Positions 1 to 64,000 of a stretch of DNA of 64,000 bases are shown in pieces. The position numbers and the translations under genes are program-made. This DNA is from Polaromonas vacuolata. GTDB taxonomy: Bacteria; Pseudomonadota; Gammaproteobacteria; Burkholderiales; Burkholderiaceae_C. The notes under the pieces are model-generated. The model made no database searches, was not told the origin of the DNA, and worked only from the letters and a program-made list of their open reading frames with translations. The stretch covers positions 2,537,501 to 2,601,500 of the forward strand of contig NZ_CP051461.1 of assembly GCF_012584515.1 (NCBI RefSeq). The letters run 5' to 3'. The first letter of the stretch is position 1; each line of letters opens with the position of its first letter.

Positions 1-147
1 TGCGTGAGGTATTTATTAGCTCTACTCTAACGTGAACTATGGCTTTAAGTATGCAGGTGAAATATTTCAGAAATTATGAACTGCCTGGGCAGAAAGAGAG
101 AGAAACAGGGAGAAAGCCATTTTTGTACTGTTAAGATATAGGCTTGT

Positions 148-232
148 GCCCGGGTGGCGGAATTGGTAGACGCGCACGGTTCAGGTCCGTGTATCGCAAG
201 GTGTGGAGATTCGAGTTCTCTCCCGGGCACCA
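148..232 (+). tRNA. tRNA-Leu (anticodon CAG)
   Basis: A complete 85-nt cloverleaf can be folded by eye. The 7-bp acceptor stem pairs GCCCGGG with CCCGGGC, CCA is encoded at 230-232, and the anticodon stem CACGG/CCGTG encloses the loop TTCAGGT, giving anticodon CAG. The long variable arm is typical of a class II leucine tRNA. It reads CUG codons. A strong hairpin with a T-run follows about 40 nt downstream. Confidence 0.95.
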
Positions 233-534
233 ATATAGCCTCATCATCATTTACCAAGTGATGATAATCAGTAAAAGCCATTGTTTTGCGACAGTGGCTT
301 TTTTGTTGCCCGTATAAAAATTCAGCATAAAAGTAGTCGCCGCGATAAGGGCTTTTACAGTGCAATGAATGCTCAGTCGATCACTGCGCGAATAGATTTA
401 AAAAGTAGATACCAAGCATAAAACCTAGTTTTTTTATATGTATCAGCACCAGCCGACAAGCTTTGCCAGCCAGCACTCACGACTACCTACTCGTCATCAA
501 GGCCAGCGCAACCGGCCTTGATTAGCGCCCTAAC
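233..534. other. Intergenic region between tRNA-Leu and rimO
   Basis: This stretch holds the tRNA-Leu terminator and, at 496-522, a perfect 9-bp hairpin (ATCAAGGCC with GGCCTTGAT) just beyond the rimO stop on the minus strand. The hairpin has no clear T-run, so it may be only a 3' end-stabilising structure. No convincing coding sequence is seen; the open frame that crosses this area on the minus strand runs through the tRNA. Confidence 0.6.
273..304 (+). terminator. Rho-independent terminator of tRNA-Leu
   Basis: A 12-bp stem (AAAAGCCATTGT with ACAGTGGCTTTT, one T-G wobble) and 6-nt loop run into TTTTTT. It lies directly downstream of the tRNA-Leu gene on the same strand. Confidence 0.8.
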
Positions 535-1953
535 TTAAAACGGCACGGCGACCAAATCATGCCCTTGGGTGCCGACAATCCGAGCCTTGGTGAATTCACC
601 GACTTTCAGCGTCTTGCTGATTTTCTCTGGCGGCAGCAACTTAACCACGCCATCTATCTCGGGCGCATCGGCATACGATCTACCCGTGCCGCCTTTACGG
701 CCCAAGGCTGGTGCGTGGTCTACCAACACCTGCATGGTTGCGCCTATACGCTGCTGCAGCTTTTGCACAGACACCGCTTCAGCCACGGCCATAAAGCGCG
801 CGCGCCGCTCTTCGCGTAGCTCTATCGGCAGCATGCCAGGAATATCGTTGGCGGTAGCGCCGGCGACAGCGCTATAGGCAAAGCAGCCGGCTCTGTCGAT
901 TTTGGCCTCGCGGATAAAGTCCAGCAAATGCTCAAATTCAGATTCCGTCTCACCCGGAAAACCTGCGATGAAAGTGCTGCGTACAACGATTTGCGGGCAA
1001 ATTTCGCGCCAGCGCGAAATGCGTTCGAGATTTTTCTCGCCACTCGCCGGACGCTTCATGCGCTTGAGAACATCGGGATGGCTGTGCTGCAGCGGCACAT
1101 CTAAGTAGGGCAAAATTTGCCCCGTCGCCATTAGCGGCAAGACTTCATCGACGCTTGGGTATGGATAAACATAATGCAAGCGAACCCAAGCGCCATAGGG
1201 CGCTGCGATTTCACCGAGCAGTTGCACCAACTCAAGCATGCGCGTTTTGACCGGCTTACCGTCAAAAAAGCCAGTCCGATACTTCACATCTACGCCGTAA
1301 GCCGAGGTGTCTTGGCTAATCACTAACAACTCTTTCACGCCGCCTTCGAACAGCGCACGCGCTTCGACTAAGACATCACCAATCGGGCGTGAAACCAAGT
1401 CACCACGCATAGAGGGAATAATGCAAAACGTACAGCGGTGGTTGCAGCCTTCGCTAATTTTGAGATAAGCATAGTGGCGCGGCGTGAGCTTAATACCAGC
1501 AACACCGAAAGAGTTGGGCACCAAATCAACAAACGGGTCGTGCGGCTTGGGTAAATTCAAATGCACTGCATCCATCACCTCTTGGGTTGCATGCGGGCCG
1601 GTCACAGCCAGCACACTTGGATGCATTTGGCGCACTAAATTGCCGCCGTTATCGCCAGCTTTCGCGCCCAGACAACCGGTCACAATAACTTTGCCGTTAG
1701 CAGCCAAAGCCTCGCCAATGGTGTCCAAACTCTCACGCACCGCATCGTCGATAAACCCGCAGGTGTTAACGATAACTAGGTCAGCGCCCTCAAATGTCTT
1801 AGAGGTTTCATACCCTTCGGCACTGAGTTGTGTGAGGATTAGCTCAGAATCGGTCAAGGCCTTAGGGCAGCCCAGACTCACGAAGCCGACTTTAGGTGCG
1901 GCTTTACGGGCTATGACTGGGATGGTTTGTGGGGGGGAAATTACTTCGCTCAT
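535..1953 (-). CDS. rimO: Ribosomal protein S12 methylthiotransferase RimO
   Basis: RimO is a radical-SAM enzyme that methylthiolates a conserved aspartate of ribosomal protein S12. At 472 residues it has the expected layout. The N-terminal UPF0004 domain carries its three cluster cysteines at C29, C65 and C94. The radical-SAM motif CxxxCxxC lies at C170, C174 and C177 (GCNHRCTFC), and a C-terminal TRAM-like region ends the protein. The [13 protein letters not shown] start and the CIIPSMRG motif separate RimO from MiaB. It sits 62 bp downstream of phaR on the same strand, so the two may be cotranscribed. It needs two 4Fe-4S clusters, which the isc system in this window would supply. Confidence 0.95.
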
Positions 1954-2015
1954 CCCTTATTGTCTCAGAGGCTTCGCAGACTCAGGTCAAAACGGGTATT
2001 GCAAAGCAAAAAAAC

Positions 2016-2609
2016 TCAACGCTTGAGACCAAATGCAGCGAGCATTTGCGTGCTTTGCTTTTCCATCTGCTCTTGCATTTGCGTGAACACCGTCTTGGAC
2101 TGCTCAACATAGTTCCCCATCATTCCCTTCATCATGGGAGATTGCGCGTTCATGAACTGAGCCCATTTCTCGGGACTCAAGTCCTTAGATTGCTCGGACA
2201 TCTTGTCTTGCAAATCCATAAAACCCTGCACATTTTTCTCTAAGTACTCACCCATAAAACCTTGCATGGCGTTGCCATAAAAGCGAATGATGTTGGCCAA
2301 CACGGCCTCGGTGAACATGGGCGCGCCGCCGGACTCTTCTTCCAAAATAATTTGCAGCAATATGCTGCGCGTCAGGTCTTCATTACTTTTCGCATCCCGC
2401 ACCACAAACAGCGTATTGGCCATCACCAACTCACGCACTTCAGTCAGAGTGATGTAGCTAGACGCCTTGGTGTCGTAAAGCCTGCGGTTGGGGTACTTTT
2501 TAATGACGCGGCTGGCTGCATTTTTTACATCGCTTTTTTCACCTTCAACTCGATTGACTGTGGACTCAGCTTCGCTGGCGGCATTGCCAGAGGGCTTTTT
2601 AGTTGACAC
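2016..2609 (-). CDS. phaR: PHA synthesis repressor PhaR
   Basis: PhaR binds both DNA and polyhydroxyalkanoate and represses phasin and other PHA genes until granules form. The signature N-terminal PHB_acc_N domain is clear at about residues 35-95 (KKYPNRRLYDTKASSYITL). It is followed by PHB accumulation regulatory repeats rich in F, M and Q. The 197-residue length fits the family. The start is a GTG at 2609 with AGGAG placed 6 nt upstream. The gene is not next to phaCAB here, although PHA genes (hydroxybutyrate dehydrogenase, phaZ) occur elsewhere in the window. Candidate PhaR boxes lie upstream of phaZ at 44.6 kb. Confidence 0.93.
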   Translation of the reverse strand: MSTKKPSGNAASEAESTVNRVEGEKSDVKNAASRVIKKYPNRRLYDTKASSYITLTEVRELVMANTLFVVRDAKSNEDLTRSILLQIILEEESGGAPMFTEAVLANIIRFYGNAMQGFMGEYLEKNVQGFMDLQDKMSEQSKDLSPEKWAQFMNAQSPMMKGMMGNYVEQSKTVFTQMQEQMEKQSTQMLAAFGLKR

Positions 2610-3154
2610 TGATTGCTCCTGTGAAAGACATATTCGATTGACCGAAATATTGCCAGTAACTCGATACTTGCATTTTAGGAACTTTATAGTTATTCAACCA
2701 CTTGGGTTAACCCTTTCCGCACTGGCAGAAGGACGACGCCGCACCATTTGAAAAGCTATCTGTTACTGCGCTGTTGGCTGGCAAGGCCAGCATTGCATTG
2801 AAGGCTTGGCCTGACACAAACGCTAGAATTTTACGCGATCAAATAAAGACTGCGTTTAGAGACGCAATCTAAGACAGACGCAGCTAAGTGAGTTAGCTGT
2901 AAAAACAGGATTGCAAAACAAGAAATGCAGAAGAATTAAAAATTAAATTCATCCACAACAAAGGAATGTTTGCGACTGCAGAGAATGTTTATGATTTCGA
3001 TATTTGTGATCTGGATATTTGTCAGAGCGAACAGTGAATTCTTTGAATCTACTATGTCTGGATTTATCTGATGATCTCAAATGTTTTTCAGGCTGCTCTA
3101 CCAAGATTCTAAAACTTGAACCATACAAAAATAGCATGGACATTTATGAACCTA
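2610..3154. other. Intergenic region between phaR and tRNA-Val
   Basis: About 545 bp without a supportable gene. It must contain the phaR promoter on the minus strand, but no clear -35/-10 pair stands out. A small inverted repeat GCTGGC-AAG-GCCAGC lies near 2776-2790, and a TGCGT/ACGCA hairpin lies near 2850-2866. Short open frames here have neither family resemblance nor a ribosome binding site. Confidence 0.5.
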
Positions 3155-3231
3155 TGGTAGGCGCGATTGGACTCGAACCAACGACCCCCACCATGTCAAG
3201 GTGGTGCTCTAACCAGCTGAGCTACGCGCCT
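3155..3231 (-). tRNA. tRNA-Val (anticodon GAC)
   Basis: A 77-nt minus-strand cloverleaf with a perfect 7-bp acceptor stem (AGGCGCG with CGCGCCT). CCA is encoded. The D-arm is GCTCAGCTGGTTAGAGC, and the anticodon stem CCACC encloses loop TTGACAT (anticodon GAC), followed by a normal T-arm. It reads GUC and GUU valine codons. A second valine tRNA with anticodon CAC lies at 33.3 kb. Confidence 0.95.
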
Positions 3232-3323
3232 GAAAAACTGTTTCGAGCCCAAATTATAGCTGGGGAAAACAGCTTATTTGGACTCGCTTGGATTAATTGC
3301 ATTTTTAATTGCAAAAACATTCT

Positions 3324-5591
3324 TTAGCGACGACGAGCAGAACGCACATCAGGCACATCAACTACCAATGACAGCACATGCGCGAGTCGGCTCGATTCGG
3401 ACACTTCAACTGTAAACGTCATCCATGCCATACCGCCGCGTTTATCACCCACAGTCTGAGTCTGCACACCGATCACATTCATTTTCTCTTTATTAAAAAC
3501 TTCTGAAATGTCACGCAGCAAGCCCTGTCGGTCGACCGCTTGCACCAACACATCGACCGGGTAGACCGCACGGCGAGAGACATTGGAACTGGAACCGCCC
3601 TCGGCATGCGCAGCACCGCCCCAAGCCACCTCAATGATTCGCTCAGGACTACCTGCCGCCATATTGCGAAAGTTGCTGCAGTCGCTGCGGTGAATACCTA
3701 CGCCGCGACCTTTGGTGACAAAGCCCAGTATCTCGTCGGGTGGTGCGGGCTTGCAGCACTTGGCTAACTGCGTGAGTAGTGAGTCCATTCCCACCACCAA
3801 CACTCCGCCCTTAGGGCTATGGCTGGCCGGTCTGGCTTTTTTAGCCAACACGTAATCGTCTTGCGAGAGCACTGGCTCAGGCGGCCTGAGCATGTTCTCA
3901 ATGGTTCGCAGCGAGAGCTCGTCTTTGCCGACCATCTCAAACAAATCATCGGCACATTTAAACCCTAGCTGATCGGCCAGATCAACGAGCTTCATCGCCG
4001 TTTTACCTTCACGCTGCAAAACTTTTTCAACCGCCTCACGGCCTTTGGCCACGGTCTGCGCCATCTCTAGCGCATTAAACCAAGCGCGTACTTTGGATTT
4101 CGCGCGGTGGCTGGTTAAAAAGCACAGCTCTGGATTAAGCCAGTCACGAGAAGGCCCGCCATCCTTAGCACTAATGATTTCAACCGTTTGGCCGTTTTGC
4201 AAAGGCGTATTCAAAGGCAACATGACGCCATCGATACGTGCTCCGCGGCAGCGATGGCCTAAATCGGTGTGCACGCTATAAGCAAAATCGACAGCCGTCG
4301 CGCCTTGCGGCAACTCAACCACTGCTGCGTCTGGCGTGAGCACGTAAATTCGATCCTCAAACAAACCTTGGTCAGTATTGCGGGCACGCTCTGCAGCCGG
4401 GCCGGAAAGCTCTCGCTCCCAAGCCAGTAATTGGCGCAGCACCGCGATTTTTGCGTCGTACTCGCTGCTGGCTGAAACGCCTGCGTAGCCCTTGGTGCCG
4501 GCTTCTTTGTAAGCCCAATGAGCAGCCACACCATTTTCAGCATGGTCGTGCATGACTTGAGTGCGAATTTGAATCTCTACTGCTCTGCCGGCTTCATCGC
4601 GCACCACCGTGTGCAGAGACTGATAGCCATTTGATTTTGGTTTGGCAATGTAGTCGTCAAACTCACTGTCCACTGGCACAAAGCGCGAATGTACAAAGCT
4701 CAGCGCCGCGTAACAACCGTTGATATCGGCCGCAACCACGCGCAGTGCGCGGATATCAAACACCTGCTCAAAGTCCAACGACTTACCACGCATTTTTTTA
4801 ACAATGCTGTAGATGTGCTTTGGTCGGCCTTGCACCAGCGCGGCAATGCCGTCCTGATTGAGTTCCTTCTCCAGCTGCGAGCGCAAGGACTCCATGAACT
4901 GCTCACGCCCAATGCGTTTTTCGTCGAGTAAATGAGCTGTCTCGCGGTAGGTGTCCGGCTCAAGAAAACGAAAGGCTAAGTCTTCCATTTCCCACTTGAT
5001 CTGCCAGATTCCCAAACGGTTTGCCAGCGGTGCGAAGACATGCAGCGATTCGTAGGCCAGTGAAGGACTGGCCGGCAGCCGACTCGCCGCCAGATAACGC
5101 AGCGTTTGCAAGCGCGACGCAAGCCGCAGCATGACCACTCGCAAGTCACGCGAGAAAGCCAGCAACATTTTGCGCACGTTCTCGGTCTGTACTGCCGGGT
5201 CACCTAGCAACTGGGTTTTAATATCTGCCGTACGCGCCTGCCGCTGGACATTGACCAGTTTGGTAGTGGCTAATGCCAAGGCTGCATAGTTCTCACCAAA
5301 GGCCTTGGTGATGACTTCTTGGGGCTTGTTCAGGTGCTGGCAGGAGTAGACCAAATAAGTAGCCGCTTGCATGGCTTCAGAGCCGCCTATCGTGCGCAAA
5401 ATCAATGCCACGGCGTCTGCATGCGCGAGTATATTTTCCCCAGTCTCTAAAACTTCTCCCACCAGCAAGGGTTCTGCAAATGCGCGCGCACGCGCCAAGG
5501 CTTGCGGCTCTGTCGGCAGGCTGTCCGCCGTAGCGGTGACGATGGAAGCTGTCGAGACTGGAATTTCACCGACTTGAGAAATACTTTTCAT
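3324..5591 (-). CDS. relA: RelA-type (p)ppGpp synthetase
   Basis: This enzyme makes the stringent-response alarmone (p)ppGpp from ATP and GDP/GTP when uncharged tRNA stalls ribosomes. The 755 residues hold, in order, an HD-like hydrolase region (about 50-200) without an intact HD pair, the synthetase domain (about 240-390), a TGS domain (about 420-485), a RIS/zinc-finger region with a CCKP motif, and a C-terminal ACT domain. The synthetase carries the acidic ExDD signature (E310, D312, D313), typical of monofunctional RelA rather than the RxKD of bifunctional Rel/SpoT. With the degenerate hydrolase site this indicates a synthetase-only protein. The alpha/beta hydrolase gene ends its upstream neighbour only 6 bp away, so the two probably share a transcript. 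Confidence 0.93.
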   Translation of the reverse strand: MKSISQVGEIPVSTASIVTATADSLPTEPQALARARAFAEPLLVGEVLETGENILAHADAVALILRTIGGSEAMQAATYLVYSCQHLNKPQEVITKAFGENYAALALATTKLVNVQRQARTADIKTQLLGDPAVQTENVRKMLLAFSRDLRVVMLRLASRLQTLRYLAASRLPASPSLAYESLHVFAPLANRLGIWQIKWEMEDLAFRFLEPDTYRETAHLLDEKRIGREQFMESLRSQLEKELNQDGIAALVQGRPKHIYSIVKKMRGKSLDFEQVFDIRALRVVAADINGCYAALSFVHSRFVPVDSEFDDYIAKPKSNGYQSLHTVVRDEAGRAVEIQIRTQVMHDHAENGVAAHWAYKEAGTKGYAGVSASSEYDAKIAVLRQLLAWERELSGPAAERARNTDQGLFEDRIYVLTPDAAVVELPQGATAVDFAYSVHTDLGHRCRGARIDGVMLPLNTPLQNGQTVEIISAKDGGPSRDWLNPELCFLTSHRAKSKVRAWFNALEMAQTVAKGREAVEKVLQREGKTAMKLVDLADQLGFKCADDLFEMVGKDELSLRTIENMLRPPEPVLSQDDYVLAKKARPASHSPKGGVLVVGMDSLLTQLAKCCKPAPPDEILGFVTKGRGVGIHRSDCSNFRNMAAGSPERIIEVAWGGAAHAEGGSSSNVSRRAVYPVDVLVQAVDRQGLLRDISEVFNKEKMNVIGVQTQTVGDKRGGMAWMTFTVEVSESSRLAHVLSLVVDVPDVRSARRR

Positions 5592-5597
5592 GCAGAT

Positions 5598-6518
5598 TCA
5601 CAAAAGGAATTGACTCACCGCAGCGAGTTGGTTGCTAGCGATCAGCGTAGGCGCATGACCGACGCCAGCGAACTCGACCAAACTGGCTTTTGGGCCGCGC
5701 TGTGTCATGGCTAAAGCAGTAGCGGGACTGAGTAAATCCGAGTCCTTGCCGCGCAGCAACAAAGTCGGCACGGCAATGGCGTCATAAAGCGCCCACAACG
5801 CCGCTTGACCTTCAAGCGTTGCGGCCTCGGTCGCCTGCTTAAAAGGTAAAGCGATGGCAGGGTCGTAATGCAAACGCAACTCGCCGTGAAGGCTATCTGC
5901 CAGCGGCTTAACCATATGCCGCGAGAGCTCTAACCACTGGGCAGTAGTATGCGGACCAAAGCCAGCAGACACCGCCAACATGGCGTCAGCCGCTTCTTGC
6001 AAGGACTTGAAAGCACCGGCTTTCCCAAGGTAGGTGCCTATCCGCACAATCGCCTGCCACTCTATGCTGGGGCCTACATCATTGAGCACCAGACGGCGCA
6101 CGGGCACTGGCAGCGGCAGGCCAGGCTGACCAGCAATGACTAAACCAATCAAGCCGCCCATGCTGGTGCCTACCCAATCGAGTTCGCGTATCGGTGCTTG
6201 CAAATGAATCTGCGCCAGCATGGCCAGCATGTCAGCAACATAAAACGGCACTTGATAGCCCATAGGGTCTTGCAGCCAATCGCTTTGTCCGCGCCCGACA
6301 ACATCAGGACAGACTACGCGAATGGTGTGGCCTTTATCTATTGCCTGTTGGCACAGCGATTGCGCCAGCACATCAAAATCACGCCCCTGACGCGACAGAC
6401 CATGGGCGCAAACCACCACATGCGCGCTGTCCGCATCGCCCCACTGATGCCAGGCCATACGATGGCCGCCGCTAGCATCTGAGCAAGTCACAAAATTGAG
6501 GCTGTAAGCAATGTTCAT
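5598..6518 (-). CDS. Alpha/beta hydrolase
   Basis: A 306-residue alpha/beta-hydrolase-fold protein of unknown substrate. The oxyanion-region motif CAHGLSRQGRDFD is at about residues 37-49. The nucleophile elbow GTSMGG puts the catalytic serine at S119, and a late GVGHAP motif supplies the histidine near residue 290. There is no signal peptide, so it should be cytoplasmic. It is transcribed just upstream of relA (6 bp apart) and is divergent from the hydroxybutyrate dehydrogenase gene. Proteins of this type are often annotated as esterases or haloperoxidase-like enzymes; nothing here fixes the substrate. Confidence 0.85.
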   Translation of the reverse strand: MNIAYSLNFVTCSDASGGHRMAWHQWGDADSAHVVVCAHGLSRQGRDFDVLAQSLCQQAIDKGHTIRVVCPDVVGRGQSDWLQDPMGYQVPFYVADMLAMLAQIHLQAPIRELDWVGTSMGGLIGLVIAGQPGLPLPVPVRRLVLNDVGPSIEWQAIVRIGTYLGKAGAFKSLQEAADAMLAVSAGFGPHTTAQWLELSRHMVKPLADSLHGELRLHYDPAIALPFKQATEAATLEGQAALWALYDAIAVPTLLLRGKDSDLLSPATALAMTQRGPKASLVEFAGVGHAPTLIASNQLAAVSQFLL

Positions 6519-6823
6519 TAAATGGTCGACCAGTAAGAAAAGAAAAGTTAAATGACAAGCTACAGGTTTTGCCTAGTCGCAAGGCACATAGAAAGCAGCG
6601 GCCCGTCAGCTGCGTTGGGTATTGAAGCTATGCGGTTGATCCTAAATCATACGCAAAACCATCTTGCCAACAGGTCAAAAATAATTGCTACTTTGTGGCC
6701 TCACAATAGACACGAAGCGCGGGCTTAAAAATGAGTGCAAGTTATGTCAAAGGCTCGCAAGCAAGCTTTTTAATTTGCTCACCACCGGTTTAATCAAACA
6801 CAACACGCACAGGGAAACATTTC
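6519..6823. other. Divergent promoter region, hydrolase/hbdH
   Basis: About 305 bp between the two divergently transcribed genes. It must contain promoters for both. AGGGAA about 10 nt before the hbdH ATG is a plausible ribosome binding site. A 58-codon plus-strand open frame (6552-6728) has no ribosome binding site or recognisable content and is not called. Confidence 0.5.
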
Positions 6824-7606
6824 ATGCTCAAAGGTAAAACTGCATTAGTCACTGGCTCAACTAGCGGCATAGGCTTAGGAATTGCCAAAGCACTGGCAGC
6901 GCAAGGCGCCAACATTGTGATGAATGGCTTTGGCGATGTAGCGGGCCCTAAGGCTGAGATAGAAGCACTGGGCGTAAAAGTTGCGCACCACGGAGCAGAC
7001 GTTAGCAAACCAGCGGAAATTGAGGCCATGCTGAAATTCGCAGCAGCCGAATTTGGCCAAGTCGATATTTTGGTGAACAACGCTGGCATTCAACATGTGG
7101 CGCGAATAGAAAACTTCTCCGTCGAAAAATGGGACGCCATCATTGCGATTAACCTAAGCAGTGCTTTTCACGCCACGCGCTTGGCCCTTCCCGCTATGCA
7201 GGCGGCGAATGGCGGCAAGGGCTGGGGTCGCATCATCAATGTTGCCTCTGCACACGGCCTAGTCGCATCGGCAGAAAAATCAGCTTATGTAGCGGCCAAG
7301 CATGCCTTAGTCGGCCTAACTAAAGTCACAGCCTTAGAAAACGCCACCAGCGGCGTGACCTGCAACGCTATCTGTCCGGGTTGGGTGCTTACACCCATGG
7401 TGCAAAAACAGCTCGACGCTAAAGCCAAAGCTTTGGGCATTAGCAACGAAGAAGCCACGGTTCAACTGCTGCAAGAAAAAGAGCCATCACTGCAATTCAC
7501 CACACCAGAAGAGCTAGGCGCATTAGCGGTTTTCTTTTGCTCACCTGCGGGCAACAATGTGCGCGGCGTGGCGTGGAATATGGATGGCGGCTGGCTGGCG
7601 CAATAA
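6824..7606 (+). CDS. hbdH: D-3-hydroxybutyrate dehydrogenase
   Basis: A short-chain dehydrogenase/reductase that oxidises D-3-hydroxybutyrate to acetoacetate with NAD+, the step after PHB depolymerisation. Its 260 residues show the Rossmann motif TGSTSGIG at 10-17, the NNAG motif at 85-88, and the catalytic set S142, Y155 and K159 (YVAAK). The C-terminal NMDGGWLAQ ending is characteristic of the hydroxybutyrate dehydrogenase branch of the SDR family. It is a single-gene unit with its own terminator. Together with phaR and phaZ in this window it forms a scattered PHA degradation set. The exact substrate is inferred from family resemblance. Confidence 0.9.
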   Translation: MLKGKTALVTGSTSGIGLGIAKALAAQGANIVMNGFGDVAGPKAEIEALGVKVAHHGADVSKPAEIEAMLKFAAAEFGQVDILVNNAGIQHVARIENFSVEKWDAIIAINLSSAFHATRLALPAMQAANGGKGWGRIINVASAHGLVASAEKSAYVAAKHALVGLTKVTALENATSGVTCNAICPGWVLTPMVQKQLDAKAKALGISNEEATVQLLQEKEPSLQFTTPEELGALAVFFCSPAGNNVRGVAWNMDGGWLAQ

Positions 7607-7612
7607 TCAATA

Positions 7613-7645
7613 GTCGGGCAGAAAAACTTCTACTGCCCGAGTTTT
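7613..7645 (+). terminator. Rho-independent terminator of hbdH
   Basis: The hairpin TCGGGCAG/CTGCCCGA followed by GTTTTG begins 7 bp after the hbdH stop codon. Confidence 0.75.
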
Positions 7646-7852
7646 GAATTCAACTTTTTAAAATCAAAATACTTTTTCATCCGCTTTGACAGCGGATGAA
7701 AACAGCAAGCTTCAACAGCGTATAAAAGCGTAAATCCTTAAGCACAAAATCATGCTTGAGATCAGCTAAACAAAATGCGCGCCATGTTGATCCAACTGTG
7801 CAAGTCATGCACAACTTAGATTTAAATCCCATTCGGTAAAACGTCAGCGCCT

Positions 7853-7963
7853 TCATTTAGGCACATCATGCCCAGCCCAGCCAGGATTGATATATGACGG
7901 CGGCTTGGACTTTGGCTTCGGCTTCGGCTTCGGCTTCAACACAGGCTGCGCACGCTCGGTCAT
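7853..7963 (-). CDS. Possible 36-residue KP-repeat micro-ORF
   Basis: Inside the 630-bp gap between hbdH and the lipoprotein operon, the minus strand holds a 36-codon frame from ATG 7963 to TGA 7853. It encodes MTERAQPVL, then four KP dipeptides (KPKPKPKPKS), then a tail ending SYINPGWAGHDVPK. The frame stays open about 17 codons further upstream. The segment is more G+C-rich than its A+T-rich surroundings, as coding sequence would be. There is no good ribosome binding site and I recognise no family. It could be a real small protein or the C-terminal relic of a lost gene. Flanking parts of the gap (7646-7852 and 7964-8234) show no genes. Confidence 0.3.
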   Translation of the reverse strand: MTERAQPVLKPKPKPKPKSKPPSYINPGWAGHDVPK

Positions 7964-8234
7964 TGCGCGACTGCGCCCACAGCATTTTTTACCGCGATTG
8001 ATAAACCAGATTTATTAAATCTAGCGCACAACATTTAGGCACAAGCAGAAGTTTTGTTAAATTTAAATCAGTCAATAAGTGACTCAAAAATAAACACCTT
8101 AGTACATTCGGATTTCGACTAAAGTACTCTCTTTTTAAAGTTCTAAGGACTGCAGAAAGGAGTTGGTTAAAAATAAAATTATTAATAAATCTAGTCGGAA
8201 AAGACTGTCAGGACAAATTTCTTAAGGACTCAGC

Positions 8235-8900
8235 ATGAAAAATTACAAACTATTGGCGTGCGTATTCCTAGCCCTTTCCGGATGCGCGCACCAAGAAGAA
8301 TCTAAAACTATTGCGGTTGAAAAAGTAGCGTCTGCAAACCAAGATTACAGCGGCCCACTGACCGCCATCAGCATTGGAAAATTTGAAAACCGATCAGACT
8401 ATATGCGCGGCATTTTTTCTGATGCTGTGGATAGACTGGGTAATCAAGCACAAACGGTCTTGCTATCGCACCTTAAACAAAGCAAGCGTTTTAGCGTGAT
8501 GGACCGCAGCAATATGGCGGAAATTAAAGAAGAATCCGCATTACTCAAAAAATCACAAAACCTAATCGGCGCTAACTTTGTAGTCACCGGAGACATTACA
8601 GAATTCGGTCGCAAGCAAGTCGGGGATAAACAACTCTTTGGTTTACTCGGTCGCGGTTCAACCCAAATCGCCTATGCCAAAGCCACATTAAACATCGTCA
8701 ATGTGCAGACCTCTGAAGTAGTTTTTTCGGCGCAAGGCGCGGGCGAATACAGCTTGTCAGAAAGAGAAGTCATAGGCTTTGGCGGCACAGCCGGATATGA
8801 CTCAACCCTCAACGGCAAAGTTCTTGACTTGGCAATCCGAGAAGCCGTGCAAAAAATTGTTTCTACGATTGACAGCGGCGCATGGCGTTCACAGCGTTAA
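8235..8900 (+). CDS. CsgG-family outer-membrane lipoprotein
   Basis: A 221-residue predicted lipoprotein: a hydrophobic signal is followed by the lipobox LSGC with the acylated cysteine at C17. The mature region resembles the CsgG/LpoB-like family (ISIGKFENRSDY near the start, FSVMDRSNMAEI, GANFVVTGDITEFG, and a late VQKIVSTID). CsgG proper forms the curli secretion pore, but no csgA, csgB or csgF genes are present here. AAGGA lies 7 nt before the ATG. It is the first gene of a three-lipoprotein operon (spacings 37 bp, then a 4-bp overlap). The trio CsgG-like/DUF4810/DUF799 recurs in many proteobacteria, including Neisseria; its function is poorly defined. Confidence 0.82.
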   Translation: MKNYKLLACVFLALSGCAHQEESKTIAVEKVASANQDYSGPLTAISIGKFENRSDYMRGIFSDAVDRLGNQAQTVLLSHLKQSKRFSVMDRSNMAEIKEESALLKKSQNLIGANFVVTGDITEFGRKQVGDKQLFGLLGRGSTQIAYAKATLNIVNVQTSEVVFSAQGAGEYSLSEREVIGFGGTAGYDSTLNGKVLDLAIREAVQKIVSTIDSGAWRSQR

Positions 8901-8937
8901 AGCGTTGACCACGCAGCAAAAATTCAAGGAACACATC

Positions 8938-9306
8938 ATGATCATTAGTCGCCTTAAAGCCCTAGCCGTTTTAATCAGTAGCATTTTTTTAGTCGCTTGC
9001 GTAAGCACTACAGACACGATTTATAAATGGGAAGGCTATCAAAAAAATGTTTACCAACACTTTCGTGGCGACAAAAGCCCTGCTGAACAAACCCAATCCA
9101 TGCAAGCAGATTTAGAAAAAATCCGCGCCAGTGGCAAAGCCACGCCGCCGGGTTACCAAGCGCACCTAGGCCTCTTGTATGGTCAACAAGGAAATCTTGA
9201 CCAGTTTGCAGCGCAAATTCAGGCTGAAAAAAATCAGTTTCCTGAGTCCGAAAAATTTATGGATTTTTTACTGCGTAAATTCAAAAAAGATGAGGTGAAA
9301 CAATGA
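8938..9306 (+). CDS. DUF4810 lipoprotein
   Basis: A 122-residue lipoprotein with signal peptide and lipobox LVAC (C21), followed by the DUF4810 pattern: YKWEGYQKNVYQ, then a helical stretch with PPGYQAHLGLLYGQQGN. The start chosen is the ATG at 8938, preceded by AAGGA at 8926-8930. An open frame extends further upstream but would run into the CsgG-like gene and bury the signal peptide. Its stop overlaps the next start (ATGA), so translation of the two is probably coupled. The role is unknown. The conserved gene neighbourhood suggests the three lipoproteins work as one cell-envelope complex. Confidence 0.82.
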   Translation: MIISRLKALAVLISSIFLVACVSTTDTIYKWEGYQKNVYQHFRGDKSPAEQTQSMQADLEKIRASGKATPPGYQAHLGLLYGQQGNLDQFAAQIQAEKNQFPESEKFMDFLLRKFKKDEVKQ

Positions 9307-9962
9307 CACTAAAAAAACTTTTTGCTAAAGCCGCCGCCGCACTGTGCATCTTGTCCCTGACTGCTTGTGCAACTCAGACGGTCAAAGACTACAGCGACTT
9401 CAAAGAAAACCAGCCGCGCTCAATACTGGTTTTGCCGCCGATAAACGACACGGTTGAAGTAGATGCGTCTAACAGCGTTTTATCGCAGGCCACTTTTCCG
9501 TTAGCTGAATCGGGTTACTACGTGATACCCGTGACGCTGATGGTAGAAACATTTAAAGAAAACGGACTCACACAGCCCACCGATATTCAAGCAACACCAG
9601 CTGAAAAGCTACACCAAATTTTTGGTGCTGATGCGGCGCTCTACATCAGTATTTCAAAATACGGAACCGTCTATAAAGTCATCGCCAGTGAATCTGTCGT
9701 TACCGCGCAAGCAAAGCTCGTAGACTTAAAAACCGGGAAACTGCTCTGGCAAGGCAGCGCAACAGCGTCTAGTGAAGAAGGAAAAAATAATCGCGGCGGC
9801 TTGGTGTCTTTGCTAGTTAGCGCGGTGATCAATCAAATCATTGGAACGGTGTCCGAGCAAAGCCACAATGTCGCAGGCATCGCAACCAATCGATTGCTGC
9901 ATGCAAGTCCGAATGGCGGCATTTTGTATGGCCAGCGCTCACCTTACTTTAGTAAAAAATAA
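9303..9962 (+). CDS. DUF799 (GNA1162-like) lipoprotein
   Basis: A 219-residue lipoprotein with lipobox LTAC (C22). The DUF799 features are visible: RSILVLPPINDTVEV, a GYYVIPV segment, FGADAALYISISKYG and a LVDLKTGKLLWQG strand. The family includes meningococcal antigen GNA1162, whose fold resembles TolB/FlgT-type N-terminal domains. It overlaps the preceding DUF4810 gene by 4 bp and ends the operon. The lipoprotein signal and fold suggest it sits at the outer membrane facing the periplasm, alongside the CsgG-like protein. Confidence 0.85.
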   Translation: MTLKKLFAKAAAALCILSLTACATQTVKDYSDFKENQPRSILVLPPINDTVEVDASNSVLSQATFPLAESGYYVIPVTLMVETFKENGLTQPTDIQATPAEKLHQIFGADAALYISISKYGTVYKVIASESVVTAQAKLVDLKTGKLLWQGSATASSEEGKNNRGGLVSLLVSAVINQIIGTVSEQSHNVAGIATNRLLHASPNGGILYGQRSPYFSKK

Positions 9963-10010
9963 GTTTTTCAGCACTGCAAAAAAGTCATCGACACAAAAGC
10001 CTTTTGCGAT

Positions 10011-11477
10011 TTACAACCAGCGTTTGAAGGCTTTAATTAGCCAATCAAAACGCTGACCATAAGGCGGATATAACAATTTCCCGCTGGCCCATCGCGACTG
10101 CACCAGCACTGACTTTTGATGACTTAAGCGTTTAAACCCAGCCTCACCGTGGTAGCTGCCCCAGCCGCTGTCACCGACACCGCCAAACGGCAAGTTCAGA
10201 TGCACCAAATGCATGAGTGTGTCATTGATGCAGACGCCGCCACTCACGGTTTGGGCCAACACCTGGTCCTGCGCTTGTGTATCTTGACCAAACCAATACA
10301 GCGCCAGCGGCCTAGCTCTAGCGTTAATGTATTGAATCGCTTCATCCAAGGTGTCGTAAGTCAGAACGGGTAATACTGGGCCGAAAATTTCTTCTGTCAG
10401 CAAAGCGCAGTCTGGTGGCGCGTTAAACACCAAAACCGGTGCCATCTGGCTCTGGCCTGTATGACTGGCGTGGCTAGCTTGGCTTGCGTCGTTTGAATAT
10501 TTTGTAGCCGTCACATCAGTTTGCCCAACCGCCATCGCTTCAAGCCTAGCCCCGCCGGCCTCGGCTTGATGAAGCAAGCCTTTTAAGCGTGCATGGTGAC
10601 GCTCGCTAATGATGGCAGCGTAGTCAGGATTGCCAAGAATGCGCGGATACATGTCGGCCACAGCCTGCGCAAAAGCTTGAGAGAACGCGGCTTCTTGACC
10701 CGCAGGCAACAGCACATAGTCGGGTGCCACACAGGTCTGGCCGGCATTGAGTAATTTGCCATGGACTATCTTGATGGCAGCACTGGTAATGTCGCAGGAC
10801 AGGTCCACAATACAGGGCGATTTGCCCCCCAACTCAAGCGTAGTTGGCGTGAGATTAGCGGCGGCGTTTTGTGCCACCAAACGCCCGACTGTCGTCGAGC
10901 CGGTAAAAAATAAATGGTCGAACGGTAGGCTAGAAAATTCAGCCGCCAACTTCGCATCGCCCAGAAACACAGTCAGCTCTTGGGGCGCAAAATCATTCGC
11001 AATTAATTCGGCCAATAAAGCCGATGTAGCGGGCGTGAGTTCACTGGGTTTTAGCATCACGCGGTTGCCCGCCGCCAGCGCGCAAATGACTGGGCCTAGC
11101 GAGAGTTGCAAAGGGTAATTCCAAGGTGAAATCACACCCACAACACCTAACGGCTGGCACTGCACAAAACCGCGTGAAGGCTGTAAATACAAAGGCGTTG
11201 GCACTTTAACTGGCTTCATCCAAGCGGGTAAATCAGAAAGAGTTTGCGCCAGCATAGCCCGCAACAAAAACAAATCAGCCACCTCTGTGAGCTGTGCAGA
11301 GCGCACACCAAAATCAGCCTGCACCGCCAAAGCCAAGGCTTGATCATGGCGCGCCAGCATGGCTTGAATGCGCAGCAAACGCTCACGCCTAAGAGACAAG
11401 GGCACGTCGGTTTGCGCACGGCTAGCCGCATGCTGCGCGTTAAACGCTAGTCGCAAAAAAGTGTCGTTAGACGTCAT
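10011..11477 (-). CDS. Aldehyde dehydrogenase, coniferyl-aldehyde dehydrogenase type
   Basis: A 488-residue NAD(P)-dependent aldehyde dehydrogenase. Visible motifs are the substrate/cofactor segment GVVGVISPWNYPLQLSLGP, the FFTGSTTVG nucleotide-binding turn, the glutamate motif LELGGKSP, and the catalytic cysteine in GQTCVAPDYVL. The APDY sequence after the cysteine and the C-terminal hydrophobic/basic end (LYPPYGQRFDWLIK) are typical of the class 3/coniferyl-aldehyde group (CalB-like). The native substrate, aromatic or medium-chain aldehyde, cannot be fixed. It lies 27 bp downstream of clpB on the same strand, and read-through from clpB is possible. Confidence 0.87.
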   Translation of the reverse strand: MTSNDTFLRLAFNAQHAASRAQTDVPLSLRRERLLRIQAMLARHDQALALAVQADFGVRSAQLTEVADLFLLRAMLAQTLSDLPAWMKPVKVPTPLYLQPSRGFVQCQPLGVVGVISPWNYPLQLSLGPVICALAAGNRVMLKPSELTPATSALLAELIANDFAPQELTVFLGDAKLAAEFSSLPFDHLFFTGSTTVGRLVAQNAAANLTPTTLELGGKSPCIVDLSCDITSAAIKIVHGKLLNAGQTCVAPDYVLLPAGQEAAFSQAFAQAVADMYPRILGNPDYAAIISERHHARLKGLLHQAEAGGARLEAMAVGQTDVTATKYSNDASQASHASHTGQSQMAPVLVFNAPPDCALLTEEIFGPVLPVLTYDTLDEAIQYINARARPLALYWFGQDTQAQDQVLAQTVSGGVCINDTLMHLVHLNLPFGGVGDSGWGSYHGEAGFKRLSHQKSVLVQSRWASGKLLYPPYGQRFDWLIKAFKRWL

Positions 11478-11504
11478 TCGCAGAAATACAGTGTTGGCGT
11501 TGGC

Positions 11505-14105
11505 TTAGGCGGGAACCGCTTCAAAGTAAAAAACACCCGGCGAGCGAATCGGATCGACATCCACCGGTATCGTGCTCTTGGGTGGAAATTTTCCTTCAAG
11601 CAGCAGTTTAGACAGTGGGTTTTCAATGCGCTGCTGTATCGCCCGTTTAAGCGGCCGCGCACCGTACACAGGATCGAACCCGACCTTGGCCAATTCTTCA
11701 ATCGCAGCTTCGCTGACCTCCATGGTCAAGTCCATGCTAAGCAGCCTAGCTTGTAAGACTTTGAGTTGTATACGAGCTATCGATGCAATGTTGCCAGCGT
11801 CAAGCGCATGAAAGACCACCGTCTCGTCGATACGATTGAGAAACTCTGGGCGGAAATAATTTTTCAGCTCGTCAAACACCGCATCTTTGACCTCCTCGTA
11901 AGGTTTACCAACCATGGACTGAATGATGGGCGAGCCGATATTGCTAGTCATCACAATCACTGTGTTTTTAAAGTCTACTGTGCGACCTTGACCGTCCGTC
12001 AAACGGCCATCGTCAAGCACTTGCAGCAGCACATTAAAAACGTCGGGATGGGCTTTTTCTATCTCATCGAGCAGCAACACGCTGTAAGGCTTGCGCCTGA
12101 CGGCTTCTGTCAAATAACCACCCTCTTCGTAGCCCACATAGCCCGGTGGCGCGCCTATCAAGCGGGCAACGGAATGCTTTTCCATGAATTCACTCATGTC
12201 GACACGAATCAAATGGTCTTCGCTGTCAAATAAAAATCCTGCCAAGGCTTTGCACAACTCGGTTTTGCCAACGCCTGTGGGGCCGAGAAACAAAAACGAG
12301 CCAGTCGGCCGATTCGGGTCACCCAAGCCTGAGCGTGAACGACGTATCGCATTGGCAACCGCGCCAATAGCCTCTTCTTGACCTATCACGCGATCGTGCA
12401 GTTTTACTTCCATGAGCAGTAGTTTGTCGCGCTCTCCTTGCATCAGTTTGGACACCGGAATGCCGGTCGAGCGCGCCACTACTTCAGCGATTTCTTCTGC
12501 GCCCACTTGAGTGCGCAGCAGAGTTGGCGCCTGCGTTTCGCCTTTTTTGGACTCGACATCTTGCGCCGCCTTGAGGCGTTTTTCCAGCTCTGGCAGCTTG
12601 CCGTATTGCAGCTCTGCAACTTTGTTGAAGTCGCCCTTTCGGGTGAACTCTTCAATCTGAAAACGCATACGGTCAATTTCTTCCATCACGTCTTTAGAGC
12701 CTAGCGCTTGGGCTTTTTCAGCCTGCCAGATTTCATCGAGGTCAGAGATTTCTTTTTGTAGCTTGACTATCTCTTCTTCAATCAGTGAAAAGCGTTTTTG
12801 CGAGGCCTCGTCCTTTTCACGGCGTACCGCTTCGCGCTCGATTTGGAGTTGGATTAAACGCCGGTCAAGCTTGTCCATTACCTCAGGTTTGGAGTCGCGT
12901 TCTATGCTGATTTTGCTGGCCGCTTCGTCGATTAAATCAATCGCTTTATCGGGCAGAAAACGGTCTGTGATGTAGCGGTGGCTTAGCTCTGCGGCAGCCA
13001 CAATTGCGGGGTCTGTGATCTGCACGCCGTGGTGAGCTTCGTACTTTTCTTTCAGGCCGCGCAAGATCGCAATCGTCGCTTCGACGGTGGGTTCTCCGAC
13101 CAAAATTTTCTGAAACCGGCGCTCTAAGGCAGCGTCTTTTTCAATGTATTTACGGTATTCGTCTAGCGTAGTCGCGCCCACGCAGTGCAACTCGCCGCGA
13201 GCCAACGCAGGCTTTAGCATATTGCCTGCATCCATCGCGCCTTCAGCTTTGCCAGCGCCGACCATGGTGTGTAACTCGTCGATAAACACAATCGTCTGAC
13301 CTTCATCTTTAGCCAACTCACTGAGCACAGTTTTAAGCCGCTCTTCAAACTCGCCGCGAAATTTCGCGCCGGCCAGTAGTGCGGCCATATCCAAGGACAA
13401 AACGCGCTTTCCTTTGAGTGACTCAGGCACTTCGCCAGCGACTATGCGTTGGGCCAGGCCTTCGACAATCGCGGTCTTGCCGACGCCGGGCTCGCCTATC
13501 AGTACCGGGTTGTTTTTGGTGCGACGCTGCAGCACTTGAATCGCGCGGCGGATTTCGTCATCACGACCGATGACGGGGTCAAGCTTGCCCATGCGGGCGC
13601 GCTCGGTTAAGTCCATGCAATATTTTTTCAAGGCCTCGCGCTGACCTTCGGCATCCGCGCTGTTCACGCCTTGGCCACCGCGCACAGCGTCAATCGCCGC
13701 TTCAAGCGATTTTCGGCTCAAGCCATTCTCGCGTGCGAGCTTGCCAATATCGGCTTTGCTGTCAGATAAGGCGAGCAAGAAAAGCTCACCGGCAATGAAC
13801 TGGTCATTGCGTTTCATGGCCTCTTTTTCAGTCGCTTGCAGCAATTTTGACAATTCTGGGCCGACCTGAACCTGATCTTGACCCTGCACTTGAGCCAGCT
13901 TTTTGATGGCTTCATCAGCCATTTTTTGCATGCCGCCTAAATTAACGCCAGCGCGCTCAAGCAAAGCCCGCGGACCATCATCTTGGTGCAGCATGGCCGC
14001 CAGCAGATGCACCGGCTCTATGTAGCCATTGTCGTTGGCCAACGCAAGCGATTGCGCATCACCCAAGGCTTCTTGAAATTTAGTGGTGAGTTTGTCTTGT
14101 CGCAT
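11505..14105 (-). CDS. clpB: ATP-dependent disaggregase ClpB
   Basis: ClpB is a hexameric AAA+ chaperone that rescues aggregated proteins together with DnaK. The 866 residues match the family length: an N domain with two Clp repeats (1-150), AAA-1 with Walker A lysine K210 (GEPGVGKT), a long coiled-coil middle domain (about 410-530), and AAA-2 with Walker A lysine K614 (GPTGVGKT). The coiled-coil insertion distinguishes ClpB from ClpA. There is no IGF ClpP-docking loop. GGAG lies about 10 nt before the ATG. A sequence resembling a heat-shock promoter lies upstream. Confidence 0.97.
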
Positions 14106-14146
14106 GCGCAGATCTCCAAAATAAAGAACAAATTGTCATTGTCTAC

Positions 14147-14175
14147 ATTTGAGCGCATAAGCCCTTTTTCAATAG
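14147..14175 (-). promoter_or_regulatory. Possible sigma-32 promoter of clpB
   Basis: On the minus strand, CTATTGAA (14175-14168) is followed 13 nt later by GCTCAAAT (14154-14147). This compares with the known sigma-32 pattern CTTGAA-N13-CCCCATNT: the first element is close and the second is partial. It lies about 45-70 bp before the clpB start, where a heat-shock promoter would be expected. Confidence 0.3.
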
Positions 14176-14270
14176 CGGACAAAGCAATCCATCAAACCGC
14201 CATGGGCAGTGGCAGAATGAAGAATGGAAAAAATGACTGACGGAAACCGGATAAACCTCAAATTCAAAGC

Positions 14271-14861
14271 ATGAAAATTCACCAGTTATCAGTCAAATAC
14301 TTGAATGAACAAGATCGAATCCTAATGCGTATTAACAGCCGCGAAGGTCAGGAGTGGCAAATGTGGCTAACACGCCGCTTAGCTTTGGGCTTATTGCCTT
14401 TATTGGGCAGCAAGGCCCAAGCACAATTGAGTCAGCAAGTGTTACTCCAACAAAAAAGCCAAACGCAAATATCGCAAGATGCATTGGCTCAGCAACGCAA
14501 GCATTTAATGGACAGTTTTGAGCAAGAAATTGGCGCTTACGACGCCGACTACACAACGCCGTTTGCTGAGCCGGCAGAAAAACCCCTTGGCGAGAAGCCC
14601 TTGCTAATTACCGATGTTGAGCTCGACTTGCTTGATAACGACTTGCTGCACATGCACTTGATTGAAAATATAAATGAGAACAAGCGCGACGTTCAACTCA
14701 GCATGGACACACAACTATCGCATGGATTTTTGCGTCTGCTGACACAAGCGGTCCAGACAGCCAGTTGGATGCATGCGCCAGATTTAAATCAGGCAATCTC
14801 GCTTGATGAGCAAAACGCAGCACTAACGGGGGATGGCGACAAGCCCAAGTATTTAAATTGA
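14271..14861 (+). CDS. Conserved hypothetical protein
   Basis: A 196-residue soluble protein with no signal peptide or membrane segment, and no catalytic motif I recognise. The N-terminal part reads KYLNEQDRILMRINSREGQEWQMWLTRR, a pattern I associate with an uncharacterised family in Burkholderiales; that memory is not proof. The middle is rich in Gln, Ser and Ala (possible coiled coil, about residues 50-85), and the C-terminal half is acidic. It stands alone between clpB (divergent) and moaE (convergent). Composition is in line with its neighbours, so transfer is not suggested. Confidence 0.65.
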   Translation: MKIHQLSVKYLNEQDRILMRINSREGQEWQMWLTRRLALGLLPLLGSKAQAQLSQQVLLQQKSQTQISQDALAQQRKHLMDSFEQEIGAYDADYTTPFAEPAEKPLGEKPLLITDVELDLLDNDLLHMHLIENINENKRDVQLSMDTQLSHGFLRLLTQAVQTASWMHAPDLNQAISLDEQNAALTGDGDKPKYLN

Positions 14862-14898
14862 GTCAATGTCTGTCTGCCTATTTATCAATCAGCTAAGT

Positions 14899-15372
14899 TC
14901 AAACATTCGGCAATTCGATTCCCCACTTAGCCAGCGCCGCATCGTCGCTGACGCGGGCATCAACCCAGCGCTCACCGGCTGAAGTTTTCTCTTTCTTCCA
15001 AAAGGGTGCCTGGGTTTTAAGGTAGTCCATTAAAAACTCACAAGCGCGAAAACTCTCGCCTCTGTGAGCTGAAGTCACAGCCACCAACACCACCTGATCG
15101 AGCGGCTGCAGCAAGCCGATTCGATGGACAACGCGCGCGCCATGAATATCAAAACGCAGCATGGCCGCATCAATCATGTCGTCAATGGATTTTTCAGTCA
15201 TGCCGGGATAGTGTTCGAGCTCCATGCTGCTTACGCTCAAACCATCATTGCGATCGCGTACAGTACCGACAAAACTGCAGACAGCGCCTATGCGTTTATC
15301 ACTGGCGCGTAAGGCCAGTAGTTCTTCGGAGACATCGAAATCCGCTTGCCGTATGCTTACCCGGTGTGTCAT
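14899..15372 (-). CDS. moaE: Molybdopterin synthase catalytic subunit MoaE
   Basis: MoaE is the large subunit of molybdopterin synthase, which adds two sulfurs to cyclic pyranopterin monophosphate to make molybdopterin. At 157 residues it shows the family motifs FVGTVRD near residue 35, LEHYPGMTEKSI, VVHRIGLL, VAVTSAHRGESFRACEFLMD, and the active-site KTQAPFWKKE lysines. It begins 1 bp after the moaD stop on the same strand, a typical MoaD-MoaE pairing for equimolar production. The order on the minus strand is moeA-moaD-moaE. Confidence 0.95.
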   Translation of the reverse strand: MTHRVSIRQADFDVSEELLALRASDKRIGAVCSFVGTVRDRNDGLSVSSMELEHYPGMTEKSIDDMIDAAMLRFDIHGARVVHRIGLLQPLDQVVLVAVTSAHRGESFRACEFLMDYLKTQAPFWKKEKTSAGERWVDARVSDDAALAKWGIELPNV

Positions 15373-15373
15373 A

Positions 15374-15631
15374 TCAGCCGCCCGTCACAGGTGGGAAGAA
15401 TGCCACTTCACAACCAGGTGTGAGTCGAGCCGACGCATCGCACATGACTTGATTGAGCGCCATTCGTACCGACTTTATTTGCGTCAACGCAGCCGCGTGC
15501 TTAGCGCTAGAGGCAATCATTTCTTCACGCAAACCGGCTAAATCTAAAGCCTCAGTTTGGCGTTGCTCACTGCCTTGGCCCATGGCTTCGCGTAAGGACG
15601 CAAAATATTTGATATTGACTTGCATTGACAT
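15374..15631 (-). CDS. moaD: Molybdopterin synthase sulfur carrier MoaD
   Basis: An 85-residue ubiquitin-like sulfur carrier ending in the essential Gly-Gly (PPVTGG), which is thiocarboxylated and then donates sulfur in the MoaE active site. The start IKYFASLREAMGQGSE is standard for MoaD. It lies 21 bp downstream of moeA and is immediately followed by moaE. The activating enzyme MoeB/ThiF is not in this window. Confidence 0.93.
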   Translation of the reverse strand: MSMQVNIKYFASLREAMGQGSEQRQTEALDLAGLREEMIASSAKHAAALTQIKSVRMALNQVMCDASARLTPGCEVAFFPPVTGG

Positions 15632-15652
15632 GATTTACTTTAAAAAAGTGGT

Positions 15653-16933
15653 TTAGTGCAGCAGTCCAGCGAGCGGCAAAAACTGCACGCTGTCGCCGGA
15701 CTTAATGACTTGGCCAGCGGGGTTATCAACCAAGCCATCACCCCAAACTGCTGAAGTCAAAACGCCGGAACTCTGGTTTTCAAACAAGTCCAAGCCTCCC
15801 GCAGGGTTGAGGCGGGTGCGTAAAAACTCACGGCGTTTGTCCGCACGCGGCCAATCAAAATCTGCGCGCACGGTGATGGCTTGCGGTGTCACATCGGTAA
15901 CGCCCAAAAGTCGCAGTAAAAACGGTCGTACCAAAAGTAAAAAAGTAACGTAACTCGAGACCGGATTCCCAGGCAAACCCATCACATGCGCTGGGCCGAT
16001 TCGGCCATAGGCAAAAGGCTTGCCGGGCTTTATGGCAATTTGCCACAGCGCTAACTGACCCAAGCTTTCTACCGCAGGTTTGATATGGTCTTCTTCGCCA
16101 ACCGACACGCCGCCGCTGGTGAGTATCAAATCGTGTTGTTGAGCTGCATTTTTAAGCGCTTGAACAGTTGCATCTAATCGGTCTGGCACTATGCCCATAT
16201 CGGTCACGCTGCAACCCAGGCGCAGCAGCAAGGCACGTAAAAAGAAACGGTTGGAATTGTAAATTGCCCCAGCCGGCATGTCAGCCGGCGCAATTGCACC
16301 CGGCATAACTAATTCGTCACCGGTTGAGAACAAGGCTACCCGCACTGGCTTAACCACTTGCAATTGGTCAAACCCAATGCTAGCGGCCAAACCCAATGCC
16401 GCTGGCGTTAAGCGCTGACCACGCAGCAATACGCGACTCCCCTTGGCCACGTCTTCACCGCGGCGGCGTATCCATTGTCCAGACTTGGGTTGATTTTGCA
16501 GCGTGATTGAAGGCGCATCAGCAGCCGTTGACAGCAACGTGCAGTCCTCCTGCATCACCACCGCATCGGCGCCTTCGGGAATCGGTGCGCCGGTAAAAAT
16601 ACGTGCGGCTGTGAGTGGCGTCAGCACCACGCCGTTGCTGCCAGCCGGTATCCGCTGGCTAACGGGGAAAACTGTTTGCTCGCCGCTCCAATCAGCACTT
16701 CTTAGCGCATAACCGTCCATGGAACTGTTGTCGTGCGCCGGCACATCAAGCGCTGCAACCAAGTCTTGCGCTAGCACACGGCCATCGGCATCGAAAGTGG
16801 AGACAGTTTCGCTGCCATCGAGCGGCAAGGCATGGGCTAGCAATTCGGTCAAGGCCTGATCTAGCGGTTTAAGCGGTGCACGCGCGCCGGATTTTGCAGT
16901 AACTGTGGTGGTGGGCTTGGAATCAATACTCAT
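15653..16933 (-). CDS. moeA: Molybdopterin molybdenumtransferase MoeA
   Basis: MoeA inserts molybdate into adenylylated molybdopterin. The 426-residue protein has the family's domain pattern: an N-terminal LDQALTELLAHALPL, the VPAHDNSSMDGYA signature, GAPIPEGADAVVMQED, and the central MoCF-binding domain with STGDEL, IYNSN, TSGGVSVGEEDH and LPGNPVSSYV motifs. A C-terminal beta-barrel follows. It heads the moeA-moaD-moaE operon. In related genomes this gene often follows mobB directly; here a histidine kinase gene on the other strand lies between them. Confidence 0.95.
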   Translation of the reverse strand: MSIDSKPTTTVTAKSGARAPLKPLDQALTELLAHALPLDGSETVSTFDADGRVLAQDLVAALDVPAHDNSSMDGYALRSADWSGEQTVFPVSQRIPAGSNGVVLTPLTAARIFTGAPIPEGADAVVMQEDCTLLSTAADAPSITLQNQPKSGQWIRRRGEDVAKGSRVLLRGQRLTPAALGLAASIGFDQLQVVKPVRVALFSTGDELVMPGAIAPADMPAGAIYNSNRFFLRALLLRLGCSVTDMGIVPDRLDATVQALKNAAQQHDLILTSGGVSVGEEDHIKPAVESLGQLALWQIAIKPGKPFAYGRIGPAHVMGLPGNPVSSYVTFLLLVRPFLLRLLGVTDVTPQAITVRADFDWPRADKRREFLRTRLNPAGGLDLFENQSSGVLTSAVWGDGLVDNPAGQVIKSGDSVQFLPLAGLLH

Positions 16934-17206
16934 CGCTTATTGTCGCCATTTTCACGCGCCTTAATAGACCGCATTTGTATAGCCGCTGAGCTAAAAGTTC
17001 AATCTCATCTAATTTAAGCGAACGCACAAAGCAGTTGAAAAATAAGGCATTGAAAAATGAAAGGGTGAAAAGACGCATCAAACAACATCTCCACACCGCC
17101 TAAGACCCCGCAGTATTTGTGGCTAAAGCCGAGAAAATTTAGTTAATAATATCTCTCGCATCATTAAATTAAAAATCAATCTCTAATTCGTTCAAACCGA
17201 ACACGC

Positions 17207-18985
17207 ATGGCATTTGCGGCTCTTGCCTCACTCACAAAAAGATACGTATTTCAAACATCAGGCATATTGACTTCTGTTGTCATATCCTGTTTGCTTGGTA
17301 TTGGATGGCTGATTTTTATCAATATGCAAGTGACTGCCTTAGCGTCCCGTGCGCAGCAAAATTCAATTGAAGTGATGGCTAAATTCAGGGATTTACGCTC
17401 TGAATTGAGACAAATACAGTTTGACCAACATAGCTACTCACTCACCGGTCAGCCAAGCACACTAGCAGCTTTTAACGCTGGCGTTAAAAGCATAAAAGAA
17501 AAGTTAACAACGCTATGCCAACTCACCGCAGATATACCCTTGCGGCAAGGACGTATGTATGAAATTTCTTCACTGATTGCGATTAATTTACTGGTGTTAG
17601 AGACAAATGTAGCCCGTCATGGCACGACTGGTTTGTCAATTAATGACGAACAACTCAACGCAAATGAAAGCGTAAAACTAACAAACCAGATACGCAGTCA
17701 AGTCGATCAGGCGCAAGAAGTAGAAGCCCAACTATTGCTGAGTCAAAGCCAAAAAATAAAAGACAAATCTCAAGGCACTAGCCTACTCATCGCATTAGGC
17801 CTAGTAGTGGGCAGCTTGGCGCTGATATTAATTTTGTGGATGAGACAGTGGGAACTGCGCCTGAGAGACAAGCGTTACCAAAGCCTGCTCCACTCTACAG
17901 ACGAGTGTTTTTGTGTCGTAGATATGATTTTCAACACTTCGCAGCAAGCGATTAACTATCATTTTTTAGAGTCCAACCTTGCCTTTAAGCGATTGAAGGG
18001 CGTGAGCGATGACCATCATCAGCGCATGCTCGAATTATTGCCAGACAACACAGTGCATTGGTACAAAATTTTTGGTGAGGTAGCTTTGAGCGGTAAACCG
18101 CAACGTTTTATCAGCAACACCAAAAACTCAGCACAAAGCTGGTTTAACGTCTATGTTTTTCGACTCGGTGGTGTGGACAGCGTGACTATAGCAATAGGAT
18201 TTACTGACATGACGCAAAGTCAACTAATCCACCAAAAAGAGCTAGGCTTAAAAAACATCACCGAAGTGGGTGTGCGTCAGCGCAATACCGAACTAGAAAC
18301 AGCCAACAAAGAATTGGCGTCTTTTTCCTATTCAGTCTCTCACGAGCTGAAGACACCTTTGAACACTTTATCGGGCTTTAGCCATTTACTAGAAACCGCT
18401 ATTGCTAATAATTCACTAGACAAAGCGGCGCACTACGTGAGTCGTATTCGGCGTTCCGTGGTTCAAATGAGTACGTCAGTGGATGGCCTTTTATCCCTGA
18501 CTAAACTGCCACAAAAAATACTACAAACATCGACTGTCAACCTGTCAGAAATCTCTAAAAAAATTATGCAGGATTGGTGTGAGCAAGAGCCTCAACGTCA
18601 AGTCGAAATCAGTATCCAAGACGACATACAGGTCAGAGGCGACGCCCGCTTACTGCCAATCGTGATTGGAAACTTACTCGGAAATGCATGGAAATTTAGT
18701 GCTAAGCAAAAAGTCTCGCGAATACAAATGGGATCCGAGTCCGACTGCAACGGTCAGCCGGTTTACTTTATAAGAGACAACGGCGCAGGCTTTGATATGT
18801 CGCATGCGGATAGAATTTTTATCGCCTTTGAACGCTTGCACCTAGCGTCTGATTTTCCGGGTACCGGAATTGGACTGGCAACTGTCAAGCGCATAGTCAA
18901 GCTACACGGTGGACGCGTTTGGGCAGAGAGCAAAAAAGACGCGGGCGCAGTTTTTTACTTCACCCTTGAGCCCCAAAACCCGTGA
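17207..18985 (+). CDS. Orphan sensor histidine kinase with CHASE3-type sensor
   Basis: A 592-residue membrane histidine kinase. One membrane helix (about 17-40) is followed by an extracytoplasmic helical region of about 140 residues resembling CHASE3. A second helix follows (about 195-215, LLIALGLVVGSLALILILW). Next come a PAS-like segment (about 220-340), a short coiled coil, and a HisKA domain with phospho-acceptor H379 (SVSHELKTPLN). The HATPase domain shows N-box GNLLGNAWKFS, G1 DNGAGF and G2 GTGIGLATVK. There is no receiver domain and no neighbouring response regulator, so the partner is unknown. It interrupts the molybdenum-cofactor block between moeA and mobB. The signal sensed cannot be told from sequence. 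Confidence 0.88.
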   Translation: MAFAALASLTKRYVFQTSGILTSVVISCLLGIGWLIFINMQVTALASRAQQNSIEVMAKFRDLRSELRQIQFDQHSYSLTGQPSTLAAFNAGVKSIKEKLTTLCQLTADIPLRQGRMYEISSLIAINLLVLETNVARHGTTGLSINDEQLNANESVKLTNQIRSQVDQAQEVEAQLLLSQSQKIKDKSQGTSLLIALGLVVGSLALILILWMRQWELRLRDKRYQSLLHSTDECFCVVDMIFNTSQQAINYHFLESNLAFKRLKGVSDDHHQRMLELLPDNTVHWYKIFGEVALSGKPQRFISNTKNSAQSWFNVYVFRLGGVDSVTIAIGFTDMTQSQLIHQKELGLKNITEVGVRQRNTELETANKELASFSYSVSHELKTPLNTLSGFSHLLETAIANNSLDKAAHYVSRIRRSVVQMSTSVDGLLSLTKLPQKILQTSTVNLSEISKKIMQDWCEQEPQRQVEISIQDDIQVRGDARLLPIVIGNLLGNAWKFSAKQKVSRIQMGSESDCNGQPVYFIRDNGAGFDMSHADRIFIAFERLHLASDFPGTGIGLATVKRIVKLHGGRVWAESKKDAGAVFYFTLEPQNP

Positions 18986-19003
18986 CCACGTCTTTGCTGT
19001 CTT

Positions 19004-19555
19004 TTAGCCGGCGAGCCGGTAATCAAAAGAGTATTCAAAGCGCTGGCCATTGCTCACCAAATAGTCAGCAACCGCATCCGCATTGCCCAAGTCAAGCACT
19101 GGTCTTTGCGTTGCAACTGGCAGTTTCTCAGGCGCATCTGTGGCAATGGCCACGATGAAATCGTCATCCACATAGAGGGCCGGATGGCCTTCATAGTCGG
19201 CCGTCGGTGCGCGCCAAATTTCTATCTTGAGCAGATCGCTTTGCTTAAAACCTTCGACCAATACCCAATCGACGCCCTCATACAATTCGGCCAACAACTG
19301 ATGCACGGTCATTTGCGCAGGTTTTTCAAACTCGCGCATCAAGGCCATGCGTTTACTGGATGCAACCACCACTTCAAACGCGCCGGCTTGTCGATGCCTG
19401 AAGGTATCTTTGCCGGGCTGGTCTACGTCGAAATTATGGTGTGCGTGTTTAACCACTGAGACGCGCAGGCCACGCGCCGTCAGGGCCGGAATAAGTTTTT
19501 CAACCAGCGTGGTTTTGCCCGAGCCAGAGTAACCTGCAAAGCCGACGACCTTCAT
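19004..19555 (-). CDS. mobB: Molybdopterin-guanine dinucleotide biosynthesis protein MobB
   Basis: A small P-loop GTPase that assists MobA in making the guanine dinucleotide form of the molybdenum cofactor. Walker A is at the N terminus (GYSGSGKTTL), followed by the family motif VKHAHHNFDVDQPGKDTFRHRQAGA and a VLVEGFK motif. I chose ATG 19555 rather than the upstream TTG because GAGGT is well placed before it. It is the last gene of a minus-strand run alaA-hom-thrC-mobB, 40 bp after thrC. Confidence 0.92.
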   Translation of the reverse strand: MKVVGFAGYSGSGKTTLVEKLIPALTARGLRVSVVKHAHHNFDVDQPGKDTFRHRQAGAFEVVVASSKRMALMREFEKPAQMTVHQLLAELYEGVDWVLVEGFKQSDLLKIEIWRAPTADYEGHPALYVDDDFIVAIATDAPEKLPVATQRPVLDLGNADAVADYLVSNGQRFEYSFDYRLAG

Positions 19556-19594
19556 ACACAACCTCGAAAGAAAGCGCAGAAAAAAGAGAGCTTT

Positions 19595-21019
19595 TTATTC
19601 TGCATTGTTAACGCTATTGGCGATCAAACGCTTGATCTGTTCTACATCTGGCGCCATCTCCAACACGCGCTTAGGCAATGCCTCAATGCCTTCGAATCTA
19701 GCGGGCCGCTCTGGTAGCCGACCTAACGCCTCTTCAATGGTGGCGGCAAACTTAATGGGCAGTGCAGTTTCTAAAACCAGCATGGTCTGGTCTGGCCTTA
19801 GGTAATCGCGTGCGACCTTTACGCCGTCGGCAGTGTGCGTATCGATAATATTGTTAAAGCGTTTGTAAACGTCTTGTATCGTGGCTAGGCGATTGGCGTG
19901 TGTGCTTTTACCGCTTAAAAATCCGTAGCGCTCTGCGGCTAATTTAAAGACCGGATCCGCGCTCAAATCAAAGCTGCCTTGGGCTGAGAGTTGGTCTTGA
20001 AACAGCGCTTTAACTTTAGCGCCATCACGCCCTAGCAGGTCAAACACAAAACGCTCGAAATTCGAAGCCTTGGAAATATCCATGGATGGGCTTGAGGTTT
20101 CATGCGTATCACTGCTGGTGCGCACGCGGTAAACGCCGGTGCGGAAAAATTCGTCCAGCACATCATTCTCATTAGTGGCAACGACTAAATTATCAATTGG
20201 CAAACCCATCATGCGGGCCACATGGCCGGCGCAGATATTGCCAAAGTTGCCTGATGGCACGGCAAAACTGATTTTTTCCTTACTCGACGCAGTCGCTTGC
20301 AAATAACCAGCGAAGTAATAAACCACCTGCGCCATCAGGCGCGCCCAGTTGATGGAGTTGACCGTGCCAATCTTGTATTTGCGTTTGAAATCTAAGTCGT
20401 TCGATACGGCTTTGACAATATCTTGGCAATCGTCGAACACACCTTCAATCGCGATGTTGTAGATATTGGCGTCTTGCAGACTAAACATTTGCGCCTGCTG
20501 AAAAGGACTCATTCGGCCCTTTGGCGAGGTCATAAACACCCGCACACCTTGTTTGCCGCGCATGGCGTATTCGGCCGCGCTGCCAGTGTCGCCACTGGTC
20601 GCGCCTAGGATATTTAATTCTTCACCGCGGCGCGCCAACTCGTACTCAAACAAATTACCCAGTAGCTGCATGGCCATGTCTTTAAAGGCTAGCGTCGGGC
20701 CGTTCGAGAGCGCTTGTATCTTTAAACCAGGTTCGAGACCCCGCAGTGGCACTATCTCTAACGTGCCAAAAACTTCTTGTGTGTAAGTCTTGTTGCAGAG
20801 GGTTTTGAGGTCGTCAGCTGGAATGTCATCGACATATAGCGAGAGAATTTCAAACGCTAACTCGGCATAAGAAAGGCCGCGCCAAATGTCCAAGGTGGCC
20901 GCCTCAACTTGCGGGTAAGTCTCTGGCAGATAAAGGCCACCATCGGGCGCCAAGCCTTCAAGCAGGATTTCGCAAAAGCGTTTGCGTTCAAGATGACCGC
21001 GGGTGGAGAGGTATTGCAT
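19595..21019 (-). CDS. thrC: Threonine synthase
   Basis: Threonine synthase converts O-phosphohomoserine to threonine with PLP. At 474 residues it is the longer bacterial/fungal type. It shows STRG at the N terminus, the PLP-lysine motif LAFKDMAMQLLG, GATSGDTGSAAEYA and PSGNFGNICAGHVA. Its ATG overlaps the hom stop (TGATG), giving translational coupling of the two threonine-pathway genes. A thrB-type homoserine kinase is not in this window. Confidence 0.96.
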   Translation of the reverse strand: MQYLSTRGHLERKRFCEILLEGLAPDGGLYLPETYPQVEAATLDIWRGLSYAELAFEILSLYVDDIPADDLKTLCNKTYTQEVFGTLEIVPLRGLEPGLKIQALSNGPTLAFKDMAMQLLGNLFEYELARRGEELNILGATSGDTGSAAEYAMRGKQGVRVFMTSPKGRMSPFQQAQMFSLQDANIYNIAIEGVFDDCQDIVKAVSNDLDFKRKYKIGTVNSINWARLMAQVVYYFAGYLQATASSKEKISFAVPSGNFGNICAGHVARMMGLPIDNLVVATNENDVLDEFFRTGVYRVRTSSDTHETSSPSMDISKASNFERFVFDLLGRDGAKVKALFQDQLSAQGSFDLSADPVFKLAAERYGFLSGKSTHANRLATIQDVYKRFNNIIDTHTADGVKVARDYLRPDQTMLVLETALPIKFAATIEEALGRLPERPARFEGIEALPKRVLEMAPDVEQIKRLIANSVNNAE

Positions 21020-22356
21020 CAGACCAACTCTTCTTTGCGAATGCGTGTGATGGGCGAGAGCACAGTGGTGAGCTGTTGCATTTGCGCCAGCGCCAAATTC
21101 ATTTGTGACTCGACGCAGTCGTGGGTGAGAATAATCAAGTCGGTCTGGGTCGCGCCTTCGCCGCCCACTTCGTCGGCTTCGCGTTGCAGTACGGCATCAA
21201 TGCTGATGTCCAGCTTGGCTAATATGCTGGTCACACTCGCCAGAACACCGGCTTCATCGGCGACATTTAAACGCAGGTAGTAACTGGTCACAACTTGACC
21301 CATGTCTAGCACTGGCGTGTTATCAATCGCATCGGGCTGAAAGGCTAAGTAAGGGACGCGCTGAGCGGCGTTGGCGGTGTTCAGGCGTGCAATATCGACT
21401 AAGTCGGCGATTACCGCACTGGCGGTCGGCTCACTGCCCGCGCCCTTGCCGTAATAAAGCGTGGTGCCAAGCGCATCGCAGTGCACCATCACTGCATTCA
21501 TCGCACCTTCGACATTGGCGATCAAACGTTTGGCGGGCACCAGACTAGGGTGAACGCGTAGCTCAATGCCTTTGGCGGTTTTTTTGGTAATGCCCAACAG
21601 TTTGATGCGGTAGCCGAGCTGCTCGGCGTAACGAATATCTTGCGCACCGAGCGCGGTGATGCCCTCGATATAGGCTTTTTCAAACTGCACCGGCACGCCA
21701 AAAGCAATTGCCGACATCAAAGCGGCCTTGTGCGCAGCGTCTACGCCTTGAATGTCAAATGTTGGATCGGCTTCAGCGTAACCCAAGCGTTGCGCTTCTT
21801 TGAGCGCCACGTCGAAATCCAAACCCTTATCACGCATCTCGCTGAGAATGAAATTGGTCGTGCCATTGATGATGCCGGCGACCCACTCAATTCGGTTCGC
21901 GCTCAGGCCTTCACGCAAGGCTTTAATAATCGGTATGCCGCCGGCGACTGCGGCTTCAAAAGCCACCATCACGCCTTTGCGCTGAGCAGCAGCAAAAATT
22001 TCGGTGCCGTGTACGGCCAGCAAAGCCTTATTCGCCGTGACCACGTGCTTACCGGCTTCAATAGCTTCTAGCACCAGTTGTTTGGCAATACCGTAGCCGC
22101 CAATCAGTTCGACGACGACAGCGATGTCAGGGTTGGCAATAATGGCGCGGGCATCAGCGACTACTTGCACGTTTGGGCCGACCAGACTTTTCGCCCGCTC
22201 AGTATCTAGGTCAGCAACCATGGTCACTTCAATGCCACAACCGGCACGCCGCATGATTTCACTCTGATTACGCATCAGGACATTAAATACGCCGGTGCCG
22301 ACAGTGCCCATGCCCAGCAGGCCGACTTGTATGGAGGTTGGATTCGTCAATTTCAT
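21019..22356 (-). CDS. hom: Homoserine dehydrogenase
   Basis: Reduces aspartate semialdehyde to homoserine, the branch point to threonine and methionine. The 445 residues start with an NAD(P)-binding Rossmann motif (LLGMGTVGTGVF), then the catalytic domain (VTANKALLA, EAAVAGGIPII, NGTTNFIL, GYAEADPTFDI). A C-terminal ACT domain (about 355-435) normally mediates feedback inhibition by threonine. It is the middle gene of alaA-hom-thrC, 30 bp after alaA. Confidence 0.96.
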   Translation of the reverse strand: MKLTNPTSIQVGLLGMGTVGTGVFNVLMRNQSEIMRRAGCGIEVTMVADLDTERAKSLVGPNVQVVADARAIIANPDIAVVVELIGGYGIAKQLVLEAIEAGKHVVTANKALLAVHGTEIFAAAQRKGVMVAFEAAVAGGIPIIKALREGLSANRIEWVAGIINGTTNFILSEMRDKGLDFDVALKEAQRLGYAEADPTFDIQGVDAAHKAALMSAIAFGVPVQFEKAYIEGITALGAQDIRYAEQLGYRIKLLGITKKTAKGIELRVHPSLVPAKRLIANVEGAMNAVMVHCDALGTTLYYGKGAGSEPTASAVIADLVDIARLNTANAAQRVPYLAFQPDAIDNTPVLDMGQVVTSYYLRLNVADEAGVLASVTSILAKLDISIDAVLQREADEVGGEGATQTDLIILTHDCVESQMNLALAQMQQLTTVLSPITRIRKEELV

Positions 22357-22386
22357 ATCTGCTTTTGGTTCAAGAGTAAAAATACT

Positions 22387-23610
22387 TTAGGCGTGGTTTT
22401 TGCGATAGTTTTCAAGAAATTTTGCGATCCGGTTTATGGCTTCACGCAAGTCTTGCTCATGCGGCAAAAACACGATTCGAAAATGGTCTGGTGCGGCCCA
22501 ATTAAAGCCTGTGCCCTGCACTAGCATGACCTTGGTCTCACGCAGCAATTCGAGAAAAAACTGTCTGTCATCCGCAATCGGATAAATCACCGGATCGAGC
22601 TTTGGAAACATATACAGCGCAGCGCTGGGCTTGACGCAACTCACACCGGGAATGGCGGTAATCAGCTCATAAGCCAGATCACGCTGAATCCGTAAGCGCC
22701 CACCCGGGCCGGTCAAATCGTTAATGCTTTGGTAGCCGCCTAGCGCGGTTTGTATCGCCCATTGGCCGGGCACGTTAGAGCACAGCTTCATGTTGGCCAG
22801 CATGTTTAGGCCTTCGATGTAATCTTGCGCTTTGGCTTTTGGGCCAGACACCACCATCCAGCCGGCGCGGTAGCCGCAAGAGCGATAGCTTTTTGACAGG
22901 GAATTAAAAGTCAAGGTGAGCACATCACTGGACAGACTCGCCATAGCCGTGTGCTTAACACCGTCATAAAGCACTTTGTCATAGACTTCATCGGCCATGA
23001 TGACCAAACCATGTTCACGCGCAATTTGCACAATGCCTATGAGCAATTCGTCAGAGTAAAGTGCGCCAGTTGGGTTGTTAGGGTTAATGACGACGATGGC
23101 CTTGGTGCGCGGCGTGATCTTGGCGCGGATGTCGGCTAAGTTGGGCATCCAGCCGCTATCTTCATCGCACAAATAATGCACTGGCGTGCCGCCTGACAGA
23201 CTGCCGCAAGCCGTCCAGAGAGGGTAATCGGGCGCAGGCAGCAGCAGCTCATCGCCGTTATCTAGCAAAGCGTTGGTGGCCATGGTGATTAACTCACTTG
23301 CGCCGTTGCCGAGGTAAATATCATCCAGCGTCACATTTTTGATGCCCTGCTTTTGAGTCTCGTGCATGACTGCTTTGCGGGCTGCAAAAATACCCTTGCT
23401 GTCCGAGTAACCAGCCGACGCCGGTAAGTTACGGATCATGTCTTGCTGAACTTCTTCAGGTGCATCAAAACCAAACACCGCGAGATTGCCAATATTGAGC
23501 TTGATCAGCTTCTGGCCTTCTTCTTCCATCTGCTTAGCGGCGTCCATGATGGGGCCACGTATGTCATACAGCACATTGGCTAATTTGGCGGATTTAGTGA
23601 TAGCTTTCAT
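22387..23610 (-). CDS. alaA: Alanine transaminase AlaA
   Basis: A fold-type I PLP aminotransferase of 407 residues that very closely follows Escherichia coli AlaA, e.g. YDIRGP near the start, FGFDAPEE, GYSDSKGIFAARKA, LLPAPDYPLWTA, INPNNPTGA, and the PLP-lysine segment NSLSKSYRSCGYRAGW. It makes alanine from pyruvate and glutamate. Its position before hom-thrC is a recurring arrangement in Burkholderiales and probably reflects one amino-acid biosynthesis transcript. Confidence 0.92.
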   Translation of the reverse strand: MKAITKSAKLANVLYDIRGPIMDAAKQMEEEGQKLIKLNIGNLAVFGFDAPEEVQQDMIRNLPASAGYSDSKGIFAARKAVMHETQKQGIKNVTLDDIYLGNGASELITMATNALLDNGDELLLPAPDYPLWTACGSLSGGTPVHYLCDEDSGWMPNLADIRAKITPRTKAIVVINPNNPTGALYSDELLIGIVQIAREHGLVIMADEVYDKVLYDGVKHTAMASLSSDVLTLTFNSLSKSYRSCGYRAGWMVVSGPKAKAQDYIEGLNMLANMKLCSNVPGQWAIQTALGGYQSINDLTGPGGRLRIQRDLAYELITAIPGVSCVKPSAALYMFPKLDPVIYPIADDRQFFLELLRETKVMLVQGTGFNWAAPDHFRIVFLPHEQDLREAINRIAKFLENYRKNHA

Positions 23611-23785
23611 GCAAGACCTTCTTCGAAAATGTCAGGGGCTGCCCTTCTCTAGAGACCAACCTTAGTGCCGGCATAACCCCAGAGAGCGAAATTTTTTGGC
23701 GAATCTATAATTTGACCACATAAAAGTAGCTTTTCACCCGCACAGCGCAGAGCCCTTTGCTCTGCAAATCAACCTGGCACACAGC

Positions 23786-24178
23786 ATGAAACTCCAACCC
23801 GACCATCTCGACGTTCAATCCATTCTTGGCTATGGCCCCGGTTGGGTAGGCCTAGCGCACCTAGGAGTGGCTGAAAAAATCGAGCAAAGCATAGTCATTG
23901 GTTCGCGCGGCGAAAAATTCAACTGGGAATGCAAGCGCTTTGAAGACTTGACTGAAGCGCATTTCACACTAGCAGCAGCCAGCAAACCCGAGCTGGTGAT
24001 TTTCGGCAGTGGGGACCGCATCCGATTCGCGCCTCCAGCCTTTTTGCGCGCACTAATGGCGCAGCGAATAGGCTTTGAGACCATGGATACGCTGGCGGCC
24101 TGCCGCACCTACAACATTTTGGCTGGCGAAGGACGGCGAGTCATTGCAGCGCTGTTGATAGAGCCAGCGAGTGATTGA
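23786..24178 (+). CDS. Mth938-like domain protein (DUF498)
   Basis: A 130-residue single-domain protein of the Mth938/NDUFAF3-like fold: it has GYGPGWVGL, SIVIGSRG, PELVIFGSGDRIRF and a GFETMDTLAACRTYNILAGEGRRV ending that is diagnostic of the family. Bacterial members have no established biochemical role; a human relative assists complex I assembly. It lies upstream of bcp, with a 257-bp gap, and is divergent from alaA. Confidence 0.85.
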   Translation: MKLQPDHLDVQSILGYGPGWVGLAHLGVAEKIEQSIVIGSRGEKFNWECKRFEDLTEAHFTLAAASKPELVIFGSGDRIRFAPPAFLRALMAQRIGFETMDTLAACRTYNILAGEGRRVIAALLIEPASD

Positions 24179-24435
24179 TTCAGCCAGTAAATTGTGCCGA
24201 CAAATGTGACTTTGAAGGTACAGATAAAGGCAACTGAAACGGCTTTAAACGAAGAAGCAAGCTATCGACCTACACGCCAAATTGAGCAAGGCCGTGCTTT
24301 AAGAGTAAAATCATGGGTTGCACTTGGCAGCGTTTACCGGATCAGCGCCCGCGCTCATGCGTCGGAAGCTTTAACTACCGGATTTATGCCAAGAGCCACG
24401 GCTCATCATAAACATTTTGTCAGGGTCAATTCAGT

Positions 24436-24912
24436 ATGGCAGTAGTCGTTAATAAGCTCCTCCCCGAATTTGAAGCAGTCGCCACTGGCGGCATCAAAGT
24501 CTCAAACCAAACCCACATGGGAAAAGTAGTTGTTCTTTACTTCTACCCCAAGGACAATACGCCCGGTTGTACCACCGAAGCGATGCAGTTCAGGGATCAC
24601 TATCAAGATTTCGTCGATGCAGGCGCCACCTTATTTGGTGTTTCGCGCGACAACATGAAATCACACGATGAATTCAAAACCAAGCTTGAACTGCCGTTCG
24701 AGTTGATCGCTGACACCGAAGAAAAAATGTGTCATATGTTCGGTGTGGTCAAGAACAAGATCATGTACGGCAAAAAAGTTAAAGGCATTGAGCGCAGCAC
24801 CTTTTTAATAGGCGCTGATGGCATGCTTAAAGAAGAGTGGCGCGGCCTAAAAGTGCCAGGTCACGTTGAAGACGTACTGAACGCTGTTAAAGCCCTACAA
24901 GAGCCAGCCTAA
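24436..24912 (+). CDS. bcp: Thioredoxin-dependent peroxiredoxin Bcp
   Basis: A 158-residue atypical peroxiredoxin (PrxQ/Bcp) that reduces hydrogen and lipid peroxides using thioredoxin. The peroxidatic cysteine is in YPKDNTPGCTTEA, near residue 47. The second cysteine position of classic Bcp (five residues later) is occupied by Met/Gln (TTEAMQF), so this is probably a one-cysteine or differently resolved form. Terminal motifs STFLIGADG and VEDVLNAVKAL fit. The 24179-24435 gap upstream shows no convincing gene. A hairpin follows the stop. Confidence 0.93.
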   Translation: MAVVVNKLLPEFEAVATGGIKVSNQTHMGKVVVLYFYPKDNTPGCTTEAMQFRDHYQDFVDAGATLFGVSRDNMKSHDEFKTKLELPFELIADTEEKMCHMFGVVKNKIMYGKKVKGIERSTFLIGADGMLKEEWRGLKVPGHVEDVLNAVKALQEPA

Positions 24913-24938
24913 GCAACGGTAAAACCAAGCAGTTGACA

Positions 24939-24965
24939 GGCCTTTGTGCAATACGCAGAAAGGCC
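24939..24965 (+). terminator. Hairpin after bcp
   Basis: GGCCTTT pairs with AAAGGCC around an inner TGC/GCA stem, 27 bp after the bcp stop. No T-run follows, so it may be a weak terminator or an mRNA 3' structure. Confidence 0.45.
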
Positions 24966-25023
24966 ATGAGGTTTGTGCATAATAAACATATGCTGCATAG
25001 TTTTTTGACTGCACCCCTTCCCC

Positions 25024-25057
25024 AAAGCCGCCCTGCTTATGCAGGGCGGCTTTGTCG
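25024..25057 (+). terminator. Rho-independent terminator between bcp and phoH
   Basis: A perfect 13-bp stem (AAAGCCGCCCTGC with GCAGGGCGGCTTT) around TTAT, followed by a broken T-run. It ends bcp transcription, or a short transcript starting near 24985. Confidence 0.7.
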
Positions 25058-25100
25058 TTTCTGCAAGCCGCTTTTTACCTTTTAGAAAGTCTCAAGCACT

Positions 25101-26822
25101 ATGCCACTGCCACCCGCACCAAACAAACGTGCCGCTTTGCTGTCTATCAATGCGATAGACACCACAGCAACCTCACCCGCAAAAATCAACCGAAAGCCTC
25201 GTAGCACCGGGCTTGAATCCCAAGTTCCGCCGCAAGAACTTAAAGTCACACGTAGCGCCGTACCAACAATTCTGCCGGCAACAACACAAGCCGAAGTGAT
25301 GGATGAGAAAGTCGTGACTACAGCGCCAAAGAAAGCGCGCGCCAGACCATCGACACCAGCACTTGAGCAAGCGAGCCAAGCGCCAGTGCATCAACCGCAA
25401 GCAGCGGTCAGGCCGCGCAAGACCAGCCACAGTGGTCCGCCCAAGCTGTTCGTGCTTGACACCAATGTGCTGATGCACGACCCGATGTGCTTGTTTCGCT
25501 TTGAAGAACACGACATCTTTTTGCCCATGATTGTTCTGGAAGAACTCGACGGTCATAAAAAAGGCATGACTGAGGTGGCACGCAACGCACGTCAGACCAG
25601 CCGCACGCTCGATGCACTGGCCGGCGCCAAAGATGCAGATATCACCAAAGGCTTAAAACTCAATACAACTGGCCACCGTGAAGCCGGCGGATGTCTGTTT
25701 TTTCAGACCCAACCGCTTGACTACACGCTGCCTATGAGCCTGCCACAGGGCAAGGCAGATAACCAAATACTCGGCGTCGTAGAAGCCCTGCGTAAACAAC
25801 AGTCGCCACGTGAAGTAGTACTGGTATCCAAAGACATCAACATGCGCGTCAAGGCCAGAGCCTTAGGCCTAGCTACTGATGATTACCAAAACGACAAGAC
25901 ACTTGAAGACGGCGACCTACTCTACGTTGGCTCGCTGGCATTGCCACCTGATTTTTGGACGCGCCAAAGTAAAACCGTAGAGAGCTGGCAGCAAGGCAGC
26001 CTAACCTTCTACCGCATTTCTGGGCCGATAGTGAGCAGCATGCTGATCAATCAGTTTGTATTTTTTGAGTCTCCTGGCGAGCCACCGCTGTATGCCAGAG
26101 TGATTGAAATTCGTGACAAAACAGCCGTACTCAAGACGCTTAAAGACTACAACCACCTGAAAAATTCAGTCTGGGGCGTGACCAGCCGTAACCGCGAACA
26201 GAATTTCGCGCTGAATCTGCTGATGGATCCAGAAGTGGATTTCGTCACCTTAGCTGGCACAGCCGGCACGGGTAAAACGCTGATGGCTCTAGCTGCTGGC
26301 TTGACCCAAGTATTGGACGACCGTCGCTACACAGAGATCATCATGACCCGCGCCACCGTGTCAGTTGGCGAAGACATCGGTTTTCTGCCGGGCACGGAAG
26401 AAGAAAAAATGGGCCCTTGGATGGGCGCGCTAGACGACAACCTTGAGGTACTAGGGAAAACCGAAGGCGGTGCAGGCGAATGGGGCCGTGCAGCAACCAA
26501 TGAATTAATACGTTCACGTATTAAAGTCAAAAGCATGAACTTCATGCGCGGACGCACCTTTTTGAACAAATACGTCATCATTGATGAGGCGCAAAACTTA
26601 ACGCCTAAGCAGATGAAAACTTTGATCACCCGAGCCGGTCCGGGTACAAAAATTATCTGTATGGGAAACCTTGCGCAGATAGACACGCCGTATTTGACTG
26701 AGGGCTCATCCGGCATGACTTACGCAGTAGACCGCTTCAAGGGCTGGCCACACGGCGGCCACATCACATTAGCGCGCGGTGAGCGTTCTAGGTTGGCGGA
26801 CTTTGCAAGCGAAGTACTGTGA
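25101..26822 (+). CDS. PhoH-family PIN-ATPase (YlaK-like)
   Basis: A 573-residue two-domain protein. The first 110 residues are a low-complexity Pro/Ala/Thr-rich leader. Residues about 115-245 form a PIN-type RNase domain (LFVLDTNVLMHDP, VLEELDGHKKG, LVSKDINMRVKA). Residues about 370-573 form a PhoH ATPase domain with Walker A GTAGTGKT near 386-393, VGEDIGFLPG and Walker B YVIIDEAQN. PIN-PhoH fusions (PhoH2 type) are thought to act as ATP-driven RNA-cleaving enzymes; the target here is unknown. Phosphate regulation should not be assumed from the name. The gene stands alone with a strong terminator. Confidence 0.92.
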   Translation: MPLPPAPNKRAALLSINAIDTTATSPAKINRKPRSTGLESQVPPQELKVTRSAVPTILPATTQAEVMDEKVVTTAPKKARARPSTPALEQASQAPVHQPQAAVRPRKTSHSGPPKLFVLDTNVLMHDPMCLFRFEEHDIFLPMIVLEELDGHKKGMTEVARNARQTSRTLDALAGAKDADITKGLKLNTTGHREAGGCLFFQTQPLDYTLPMSLPQGKADNQILGVVEALRKQQSPREVVLVSKDINMRVKARALGLATDDYQNDKTLEDGDLLYVGSLALPPDFWTRQSKTVESWQQGSLTFYRISGPIVSSMLINQFVFFESPGEPPLYARVIEIRDKTAVLKTLKDYNHLKNSVWGVTSRNREQNFALNLLMDPEVDFVTLAGTAGTGKTLMALAAGLTQVLDDRRYTEIIMTRATVSVGEDIGFLPGTEEEKMGPWMGALDDNLEVLGKTEGGAGEWGRAATNELIRSRIKVKSMNFMRGRTFLNKYVIIDEAQNLTPKQMKTLITRAGPGTKIICMGNLAQIDTPYLTEGSSGMTYAVDRFKGWPHGGHITLARGERSRLADFASEVL

Positions 26823-26863
26823 GTAGCTGACGTTGAAAATTTAAGCCGCTAGTTAAAAAAAGC

Positions 26864-26897
26864 AAAAAGGCCGGGTCATATTGATCCGGCCTTTTTT
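26864..26897 (+). terminator. Rho-independent terminator of phoH
   Basis: The stem AAAAAGGCCGG...CCGGCCTTTTTT, with inner TCA/TGA, ends in a T-run 42 bp after phoH. The left IS copy starts 43 bp further on. Confidence 0.85.
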
Positions 26898-26939
26898 ATT
26901 AATGACGTTAACTTTTGAGAAAAAGGTATAAAAAAGTTG

Positions 26940-28026
26940 GCGGATTCAAGCTTGAAGTGCAACCGTATGCTGATAGGACTCTAACTGTTCCATAAAAACC
27001 TGATGCGGCGTTCGATACCCTAAACATTTTCTAGGACGATGATTGAGCCTGTGCATCGCTAAAGCAATGTCATCGTCGGTTATGCAATTAAAGCGCATCC
27101 CCTTTGGGAAAAACTGGCGAATCAAACCGTTCATATTCTCGTTCGCCCCACGCTCCCACGAGGCGTATGGATGGGCGAAAAAGAAATCTGCACTCAGCGC
27201 AGAAGCTATTCGTTCATGCTGGGCAAATTCCTTGCCGTTATCAGTCGTGAGAGTGTGCACGCAATGAGCGAACGGTTTGAGTAAAGTGATTAACGCGTCC
27301 CCTACGGCTTGCGCTGTTTTGAATGGCACGTGGAAAATTATTGAATAGCGAGAGACACGCTCATTAATCGTCACTAGTGCTTGCTTCTGCCCGGCACCAA
27401 TCACCAGATCAGCCTCCCAGTCGCCAAAGCGCGCACGCTCAAGCACGATGTCGGGTCGCAGTTCTATTGAGACCTGGTGAGAGATGGTGCCGCGCCGTTC
27501 ACGGCCACTGCTGCGTTTTTTTCGCGTCTTCTGGCAACGCAGTGTTTTATGCAAGGTGCCGCCCGCGCGTTTGTCAGCGTAGATGTACTGGTAAATGCTC
27601 TCATAGCTAACACCGGGTTGGTGGCTAGCTTCGAGGTGGCCGCTGATTTGCTCGGGGCTCCAAGCCTCAGCCAACTTTTCCTCCACTACAGCCCATGTCG
27701 AGTCAGCAACTCTAGGACTATTGGCGCAGGCAAGTCTACGTTCTTGGGCTTTGTCATTTGCCTGCTTAGGGCGATAGCCTCGTAGACCGCGGTTACGACG
27801 CAACTCACGGCTGATGCTCGATTTATCACGGTCCATCATTTTTGCAATTTCACTTTGATTGAAGTTTGCTTTGACGAGGATTGCAATCTGGTAACGTTCG
27901 TCACGGGTGAGGTGTGTGTAAATCATTCTGGGCAACTTTGACTTGGTAGTCGGGAAGCTTGGATGCTCTCACATCTCACCCACCCGTACGGTTAATTTCA
28001 AAGTTGCACTTCAGACTTGAATCCGC
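26940..28026 (-). mobile_element. IS30-family insertion sequence, left copy
   Basis: The element runs from GCGGATTCAAG at 26940 to CTTGAATCCGC at 28026. Its terminal inverted repeats are about 24 bp with two mismatches (CT versus TC at positions 12-13). One intact transposase gene fills most of it. The outermost GC dinucleotide is present at both ends of both copies, so it may be part of the repeat or a 2-bp target duplication. No longer duplication is visible. Confidence 0.9.
26946..27935 (-). CDS. IS30-family transposase, left copy
   Basis: A 329-residue intact transposase. The N-terminal helix-turn-helix region reads MIYTHLTRDERYQIAILV and SEIAKMMDRDKSSISRELRRN, the hallmark of the IS30 family. 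The C-terminal DDE integrase core has its aspartates in FGDWEADLVIG and LTTDNGKEF and the glutamate in SWERGANENMNGLIRQFFPKG. It is identical to the copy at 31353-32342. It catalyses excision and insertion of the element. No frameshift or stop is present, so it should be active if expressed. Confidence 0.95.
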   Translation of the reverse strand: MPRMIYTHLTRDERYQIAILVKANFNQSEIAKMMDRDKSSISRELRRNRGLRGYRPKQANDKAQERRLACANSPRVADSTWAVVEEKLAEAWSPEQISGHLEASHQPGVSYESIYQYIYADKRAGGTLHKTLRCQKTRKKRSSGRERRGTISHQVSIELRPDIVLERARFGDWEADLVIGAGQKQALVTINERVSRYSIIFHVPFKTAQAVGDALITLLKPFAHCVHTLTTDNGKEFAQHERIASALSADFFFAHPYASWERGANENMNGLIRQFFPKGMRFNCITDDDIALAMHRLNHRPRKCLGYRTPHQVFMEQLESYQHTVALQA

Positions 28027-28130
28027 GGTTTATAAAACCATCAAAAAAAATCACTAATCACAGAGAGACTCAACAGTTGTCAGCCTAACTATTTCAAAAA
28101 TATCAGCAGCCCAGTAATCGTCAGAGCGGT

Positions 28131-28745
28131 TTAAAAAGCGGACATACGTTGAGACAAAACTGGCCTGCCTAGTGCATCTATCTTGACTAGCAACATGGCG
28201 CCAGGGGCGAGGTATTCGCCGGTAAACTCAGAAATATTAACTTGGTGCGAAATCAGGATTAATGGCAGATCGCCCTTGGCCAAGAGCCGCTCACGAATCA
28301 CCGCTTGCAGAGCAGAATTTTGGCTCATACGCGCAGAGCGATCTTCAAAAAAAGAGCCTAGTGAAGCCTCATCAACTACCTCACCCAGCGCCATGCCTGC
28401 TCCGGTATCGCGCGTGCGGCACCAAGGACTGCTCAAGACCAGCGCACTCTCAACGCCTTGCGACTTGAGCCAGTGACCAATTTTGACAGCCTGCTGGCGT
28501 CCCAGTTTTCCAAGATTGCGCTGCGTGGCGCAGTCCTTTAAGCTGTAGCCCGCTGGATCACCGATACCTGGGGCATCTGCATGACGCAGCATTAATACAT
28601 ATTGTTGGCTCTTTAGTAGTTCGGCAAGTCTTGCGGTATCTGCAAGATCTGCAGCCATAACAGGCCAAACAAAGGCCAGTAAAGAGATGGCCAACAAGGT
28701 CTTGATAGCCTTGAAGGCATGTGCTCTACGAAAGGCTAAAAACAT
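28131..28745 (-). CDS. Secreted histidine phosphatase family protein
   Basis: A 204-residue protein with an N-terminal hydrophobic signal segment (TLLAISLLAFVWPVMAADL), predicted to be cleaved, so periplasmic. The phosphatase core shows the catalytic motif YVLMLRHADAPG (RHA in place of the common RHG), LGKLGRQQAVKIG, LSSPWCRTRDTG and a second histidine in LILISHQVNIS. These are features of the phosphoglycerate-mutase/SixA-like superfamily. The substrate is unknown. It is the distal gene of the IS-bracketed cassette, 134 bp beyond the ankyrin gene on the same strand, and might be transcribed with catalase. Confidence 0.8.
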   Translation of the reverse strand: MFLAFRRAHAFKAIKTLLAISLLAFVWPVMAADLADTARLAELLKSQQYVLMLRHADAPGIGDPAGYSLKDCATQRNLGKLGRQQAVKIGHWLKSQGVESALVLSSPWCRTRDTGAGMALGEVVDEASLGSFFEDRSARMSQNSALQAVIRERLLAKGDLPLILISHQVNISEFTGEYLAPGAMLLVKIDALGRPVLSQRMSAF

Positions 28746-28879
28746 TTTATTAAATCGCTCATCAAATCTAATGGTGAAAAAAAATGGCTATGAATTTCAA
28801 ACCACTCACGACCATGAATAAACCATTAGGTTAATGCTCAAACGAAACCAACTAAAGCCCAAGGCTAATTAACGTTAAG

Positions 28880-29443
28880 TTAGCGTTGGTTAGCCGCCAA
28901 AGAGTTGGGCGTGTTGCCCGCACTATCCGCAGCATTCATGTCTGCGCCTTTGTTTTGCAGTTGCAATAAGATTTCACTGCGATTAAAGAGCGATGCATAC
29001 ATAGCAGCGGTCTGGCCGGCATTGTTGGTTTGATCGACTTGGCAGTTAGCACCCAATAAAGTTTTGGCAATCGACAATTCGCCCTTAAAAATAGCGCCAG
29101 TCAACGCGCTGTTACCGCGATTGTCTTTGGCACAAGGATTGGCGCCAGATTTCATTAACAAATCTACAGCAGCAGGCCGTCCGTTGTAGGCCGAGAGAAT
29201 CAACGCCGAATAGCCTTGCTCAGTACGCGTGTCTAGCGAGTAGCCGCTGTTAATAAACTCCTGCAGCATGGCGGTATTGCCTTGACGTGCAGCGTCGAAA
29301 AAATAAGCCTCAAGCGAGCGTTTGATATGGCTCGCATCAGGCGTGGCTTTTGTCTCAGAAGAAGACTCCAGCGGTTGATTTTGGGCTTGCGCTAAAGGCA
29401 ACAAGGCCAAGGAAAAAATACTGCTTATTAAAAAACGTTTCAT
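28880..29443 (-). CDS. Periplasmic ankyrin-repeat protein (AnkB-like)
   Basis: A 187-residue protein with a signal peptide (FLISSIFSLALLPLAQAQ) and about four ankyrin repeats (residues about 45-185), seen in GYSALILSAYNGRPAAVDLLMKSGANP, RGNSALTGAIFKGE and GQTAAMYASLFNRSEILLQLQNKGAD. It lies directly downstream of the catalase gene on the same strand. In Pseudomonas aeruginosa the katB-ankB pair has this order, and AnkB is needed for full KatB activity. By analogy this protein probably supports the catalase in the periplasm; that role is inferred. Confidence 0.85.
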   Translation of the reverse strand: MKRFLISSIFSLALLPLAQAQNQPLESSSETKATPDASHIKRSLEAYFFDAARQGNTAMLQEFINSGYSLDTRTEQGYSALILSAYNGRPAAVDLLMKSGANPCAKDNRGNSALTGAIFKGELSIAKTLLGANCQVDQTNNAGQTAAMYASLFNRSEILLQLQNKGADMNAADSAGNTPNSLAANQR

Positions 29444-29557
29444 GAATACTTTCTACAATAGCCGGCGCCATCAATAATTAAATAGCACCGGCCAGATCAG
29501 GAAAAAACTTCCTCGATCAACGTTTAAGCATCCGCATTAAACGCTAATCGCTCAAGC

Positions 29558-31123
29558 TTATTCGCGAAGTGCTGCGGCTTCACGCGCTACCCGAATCGGA
29601 TCGGCAGACACTGCAGCACTGATAGAGCGACCATACTCAGGATCAGCTTTCTGGAAGAAGGAAAGCATGGCGTAAAGCGTATCCTGATGCGTTACCTGGC
29701 CTAGATCACCGGCGAGATTAGAGATCAGGTTTTTCTTTTCTGTCGCCGTCAAACTACGGTAGTACTCACCGGCTTGGCGAAAGTTCAAGGTCTTGGTGAT
29801 GCGCGCCTGTTGGGTGCTGCCAACCAAAGGCAAAGCACTGGACTTGAAAGCCTCATCTTGACTAACACCTGACAAGCGGCTTGGTTCATAGTTGATAGAA
29901 CCAGTACGCATACCAGCGTTCATAGAACCATCTTGGTTATTGCTCACCACTTGGTTACGCGGCCGATTGATAGGCAACTGCAACGCATTTGCGCCTATGC
30001 GGTAGCTCTGGGTGTCGGCGTAGGAAAACAGACGACCTTGGAGTAAACGGTCTTCCGACGTTTCGATACCTGGCACAACATTCGATGGTGCGAACGCGCT
30101 TTGCTCGGTCTCTTGAAAGATATTGCCAGGATTGCGATTAAGCGTCATGGTGCCTATCTTGCGCTCGGGCAGACCTGGCCAGATTTTGGTCGCATCCAGC
30201 GCATCAAAATCAAAACTCGCGAGTTGCTCAGGCTTGAGTACCTGCACAAACAAATCCCACTTCGGAAAGTCACCCTTGTTGATGGCACTAATCAGGTCAC
30301 GCGTGGCGTGATTGAAATCGGTGGACTGTATCTTGGCAGCTTGCGCACCGGTTAAATTGTGCTCGCCTTGTTGCGACTTCCAGTGAAACTTGACATAGGA
30401 ATACTGACCCGCTGCATTAATAAACTTATACGCATGCACGCCGTTACCGTCCATGGTGCGGTAGTTTTTAGGTATGCCGTAGTCGGTGTAGAGACGCGTG
30501 AGCATGTGCGTAGCTTCAGGCGTTTGCGAGAAAAAATCAAAGAAGCGATTAGGGTCTTGAAGATTCGTATCTGGCGCTGGCTTGAGCGAATGAACCATAT
30601 CCGGGAACTTCATCGCGTCCCGTATAAAGAACACCGGCAGATTGTTGCCAACTAAATCCCAGTTACCTTCAGTGGTGTAGAACTTGGTCGCAAAGCCACG
30701 TGGATCGCGCAAGGTTTCAGGTGAATGACTGCCGTGAATAACAGCCGAAAAGCGAACAAAAACCGGTGTCTGGCTACCCATGGTGAAAACTTTGGCACGG
30801 CTCAAATCAGAGATGTCGTCACTGACTGTGAACACGCCGTGGGCGCCAGTTCCACGTGCATGAACCACGCGCTCTGGCACGCGCTCTCGGTCAAACCGTT
30901 GGAGCTTTTGCAACAAGTGAGCGTCTTGCAACAATGTTGGGCCGGTTGGACCAGCTGTTTGCGAGTTTTGGTTATCGCCAACTGGCGCGCCGTTGTCGCG
31001 GGTCAGGGTAGAAGGCGCTAGCGCAGCGGATGCTGCAGCTGAGACTGAAAGCAGCAACGCTGCGGTAATCACGTTCAGAGAGCGGCTAGAAGCGGCATGT
31101 GGCAGAGAACTGTTACTTCGCAT
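29558..31123 (-). CDS. katB: Periplasmic monofunctional catalase (KatB-like)
   Basis: A 521-residue clade-3-like small-subunit haem catalase that degrades hydrogen peroxide. A signal peptide (about 1-35, ending AAASAALA) points to periplasmic location. The core shows the catalytic histidine H88 in RVPERVVHARG, the distal asparagine region GNWDLVGNNLPVFFIRD, and the proximal haem tyrosine in GRLFSYADTQSYRIG. The C terminus lacks the flavodoxin-like domain of large catalases. It is the first gene of the IS-bracketed cassette, followed 114 bp on by an ankyrin gene. An OxyR-like half site lies upstream, right beside the right-hand IS. Confidence 0.93.
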   Translation of the reverse strand: MRSNSSLPHAASSRSLNVITAALLLSVSAAASAALAPSTLTRDNGAPVGDNQNSQTAGPTGPTLLQDAHLLQKLQRFDRERVPERVVHARGTGAHGVFTVSDDISDLSRAKVFTMGSQTPVFVRFSAVIHGSHSPETLRDPRGFATKFYTTEGNWDLVGNNLPVFFIRDAMKFPDMVHSLKPAPDTNLQDPNRFFDFFSQTPEATHMLTRLYTDYGIPKNYRTMDGNGVHAYKFINAAGQYSYVKFHWKSQQGEHNLTGAQAAKIQSTDFNHATRDLISAINKGDFPKWDLFVQVLKPEQLASFDFDALDATKIWPGLPERKIGTMTLNRNPGNIFQETEQSAFAPSNVVPGIETSEDRLLQGRLFSYADTQSYRIGANALQLPINRPRNQVVSNNQDGSMNAGMRTGSINYEPSRLSGVSQDEAFKSSALPLVGSTQQARITKTLNFRQAGEYYRSLTATEKKNLISNLAGDLGQVTHQDTLYAMLSFFQKADPEYGRSISAAVSADPIRVAREAAALRE

Positions 31124-31238
31124 TTATTTTCCTTAATAGACAAACTGATTGAAAGTGCCTCAGGTGAACTTAGACACAACAGAATCAACTATAAGGAAAA
31201 CGAAAGCAAAACGGAATTTGTATTAAATGATAGAAGTG

Positions 31239-31253
31239 ATAGTTAATTGCTAT
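31239..31253 (-). promoter_or_regulatory. OxyR-like half site upstream of katB
   Basis: ATAG-N7-CTAT fits the dimer half of the known OxyR pattern (ATAG-N7-CTAT repeated with 7-bp spacing). It sits about 115 bp before the katB ATG and 8 bp from the IS end. The second half, where expected closer to katB, is poorly conserved. This is a pattern match only. Confidence 0.3.
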
Positions 31254-31261
31254 TTAATAGC

Positions 31262-32348
31262 GCGGATTCAAGTCTGAAGTGCAACTTTGAAATTAACCGT
31301 ACGGGTGGGTGAGATGTGAGAGCATCCAAGCTTCCCGACTACCAAGTCAAAGTTGCCCAGAATGATTTACACACACCTCACCCGTGACGAACGTTACCAG
31401 ATTGCAATCCTCGTCAAAGCAAACTTCAATCAAAGTGAAATTGCAAAAATGATGGACCGTGATAAATCGAGCATCAGCCGTGAGTTGCGTCGTAACCGCG
31501 GTCTACGAGGCTATCGCCCTAAGCAGGCAAATGACAAAGCCCAAGAACGTAGACTTGCCTGCGCCAATAGTCCTAGAGTTGCTGACTCGACATGGGCTGT
31601 AGTGGAGGAAAAGTTGGCTGAGGCTTGGAGCCCCGAGCAAATCAGCGGCCACCTCGAAGCTAGCCACCAACCCGGTGTTAGCTATGAGAGCATTTACCAG
31701 TACATCTACGCTGACAAACGCGCGGGCGGCACCTTGCATAAAACACTGCGTTGCCAGAAGACGCGAAAAAAACGCAGCAGTGGCCGTGAACGGCGCGGCA
31801 CCATCTCTCACCAGGTCTCAATAGAACTGCGACCCGACATCGTGCTTGAGCGTGCGCGCTTTGGCGACTGGGAGGCTGATCTGGTGATTGGTGCCGGGCA
31901 GAAGCAAGCACTAGTGACGATTAATGAGCGTGTCTCTCGCTATTCAATAATTTTCCACGTGCCATTCAAAACAGCGCAAGCCGTAGGGGACGCGTTAATC
32001 ACTTTACTCAAACCGTTCGCTCATTGCGTGCACACTCTCACGACTGATAACGGCAAGGAATTTGCCCAGCATGAACGAATAGCTTCTGCGCTGAGTGCAG
32101 ATTTCTTTTTCGCCCATCCATACGCCTCGTGGGAGCGTGGGGCGAACGAGAATATGAACGGTTTGATTCGCCAGTTTTTCCCAAAGGGGATGCGCTTTAA
32201 TTGCATCACCGACGATGACATTGCTTTAGCGATGCACAGGCTCAATCATCGTCCTAGAAAATGTTTAGGGTATCGAACGCCGCATCAGGTTTTTATGGAA
32301 CAGTTAGAGTCCTATCAGCATACGGTTGCACTTCAAGCTTGAATCCGC
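31262..32348 (+). mobile_element. IS30-family insertion sequence, right copy
   Basis: Same length and end sequences as the left copy, opposite orientation: GCGGATTCAAG at 31262 and CTTGAATCCGC ending at 32348. Its immediate flanks form a 10-bp perfect inverted repeat (TTAATTGCTA at 31243-31252, TAGCAATTAA at 32350-32359). The element therefore seems to have entered the loop of a pre-existing palindrome. IS30 elements are known to favour symmetric targets. Confidence 0.9.
31353..32342 (+). CDS. IS30-family transposase, right copy
   Basis: Identical in sequence to the 329-residue transposase of the left copy, with the same helix-turn-helix and DDE motifs (DWEADLVIG, TTDNGKEF, NENMNGLIRQ). It is intact. 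It reads from the inner side of the element towards the DUF2889 gene, which is convergent. Identity between the copies argues for recent transposition or gene conversion. Confidence 0.95.
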   Translation: MPRMIYTHLTRDERYQIAILVKANFNQSEIAKMMDRDKSSISRELRRNRGLRGYRPKQANDKAQERRLACANSPRVADSTWAVVEEKLAEAWSPEQISGHLEASHQPGVSYESIYQYIYADKRAGGTLHKTLRCQKTRKKRSSGRERRGTISHQVSIELRPDIVLERARFGDWEADLVIGAGQKQALVTINERVSRYSIIFHVPFKTAQAVGDALITLLKPFAHCVHTLTTDNGKEFAQHERIASALSADFFFAHPYASWERGANENMNGLIRQFFPKGMRFNCITDDDIALAMHRLNHRPRKCLGYRTPHQVFMEQLESYQHTVALQA

Positions 32349-32362
32349 CTAGCAATTAATAA

Positions 32363-32382
32363 AGCTTTTACGAATAAAAGCT
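32363..32382 (-). terminator. Possible terminator of the DUF2889 gene
   Basis: AGCTTTTA and TAAAAGCT pair around loop CGAA, 75 bp past the stop of the minus-strand DUF2889 gene. Downstream on that strand the sequence is T/A-rich. The stem is short and A+T-rich, so this is tentative. Confidence 0.4.
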
Positions 32383-32455
32383 GATGAAAAATTACCTTGT
32401 GAAAAAGTCTAGCAAAGCAGAAAAAACACGTGATTCAACAGAAAAATAAAGCGGC

Positions 32456-33034
32456 TCAACTGTTTGAATCTTCTGTCCAGTTGACAAACTGCGGGTAGTG
32501 GCGAGAAATAACCGGGCCATTGAAATCCCACGACTTGCACTTTCCCATGTGAAAAGATGGCGTTGCACCCGGTGCCAGCGTATTCGGGCCGCCAAAGCGT
32601 ATCACCGCTCGGCGTACCGGAATGGTTTGATAGGCCGCAGTCGCAAGGTTGAAAAGCAGTTCACGTATGTGCGTGCAAGACTTAACACCGCCCAGTGTTT
32701 CGCTCAGAACCTTATGCCAACCGGGGCCTAGTGTGCAGCCCACCAGCGCTTGCAAGGGGTCTAGAGCCGAAGGGCACTCATTAAACGGTACGCTCGCCAT
32801 TGATGAGGCTATTGCTCGAATTATCAAATCATCATCGACTGTGACTCGCACATACATGTCGTGCACAGCATCCCCGGCGGCTACGACACCTTTTTCTACG
32901 GCCAACGTTGGGTAGTGGCGCGTATCGCGCAAATTCGCATCTATGTCCCAAAGACCGTCTTCGCGTTCAAAGCCATTGAAAGTGACAGCGCGGGTGTGTA
33001 GAGGTTTTCTGAGGGCGGGTGAAGGAAGATGCAT
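32456..33034 (-). CDS. DUF2889 domain protein
   Basis: A 192-residue soluble protein of the DUF2889 family. Family features are RKPLHTRAVTFNGFEREDGLWDIDANLRDT at the N terminus, GDAVHDMYVRVTVDDDLII, a cysteine-containing GCTLGPGWHKVLSETLGGVKSCTHIRELL segment and a C-terminal DFNGPVISRHYPQF. It has no signal peptide. The biochemical role of the family is not known. It is a single gene between the IS element and tRNA-Val(CAC). Confidence 0.82.
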   Translation of the reverse strand: MHLPSPALRKPLHTRAVTFNGFEREDGLWDIDANLRDTRHYPTLAVEKGVVAAGDAVHDMYVRVTVDDDLIIRAIASSMASVPFNECPSALDPLQALVGCTLGPGWHKVLSETLGGVKSCTHIRELLFNLATAAYQTIPVRRAVIRFGGPNTLAPGATPSFHMGKCKSWDFNGPVISRHYPQFVNWTEDSNS

Positions 33035-33201
33035 TGCGGGGAAATCTCCTAATTTATTTTAAAAAATGTCGCTTGCTAAAACTTGGCGTCCGCAAAACAT
33101 AAATACAAACTTTAACAGCACAGGCTTTGAGAAGAATGCATCGTCAGACAAGGAGTCAAAGAATTCGGCACTACTGCATAAAATCCATAAAAATACGGAC
33201 G

Positions 33202-33239
33202 AAAAAAAACCTTGCAACCGAAAAAGAGTGCAAGGGTTT
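33202..33239 (-). terminator. Rho-independent terminator of tRNA-Val(CAC)
   Basis: Read on the minus strand, AAACCCTTGCA pairs with TGCAAGGTTT (one bulge) and runs into TTTTTTTT. It begins about 40 bp after the tRNA. Confidence 0.75.
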
Positions 33240-33277
33240 AGTTTGAGTCCGATCTCTGTGAGATAAAACTTAGGGTT

Positions 33278-33352
33278 TGGTGGAAGATGCAAGTTTCGAA
33301 CTTGCGACCCTCGCAGTGTGAGTGCGATGCTCTACCCCTGAGCTAATCTTCC
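33278..33352 (-). tRNA. tRNA-Val (anticodon CAC)
   Basis: A 75-nt cloverleaf on the minus strand. The acceptor GGAAGAT pairs with ATCTTCC, CCA is encoded, the anticodon stem TCGCA/TGCGA encloses loop CTCACAC (anticodon CAC), and the T-stem GCAAG/CTTGC is intact. It decodes GUG. A clear terminator follows. Confidence 0.93.
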
Positions 33353-33424
33353 TTCTCGGCAGATTTACCCACCAAGCAAGACTTAAATTATATGCTGGAT
33401 TTCGCTGATTTCCAGCCAAGCGCA

Positions 33425-34135
33425 TTAAGCAGCAGCAGAAACACCCCGCCAAACCGTTTTTCCCTTGCTGGCTTTGTCAATAATGGCCAGTAACTTTTCA
33501 TGCTCAGCATTTTCTTCTTGATTAGCCAACAACAGTGGCAATTCAAACTGACTCAAATCAACCACAGGCAAAGACTGCCCTGTCTCAGGCCCAGTGCTGA
33601 GCTCCATCATCAAACTGTTTTGACCACGTGTGAGATTGATATAGACATCTGCCAGCAACTGCGCGTCTAGCAGCGCACCGTGCATGGTACGGCCAGAGTT
33701 GTCGACTTCTAGGCGCTCACACAAGGCATTTAAAGAATTGCGTTTGCCCGGATAAAGCTCCTTGGCCATCATCAAACTATCGGTGACTTTACTCACGCAT
33801 TGCTTGAGTGGTGGCAGGCCTATCAGTTCGAGTTCTTTATTTAAAAAACCTACATCGAATGGTGCGTTGTGAATAATCAGCTCGGCACCCTGCAGATAGT
33901 CCAACAACTCTTTAACAATCGCAGAAAACTTAGGTTTGTCTTTCAGAAAATCATTGCTGATGCCGTGAACCTTGAGCGCGTCCTCATGACTGTCACGGCC
34001 GGGGTTGAGATAGAAATGCTTGTCGTTTCCGCTGAGTTTTCTGCCCAGTAATTCAACGCAGCCTATCTCTATGATGCGGTCACCGCTTTCTGCGGACAAA
34101 CCGGTAGTTTCAGTGTCTAGAACAATTTGACGCAT
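33425..34135 (-). CDS. dnaQ: DNA polymerase III epsilon subunit (proofreading exonuclease)
   Basis: The 3'-5' proofreading exonuclease of the replicative polymerase. The 236-residue protein carries the three exonuclease motifs: D7 and E9 in LDTETTG, HNAPFDVGFLN, and HGALLDAQLLADVY with the catalytic His and Asp. The C-terminal region (about 185-236) would bind the polymerase alpha subunit. It stands 39 bp downstream of the ferredoxin gene on the same strand, at the end of the isc cluster. Confidence 0.95.
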   Translation of the reverse strand: MRQIVLDTETTGLSAESGDRIIEIGCVELLGRKLSGNDKHFYLNPGRDSHEDALKVHGISNDFLKDKPKFSAIVKELLDYLQGAELIIHNAPFDVGFLNKELELIGLPPLKQCVSKVTDSLMMAKELYPGKRNSLNALCERLEVDNSGRTMHGALLDAQLLADVYINLTRGQNSLMMELSTGPETGQSLPVVDLSQFELPLLLANQEENAEHEKLLAIIDKASKGKTVWRGVSAAA

Positions 34136-34174
34136 GGCGTGATGATTTAGTCTGTGAAAATCCGGCGTTAAAAA

Positions 34175-34513
34175 TCAATGCAATTCTTTGGCGTGATTGA
34201 CGGTGTAACGGGGAATTTCCACCGTCACATCGGTCTGCGATAACAAGGCTTGGCAACTCAAGCGCGAATTAGGCTCTAAACCCCAAGCCATGTCGAGCAA
34301 GTCTTCTTCACCGTCTTCAATCTCGCCTAAAGATTTAAAGCCTTCTCGGATCACCACATGGCAAGTGCTGCAAGCGCAACTCATCTCGCAAGCATGCTCA
34401 ATCTTGATGTTGTTCTCAAGCATGGCTTCGCAGATGGAAGTGCCGGCCTTGGCGCTGATTTCAACGCCTTGTGGGCAGTATTCAGGATGGGGCATTATTT
34501 TGATGATGGGCAT
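34175..34513 (-). CDS. fdx: ISC-system 2Fe-2S ferredoxin
   Basis: A 112-residue adrenodoxin-type ferredoxin that supplies electrons for Fe-S cluster assembly on IscU. The cluster ligands are in CEMSCACSTCHVVI (Cys-x5-Cys-x2-Cys), with the fourth in SRLSCQALL. It is the final isc gene, 22 bp after hscA, in the usual order hscB-hscA-fdx. Confidence 0.95.
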   Translation of the reverse strand: MPIIKIMPHPEYCPQGVEISAKAGTSICEAMLENNIKIEHACEMSCACSTCHVVIREGFKSLGEIEDGEEDLLDMAWGLEPNSRLSCQALLSQTDVTVEIPRYTVNHAKELH

Positions 34514-34535
34514 GGGTATTACTTTTAAATCCGAA

Positions 34536-36398
34536 TTAAACGGTTTGAATATTTTTGCCAGCTAAGGCCTTTTGAATGCCACGGTTCATGCGCATGGCTG
34601 CGAATGATTCAGTGGCCTTTGCCAAGGCGACAGTAGCGGCCTCGATAGCAGCGGCGTCACCATTGCTACGGGTCTTGGATAAGTCAAGCATGAGGGCGTT
34701 AATTTCAGCAAGTTCTTCTGCATTGAGCAGATCTGCATCTTTGTCCAACGCGCTTTGGGTGGCCATTATCATGCGGTCGGCATCGACCTGAGCCTCGGCT
34801 AATGAGCGCGATTTCATGTCTTGCTCAGCGGTGGTGAAACTTTCTTGCAACATGCGTGCAATATCTTCATCAGACAATCCGTAAGACGGTTTGACGTCGA
34901 TGCGCGACTCTACGCCGCTGATTTGTTCTTTCGCTGCCACGCTGAGAAGGCCGTCAGCATCGACAGTAAAGCTCACACGAATACGCGCGGCGCCGGCCGC
35001 CATAGGCGGTATGCCGCGCAACTCAAAGCGCGCAAGACTGCGGCAATCAGCTACCAAGTCGCGCTCACCCTGCACCACATGCAGGGCTAAGGCAGTCTGA
35101 CCATCTTTATAAGTCGTGAAGTCTTGGGCCATGGCTGTGGGTATGGTTTGGTTGCGCGGCACTATGCGCTCAACCAATCCACCCATAGTCTCAATCCCCA
35201 GCGACAGAGGTATCACATCTAGCAACAGCAAATCATCACCTACGTGATTGCCAACCAGCTGGTTTGCTGAAATGGCTGCGCCCAAAGCGACGACTTCGTC
35301 AGGATTGAGGTTGGTGAGTGGTTCACGTCCAAAGAAACTACCCACTGCTTTACGGACATGCAGCATACGGGTTGAGCCACCAACCATCACCACGCCATCG
35401 ATTTCTTCACGGCCTAAATTGGCATCGCGCAGCGCTTTACGCACTGCAGTAATCGTGCGTTGTGTGAGGTGAGCAGTAGCGGTTTCAAATACCTCGGCAT
35501 TCATTTCAAAATTAATTAACGCTTTAGACAGCTGAACGTTAAATGGTGCTGAGCCGCGGCTAGAAAGTGCCTCTTTGCAAATTCGAGCGGTGCGTAGCAG
35601 TGCCGCCTTATCGGTAGCAGTCAGTGCGTCTGCTGCCAAACCGGTGCGGGTCAATGCGCTGTCAACCAAAGCGCGGTCATAGTCATCGCCGCCCAGCGCC
35701 GAATCGCCGCCGGTTGCAACCACTTCAAAAACACCTTGCGTCAATCGCAAAATAGAAATATCGAAAGTGCCGCCGCCTAAGTCATAGATAGCAAAAACGC
35801 CTTCGCTCTGGTTATCCAGTCCATAGGCAATGGCTGCAGCTGTCGGCTCGTTTATCAAACGCAGCACATTAATACCCGCGAGCTGAGCGGCATCTTTAGT
35901 AGCCTGACGCTGCGCATCATCAAAGTAAGCCGGTACTGTGATGACAGCACCGAAGACTTCGTCATCAAAACTGTCCTCGGCGCGAAAACGCAGTGTCGCC
36001 AAAATCTCAGCACTGACTTGAACCGGGCTTTTATCACCCGCCACAGTTTGCAGTGTGACCATGCCAGGCAAGTCTTTCAAGAGATAAGGCAGATGGGCGC
36101 GATTGACTATATCTTCTATGCCGCGGCCCATAAGACGCTTGACAGAAGAGATGGTATTGCGTGGATCTTGCACCTGCTGATCGAGCGCAGCGTAGCCAAT
36201 TTGCCTACGCTCTTCATCCAGATAGCGCACTACGCTGGGAAGAAGTATTCTGCCCTGCTCGTCTGGCAGACATTCGGCTACGCCGTTACGTACGCTGGCA
36301 ACCAGCGAATGTGTTGTACCCAGATCTATGCCAACGGCAATACGCCGTTGATGCGGGTCAGGTGACTGACCGGGTTCGGAAATTTGCAGAAGTGCCAT
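34536..36398 (-). CDS. hscA: Fe-S assembly Hsp70 chaperone HscA
   Basis: A specialised Hsp70 that helps transfer Fe-S clusters from IscU to targets. The 620 residues comprise an ATPase domain ([38 protein letters not shown]) and a substrate-binding domain. HscA rather than DnaK is indicated by the short N-terminal extension before the ATPase core, the length and the isc context. It lies 37 bp after hscB, so the two are probably cotranslated from one message. Confidence 0.95.
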
Positions 36399-36435
36399 GC
36401 GTATTTTTAGAAAACTCTTTTAAATAGGGAATAAC

Positions 36436-36966
36436 TCATTGTCCCAGTTGCTCAAGACGAGACTCCAGCTCGGATGCAAATCGCTCAACAAACATAAGGC
36501 TTCTCACCTGATTTGCAGCGGCGGGAAAATCATTTTTTTCATCTAGCGTCTGCGCTATTTCAGCCAGCATTTCTCCTCGACGTTGCCTGACTTCGGTCTC
36601 AATCGTCTCAACGTCGAGTAAAGAGTCGGCGTCTTCAAGCGCTTCGCGCCACTCCATTTGCTGCATTAAAAAAGCCGTTGGCATGGCGGTATTATTTTCA
36701 GCATTGATGGCAGCACCGTTAAGCTCGCAAAGATAGCTAGCCCTTTCAAGCGGATTTTTTAGCCGGCGATAAGCCTCATTAATACGTACCGACCACTGCA
36801 TGGCAACGCGCTGAGCAGAGCCGCCTTGGGCGGCAAATTTGTCCGGGTGGGTCTGACGCTGAAGCTCTTTCCAACGTGCATCTATTGCGGGGCGATCTTG
36901 CGCAAAACGCGGGATTAAACCGAACAGTTCAAAGTCGTTGGAAGTGAGCGAGATCAAAGCTTGCAA
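36436..36966 (-). CDS. hscB: Fe-S assembly J-protein HscB
   Basis: A 176-residue co-chaperone that delivers IscU to HscA and stimulates its ATPase. It has an N-terminal J domain with the HPD motif (QRQTHPDKFA) and the RINEAYRRLKNPLERASYL segment, and a C-terminal IscU-binding helical domain. It begins about 160 bp after iscA. A GC-rich hairpin in that gap may reduce expression of hscBA-fdx compared with iscRSUA. Confidence 0.94.
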   Translation of the reverse strand: MQALISLTSNDFELFGLIPRFAQDRPAIDARWKELQRQTHPDKFAAQGGSAQRVAMQWSVRINEAYRRLKNPLERASYLCELNGAAINAENNTAMPTAFLMQQMEWREALEDADSLLDVETIETEVRQRRGEMLAEIAQTLDEKNDFPAAANQVRSLMFVERFASELESRLEQLGQ

Positions 36967-37039
36967 AGTGGTGACGATATAAAGAAATGGATAACGCAGT
37001 AAAAAGCGTTAGGGAAAAAGTACAGCGATTAAGGAAAAC

Positions 37040-37069
37040 CGGGCGCCTAGCAGCAAAGCTTGGCGCCCG
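37040..37069 (-). terminator. Possible attenuator hairpin between iscA and hscB
   Basis: CGGGCGCC pairs perfectly with GGCGCCCG around a 14-nt loop. On the minus strand the stem is followed by GGTTTTCC, a short imperfect T-run. It could partly terminate or process the isc transcript between iscA and hscB. Confidence 0.45.
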
Positions 37070-37127
37070 TGGTGTCGGACTGAATTGCTGCGCAGCACTG
37101 AAGGTCAGTGAACGCTAAAACCAGACT

Positions 37128-37451
37128 TTAGACACGAAAGCTCTCACCGCACCCACAGCGATCGCGCTCATTGGGATTGATGAATTTAAAACCTTCGTTA
37201 AGGCCTTCGCGAACAAAGTCAAGACGAGTGCCATCAATATAGGCAATACTTTTTGGATCAACCAGTACCTTCACGCCGTTATCTTCAAACACCACATCCT
37301 CGGGCGCAATCGAATCGGCATATTCAAGCTTGTAAGCCAAACCAGAGCAACCTGTGGTCTTAACACCCAGCCGCACACCCACACCTTTGCCGCGCTTGGT
37401 CATATAGCGGGTTACGTGTCGGGCGGCGGCATCGGTCAGAGTTACGGACAT
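37128..37451 (-). CDS. iscA: A-type Fe-S carrier IscA
   Basis: A 107-residue A-type carrier. The three cluster/iron cysteines are present: one in [13 protein letters not shown] and two in the C-terminal DRCGCGESF motif. [16 protein letters not shown] is the usual IscA ending. It passes Fe-S clusters or iron to apo-enzymes. It follows iscU after 36 bp. Confidence 0.95.
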
Positions 37452-37487
37452 TTGGACTCACTTGAAAATTGTCAAAGAAATCAGGGC

Positions 37488-37886
37488 TTAGGCGACGACA
37501 GCTTGCAAATGTTTTTGCTTGTAGTCATTCACAGCAGCTTTGATGGCGTCTTCAGCCAAAATCGAGCAGTGAATTTTCACCGGCGGTAAGGCCAACTCTT
37601 CGGCGATTTGGCTGTTCATGATGCTTGCCGCTTCGTCTAAAGTTTTGCCTTTGACCCATTCGGTCACCAGCGAGCTAGAAGCAATCGCCGAGCCGCAGCC
37701 GTAGGTTTTAAAACGTGCGTCTTCAATCACGCCGGTCAAAGGATTGACTTTGATCTGCAGCTTCATAACGTCGCCGCATGCGGGCGCACCCACCATGCCA
37801 GTACCAACGCTCTCGTCACCTTTTTCGAAGGAGCCTACATTGCGTGGATTTTCGTAGTGATCTACAACTTTTTCGCTATATGCCAT
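37488..37886 (-). CDS. iscU: Fe-S cluster scaffold IscU
   Basis: The scaffold on which clusters are built from IscS sulfur. Its 132 residues show all three ligand cysteines (GAPACGD, TYGCGSAIASSS, HCSILAEDAI) and the LPPVK motif recognised by HscA (ALPPVKIHCS). I start it at ATG 37886, preceded by AGAGGT. A longer in-frame extension up to 37973 would overlap iscS and adds an atypical N terminus. Confidence 0.96.
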   Translation of the reverse strand: MAYSEKVVDHYENPRNVGSFEKGDESVGTGMVGAPACGDVMKLQIKVNPLTGVIEDARFKTYGCGSAIASSSLVTEWVKGKTLDEAASIMNSQIAEELALPPVKIHCSILAEDAIKAAVNDYKQKHLQAVVA

Positions 37887-37935
37887 TTTATTTACCTCTT
37901 GAATTGTTGAATCTATGGTCGGCGTCAGGTGGCGC

Positions 37936-39153
37936 TTAGTGCGCGGCCCACTGAATGGAAGAAATATCCACACCGTCCTGGAACATCTCCCAAAGGGGAG
38001 ACAACTCGCGCAGCTTGGCTACGTTTTCTTTAATGGTTGCGACGGCGTAATCGATTTCTTCTTCGGTACTCCAACGTCCTATCGTCATGCGCAGGCTGCT
38101 GTGTGCCAACTCGTCGCTACGGCCCAAGGCGCGCAGCACGTAACTAGGTTCTAGGCTGGCTGATGTGCAAGCAGAACCGCTGGAAACCGCGAGACCTTTA
38201 ATACCCATGATGAGGGATTCACCTTCAACATAGTTAAAGCTCATGTTGAGGTTGTGCGGAACGCGCTTGTCAGCGTGACCGTTAAGAAACACTTGCTCTA
38301 CGTCTTTCAGACCGGCGAGCATGCGTTCGTGCAGCGCAAGGATGCGGATGTTTTCATCATGCATCTCTTCTTTTGCAATCCGGTAGGCTTCGCCCATGCC
38401 GACGCACTGATGCGTTGGCAAGGTGCCGGAGCGCATACCGCGCTCGTGACCGCCGCCGTGCATTTGTGCTTCTAAGCGGATGCGCGGCTTGCGGCGTACA
38501 TACAGTGCGCCAATGCCTTTTGGACCATAGGTTTTGTGTGAGGTCAGGCTCATCAAGTCAACCGGCAAACTCGCCAAGTCGATGTCGACGCGACCAGTAG
38601 CTTGAGCAGCATCGGAATGAAAGATCACGCCTTTTTCACGGCACAAGTTACCGATGGCAACCATGTCTTGAATCACGCCAATCTCATTATTTACAAACAT
38701 CACGCTGACAAGAATAGTGTCTGGGCGAATGGCGGCCCTGAGCACTTCAATGTCGAGCAGGCCATCGGCTTGCACATCTAGGTAAGTGCACTCGAAACCT
38801 TGACGTTCGAGTTCACGGCAGGTGTCCAAAACAGCTTTGTGCTCAGTCTTCACAGTGATGATGTGCTTGCCACGTGTCTTGTAGAAATTCGCAGCACCCT
38901 TGAGCGCTAGGTTATTCGACTCGGTCGCACCGCTAGTCCAGACGATTTCGCGTGGATCAGCGCCAATCAAGGCTGCAATTTGATCGCGGGCGTTTTCGAC
39001 TGCGGCTTCTGCTTCCCAGCCCCAAGCGTGGCTGCGGGATGCAGGGTTGCCGAAATGTTCGCGCAACCATGGCACCATCGCATCTACAACGCGTGGGTCG
39101 CATGGGTTGGTGGAGCTGTAGTCCATGTAGATCGGAAAATGTGGGGTTTCCAT
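37936..39153 (-). CDS. iscS: Cysteine desulfurase IscS
   Basis: A PLP enzyme that removes sulfur from cysteine for Fe-S clusters and tRNA thiolation. The 405 residues include [15 protein letters not shown], the [11 protein letters not shown] motif, PLP lysine in [12 protein letters not shown] and the mobile active-site loop cysteine in [17 protein letters not shown]. The last of these is diagnostic of IscS over SufS. It lies between iscR and iscU, with 94 bp to iscR. Confidence 0.97.
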
Positions 39154-39247
39154 ATGCTTGCTCTTTAAGTAATTAGCTGGCTAACAGCGGTAACAAAAAA
39201 TTGAAGTTAGCGTCAACTCGGGTCAACGCAACCTAAGAATGCAGGTT

Positions 39248-39784
39248 TCACGATTTAGAAAATGCATTACCCAAAGCGAACACCGAATTCGGTGCATTAA
39301 TACGCATGGGCTTGACCATTGGTGCAGTGAAAATGGCTTTTTTAACCATTGGGGTGTTCTCTATCACTACACCTTTAGCAAGTTGATCATCAACCAACTT
39401 TTGTAGAGTCACAGAGTCAAGAAACTCGACCATGCGACTGTTAAGCGACGCCCACAACTCATGGGTCATACAGCGTCCGCCTTCGCCTAAACAGTTTTCT
39501 TTACCGCCACATTGGGTTGCGTCAATTGGCTCATCAACAGAAACGATGATGTCAGCAACAGTGATCGCCGAGGCTTTGCGGCCCAAGGTGTAACCGCCGC
39601 CTGGGCCACGGGTTGACTCGACCAGCTCGTGACGGCGTAATTTGCCGAACAGCTGTTCAAGGTAAGAAAGAGAAATTTGCTGACGCTGACTGATAGCAGC
39701 CAATGTCACTGGGCCATTATTCTGGCGTAGTCCCAAATCAATCATTGCAGTGACCGCAAAGCGGCCTTTAGTCGTGAGACGCAT
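39248..39784 (-). CDS. iscR: Fe-S-sensing regulator IscR
   Basis: An Rrf2-family regulator that binds a 2Fe-2S cluster and represses the isc operon when clusters are plentiful. The winged helix is N-terminal ([44 protein letters not shown]). Cluster ligands are C92, C98, C105 and H108; E. coli uses C92, C98, C104 and H107, so one residue is inserted. A tail of about 35 residues (125-178) beyond the core is typical of betaproteobacterial IscR. A matching IscR operator lies in its own promoter. Confidence 0.95.
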
Positions 39785-39909
39785 AACGAGGTCCTTTAGT
39801 TGGCTTATCTGCCGTTTAGCCCTGAAGTTTTTAACGCTTCAAGGTACTGTTTCCTCCAGCCACCGCGGTCAGTCAACCGTTGATTAATGGGGCTTTATTG
39901 TTTTTTGTA

Positions 39910-39958
39910 TTTCCCGACTGAATTCGTCAAGTATACACCAAACAGCTTGGAGGTCACG
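39910..39958 (-). promoter_or_regulatory. iscR promoter with Type 1 IscR site
   Basis: On the minus strand a -35-like CGTGAC (39958-39953) and -10 TATACT (39935-39930) are spaced 17 bp. A 25-bp site at 39934-39910 matches the published Type 1 IscR pattern at 22 of 25 positions, including the inverted YYGAC and AGTCRR half sites. It overlaps the -10 and start region, a position that fits autorepression by cluster-loaded IscR. The site begins about 125 bp before the iscR ATG. Confidence 0.65.
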
Positions 39959-40051
39959 GTCTGCATACGATTTAGTAGTTTTTTATACTGACCGGTAACT
40001 TTATTTTATCCTAATACCTAACTAAATGAGTCAAACATTAAAGATTAATCG

Positions 40052-42172
40052 TTAAGACAAGATGTTGTCTGACACCGCAGCACCAAAAGCCTGCGCTTTG
40101 AGTACCTGTAACTGATCTCTGACCTGCGCAGCTTTTTCAAATTCAAGGTTTTTAGCGTGTTCAATCATTAGTTTTTCGAGCCGCTTGATCTCGCGAGCAA
40201 TGTCTTTTTCGCTCATGTCTTCGACCATGGCTTTTTGCATTTGTAGTTTTTCGGCTTCTTTACCTGACTTTTCGCTGTAAACACCATCAATCAAATCCTT
40301 GATGCGCTTGACCACGCTACGCGGCGTGATGCCGTTTTCAAGGTTAAAAGCGATTTGTTTGTTACGCCTGCGTTCGGTCTCACCCATGGCCATTTTCATC
40401 GAGTCGGTGATCCGGTCGGCGTACAAAATTGCGCGGCCATTGAGATTTCGTGCGGCTCTGCCTATGGTCTGAATCAAGCTGCGCTCGGAGCGTAAAAAAC
40501 CTTCTTTGTCCGCGTCCAAAATCGCTACCAAAGAGACCTCGGGAATGTCTATGCCTTCGCGCAGTAAATTAATGCCGACTAAAACGTCGAACACACCGAG
40601 CCGCAAGTCGCGCAGTATTTCGACCCGCTCCACAGTGTCTACGTCGCTGTGCAAATACCTGACTTTGACGCCGTTATCCGTCAGGTAGTCGGTGAGTTGC
40701 TCAGCCATACGCTTGGTCAGCGTGGTGATTAATACGCGCTCGTTTTTCTCTGCACGTATGCGAATTTCTTGCAGCACGTCGTCGACTTGATGCGTCGCTG
40801 GCCTGACCTCGACCTGTGGATCAACCAACCCAGTTGGCCGCACCACCTGCTCGACTACCTGACCTGCGTGCTCTTTCTCGTAATTGGCGGGTGTGGCAGA
40901 GACAAACACTGCTTGGCGCATTTTGCTTTCGAACTCTTCGAACTTCAGCGGTCGGTTATCCAACGCGCTGGGCAGACGAAAGCCATAGTCAACCAGATTG
41001 GTTTTACGCGCGCGGTCACCGTTATACATGGCGTTGAGCTGGCCAATCATCACATGTGATTCGTCAAGAAACATCAACGCATCTTTGGGCATGTAGTCGC
41101 ACAGCGTGGAGGGGGCAGAGCCGGGCACCGCGCCACTCAAGTGCCGGGTGTAATTTTCAATCCCTTTGCAGTGACCGATTTCACTCAGCATTTCCAAGTC
41201 AAAACGGGTGCGTTGCTCTATGCGCTGAGCTTCAATTAATTTGCCTTGCGAGATGAATTGCGCGACGCGCTCAGACAGCTCCAACTTAATCGTCTCGACC
41301 GCCATCATGACTTTCTCGCGAGGGGTGACGTAATGACTTTTGGGGTAAACCACAAAACGCGGCACTTTTTGCTTGATGCGGCCAGTTAACGGGTCAAACA
41401 ATTGGATGGTTTCGATCTCATCATCAAACAACTCAATACGCACAGCCAGCTCGGAATGCTCAGCCGGAAACACATCAATCACATCGCCGCGCACACGAAA
41501 AGTGCCGCGTGCAAAATCTTGATCATTGCGCGTGTATTGCATGCGAATCAGGCGCGAAATCACGTCGCGCTGGCCCATTTTGTCGGTCTCACGCGCAATG
41601 AAACGCATCTGCGTGTAATCCTCAGGCGCGCCTATACCGTAGATAGCACTAACCGTGGCCACGATGATGGTGTCGCGCCGCTCCAGCACGCTCTTGGTAG
41701 CAGATAGCCGCATCTGCTCGATATGCTCGTTAATTGCTGAGTCTTTTTCGATGAACAAATCGCGCTGCGGCACATAGGCCTCGGGCTGGTAGTAGTCGTA
41801 GTAACTGACGAAATATTCGACTGCATTTTTGGGAAAGAACTCACGAAACTCGCTGTAAAGCTGTGCGGCCAGGGTTTTATTCGGGGCAAAAATAATCGCC
41901 GGCCTGCCCATGCGGGCAATTACGTTGGCCATGGTGAAAGTTTTGCCCGAACCGGTTACGCCCAGCAAAGTCTGAAACACCTCGCCGTCGACTATGCCTT
42001 CACAAAGTTTTTCAATCGCCGTGGGTTGATCTCCCGCCGGCATATAAGGCTGAAATAATTCGAAGGGCGAGCCCGGAAAGCGCGCAAACGTGCCCTCGAT
42101 TTGATCCTCTACCTTGGCCTGCGTTTTGGCTGATTTCTTGGTGAGACTCATGATTTCCGACGCTTCTGACAT
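40052..42172 (-). CDS. uvrB: Excinuclease ABC subunit B
   Basis: UvrB is the damage-verification helicase of nucleotide excision repair. Its 706 residues show Walker [10 protein letters not shown], the beta-hairpin [12 protein letters not shown], helicase motifs ([36 protein letters not shown]) and a C-terminal UVR domain (about 660-700) for UvrC contact. An extra N-terminal segment of about 25 residues ([14 protein letters not shown]) precedes the core; ATG codon 8 is an alternative start. No LexA-type box was seen upstream. Confidence 0.96.
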
Positions 42173-42341
42173 GCCAAACTCCTAATACCGTACTGTGACC
42201 CCGCTAAAATCGTGGGCAACCAATCAGCATACGACATTCAGGCGAAAATCGAGATCACACGCGTGCGATGCCCTGTTTTTCGCGCTGACGTTGTATTTGC
42301 GACGAGTACAAAATTTCTTTTTTTAATTTTTAAGGATCTTC

Positions 42342-43538
42342 ATGTCAATGTTTACCGCTGTCGAAATGGCACCACGCGACCCCATACTGGGCATTAACGA
42401 CGCCTTCGCTGCCGACACCAACCCCAGCAAAGTCAACCTAGGCGTTGGCGTTTACTACGACGACAACGGCAAACTGCCGCTTTTAAAGTGCGTGCAAACT
42501 GCAGAAGCGCAAATGATGGAAACCCCAAAAGCCAGGGCCTACCTGCCGATGGAAGGCTTTGCAGCTTATGACTCAGCCGTCAAATCCTTGGTTTTTGGCG
42601 CTGATAGCGAGCCGGTTACCAGCGGCCGTGTTGTTACAGCCCAAGGCATTGGCGGCACGGGTGGCCTGAAGATTGGTGCTGACTTCTTGAAAAAGCTCAC
42701 CCCGAACGCAAAAGTCATGATCTCTGACCCAAGCTGGGATAACCACCGCGCACTGTTTGCAGCGGCCGGTTTCGCCACCGAAAGCCATCCTTACTACGAC
42801 GCCGAAAAACGCGGCGTTAACTTTGACGGCATGCTCGCCTCCCTCAAAGCGGCAACACCCGGCACCATAGTCGTGCTCCACGCTTGCTGCCACAACCCGA
42901 CTGGCTACGACATCACCCCAGCGCAGTGGGATCAGGTTGTCCAAGCAGTTAAAGACGGCGGATTGACCGCATTTCTTGACATGGCCTACCAAGGCTTTGG
43001 CCACGGCATCAAAGAAGACGGCTCAGTGATTGGCAAATTCGTCGCTGCCGGCCTGAACTTTTTGGTCGCCACCTCATTCTCCAAAAGCTTTAGCCTATAT
43101 GGAGAGCGCGTTGGAGCGTTGTCGGTACTTTGCTCTAGCAAAGAAGAAGCTGGCCGTGTGCTATCCCAAGTCAAGCTGGTGATTCGCACCAACTACAGCA
43201 ACCCACAAATTCATGGTGCAACAGTAGTCGCCAATGTGCTCAACACACCGGAGTTGCGTGCGCAGTGGGAGCAAGAGTTGACTGAAATGCGCGAGCGCAT
43301 AAAAGCCATGCGCGCAAAACTGGTTGATGGCCTCAAGGCGGCTGGTGTGAAGCAAGATATGAGCTTTATCACCAACCAAATCGGCATGTTTAGCTACTCA
43401 GGCCTGAACAAAGACCAAATGATTCGTCTGCGCAGTGAATTTGGCGTTTATGGCACCGACAGCGGCCGCATGTGCGTTGCAGCCCTGAACAGCAAAAATA
43501 TTGATTACGTTTGTAAAGCAATCGCGGCGGTGATTTAA
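42342..43538 (+). CDS. tyrB: Aromatic/aspartate aminotransferase (TyrB/AspC family)
   Basis: A 398-residue class I PLP aminotransferase that interconverts aspartate or aromatic amino acids with their keto acids. Features are VNLGVGVYYDD, TAQGIGGTGGLKIGADFL, HACCHNPTGYD, the PLP lysine in SFSKSFSLYGERVG and RMCVAALN near the end. AspC and TyrB cannot be separated with certainty by eye. AAGGA lies 6 nt before the first ATG; an ATG two codons later is also possible. It is divergent from uvrB. Confidence 0.9.
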   Translation: MSMFTAVEMAPRDPILGINDAFAADTNPSKVNLGVGVYYDDNGKLPLLKCVQTAEAQMMETPKARAYLPMEGFAAYDSAVKSLVFGADSEPVTSGRVVTAQGIGGTGGLKIGADFLKKLTPNAKVMISDPSWDNHRALFAAAGFATESHPYYDAEKRGVNFDGMLASLKAATPGTIVVLHACCHNPTGYDITPAQWDQVVQAVKDGGLTAFLDMAYQGFGHGIKEDGSVIGKFVAAGLNFLVATSFSKSFSLYGERVGALSVLCSSKEEAGRVLSQVKLVIRTNYSNPQIHGATVVANVLNTPELRAQWEQELTEMRERIKAMRAKLVDGLKAAGVKQDMSFITNQIGMFSYSGLNKDQMIRLRSEFGVYGTDSGRMCVAALNSKNIDYVCKAIAAVI

Positions 43539-43555
43539 GCCTTAGCGTCACCCTT

Positions 43556-44410
43556 TCAACCCCAGACAACAGAGCGCATTGAAATCGATCCGCCCTGAAA
43601 GCTGGTGTTGAAAAAACGCATACGCTCACCGGCTTGCACCGCACCTGCGGCATAGAGCAGCGGCAGAAAATGCTCGTGACTGGGGTGGGCTATTTTGGCG
43701 ACTTGGCCAAGTTTGAGAAAGTTTTGTAAAGCTTTCAAATTACCCTGCTGTATGTAGTCACCAATGATGTGATCAAACTCCAGCGCCCAATCAAACGCTT
43801 GGTGACCGGCAGCACCACGCTGCATCTCACGCAAGTTATGAACAATATTGCCGCTGCCGACAATTAGCACGCCGCGGTCGCGCAGACCCAGCAGCTGTTG
43901 GGCCAGCGCGTAATGATCTTCTGGCGGTCGGCTGTAATCCATGCTGAGTTGAATCACAGGCAAATTAGCAGCAGGAAACATAGGCTTTAAAACCGACCAA
44001 CTACCGTGATCCAAACCCCATTCATGGGTATCAAGGTCTAGCGGCTTAGAGCCGCGTTGGCGTATTAACTGGGCAATGACACGCGCAGCAGCCGCATCAC
44101 CGGTAGCTGGGTATTGCTCGTCAAACAACTCTTGCGGAAAACCGCCAAAGTCGTGCAGAGTTTTGGGATGTTCCATAGCCGTCAGTCGCCAGCCATCCGT
44201 TAGCCAATGCGCAGAAATACACAGCACCAGTTGCGGCATGGGCATGCTCACGCCGAACTCAGCACCCAGCGCTTGCCAGCTACGCCGATACTCGTTGTCG
44301 CCAATCGCATTCATGGGGCTGCCGTGGCCAAGAAACAAAACCGGCATACGCTCGGATTTGCGCAGCGAGACGATGCCGTCAAGCAGGGCCATTTGAGTAG
44401 AAGAAAACAT
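43556..44410 (-). CDS. ygiD: 4,5-DOPA-extradiol-dioxygenase-like protein (YgiD)
   Basis: A 284-residue LigB-superfamily zinc/iron enzyme. The metal-binding and active-site segments FLGHGSPMNAIGDNEYR, CISAHWLTDGW, THEWGLDHGSWSVL and GSGNIVHNLREM match the YgiD/DODA family, which cleaves L-DOPA. The physiological substrate in bacteria is not clear. It is convergent with the aminotransferase (17 bp between the stops) and divergent from phaZ. Confidence 0.88.
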   Translation of the reverse strand: MFSSTQMALLDGIVSLRKSERMPVLFLGHGSPMNAIGDNEYRRSWQALGAEFGVSMPMPQLVLCISAHWLTDGWRLTAMEHPKTLHDFGGFPQELFDEQYPATGDAAAARVIAQLIRQRGSKPLDLDTHEWGLDHGSWSVLKPMFPAANLPVIQLSMDYSRPPEDHYALAQQLLGLRDRGVLIVGSGNIVHNLREMQRGAAGHQAFDWALEFDHIIGDYIQQGNLKALQNFLKLGQVAKIAHPSHEHFLPLLYAAGAVQAGERMRFFNTSFQGGSISMRSVVWG

Positions 44411-44472
44411 AATTTGAAATCGCTCGTTTGATATCCCCGGGGTCGCCGGGCGACTTGACTAGATTTACTTTT

Positions 44473-44488
44473 ATCTAATAAATTAGAT
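44473..44488. repeat. 16-bp palindrome between ygiD and phaZ
   Basis: ATCTAAT-AA-ATTAGAT is a perfect inverted repeat with a 2-nt centre in the divergent intergenic region, about 60 bp from the ygiD start. It has the shape of a dimeric regulator operator, but no specific regulator can be named. The rest of this 309-bp region (44411-44719) holds the PhaR-type boxes and no gene. Confidence 0.5.
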
Positions 44489-44621
44489 GCAACGCGTGTA
44501 ACGTTTATACCCTTGACTGCTCTTTGCTTGGCCAGAACGACGACAATAGAAAATATACTTATTTAAAAGTCAACTGAAATGAGTAAATCTTCTTAAATCA
44601 GTTGTTATCACGTTAAATTTG

Positions 44622-44667
44622 TTGCGATGCAGCACAGTCTGCGCTCGCAATTTTGCTGCAATGCAGC
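44622..44667 (+). promoter_or_regulatory. Two PhaR-type boxes upstream of phaZ
   Basis: GCTGCAATGCAGC at 44655-44667 fits the reported TGC-rich PhaR pattern CTGC-N3/4-GCAG. TTGCGATGCAG at 44622-44632 matches it with one change. They lie 53 and 88 bp before the phaZ start. PhaR itself is encoded at 2016-2609, so the depolymerase is a plausible target. Confidence 0.5.
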
Positions 44668-44719
44668 ATAATATGTTCACGTATTACTCACTCACCCAAA
44701 AAAGTCAAAGGACAGTCAA

Positions 44720-46348
44720 ATGCTCTATCAAGTTTATGAAGCCCAACGCACGCTGATGGAACCGTTTGTTGATTTTGCTCAGGCCGCCTCCAAGCTCTAC
44801 AGTAATCCGCAATCGCCAATGGCACAAACACCATTGGCCCAACGCATGGCTGCCGCTTACAGCCTGATGTATCGCCTGGGCAAGGATTATGAAAAACCAG
44901 CCTTTGATATCCCTACCGTTGACGACAATGGTGTTGGCATCGCGATTCAAGAGCGGGTTGAAATCGATAAGCCGTTTTGCGAACTGCGCCGCTTTAAACG
45001 TTTTACCGACAACACAGCCACACTGACCAAACTCAAAGGTCAACCAGCAGTACTCATAGTCGCCCCTCTTTCTGGTCACTACGCAACACTGCTGCGTGAC
45101 ACCGTCAAAACCATGCTCAAAGACCACAAGGTCTATATCACTGACTGGAAAAACGCACGCACAGTGCCACTGACTGAAGGTGAGTTCCATCTCGACGACT
45201 ACGTCAACTACATACAAGAATTCATACGTCATCTGCAGGCCACCTATGGCAACTGCCATGTGATTAGCGTCTGCCAGCCAACCGTGCCGGTGTTTGCAGC
45301 GGTCTCCTTAATGGCTTCACGCGGTGAGACTACGCCGCTATCCATGACCATGATGGGCGGCCCAATCGATGCGCGTAAATCGCCAACGTCGGTGAACAAT
45401 TTAGCCACGACTAAGAGCTTCGATTGGTTTGAAAACAATGTGATCTACCGTGTGCCAAGCAACTTTGTCGGTGCCGGACGCCGCGTTTATCCAGGCTTTT
45501 TACAGCACGCCGGTTTTGTCGCCATGAACCCGGATCGCCACGCCAACAGCCACTTCGACTTCTTCAAAGACTTGATGAAGGGCGATGACACCAACGCAGA
45601 TATGCACCGTAACTTTTACGACGAATACAACGCCGTTCTAGATATGGACGCTGACTACTACCTCGAAACCATTAAAACTGTATTTCAAGAATACAAGCTG
45701 GTTAAGGGAACATGGGATGTGATGTCAGTGGACGGAAAACCTGAACGCGTAGTCCCGGGCGACATCAAGACGACTGCAGTTATGGCTGTTGAAGGCGAAC
45801 TCGACGATATCTCTGGCGCCGGCCAGACCCGTGTTGCACTAGACATGTGTAGCGGAGTATCTGATACGAAGAAAAAATTCTTTGAAGTCGAAGGTGCAGG
45901 CCACTACGGTATTTTCAGCGGTCGCCGCTGGCGCGACCAAGTCTATCCAGAGGTTAAGGCCTTTATCCTAGCGAACAATAAATTGCCAAATACAGTCAAA
46001 CTAGCGTTTGAAGAAACGGGTGCAGCCACAGCCGCGTCAACAAAACCAGCCATTGCGGCAAGTAAAAAACCAGCCAATGCAGTTTCATCTGTGCCGGCAA
46101 AGCCCGCAACAAAAACCACACCAAGCACGGGTAAAGCGCCTCGCTCAAAAGCGGCCACAGTTGCAAAAACCACGGCCACTGCAGTTACTGAAGTGGCCTA
46201 CAAACCCATGACCAAGTGGGTGACTGAAACTCCAGCCCGCCTGGCTGACAAGAGCCCACCTAAAGCGGCGACACCCAAGTCTTCAAGCAAAACAGCAGCG
46301 GCCAAAACCGCCAAAGTTGCGCCGGCTAAAACTACACGCACCAAGTAA
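44720..46348 (+). CDS. phaZ: Intracellular PHB depolymerase with histone-like tail
   Basis: Mobilises stored polyhydroxybutyrate from granules. Residues 1-425 match the Ralstonia eutropha PhaZa1 type: an alpha/beta-hydrolase fold with a nucleophilic cysteine, C185 in HVISVCQPT, and a late GAGHYGIFSGRRW holding the histidine. Typical members are about 420 residues; this one has 542. The extra 115 residues are low-complexity Ala/Lys/Pro/Thr, like histone H1 or the DNA-binding tail of phasin PhaF. The tail may anchor granules or the enzyme to DNA; this is inferred. RBS AAAGGA lies upstream, and PhaR-like boxes lie at -53 and -88. Confidence 0.9.
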   Translation: MLYQVYEAQRTLMEPFVDFAQAASKLYSNPQSPMAQTPLAQRMAAAYSLMYRLGKDYEKPAFDIPTVDDNGVGIAIQERVEIDKPFCELRRFKRFTDNTATLTKLKGQPAVLIVAPLSGHYATLLRDTVKTMLKDHKVYITDWKNARTVPLTEGEFHLDDYVNYIQEFIRHLQATYGNCHVISVCQPTVPVFAAVSLMASRGETTPLSMTMMGGPIDARKSPTSVNNLATTKSFDWFENNVIYRVPSNFVGAGRRVYPGFLQHAGFVAMNPDRHANSHFDFFKDLMKGDDTNADMHRNFYDEYNAVLDMDADYYLETIKTVFQEYKLVKGTWDVMSVDGKPERVVPGDIKTTAVMAVEGELDDISGAGQTRVALDMCSGVSDTKKKFFEVEGAGHYGIFSGRRWRDQVYPEVKAFILANNKLPNTVKLAFEETGAATAASTKPAIAASKKPANAVSSVPAKPATKTTPSTGKAPRSKAATVAKTTATAVTEVAYKPMTKWVTETPARLADKSPPKAATPKSSSKTAAAKTAKVAPAKTTRTK

Positions 46349-46358
46349 AATTTGTCAG

Positions 46359-46379
46359 GCCGGGCCTTGGTTGCCCGGC
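46359..46379 (+). terminator. Hairpin after phaZ
   Basis: GCCGGGC pairs with GCCCGGC around a 7-nt loop, 11 bp after the stop. There is no T-run, so termination strength is uncertain. Confidence 0.45.
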
Positions 46380-46448
46380 GGCAGTCAGCAACGTTAAATT
46401 AACGTAAAACCTAGATTCAAACGAATGCTTTTTTAAAGTGAAAGTTCT

Positions 46449-47075
46449 GTGACCGCCAGCCAGACTGTTATGGCCAAACTGCTGCTTGCAGCCTTACCGC
46501 AAACACAATGCGCCCGCTGCGGCTATCCAGATTGCGCCAGCTATGCCAATGCCATTGCGAGCGATGAGGTCGATATCAACCAGTGCCCGCCTGGCGGAGC
46601 ACAGGGCGTAGCAAGGCTTGGTGCAATCAGCGGCAAAGCCATCAAAACGTTAAATCCAGCCAACGGTAACGAAGGCCCACGCATGATGGCTTTTATCGAC
46701 GAGGACTGGTGTATTGGCTGCACGCTATGCATCAAGGCCTGTCCAGTCGATGCCATCATAGGCGCGAACAAACTCATGCATACGGTGATAGAAGCCAGTT
46801 GCACCGGCTGCGAGCTGTGCTTACCGGTTTGCCCAGTGGACTGTATCAACCTAGAAAACATCACAGGTTTAGACAGCGGCTGGCACGCTTGGTCACCTCA
46901 GCAAGCCGACACGGCGCGGGATAGTTACGCATCACACCTCAAACGTCTTGAAAAAAGTGCAATCGACATCGGTGAGCCCGCATCAATCACAGAGCCGTCT
47001 CAAGAAGCTGCCCTAGACAAGCGCGCCGTTATTGCCGCTGCACTGGCCAGAGCTAGGCAGCAAAGAAAAAGCTAA
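46449..47075 (+). CDS. RnfB/RsxB-like ferredoxin
   Basis: A 208-residue soluble Fe-S protein. Residues about 10-60 form a 4Fe-4S domain ([13 protein letters not shown] with the downstream CPPGG). Residues about 75-135 hold two 4Fe-4S ferredoxin motifs ([16 protein letters not shown] and [16 protein letters not shown]). The hydrophobic N-terminal anchor of true RnfB is missing, and no other rnf genes are present. This standalone form is common in betaproteobacteria and its role is unclear. The start is GTG 46449; ATG eight codons later is an alternative. Confidence 0.85.
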
Positions 47076-47103
47076 TAGATAAAAATATTAGCACCAGCAA
47101 AAG

Positions 47104-47131
47104 TCGACACTGAAATCAATACCAGTGTCGA
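47104..47131. terminator. Bidirectional hairpin between convergent genes
   Basis: A perfect 9-bp stem (TCGACACTG with CAGTGTCGA) lies between the ends of the RnfB-like gene and the cysteine desulfhydrase-like gene. T-runs are lacking on both sides. Confidence 0.45.
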
Positions 47132-47140
47132 TAAACACAA

Positions 47141-48187
47141 TCAGTCCGGCATCTCGGTTAAACCCAGTACTTCAGACTCGTAAGCATGCAGCGAAGGCGC
47201 ACCACCGGTGTGTATGAACAGTACGTTCTCATCCCGGCCAAGATAGCCTTGACGAGCTAAGCCTATGAGGCCAGCCATGATTTTTCCGGTGTATACCGGA
47301 TCGAGCAAGATAGCTTCTGTGCGAGCCAACATCTGCACCGCTTCAACCATGGCCTGATTCGGCACGGAATACTTGGGCCGCCACCAGTCGCCAAAAGTGA
47401 GCACCGCCTCGCGCGGCACTTGGATATTTAAGCCCAACAGGTCGACGACTGCCTGCGCTTCTTTATGCACCAATGGATCTTGATCTTTTGGATCGCGACT
47501 AACACCAATACCAATCAGCGGAATGTGAATGTGGTTACCTAAGAAACCCGCCAACAAACCACCATGCGTGCCTGAGCTGCCGGAGCCAACAACTATCTTG
47601 TCGATCTTTACGCCCTGCTCAAAAAATTGCTGCTGTAGTTCTTGCGCACAAGCCACATAGCCGAGACCGCCAATGGCGTTTGAACCACCGCCAGGCACGA
47701 TATAGCCCTTGCGTCCGAGTGCTAGCAGATCGCTAGCGACCTGTTCCATAGCGGCCAACATATTGCTGCCAGCCGGCACCACGGTAATGGCTTCGACACC
47801 CATTAAGCGAAATAAAAAATTATTCCCGCTGGCATCTTCTTTATAACTATTGGGCACGCGCTCTTCGATCACGAAGCGGCATTTCATGCCTTCTTTGATA
47901 GCTGCGCTTAAGGTGGCGCGGCAGTGATTCGATTGCGGCGCGCCGCAGGTAATAAGGGTATCTGCGCCTTGAGCCAACGCATCAGCGGCCAAAAATTCCA
48001 GCTTACGGGTTTTGTTTCCGCCTGGCGTAAGGCCTAGCATATCGTCTCGTTTAATCCAGACGTTCGGGCCTGAGCCCTCGGGGCAGGTGGCGCGTAGCGC
48101 CTGGGTGAAATGAGGTAAATACTCCAATGGCGTAAAGCCTTGGGTATAACGGCGACGGGGGAAGCGGCTTAAATCCATAACAATCAT
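47141..48187 (-). CDS. D-cysteine desulfhydrase / L-cysteate sulfo-lyase family enzyme
   Basis: A 348-residue fold-type II PLP enzyme of the ACC-deaminase/DcyD group. It shows FTPLEYLPHFTQAL, WIKRDDMLGLTPGGNKTRKLEFL with the PLP lysine, CGAPQSNHCRATLSAA, and glycine loops VPGGGSNAIGGLGYV and GSGSSGTHGGL. D-cysteine desulfhydrase (releasing sulfide) and CuyA L-cysteate sulfo-lyase (releasing sulfite) both share this pattern, so I give no symbol. It lies downstream of the methylmalonyl-CoA operon on the same strand, separated by a 342-bp region with a degraded gene. Confidence 0.82.
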   Translation of the reverse strand: MIVMDLSRFPRRRYTQGFTPLEYLPHFTQALRATCPEGSGPNVWIKRDDMLGLTPGGNKTRKLEFLAADALAQGADTLITCGAPQSNHCRATLSAAIKEGMKCRFVIEERVPNSYKEDASGNNFLFRLMGVEAITVVPAGSNMLAAMEQVASDLLALGRKGYIVPGGGSNAIGGLGYVACAQELQQQFFEQGVKIDKIVVGSGSSGTHGGLLAGFLGNHIHIPLIGIGVSRDPKDQDPLVHKEAQAVVDLLGLNIQVPREAVLTFGDWWRPKYSVPNQAMVEAVQMLARTEAILLDPVYTGKIMAGLIGLARQGYLGRDENVLFIHTGGAPSLHAYESEVLGLTEMPD

Positions 48188-48221
48188 TGTGCCTGACTGC
48201 TGGCACGTTTTTGACTCTCGA

Positions 48222-48404
48222 TCAAGCCGCCACTATGCTTTTATAGACCCCACAGCCAATATAAACATTGCCGAGTTTTTGCACGTAAGACATCTTGGTC
48301 AAAATCTTGCCCCTGCTCGCGTCTGCGATGTCGTAATCGACCCAATCTGGCCGCAAGTGAGCTTGACTCACAGCGCGGCCTGACGGCATCAGCCAATACA
48401 CCTT
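48222..48404 (-). pseudogene. Remnant of a Cache-domain protein gene
   Basis: The minus strand between the desulfhydrase-like and VOC genes keeps a 60-codon frame ending at TGA 48222. Its product includes RPDWVDYDIADASRGKI, then SYVQKLGNVYIGCGVYK near the C terminus. I recognise this as the end of a single-Cache sensory domain protein (pattern GWVDY...PKS.YV.KVGD.YVGCGVYK). The upstream part is missing or scrambled; TAG at 48405-48407 closes the frame. No start or ribosome binding site is evident. Call: decayed gene. The rest of the 48188-48529 gap shows nothing else supportable. Confidence 0.5.
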
Positions 48405-48529
48405 CTACCATCAGGTCAGTGCACTAAGTACCGAAAATTGCGCCAAGCGTGCAGCCTGCTCATCTGTCGAATAGACCGCTCACGGCCAACATCGATCAGA
48501 TTTTATGGCTCACTAATGGGTCGCGATTT

Positions 48530-49018
48530 TCAATGCGCAGCAGCCATCAATCCGAAAGCACTAATCACTTCCGCAGGTGCCTGCACCATCTCTATCAAAA
48601 CGCCCTCGCCTGAAATCGCAAACTCATCGTTGGCTTTAGGATGCAGAAAACAAATATCAAAACCCGCCGCACCTTTGCGAATACCACCGGGAGCAAAGCG
48701 CACGCCCTGGGCAGTAAGCCAATCCACAGCTGCCGGCAAATCATCAATCCACAGTCCAACATGGTTGAGCGGCGTCGTGTGAACCGCTGGTTTTTTGTCC
48801 GCATCAATCGGCTGCATCAAATCGACTTCGACCTTGAACGGGCCGCTGCCAATCGTGCAAATATCTTCATCAACGTTTTCACGTTCACTGACAAAGTGAC
48901 TGGTGACTTCTAAACCCAGCATGTCCACCCACAGGCGGCGCAGCTTGTCTTTGGACGGCGCACCTATGGCAATTTGTTGTATGCCCAATACTTTGAAAGG
49001 GCGTGCTGTGATGTTCAT
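48530..49018 (-). CDS. VOC-family protein, probable methylmalonyl-CoA epimerase
   Basis: A 162-residue vicinal-oxygen-chelate protein with two beta-alpha-beta repeats. Features shared with methylmalonyl-CoA epimerase are [10 protein letters not shown] near the start, [32 protein letters not shown] and the ending GVLIEMV with the metal-binding glutamate. Its place at the end of the mutase/carboxylase operon supports the epimerase role (2S to 2R methylmalonyl-CoA). Related proteins are often labelled lactoylglutathione lyase. Its ATG overlaps the cupin stop by 2 bp. Confidence 0.75.
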
Positions 49019-49293
49019 ACGGCTTGTGTCCTGCGACCCGAAAGAAAAGTCACACCATCAGGTCCGGCGCTCTCGTGATGCGGCGTTCCCGCGGCTAGGC
49101 GAAAGACATCGCCGACGCTATAAGTAGTGGCAATACCCGCTACTTGAAGCGTAATTTGGCCAGCAATAATCAGCGCTCTGGCGTCAAAATCGTGTTGATG
49201 CTCGCCCATCGCGTAGCCGACTGGACGCTCAATGCTGACGGCCGGGGCAAAGTCATCAGCCTCAAGGCCGGCAAAAAATTCTTCTTTAAGCAT
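49015..49293 (-). CDS. Small cupin-domain protein
   Basis: A 92-residue single-domain cupin. The metal-binding motif is visible as [20 protein letters not shown], followed by the second motif region [15 protein letters not shown]. It may be a sugar/acid isomerase-like or sensor protein; the function is unknown. It sits inside the methylmalonyl-CoA operon, 14 bp after the carboxylase alpha gene, and overlaps the epimerase-like gene (ATGA). Confidence 0.8.
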
Positions 49294-49307
49294 AGGGATT
49301 TTTCCTT

Positions 49308-51356
49308 TTAAGCAAACTCAACAATTGGTTGATCAACCGTGAGCGATTCGCCCTTGGTCGCCAACACTTTGCCAACCACGCCGTCAGCAATGGCAAACAA
49401 CACGTTCTCCATTTTCATCGCTTCAATCACCGCAATGCGCTCACCGGCTTGCACTTTTTGACCGACTACCACCGCAACTTCAACCAACAGGCCTGGCATG
49501 GGCGAGAGCACATAACGACTCATGTCAGGTGGTGCTTTAAACGGCATGAGTAAATGCAAAGCCGCGGCGCGTGGCGAGAGCACCATGGCATCTAAACGCG
49601 TGCCGTCATGCGAGATGCGAATCGCCAGCGGATTACGATCCACACCGCGCTCAACTTGCGCAGTAAACGGCTTGCAATTGACCGTGCCACGAATGCGCGC
49701 GCCGCCCAAATGCCAATGGCTGCTGATCTCAAAACTATTCTCTCCAATCTCTATCACGCTAAGCCCAGCCGCATCAGGCAGATCGCGCACGGTCACCGGT
49801 TGATGGATGTTTTTACCTTCAGCACCTAATGCCACGACGACGAAGGCCTCGCGCACCAAAACACCATGACCGGGCATTTGACCGCTAATGCCCGCAGCGC
49901 GGCTGAGCAAACGGTGGTTAACGTAGGCAGTAAGTGCCAATAAAAACTGTGGGTTGGCATGCTGCACGTCTTCTGCGCGAAAGCCTTTGGCATAGTTCTC
50001 AGCGATAAAGCCGGTGTTAAAGTCGCCAGCGACAAATTTGGGATGTGCCAACAGCGCAGCCTGAAAAGGAATGTTGCTAGAGATGCCGCGAATCACAAAA
50101 CCATTCAGAGCTTCGCGCATTTTGGCAATCGCATCCAAGCGGTTCTTACCGTGCACGATGAGCTTGGCAATCATGGAGTCGTAATGCATGGGAATTTCAC
50201 CCCCATTTTGCACACCGGTATCAACACGCACACCCATTAACTGCGAAGTGTCAGATGCAAACATAGTTTGTTCTGGCGGCTGAAACAACACCAACCTGCC
50301 GGTCGAAGGTAGGAAGTTGCGAAACGGATCTTCGGCATTGATGCGGCATTCCATGGCCCAACCGTTGCGCTGTACATCGGCTTGCGCGAACGGCAATTTT
50401 TCACCAGCAGCCACACGAATCATGAGCTCGACCAAATCCAAACCGGTGATGGCTTCGGTCACTGGGTGCTCTACTTGCAGCCGGGTGTTCATCTCAAGAA
50501 AGTAAAAGCTTTGGTCTTTACCAACCACAAACTCCACTGTGCCAGCGCTTTGGTAATTGACCGCTTTCGCTAAAGCCACCGCTTGCTCGCCCATGGCTTT
50601 GCGGGTGGCTTCGCTGATGAAGGGCGAAGGCGCTTCTTCAATTACTTTTTGGTGACGACGCTGAATCGAGCATTCGCGCTCATTTAGGTAGAGCACATTG
50701 CCTTGGCTGTCGCCGATTAATTGAATCTCAATATGACGCGGTTCTTCGACAAATTTTTCGATGAAGACACGGTCATCGCCAAAACTGTTTTTGGCTTCAT
50801 TACGGCAACTGGTAAAACCTTCAAAAGCTTCTTTGTCATTAAAGGCTACGCGCAAACCTTTGCCGCCACCGCCAGCGCTGGCCTTAATCATCACCGGGTA
50901 GCCAATGCCTTGCGCGACCGCTACGGCTTGCTCGGGTGAATCCATCGCCTCGTTCACGCCGGGTATGCAATTAACGCCTGCGGCACCCGCGAGTTTTTTC
51001 GATTCAATCTTGTCGCCCATGGCGGCAATTGAATAATGCTTGGGACCAATAAAGACCAAGCCTTCTTCTTCAACTAGCTTTGCAAAGCCGGCGTTTTCAC
51101 TTAAAAAACCATAGCCGGGATGAATCGCTTGGGCGCCGGTTTGTTTTGCCGCAGCAATGATTTTGTCCGCCCGCAAATAGCTGTCGCGGCTGGCGGCTGG
51201 GCCGATGTTAACGGCTTCATCGGCCAGCTCAACATGGCGTGCGTCGCGGTCTGCGTCTGAGAAAACAGCAACTGTCTTAATACCCATTTTGCGCGCCGTG
51301 AGTATCACGCGGCAGGCAATCTCGCCGCGGTTGGCGATCAGAATTTTGGTGAACAT
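49308..51356 (-). CDS. pccA: Propionyl/acetyl-CoA carboxylase alpha subunit (biotin-containing)
   Basis: A 682-residue acyl-CoA carboxylase alpha chain combining biotin carboxylase (1-450; ANRGEIACRV, ASAGGGGKGLR, FLEMNTRLQVEHPVTE), a linker/BT domain and a C-terminal biotin carrier domain with biotinyl lysine K648 in EAMKMEN. With pccB it carboxylates propionyl-CoA to (S)-methylmalonyl-CoA. The mutase, MeaB and pccB genes upstream point to propionyl-CoA as the substrate rather than acetyl-CoA. It begins 86 bp after pccB. Confidence 0.93.
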   Translation of the reverse strand: MFTKILIANRGEIACRVILTARKMGIKTVAVFSDADRDARHVELADEAVNIGPAASRDSYLRADKIIAAAKQTGAQAIHPGYGFLSENAGFAKLVEEEGLVFIGPKHYSIAAMGDKIESKKLAGAAGVNCIPGVNEAMDSPEQAVAVAQGIGYPVMIKASAGGGGKGLRVAFNDKEAFEGFTSCRNEAKNSFGDDRVFIEKFVEEPRHIEIQLIGDSQGNVLYLNERECSIQRRHQKVIEEAPSPFISEATRKAMGEQAVALAKAVNYQSAGTVEFVVGKDQSFYFLEMNTRLQVEHPVTEAITGLDLVELMIRVAAGEKLPFAQADVQRNGWAMECRINAEDPFRNFLPSTGRLVLFQPPEQTMFASDTSQLMGVRVDTGVQNGGEIPMHYDSMIAKLIVHGKNRLDAIAKMREALNGFVIRGISSNIPFQAALLAHPKFVAGDFNTGFIAENYAKGFRAEDVQHANPQFLLALTAYVNHRLLSRAAGISGQMPGHGVLVREAFVVVALGAEGKNIHQPVTVRDLPDAAGLSVIEIGENSFEISSHWHLGGARIRGTVNCKPFTAQVERGVDRNPLAIRISHDGTRLDAMVLSPRAAALHLLMPFKAPPDMSRYVLSPMPGLLVEVAVVVGQKVQAGERIAVIEAMKMENVLFAIADGVVGKVLATKGESLTVDQPIVEFA

Positions 51357-51442
51357 AGACTTTTAATCCTTAGCTAAATACATCAATACATGAAAACATT
51401 AAAAAGCTTGCGTGTTGAGACCTACAAGCCATCACAGCAAAA

Positions 51443-52975
51443 TCACAGCGGAATGTTTCCATGCTTGCGCCACGGGTTTTCAATTTTTTTATCGCGCAGC
51501 ATATTGAGCGAACGGCAAATACGCTTGCGGGTTTCATGCGGCAAAATCACGTCGTCGATAAAGCCGCGCGCACCGGCCACAAAAGGATTGGCAAAACGCT
51601 CTTTGTATTCGGCCTCGCGGGCCGCGAGTTTGACTGGATCATTTTTATCTTCGCGGAAAATAATTTCCACTGCGCCCTTGGCGCCCATCACCGCAATCTC
51701 GGCATTCGGCCAAGCAAAGTTCACATCGCCACGCAAATGCTTGGACGCCATCACGTCATACGCACCGCCATACGCTTTGCGTGTGATCACAGTGATTTTT
51801 GGCACCGTGCATTCTGCATAGGCGTAAAGCAGTTTGGCGCCGTGTTTGATAATGCCGCCGTATTCTTGGCTGGTGCCGGGCATAAAGCCGGGTACGTCAA
51901 CAAAAGTGATCACAGGAATATTGAAGCAATCACAAAAGCGCACGAATCGCGCCGCTTTGACAGAGCTCTTAATGTCCAAACAACCGGCCAGCACCAAGGG
52001 TTGATTGGCAACTATGCCTACCGTCTGGCCCTCCATGCGGGCAAAGCCTATGACTATGTTTTTTGCATACTCGGGTTGAATTTCAAAAAAGTCGCCGTCA
52101 TCCACGGTTTTAAGAATTAACTCCTTCATGTCGTAAGGCTTGGTCGCGCTTTCTGGCACTAACGTATCCAGACTTAAATCCATGCGATTGGCCGGGTCTG
52201 CGCTAGGGCGCACCGGGGCTTTTTCGCGGTTGTTAAGCGGTAGGTAGTTGTAGAGACGGCGCAGCATCACCAATGCCTCGACATCATTTTCAAAGGCTAA
52301 ATCCGCCACACCGCTTTTAGTGGTGTGGGTGATAGCGCCGCCTAATTCTTCGGCGCTGACTTCTTCATGGGTGACGGTTTTCACCACCTCTGGGCCGGTC
52401 ACAAACATGTAAGAGCTGTCTTTGACCATGAAGATAAAGTCGGTCATGGCTGGCGAGTAAACCGCACCACCGGCGCTAGGGCCCATGATCATGCTAATTT
52501 GCGGAATCACGCCGCTGGCCATGGCATTGCGCTGAAACACATCCGCATAACCACCGAGTGAAGCAACACCTTCTTGAATACGTGCGCCGCCCGAATCGTT
52601 CAGGCCAATGACTGGTGCGCCGACTTTCATGGCTTGGTCCATGACTTTACAAATTTTCTCGGCGTGAGCCTCTGACAGTGCGCCGCCAAAGACAGTGAAG
52701 TCTTGGCTAAACACAAACACTAAACGCCCATTAATCATGCCGTAACCGGTGACTACGCCGTCGCCGGGAATCTTGTTTTCAGCCATACCAAAGTCGGTGC
52801 AGCGGTGCTCGACAAACATGTCCCACTCTTCGAAAGTACCCTCATCAAGCAACAGCTCTAAGCGTTCGCGCGCTGTGAGTTTGCCCTTGCCATGCTGCGC
52901 GTCTATACGCTTTTGACCACCACCCATGCGGGCTGCAGCGCGTTTTTCTTCTAGCTTTTCGAGTATGTCTTGCAT
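51443..52975 (-). CDS. pccB: Propionyl-CoA carboxylase beta subunit
   Basis: A 510-residue carboxyltransferase subunit with the two crotonase-like halves: [21 protein letters not shown] at the N terminus, [25 protein letters not shown], and the acyl-CoA site [23 protein letters not shown] and [11 protein letters not shown]. It works with pccA. It lies 42 bp after meaB in the same operon, giving a mutase-chaperone-carboxylase order. Confidence 0.94.
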
Positions 52976-53017
52976 GCTGGACTTTCTTTTGTTTTGGCTA
53001 ATTTTTAGGACTGAAGT

Positions 53018-54052
53018 CTAAGTTTGGCGACTTTGCGCAGCCAGTAATTGACGCGCGGCGGTGGATGCTGGCAACTGACCACTGGCTACTTGCGCCAACA
53101 CTTCTGGCAGCAAACGACTAACGGTTGGGTCTTGGCGAAAAGACTGCTTAAGGCCCGCGTCTATTCGCTCCCACATCCACGCTAACGACTGTTTTTTACG
53201 CCGCGCTTCAAGCGCGCCGTTGGCAGTTTGCAGCGCGCGAAACTGCGAAACTGCATGCCAAAAATCATCCACGCCTTTGTTTTTAAGCGCGCTTAACTGC
53301 ATCACTTGGGGATGCCAGTTTTTGTCGTAACTCTCGGCCTGCGCTGCGCCCATGGCGTTGTTAACTAGGCCGAATAAACGCATGGCTGAACTAATTTGCG
53401 CTTGCGCTCGCATGGCAGCGTCTGGGTCTATATCGGCTTTGTTAACGAGTACTAAATCGGCTAGCTCCATCACGCCTTTTTTAATCGCTTGCAAGTCATC
53501 GCCCGCATTCGGCAGTTGCATCAGCACAAACATGTCGCTCATATTGGCGACTGCGGTTTCGGATTGGCCCACGCCCACCGTCTCGACAATCACCACGTCG
53601 TAGCCTGCAGCTTCGCAGACCAGCATGGCTTCGCGGGTTTTTTCGGCGACCCCGCCCAGCGTGCCGCTTGATGGGCTGGGGCGGATGTAGGCGCGCTCAT
53701 TGACCGAGAGCATTTCCATACGCGTTTTGTCACCCAAAATTGAGCCGCCAGAAACGCTAGACGAAGGGTCAATTGTCAGCACCGCAACGCGCTGACCTTG
53801 GGCAATTAAATAAAGCCCCAGCACTTCAATGAAAGTAGATTTACCAACCCCGGGCACGCCGCTAATACCTAAGCGAAAAGCCTTGCCGGTATGCGGCAGC
53901 AGCGCGGTAAGTAGTTCATCGCCTTGGGCGCGGTGATCAGTACGAGTCGATTCGAGCAGCGTGATCGACTTGGCAATCGCACGCCGCTGAGCTAGCGGCG
54001 TGCCGTTGACCACCGTATTAAAGAGTTCAGATGGGCCCTGCATGATTTTCAA
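53018..54052 (-). CDS. meaB: Methylmalonyl-CoA mutase GTPase chaperone MeaB
   Basis: A 344-residue G3E-family GTPase that protects and reloads the B12 cofactor of methylmalonyl-CoA mutase. It has Walker A GVPGVGKSTFIE, LTIDPSSSVSGGSILGDKTRME, the switch-like IVETVGVGQSE and base-specificity NKAD. Its position 37 bp after the mutase gene is the standard pairing. An ATG three codons in is an alternative start. Sequence labels such as ArgK are older names for the same family. Confidence 0.95.
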   Translation of the reverse strand: MKIMQGPSELFNTVVNGTPLAQRRAIAKSITLLESTRTDHRAQGDELLTALLPHTGKAFRLGISGVPGVGKSTFIEVLGLYLIAQGQRVAVLTIDPSSSVSGGSILGDKTRMEMLSVNERAYIRPSPSSGTLGGVAEKTREAMLVCEAAGYDVVIVETVGVGQSETAVANMSDMFVLMQLPNAGDDLQAIKKGVMELADLVLVNKADIDPDAAMRAQAQISSAMRLFGLVNNAMGAAQAESYDKNWHPQVMQLSALKNKGVDDFWHAVSQFRALQTANGALEARRKKQSLAWMWERIDAGLKQSFRQDPTVSRLLPEVLAQVASGQLPASTAARQLLAAQSRQT

Positions 54053-54089
54053 ACGGTGCGTATTAGCAGTGCTGAAAAACTTCTCAAGA

Positions 54090-56270
54090 TCACGCTCTGG
54101 CCGTCGCTAAAGAGAGTCGTATCTGCTCCAGTACGTCCTTGGCACTAGCCGGTATCGGTGTGCCCGGGCCGTAAATACCTTTGACGCCGGCTTCATAAAG
54201 CATGTCGTAATCACGGCGCGGAATCACACCGCCTACAAAGACAATAATTTCTTCTGCGCCCTGCGCCTTGAGCGCCGCAATAATCGCTGGTACCAAGGTT
54301 TTGTGGCCAGCAGCGAGTGTGGAAACGCCGACAGCATGCACGTCGTTTTCAATCGCTTGGCGGGCGCATTCTTCTGGGGTTTGGAACAGCGGGCCCATGT
54401 CCACGTCGAAGCCTAAATCGGCAAACGCAGTGGCGACGACTTTTGCACCCCGATCGTGACCGTCTTGGCCGAGTTTTGAAATCATCACGCGTGGGCGCCG
54501 ACCTTCGGCTTCAGCAAAGATATTGATTTCGCTTTTTAACGTTTCCCAGCCTTCGGCTGAATCGTAGGCAGCGGCATAAACACCGCTGACTTTTTGCGTG
54601 TCCGCGCGGTGCCGGCCATAGATTGTTTCTAGCGCATCGCTGATCTCACCCACTGTCGCTCGCAGGCGCACCGCTTGAATCGACAAGTCGAGCAAATTGC
54701 CGGTGTTTTCTTCGGCGGCCAGCGTGATGGCGGCAAGGGCTTTGGCAACGGCTGCGTTGTCGCGGGTATTTTTGATGCTGTGAAGTCTAGCAATTTGTGA
54801 ATCGCGCACTGCAACGTTGTCGATGTCGCGGGTTTCAATCGGGTCTTCGGATTGGAGTTTGTATTTATTCACGCCCACAATCACATCCCGACCGCTGTCA
54901 ATACGGGCTTGTTTTTCGGCCGCTGCAGCTTCAATTTTGAGCTTGGCCCAACCGCTGTCCACGGCTTTGGTCATGCCGCCCATGGCTTCGACTTCTTGAA
55001 TAATCGCCCAGGCTGCATCAGCCATATCTTGGGTTAATTTTTCCATCATGTAGCTGCCAGCCCAAGGGTCAACAACGGCGGTGATGTGGCTTTCTTCTTG
55101 AATGATGAGCTGGGTGTTACGCGCAATCCGTGAGGAGAACTCGGTCGGCAGCGCAATCGCTTCGTCAAAGCTATTCGTGTGCAGACTTTGCGTGCCGCCA
55201 AACACAGCCGCCATGGCCTCTATGGTGGTGCGTACTATGTTGTTGTAGGGATCTTGCTCCGTCAGGCTCCAGCCGCTGGTTTGGCAGTGGGTGCGCAGCA
55301 TCAGGCTCTTGGGATTTTTAGCCTCAAAACCGGTCATGATGCGGCACCACAGCAGGCGCGCGGCGCGCATCTTGGCGACTTCTAAATAAAAGTTCATGCC
55401 AATCGCCCAGAAAAAACTCAGGCGTCCGGCAAAGGCGTCTACATCCAAGCCTTTGCCGATTGCGGTTTTGACGTATTCCTTGCCGTCAGCTAGCGTGAAA
55501 GCCAACTCCAACGCTTGATTCGCACCGGCTTCTTGCATGTGATAGCCAGAAATTGAAATCGAGTTGAACTTAGGCATGTGCTGCGCCGTGTATTCAATGA
55601 TGTCGCCAATGATGCGAATGCTCGGTTCAGGCGGGTAGATGTAGGTGTTTCTAACCATGAACTCTTTAAGAATGTCGTTCTGTATGGTGCCGCTTAGCAG
55701 CGCCTGACTCACGCCCTGCTCTTCGGCGGCCACTACATAGCCAGCCAAAACTGGCAGCACAGCGCCATTCATGGTCATGGAGACGCTGACTTTGTCCAAT
55801 GGGATTTGATCAAACAAGATTTTCATGTCTTCAACGCTGTCGATTGCTACGCCGGCCTTGCCGACGTCACCAGTCACGCGCGGATGATCGCTGTCGTAAC
55901 CTCGATGCGTGGCCAAATCAAAGGCCACTGAAACGCCCTGCCCGCCAGCGGCCAAAGCCTTGCGGTAAAACGCATTCGATTCCTCGGCGGTTGAAAACCC
56001 CGCGTACTGACGAATCGTCCACGGCCGCACGGCATACATGGTTGCCTGCGGGCCGCGAATAAAAGGTGCTAAGCCCGGCAAGGTGTTGGTGTGGGGCAAG
56101 TCTTTGATGTCTTCAGCGGTATACAAAGGCTTGACGGTAATGCCGTCTGGCGTTTGCCAGTTCAAGGCATTGATGTCGCCGCCGGGTGCTGACTTGGCAG
56201 CCAGTCTGGCCCAGTCGTCAAGGCTTTGGGCGGGAAATTCTGGCGTTAAATCTTGATCTATAGGGCGCAT
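54090..56270 (-). CDS. scpA: Adenosylcobalamin-dependent methylmalonyl-CoA mutase
   Basis: Isomerises (R)-methylmalonyl-CoA to succinyl-CoA. The 726-residue single chain has the TIM-barrel catalytic domain ([28 protein letters not shown] split across its start, [15 protein letters not shown]) and a C-terminal B12 domain. The base-off ligand is H605 in the DGHDRG motif, with later GVSTLAAGH and [11 protein letters not shown]. This is the large homodimeric type. It is the first gene of the operon and divergent from a GntR regulator. It requires an external cobalamin source or pathway not seen here. Confidence 0.95.
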
Positions 56271-56523
56271 GACAGTGGACCGCTTTATTCGTTGTGCATG
56301 TTTAAACGCGAGTTGCGGGACTCAGTCAGCCGCAGCAACTCTGGTTCATTGCCCATTCTGCAGCAAGCTCGGCAAGCTAGCGGCGGGCTTGGAAAATGGA
56401 TTGCAATAACATGAGCCGGAGTTTACATTATTTATAATTATGAATTCAAAATTAAGTTTCATGTAAGATCGCCGCCAATAGCTAGCCATAACGCTGTCAT
56501 CGCAGAACCTTTAAAAGCAATAC

Positions 56524-57159
56524 ATGTCCGCCCTGTCCCTGACCCCTAAAGCGTTGTACGAAGAAGTCGCCGAACGCTTGCGCCAGCGCATCTTTAGCCG
56601 TGAGCTAGAACCTGGCAGTTGGATTGACGAGTTAAAACTGGCCGAGTCCTACGGCATTAGCCGAACTCCGCTGCGCGAAGCCCTGAAAGTCTTGGCCACC
56701 GAGGGTTTGATCACCATGAAGCTCAGACGCGGCGCTTATGTGACCGAGGTGTCCGAATCCGATTTGAGCGAGGTCTATCACCTGCTCAGCCTGCTAGAGA
56801 GCGATGCCGCCGCTGCCGTAGCCAGCCATGCCAGCGAGACTGAATTGATTGAACTCACAGAGCTGCACCGCCAGCTTGAAGCGGCGGCTCACTGTAGAGA
56901 AGATTTTTTACTGGCCAACGTGCAGTTTCATGCCCGTCTGTTGGTGATTGCGGGCAACCGCTGGCGCGAGCAAATCGTCAATGATTTGCGCAAAGTCATG
57001 AAGCTGCAGCGGCATAACTCGCTGCTTAAAAGTGGACGGATTGAAGAATCCTTAACAGAGCACCGAGCTTTGCTAGAAGCGCTCAAAGCGCGTAATCCCA
57101 GCAAGGCCGCGCAGCGCATGCAGGAACATTTTAAAAACGGATTCAAGGCGGCGAGCTAA
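56524..57159 (+). CDS. GntR-family regulator, FCD type
   Basis: A 211-residue regulator with an N-terminal winged helix (YEEVAERLRQRIFSRELEPG, ESYGISRTPLREALKVLATEGLI) and a C-terminal all-helical FCD ligand-binding domain (about 85-205) with the metal-binding histidine positions (FHARLLVIAGN, EHRALLEAL). Its divergent place 253 bp from the mutase gene suggests it controls the methylmalonyl-CoA operon, with an acyl or organic acid as the ligand. No operator could be defined in the A+T-rich spacer. Confidence 0.88.
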   Translation: MSALSLTPKALYEEVAERLRQRIFSRELEPGSWIDELKLAESYGISRTPLREALKVLATEGLITMKLRRGAYVTEVSESDLSEVYHLLSLLESDAAAAVASHASETELIELTELHRQLEAAAHCREDFLLANVQFHARLLVIAGNRWREQIVNDLRKVMKLQRHNSLLKSGRIEESLTEHRALLEALKARNPSKAAQRMQEHFKNGFKAAS

Positions 57160-57224
57160 ACACGCAAGGCTAATGCTGCGGTGCATGGGTACCGCTAGGT
57201 AGCCGCTTCAAAGCCCAATGCAAT

Positions 57225-57241
57225 CAGAGCCTTAGGCTCTG
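57225..57241. terminator. Hairpin between convergent gntR-type gene and dusA
   Basis: CAGAGCC-TTA-GGCTCTG is a perfect 7-bp stem in the 100-bp gap between the two convergent genes. No T-run is present. Confidence 0.4.
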
Positions 57242-57259
57242 CGCAAAACTCACCCTCCG

Positions 57260-58282
57260 CTAAGCAACGTCAGCCAAAGAATCTTCAGTCGCTGGCAGCG
57301 CATGCGCTAAAGCCATGACCTCAGACGCAGGTAATCCCTTGAGCTTGTGATCACTCCAGACCTGACGCCAGCGCCGCGAGCCCGCTAAGCCATGACGCAG
57401 GCCCAGCATATGGCGCGCAATACTGCTCCAAGGCGTTCCGTGCAGCAAGGCTTCACGCTGCATATAAAGCACCATTTGCTGTTCTATAGACTCACGGGTC
57501 AAATCATTTTCTGCCGCGCCAAAAAATTCATGGTCCCAAGAGGCTAACCAAAAAGGCTGGTGATAAGCCTCACGGCCAATCATCACGCCATCGACTTGTT
57601 GCAGTTGCTCATGCACTTGAGATGTCGTCGTCAAGCCACCATTAACCGCGATAGTGATATTCGGAAAATCACGCTTGAGCTGGTGCACCAATTCATAGCG
57701 CAGCGGTGGTACTTCGCGGTTTTCTTTGGGACTCAAACCTTTGAGCCATGCATTGCGCGCATGGACTATGAAGACTTCACAGCCAGCGCGATTAACCGTG
57801 CCCACAAAGTCGCGCACAAACGCATAACTCTCGTTTTTATCTATGCCAATACGGTGCTTAACCGTCACAGGAATATCCACTACGTCGAGCATGGCTTTGA
57901 CGCCATCGGCCACCAGATCAGGTTCGGCCATCAAGCAAGCACCAAAAGCGCCGCGCTGCACACGCTCACTCGGGCAGCCACAGTTCAGGTTGATTTCCTC
58001 ATAGCCCCATTGCTGACCGAGCACAGCGCAGCGCGCCAGATCAGCCGACTCGCTGCCGCCTAATTGCAAAGCCAGCGGATGTTCCTCAGCATTAAAGTCC
58101 AAATGGCGCGCCACATCGCCATGGATTAAAGCGCCAGTGGTGACCATCTCGGTATAGAGCAGCGCATGACGGCTGAGCAGACGGTGGAAGTAGCGGCAGT
58201 GTTTATCACTCCAATCCATCATGGGCGCAACCGATAAGCGCCAGGGATTTGAATTCACGGTATTTTCTTTTAGCGCTGGCAT
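57260..58282 (-). CDS. dusA: tRNA-dihydrouridine(20/20a) synthase DusA
   Basis: An FMN enzyme that reduces uridine 20/20a in the tRNA D-loop. The 340 residues start with RLSVAPMMDWSDKHCRYFHRLLS, which is typical of DusA, and hold the catalytic-cysteine motif INLNCGCPSERVQRGAFGACLM. Also present are VKHRIGID and VNGGLTTTSQV with phosphate-binding glycines. It is a single gene. Confidence 0.95.
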   Translation of the reverse strand: MPALKENTVNSNPWRLSVAPMMDWSDKHCRYFHRLLSRHALLYTEMVTTGALIHGDVARHLDFNAEEHPLALQLGGSESADLARCAVLGQQWGYEEINLNCGCPSERVQRGAFGACLMAEPDLVADGVKAMLDVVDIPVTVKHRIGIDKNESYAFVRDFVGTVNRAGCEVFIVHARNAWLKGLSPKENREVPPLRYELVHQLKRDFPNITIAVNGGLTTTSQVHEQLQQVDGVMIGREAYHQPFWLASWDHEFFGAAENDLTRESIEQQMVLYMQREALLHGTPWSSIARHMLGLRHGLAGSRRWRQVWSDHKLKGLPASEVMALAHALPATEDSLADVA

Positions 58283-58817
58283 AACTTGTTGAAACTATTC
58301 ATTCACATTGATATTGAGACTTTTAATCTCTGATTTTTCAATAGTCGTTGTATTAAAAGCGGCATGAATTTCACACCACGCAAAAATACAAGCAATTTGA
58401 GATTACAGCACGAGCGCCAAATCACGGTATGACTAGCCCAGAGATAAGCGGCAAAAAGGTTTAAAAGCTGATGCAGACTGCGCGATACGCATTAGCTTGA
58501 TCGCACCGGATATCAGCAAAGCCTAGTGTTTTCATGCGTCATTTCTCATGCCGCGATTTAGCTGTTGTGTAAAACCAAACCAGATAAATAAGCAACGTTT
58601 TATCGCTCCAAAACGTTCAAAAAGCTTTCAATTTTTTCCCCATTAAAAACAAAACGATAAAGATCAAAATAAATAGAAATATTTTGTAAAAAAATCTTTT
58701 TATTGGAGTAAAGTCACCAAAAATAAGCAAAAAATAACAAATACTTACATTTAAAGTAGTCGTAATTAATCAGCAGTTTCGGTCGGTTTATTTTTTATAT
58801 TTAACAGGAGATTCATC
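58283..58817. other. A+T-rich intergenic region before the pilus operon
   Basis: About 535 bp with no supportable gene. The last 200 bp are strikingly A+T-rich (runs of A and T at 58620-58800), consistent with the regulatory region of the pilus operon and perhaps binding of a silencer protein of the H-NS/MvaT kind. AACAGGAG about 9 nt before the first pilin ATG is a good ribosome binding site. No single promoter can be picked with confidence. Confidence 0.55.
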
Positions 58818-59333
58818 ATGAAAAAAGTTATTAACAGCACGTTGGGTCTTTTGACTGCAACCATTTTTTTAAACACGCCGTTACAAGCCGCCACAGTTGG
58901 CAACAGCTTTAACGTATTGGTCAATCTGACCTCTACCTGCATCATTGACTCCACTACCAACACGCTAAATTTTGGAACCTACACAGCATTTGGCAGTGCT
59001 TCTACCTCAACGCCAACAGCCGCCATCAGCTTTAAGTGCACACAAGGCTTTGTCCCTTCTTCCGTAGTGCTTGACACGACTGCTCCACTTGCAATTGCGG
59101 CAGCAGCCGGATTAACAACTACTGGCACGGGCGTGATTGCAGGCTTGCGTTACACATTGACAATGGCAGGAGTTGTGAGCACTACGGGTTCTGCCGCCAC
59201 TACAACTGCAGGTTCGGGCGCTGACATTAAGTCATACACGATATCTGGAAACATGGTGTCTGGTCAGGCGGGCCTTAGCTCCACAGCAACTGTAGCCGCC
59301 ACGCAAACTCGCACACTGACTCTGACTTTTTGA
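58818..59333 (+). CDS. Spore coat U domain pilin (CsuA/B-like major subunit)
   Basis: A 171-residue secreted pilin with a signal peptide (about 1-24, ending LQAA). The SCPU domain is recognisable from FNVLVNLTSTCIIDSTTNTLNFGTY split by the first cysteine, FKCTQG with the second, then YTLTMAG and SGQAGLSSTATV. It ends in an alternating hydrophobic strand (TRTLTLTF), as in subunits assembled by donor-strand exchange. It is rich in Ala, Thr and Ser. It is the first gene of a Csu-type chaperone-usher operon for an archaic pilus used in surface attachment and biofilm formation in Acinetobacter. Confidence 0.88.
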   Translation: MKKVINSTLGLLTATIFLNTPLQAATVGNSFNVLVNLTSTCIIDSTTNTLNFGTYTAFGSASTSTPTAAISFKCTQGFVPSSVVLDTTAPLAIAAAAGLTTTGTGVIAGLRYTLTMAGVVSTTGSAATTTAGSGADIKSYTISGNMVSGQAGLSSTATVAATQTRTLTLTF

Positions 59334-59371
59334 AGTCTTAATACCTGACAAAGATAGAAACGTCGATCACT

Positions 59372-59782
59372 ATGCGCCCCAAGCTTTTGCTAGGTTTCGC
59401 TTTAACGCTGGCGACTGCTAGCTGCTTGGCTGGCAGTGCGAGTAATCTATTAGAGGTCCAGGTCACGCTAAACAACACTTGCATCAGCAGCAGCGCGTTA
59501 TTCGTTGGCAGTGCAGAAGTTAATGTTCGCTGCTCGGGCAATGTTTTTGTCAATATTGCGCAAATTGGGAACCTTGAGCAGGGAGATAACAGTCCCTCTA
59601 GAAGTGACCAATTACTAGCAACTTCAGGTACAGAAGCAACTAGCCGTGCGACTTACCTAGCGCAAACACAAACGCAAGCGAGTAGTTTTTTAGGACAACT
59701 CGGCACGCAGAGAGCACTTCACATCGCTAACTCTGCCAGAGGCGAATTTGCTCCCCCGATTGAAATGATGGTAACTTTTTGA
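59372..59782 (+). CDS. Divergent small SCPU-like pilus subunit
   Basis: A 136-residue secreted protein (signal about 1-20, ending SCLAGS). It keeps the pattern LLEVQVTLNNTCISSSA, a second cysteine in VNVRCSGN and a short terminal beta strand (EMMVTF). It lacks most of the middle of a normal SCPU pilin, so it may be a minor subunit such as CsuA or CsuB in Acinetobacter. Its TGA overlaps the chaperone ATG (TGATG). Assignment rests on operon position and the terminal pattern. Confidence 0.7.
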   Translation: MRPKLLLGFALTLATASCLAGSASNLLEVQVTLNNTCISSSALFVGSAEVNVRCSGNVFVNIAQIGNLEQGDNSPSRSDQLLATSGTEATSRATYLAQTQTQASSFLGQLGTQRALHIANSARGEFAPPIEMMVTF

Positions 59783-60519
59783 TGTCAAATTTTTTGCAGC
59801 ATGTGCGCCTACATCTTTTAAATTGCGCGGTTTTACTAACACTGCTCATGTCTTGGACAGCGTCTAACGCGGGCGTTTTTTCTGTCTCTCCTGTGCGGCT
59901 ATACATGCTGCCAAAAGACCGCGCTATTGCGATAACGCTGACTAACGAAGGCGATACTGCGGTGGCCTTGCAGGCCGACATCAATACTTGGACTCAAAAG
60001 CCCGATGGCACCGACGAGCTGGTACTCACGGAAGATTTAATTTTATCGCCGCCCATCATTAAGCTGCTACCTAAGGCGCGCCAAGTGGTGAGACTTGCCC
60101 GGCTAAATCCGGCAGACGCTAGCCGACAACTGACTTACCGCTTAATCATTCGCGAAGTACCAGAAGCTTTGCCTAGCAACGGTATTCAAGTGCCCTTAGT
60201 GCTGGCTTTTAGCCTGCCGGTTTTTATCACGCCACCCATTGCGAAATACCAAATGGCCTGCAGTACCGTCAGTGTTAAAAGTTCAGTTTTGGATGTACTT
60301 TGCAGCAACACCGGAACGGCTTACACCCAAATACGTGAAGCGGTATTGCTGCGCGGCGAGCAATCCTTAGCCAAGTTTGAAGGCGGCAGTTATGTGTTGC
60401 CGGGCTCTAGCAAGAGTTTTGCGCTTAAAAGTGAAAAATCTTTTTCAGCAGGCCCAGCTGAACTAGTCGTTACGTTCGACGACGGTAAAAAGTTGACCAC
60501 GAATGTCACGTTGCCGTGA
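59782..60519 (+). CDS. Pilus periplasmic chaperone (CsuC-like)
   Basis: A 245-residue PapD-like chaperone. After a signal peptide (ending SNAG), two immunoglobulin-like domains follow: FSVSPVRLYMLPKDRAIAITLTNEGD in domain 1, the subunit-binding strand region ILSPPIIKLLPKARQVVRLAR, and domain 2 ending SAGPAELVVTFDDG. It holds pilin subunits in the periplasm and passes them to the usher. The ATG at 59782 shares a base with the previous stop, so I prefer it to the TTG one codon earlier. Confidence 0.9.
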   Translation: MSNFLQHVRLHLLNCAVLLTLLMSWTASNAGVFSVSPVRLYMLPKDRAIAITLTNEGDTAVALQADINTWTQKPDGTDELVLTEDLILSPPIIKLLPKARQVVRLARLNPADASRQLTYRLIIREVPEALPSNGIQVPLVLAFSLPVFITPPIAKYQMACSTVSVKSSVLDVLCSNTGTAYTQIREAVLLRGEQSLAKFEGGSYVLPGSSKSFALKSEKSFSAGPAELVVTFDDGKKLTTNVTLP

Positions 60520-60528
60520 TCGTTTCAG

Positions 60529-60702
60529 ATGTCAAAAATAACTACCGTACTCCTAACAATAGCGACTGTGTTGGCGTGTGCAGTAACACAGCCCATGCCC
60601 AACTGGCTAGTTTTTAGGGTCAAGAAAACAGTCCTGCGTGACGCTGATGAGCATCTAAGTTTTGCGCAATATTCAACTCACCATCACTTTGATTTTTACT
60701 GA
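60529..60702 (+). CDS. Possible 57-residue secreted small protein between chaperone and usher
   Basis: An ATG at 60529, 9 bp after the chaperone stop, opens a 57-codon frame whose TGA (60700-60702) shares its last base with the usher ATG. This TGATG overlap is the same as at the chaperone start. The product begins MSKITTVLLTIATVLACAV, like a signal peptide or weak lipobox (VLAC), followed by a basic, then His-rich end (HHHFDFY). No ribosome binding site is obvious and I recognise no family. It may be a real small envelope protein or only a translation-coupling leader. Confidence 0.4.
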   Translation: MSKITTVLLTIATVLACAVTQPMPNWLVFRVKKTVLRDADEHLSFAQYSTHHHFDFY

Positions 60703-63079
60703 TGCACGGTTTTTTTGCTGCGTTGGCAATTATTTGCTGCGCTCTGTCTGCGCGAGCCCAAAGCACACCACCCCTTAGTGTTGCGCCAGAGGACGACCAG
60801 ACCAAGGACAACCTCATGCCACTGGACGTATTGATCAACAACACCAAAGGCGGCGTCTGGACGCTGCTAGAGCGCAACGCCAAGCTCTACGCCCCACAAG
60901 AGGCTTTTGAGGAGTGGCGCCTGATTCACGCGGCTAACCCGCAAGGCATAGATTACAAAGGGCAGAAGTGGTTTGCCCTGTCCGACATTCCCGGGTTTGA
61001 AGCACGGCTTAACTATGCAGAGCAATCGGTCAATTTGGTTTTTTCACCCACCGCTTTCAACGCCACTCGCCTGACACAAGAAGTCGCGTCACGCCCCCCC
61101 ATCACCGAATCAATACCGGCCTTGTTTGCCAACTACGACCTTAACTACTCCACCGCTCGCAGCAAAAACTTCGGCAGCGCCGCAGTGACCCGAGACCTTG
61201 GCGCATTAACTGAATTGGGCGCCTCAGGGCAATGGGGCTTGTTAACGAGTAGCTATGTAGCTCGCAACCTGGTGTCGCAAGACCCGGCACTCAGCGCATC
61301 ATGGCGCCGCCTTGAAACGACTTACACGCGTAATTTTCTTGACAAAACCAGTACCCTGCGCCTGGGTGACAGCGCCACGCGCGCGGGCATTTCGGGCCGC
61401 TCGGTTTACTTTGGCGGTGTGCAGTTCAGTCGTAATTTTTTCTTGCAACCGGGCTTTATCACTCAGCCAGTTCCTATCGTCTCAGGTCTGTCGGCCGGCT
61501 CCAGTACGATGGAGCTGTATATAAATAATGCGCTTCGTCAAACGTCGCAAGTACCAGCCGGGCCGTTCAGCATTGACAATTTTCCGTCCCTGACCGGCAG
61601 CGGCGAAGCCAGAGTCGTGATACGCGATATTTTGGGCCGCGAGACCGTCATCACCCAGTCCTTTTTCAGCCATGCCAATTTGCTTGAAGAAAAGCTAAAC
61701 GACTGGAGTTTTGAGCTCGGCGCACTGCGTCAAAATCTAGGCACAAACAATGCCGATTACGGCCCTAAATTTATCTCCGGCCTGTGGCGCAGAGGCTTAA
61801 CTAAAAGCCTTACCGTCGAAGGCCAAGGCGAGTGGTCTGCGGCGCTGCAGCGTACCGGCCTAGGCGCCACTTACACGCTACCCCTGCAAATGCTGGGACA
61901 AACCGCCGTGTCACTAAGTCGCAGCAACTTAGCAGGCAGCGGATACAACTGGCTAGTAAGCGCCGAGCGCAGTAGCTTGCGACATAATTTTTCGGCCAGT
62001 GCCCAAAGTGCATCGCGCGGTTACCGGCAACTCGGTTTAGACACCGCAACGTCTTTGCCGCGTCTACAGACCAGTACCAGCTATAGCTATAACAGTGAGG
62101 AGCTGGGATCGCTAGGCGTAGGCTATACCGGTTTTTCCAACTATGACCTAGGCAAGCTCAACACCGTCAACCTGAGCTACAGCGTGCGCATTGGTCAGCG
62201 CAGCTCACTGACGCTGACAGCGAGCAAACTCAGTGGCATTTCATCCGGTTACTCAGTCGGTGCAGCCTTGTTATTACCGTTTGACAACAAGATCGCAATC
62301 TCTTCAGGCGTGAGCAGCCGTAGTGGCGCGACCGAGAGTTATGTCAACGCCAGCCGGGCTTTAAGTGACGAAACCGGCTGGGGCTGGAGAGCCGCGCTAA
62401 GCAAGCGAGCCAGTGGTGCGTACAGCGAAGGCGGTGCTCATTACCAAGGCGCAAAAGGACAGTTTTCGGCCGATCTGAGTGGCGACCAAAACCAGCAAAA
62501 TATGCGTTTAGGTCTAACCGGAGGGGCGGTAATCGCAGATGGGAAATTTTTTATTTCGCGCCGAGTACAAGACAGTTTTGCCATCGTCGAGGTTCCGGGT
62601 TACGCCAATGTAGGCGTGGGTTTTCAGGGCAGTTCGCTGACCCGAACTGACGCCAACGGCGTGGCGCTACTGCCCCGCCTGCTGCCTTTTCAGCGCAACA
62701 GCGTAAGACTCGACCCAAGCGAGCTACCAATTAGCGCCGAGCTCGATTCAATCGAGCAAGAAGCCGTTCCAGCGCAGCGCAGCGCAGCGCAGTCAAGATT
62801 CGCTTTCCCGTACGCGCAGGTCGCGGCGCTTTGATTCGTATCGTGCTGGATGACGGCGAGCCAGCGCCGGCTAGCGCAGAAATTGAGTTGATTGGCGACA
62901 GCAAAGAATTTTTTGTGGCGCGGCGCGGTGAGGCATTCATCACCGGCCTGCAGACGACTAATCGCTTGCGGCTGAAGTGGAACGAGACCAGTTGCACGTT
63001 TGACGTTGTGCTGCCCGCCGGCAGTCTTGATGACATTCCCCGGCTTGGTCCCTTAGTATGTAGCGGAGTAAAACGATGA
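60702..63079 (+). pseudogene. Pilus outer-membrane usher (CsuD-like), split by frameshift at a 5-bp repeat
   Basis: The usher is the outer-membrane pore that assembles and exports the pilus. The main frame (60702-62834, 710 residues) has a signal peptide, an N-terminal periplasmic domain, the beta-barrel/plug region (e.g. TLRLGDSATRAGISGRSVYFGG) and ends early after PYAQVAAL. The next frame (up to 63079) continues the family C-terminal domain: VKIRFPVRAGRGALIRIVL, then FITGLQTTNRLRLKW and SCTFDVVLP. The switch falls on four copies of AGCGC at 62771-62790. With three copies, one continuous protein of about 790 residues results, the expected usher length. It may be a phase-off state, a mutation or a sequencing error. 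The end overlaps the tip gene (ATGA). Confidence 0.85.
62771..62790 (+). repeat. Pentanucleotide tandem repeat (AGCGC)x4 in the usher gene
   Basis: Four perfect AGCGC units, followed by a partial AG. The unit length is not a multiple of three, so each gain or loss by strand slippage shifts the frame. Codon arithmetic shows that three units (or six) join the two usher parts in frame, while four or five do not. Confidence 0.95.
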
Positions 63080-63987
63080 TTGCTTTTAATACCCTGCGTC
63101 TTGCCTTAGCAGCATTGCTGTGCACCTTCGCATTGCAAGCGCAGGCAGCGATTACTTGCACGTTAACGCCTACTTCGGTCAACATAAATTACGTCAACGG
63201 TCAAACCAGCAATGCCAATACAAGTGGCTCCATCACGATAAATTGCACACGGCTATCAACGGATGTGAACAGTACCAGTTATTTTGTCAGCATTGATTAC
63301 GGAAGCCGCACAAAAAATCCCCGGCAAGTCTTTCGTACCGGTGGAGGCACAGGTGCTTCCGACCAATTAAATATCAGTATTTATCAAAGTGGCAGTACGA
63401 CTAATTGGGCTAACCAAAACAATAACATGGTCAGCGGAACCTTAAATTTTTTCACATCGACCAGCGCAAGCGTGACACTGACCTATGACTTTAGGGTGCC
63501 GTCTGGGTTGACCGGTAACACAGCAGGAATTTTCGACGAGATATTTATCACCAGTTTGCAGTTCACCAATAACGGCGCCATTCAGGCAAGCGCTGCGTTT
63601 ACAACTACCGTGAGCATCACAGCCATGTGCTTCGTAGGCCAAGTAGCCAGTGGAAACACCGCACCAGGTGCAATTTCGCCCTCAAACATGACACTGAACT
63701 ACACCTCCTTTGCAACTGCTGCGCAATCCACGACCATGACATACACCGTCGACTGCACCAAAACCACGCCTTACAGCATGGACTTATCACCCAGCAGCGG
63801 TGTGCTGTTGGGCTTGGCTTATACGGTGCAGTTTGACAACGGTTCGGGGACTAAAACTGGACTGACTGGATCAGGGTTTGCCCAGCCCTACACCGTCACA
63901 GCGGCTATAGCCGCCGGCCAAGCCGGCTTGTGTACGACGACCGCTTGTAGCGCGACGCAGGCCACGACGATTACCGTGACCTACTGA
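63076..63987 (+). CDS. Two-domain SCPU adhesin, probable pilus tip (CsuE-like)
   Basis: A 303-residue secreted protein with a signal peptide (ending LQAQA) and two SCPU domains. The first (about 25-180) begins ITCTLTPTSVNINYVNG. The second (about 190-303) begins AMCFVGQVASGNTAPGAIS and ends with the donor-strand-like TTITVTY. Two-domain subunits at the end of Csu operons form the pilus tip, whose first domain binds hydrophobic surfaces in Acinetobacter CsuE. Its ATG overlaps the usher stop. The gene is complete and ends 13 bp before the window edge. Confidence 0.87.
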   Translation: MIAFNTLRLALAALLCTFALQAQAAITCTLTPTSVNINYVNGQTSNANTSGSITINCTRLSTDVNSTSYFVSIDYGSRTKNPRQVFRTGGGTGASDQLNISIYQSGSTTNWANQNNNMVSGTLNFFTSTSASVTLTYDFRVPSGLTGNTAGIFDEIFITSLQFTNNGAIQASAAFTTTVSITAMCFVGQVASGNTAPGAISPSNMTLNYTSFATAAQSTTMTYTVDCTKTTPYSMDLSPSSGVLLGLAYTVQFDNGSGTKTGLTGSGFAQPYTVTAAIAAGQAGLCTTTACSATQATTITVTY

Positions 63988-64000
63988 CGATTTTTTTGTG

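Follow-up and report, generated by a model that had tools for sequence, protein, structure and literature searches.

A pilus usher gene of Polaromonas vacuolata probably inactivated by a recent 5-nt tandem expansion

Introduction

Simple repeats control, or are suspected to control, the hif and aef chaperone-usher pili of Haemophilus (PMC9820224, PMC3309571). The repeats described in these sources lie in promoters, whereas the tract analysed here lies within the coding sequence of a Polaromonas usher gene. A likeness in the repeat itself is found in hsdM of Haemophilus influenzae, whose coding sequence contains a pentanucleotide tract with a maximum of four units. The rate at which this (GACGA)4 tract drops one unit, from 4 to 3, was reported to resemble that of much longer tetranucleotide tracts, and the tract truncates the open reading frame in strain Rd (PMC2651432). 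Switching and strain variation are reported for hsdM, whereas the Polaromonas tract is one allele in one genome and belongs to a pilus usher. A split usher has been described in H. parasuis D74, where fimD falls into two parts and the authors suggest a possible frameshift; unlike the Polaromonas case, their account of the split names no repeat tract there (PMC6211672). Our literature search yielded no clear case of a repeat-switched usher in the sources it covered.

A frameshift in csu occurs in Acinetobacter ATCC 17978. Archaic Csu pili, described in Acinetobacter and in Burkholderia thailandensis (csuFABCDE), resemble the Polaromonas operon in that genes for small subunits, chaperone, usher and tip adjoin one another (PMC12124856). 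In B. thailandensis, csu expression is described as heterogeneous via a 208.6-kb duplication (PMC12124856). The Polaromonas operon differs in that its Csu membership is weak by Pfam.

Results

The pilus operon

The genome assembles into one contig of 3,837,686 bases, of which the window, a 64-kb stretch of Polaromonas vacuolata DNA, covers base 2,537,501-2,601,500. The window contains an operon (58818-63987) in which a pair of small subunit-like genes precedes a PapD-like chaperone, an usher and a tip-like gene. Its features are as follows:

58818..59333, plus strand: pilus subunit gene, 171 aa, with weak SCPU (spore coat U) likeness (PF05229, E 0.001, 19.9 bits, cut-off 22.4)
59372..59782, plus strand: second small subunit-like gene, 136 aa (open reading frame; weak tblastn matches in relatives)
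59779..60519, plus strand: periplasmic pilus chaperone, PapD family (PF00345, E 2.6e-14)
60702..62834, plus strand: usher, first frame, 710 aa, without PapC_C (open reading frame; Pfam PF00577, E 1.1e-39)
62770..62792, plus strand: perfect pentanucleotide run, four AGCGC units (62771-62790) with flanking bases, at the site of the frame change
62792..63079, plus strand: usher C-terminal part, second frame, 95 aa (PapC_C; Pfam PF13953, E 2.9e-11)
63076..63987, plus strand: tip-adhesin-like gene, 303 aa (open reading frame; ATGA overlap with the natural end of the usher)

A PapD-like chaperone (PF00345) adjoining a PF00577 usher identifies the locus as a chaperone-usher operon. The chaperone is conserved at 61-74% identity in all eight related operons. 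A search of the whole genome returned this one usher match and no second usher; the genome also contains three matches to gas-vesicle genes.

The original prediction called the usher Csu-type, an assignment that Pfam supports weakly. The SCPU domain (PF05229) falls under the cut-off in the first subunit and in the L032 subunit, exceeds it in the tip proteins of two relatives (L035 and L037), and gives no Pfam match in the window's 136-aa and 303-aa proteins. The 303-aa tip-like protein shares 64% identity over 289 residues with the SCPU-containing tip protein of L037.

The 136-aa subunit has no Pfam match over the cut-off, and weak tblastn matches to it lie upstream of the chaperone in seven of eight related operons. 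It is in frame and, over the aligned part, 39-50 residues shorter than its counterparts in four of those seven, where the aligned span is 147-182 residues. Two tip-like matches follow the usher in three of eight related loci (L033, L034 and L037); the window has one. The shorter second subunit (and the single tip-like match) could fit an older decay. No further frame breaks were seen in the operon, and the genes neighbouring the usher are open.

The frame change in the usher

The 710-aa usher product has PF00577 as its sole Pfam match and shares 42-72% identity with its nearest relatives across most of its length. Its frame reaches a stop 13 codons beyond the AGCGC tract. The C-terminal part starts with VKIRFPVRAG at 62792, in another phase ((62792-60702) mod 3 = 2), and stays open from there as far as its stop at 63079. 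Over this part, 5 and 9 stops occur in the two remaining frames. PF13953, which a complete usher carries in frame with the barrel, is found here in the second frame only. The original prediction, which placed a change from phase 0 to phase 2 on four AGCGC units and a conserved C-terminal domain behind it, is borne out on both counts.

When P0002, a full-length database relative, is aligned to FimD, the break falls at FimD chain residue ~735 (counted by hand), which we take to be near the CTD1/CTD2 boundary. Pilus biogenesis is described as requiring both CTD1 and CTD2 of FimD (PMC3650583), and a role for CTD2 in driving release from the N-terminal domain has been suggested (PMC3960871). Because of this described necessity, pili assembly by the operon has probably been lost in the sequenced strain.

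The junction in relatives

Loci for comparison came from 61 genomes, of which 27 had a match, and from 87 genomes of the genus, of which 40 did; both counts of matches include the genome under study. A scan of named genomes gave eight usher loci, seven of them in Polaromonas records and one in a 'Burkholderiales bacterium'. We compared 51 relative loci at the junction and left out 11 in which the C-terminal part had no match. The remaining 40 comprised 32 distinct loci after removal of eight duplicates. Seven duplicates were confirmed by an identical 500-base core, and the eighth (L036/L004) was taken as such from its coordinates and the length of its contig, the tested core lying outside L004. 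The distinct loci include 21 usher matches of at least 43% identity and 11 distant ushers at 28-33%, and two genomes contribute two loci each.

The conserved blocks on either side of the junction are 18 nt apart, with the frame kept, in 32 of 32 distinct loci (with an extrapolation of a few codons for matches that ended early), compared with 23 nt in the window. This agrees with the earlier claim that the usher carries one 5-bp unit too many. The prediction had also considered that relatives might naturally end at the 710-residue form; the aligned relatives instead run through the site. The junction peptide VPAQRSAVK is common to P. jejuensis (L035) and P0002. The longest period-5 run at the junction measures 7-11 nt in relatives versus 23 nt in the window. 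None of the 32 distinct loci, all from other species, carries the AGCGC tract or a 5-nt excess, and a tract kept with varying unit number, as in a contingency locus, is likewise found in none of them. Because the 18-nt spacing is universal among these loci and the tract is absent from all, the 5-nt excess is, if the assembly is right, a real lineage- or strain-specific expansion and not a conserved contingency locus.

Comparison with protein databases

We scored 7,994 candidate proteins that shared most words with the usher and considered the best 120 of 671 matches. PF00577 and PF13953 occur together in 113 of these 120, as given in a precomputed column. Those without PF13953 are the window's own protein, P0003, P0059 (550 aa) and four proteins of 927-958 aa. 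With the window's own entry set aside, the closest among the matches listed is P0002, a full-length protein of 786 aa with 79% identity. The own entry (P0001) is the only match listed above 79% identity; its cluster has four member sequences, within which sister alleles may hide.

Several candidate parallels were rejected. P0003 (711 aa) appeared to be a relative ending at the same place, but its frame continues through the junction to a stop beyond it, and the entry is labelled as partial. We also found 25 matches to short C-terminal proteins that might have represented repeated usher splits. These were taken as mostly contig-edge pieces because 22 lie on contigs of at most 4.6 kb; two come without contig data, and the window's own 82-aa ORF is the sole one on a long contig. 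Finally, the usher of Polaromonas sp. P2-4 (L039:6001-8361; L039/G081, CP087965) is interrupted by several frame changes, all of them away from the junction. The P2-4 genome scores 83% completeness and 8% contamination and is likely an indel-rich poor assembly, and its usher was therefore not accepted as a parallel.

The AGCGC tract

The AGCGC run is perfect over 23 nt (4.6 units) and is the sole period-5 array among 18 TRF rows for the 64-kb window. It shares with contingency loci a tandem tract within the gene, a unit that is not a multiple of 3, and a position on the frame change. We compared it with a sample made up of the window and 20 stretches of the same genome (454,500 bases, ~12% of the genome). 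Period-5 runs of 15 nt or longer occur three times in this sample, and the usher tract is the only one of at least 20 nt. In fifth-order Markov simulations of equal length (n=20), period-5 runs of 15 nt or longer averaged 0.55 per simulation and none reached 20 nt. When the usher sequence preceding the tract was randomised synonymously, 0 of 2000 cases produced a period-5 run of at least 15 nt. A tract of this kind is thus unusual in the usher gene and mildly favours a special origin.

Runs of the same motif, each of ~3 units, occur at two further sites in the genome (L080 and L064). Both sit in long open frames (859 and 360 codons, counted stop to stop), the latter presumably a queA-like gene, which indicates that such short tracts arise in ordinary coding sequence. 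Among the three copies, that in the usher alone is out of frame. Runs of at least four units at periods 4, 5, 7, 8 and 10 number two in the sampled 12%, the usher tract included.

Other repeats were recorded in the same sample. A TTTTACC heptanucleotide run of 5.7 units (L060:17991-18030, genome base ~2,727,991) is the longest listed at periods 4, 5, 7 and 8. It lies within a 113-base gap between two ORFs that we take, from their sequence, to be gcvT-like and gcvH-like, and is a candidate promoter-spacing repeat. An octanucleotide, GCTTATGG, is present in 3.75 units between two minus-strand open frames (L055:13627-13656). Within the window, a CGGCTT hexanucleotide forms 6.2 imperfect units (7901-7937) and is overlapped by no ORF of at least 80 aa.

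Constraint on the downstream part

We calculated pN/pS for the C part of the usher against six relatives (L032-L037) with 70-72% usher identity and obtained 0.18, 0.19, 0.18, 0.18, 0.25 and 0.17. The part before the tract gave 0.26-0.29 against the same six. Intact relatives compared with each other gave C-part values of 0.22 (L035-L036), 0.12 (L035-L037) and 0.30 (L035-L038). In comparison with the more distant L038, the C part is slightly less constrained in the window (0.37) than in L035. The C part comprises 95 codons with synonymous sites near saturation, so that pN/pS says little about timing and allows no more than the statement that the break is young compared with the divergence of the species. 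The downstream part still looks constrained, and because of this, together with the lack of any other frame break seen in the operon, the usher break is probably recent.

Discussion

We established the frame change, the lineage-specific 5-nt excess and the intact state of the relatives, along with a downstream part that still looks constrained and a genome search that gave no second usher. The usher of the sole chaperone-usher pilus found in this genome has, in our judgement, probably been inactivated by a recent tandem expansion of 5 nt. The lineage would have acquired a short perfect AGCGC tract, to which slipped-strand mispairing would then have added one unit; slippage is the simplest cause because a whole unit has changed in a short tandem tract. 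The resulting shift near the CTD1/CTD2 boundary would keep the N-terminal, barrel and plug parts and remove the conserved C-terminal domain, and this loss would probably leave pili unassembled in the sequenced strain. We infer both the first origin of the tract and the recency of the expansion, which possibly arose in culture. Slippage could in principle reverse, and the allele may thus be a rarely reverting one rather than an evolved switch.

The original prediction proposed such a switch. In a phase-variable usher, AGCGC slippage at a high rate would move the gene in and out of frame, and the sequenced clone would have been caught in the OFF state. The position of the frame change exactly on the tract, which agrees with this proposal, was upheld; no relative carries the tract, and no support was found beyond the tract itself. 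The unit length of 5, not a multiple of 3, and a 23-nt run well beyond chance are also consistent with switching, as are the open state of the other operon genes and the apparent constraint on the usher C part. The prediction's own doubt that four units are too short is weakened by hsdM of H. influenzae, whose coding (GACGA)4 is reported to lose a unit, from 4 to 3, at a high rate (PMC2651432). Set against these points are the absence of the tract from 32 of 32 relatives, the single allele in a single genome, and the scarcity of runs of at least four units in the sampled 12%, where the usher tract is one of only two, and we regard a phase-variable usher as unlikely. It is improbable, too, that a young contingency locus has formed from a chance repeat just before the usher C-terminal domain in this Antarctic gas-vacuolate bacterium, acting on the usher and not on a promoter.

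An assembly or consensus error, in which the extra AGCGC unit is absent from the organism, is also a doubtful explanation. The assembly consists of one contig and scores 100% for completeness and 1.43% for contamination (the P2-4 scores being 83% and 8%). A 23-nt run is short relative to any read, and a change of a whole 5-nt unit within it is not typical of homopolymer error. We consider it very improbable that the split usher still works, by ribosomal frame change or by re-initiation at TTG 62831 to give a separate C-terminal piece. The stop TGA does overlap this possible start (62831-62834), and the 82-aa ORF that begins there has its own protein database entry (P0121), but the overlap falls in sequence that relatives code in frame. 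By eye, the junction has no known slippery motif and the 82-aa piece has no signal peptide, so that the piece could hardly reach the periplasm.

If the usher were a switch after all, it would show how a contingency locus emerges from ordinary coding sequence in a cold-adapted, free-living bacterium, with the usher itself as the site of phase variation. If the preferred reading of a plain knockout by tandem expansion is right, the sequenced strain is probably without its only detected chaperone-usher pilus, which matters when this strain is used to represent the genus.
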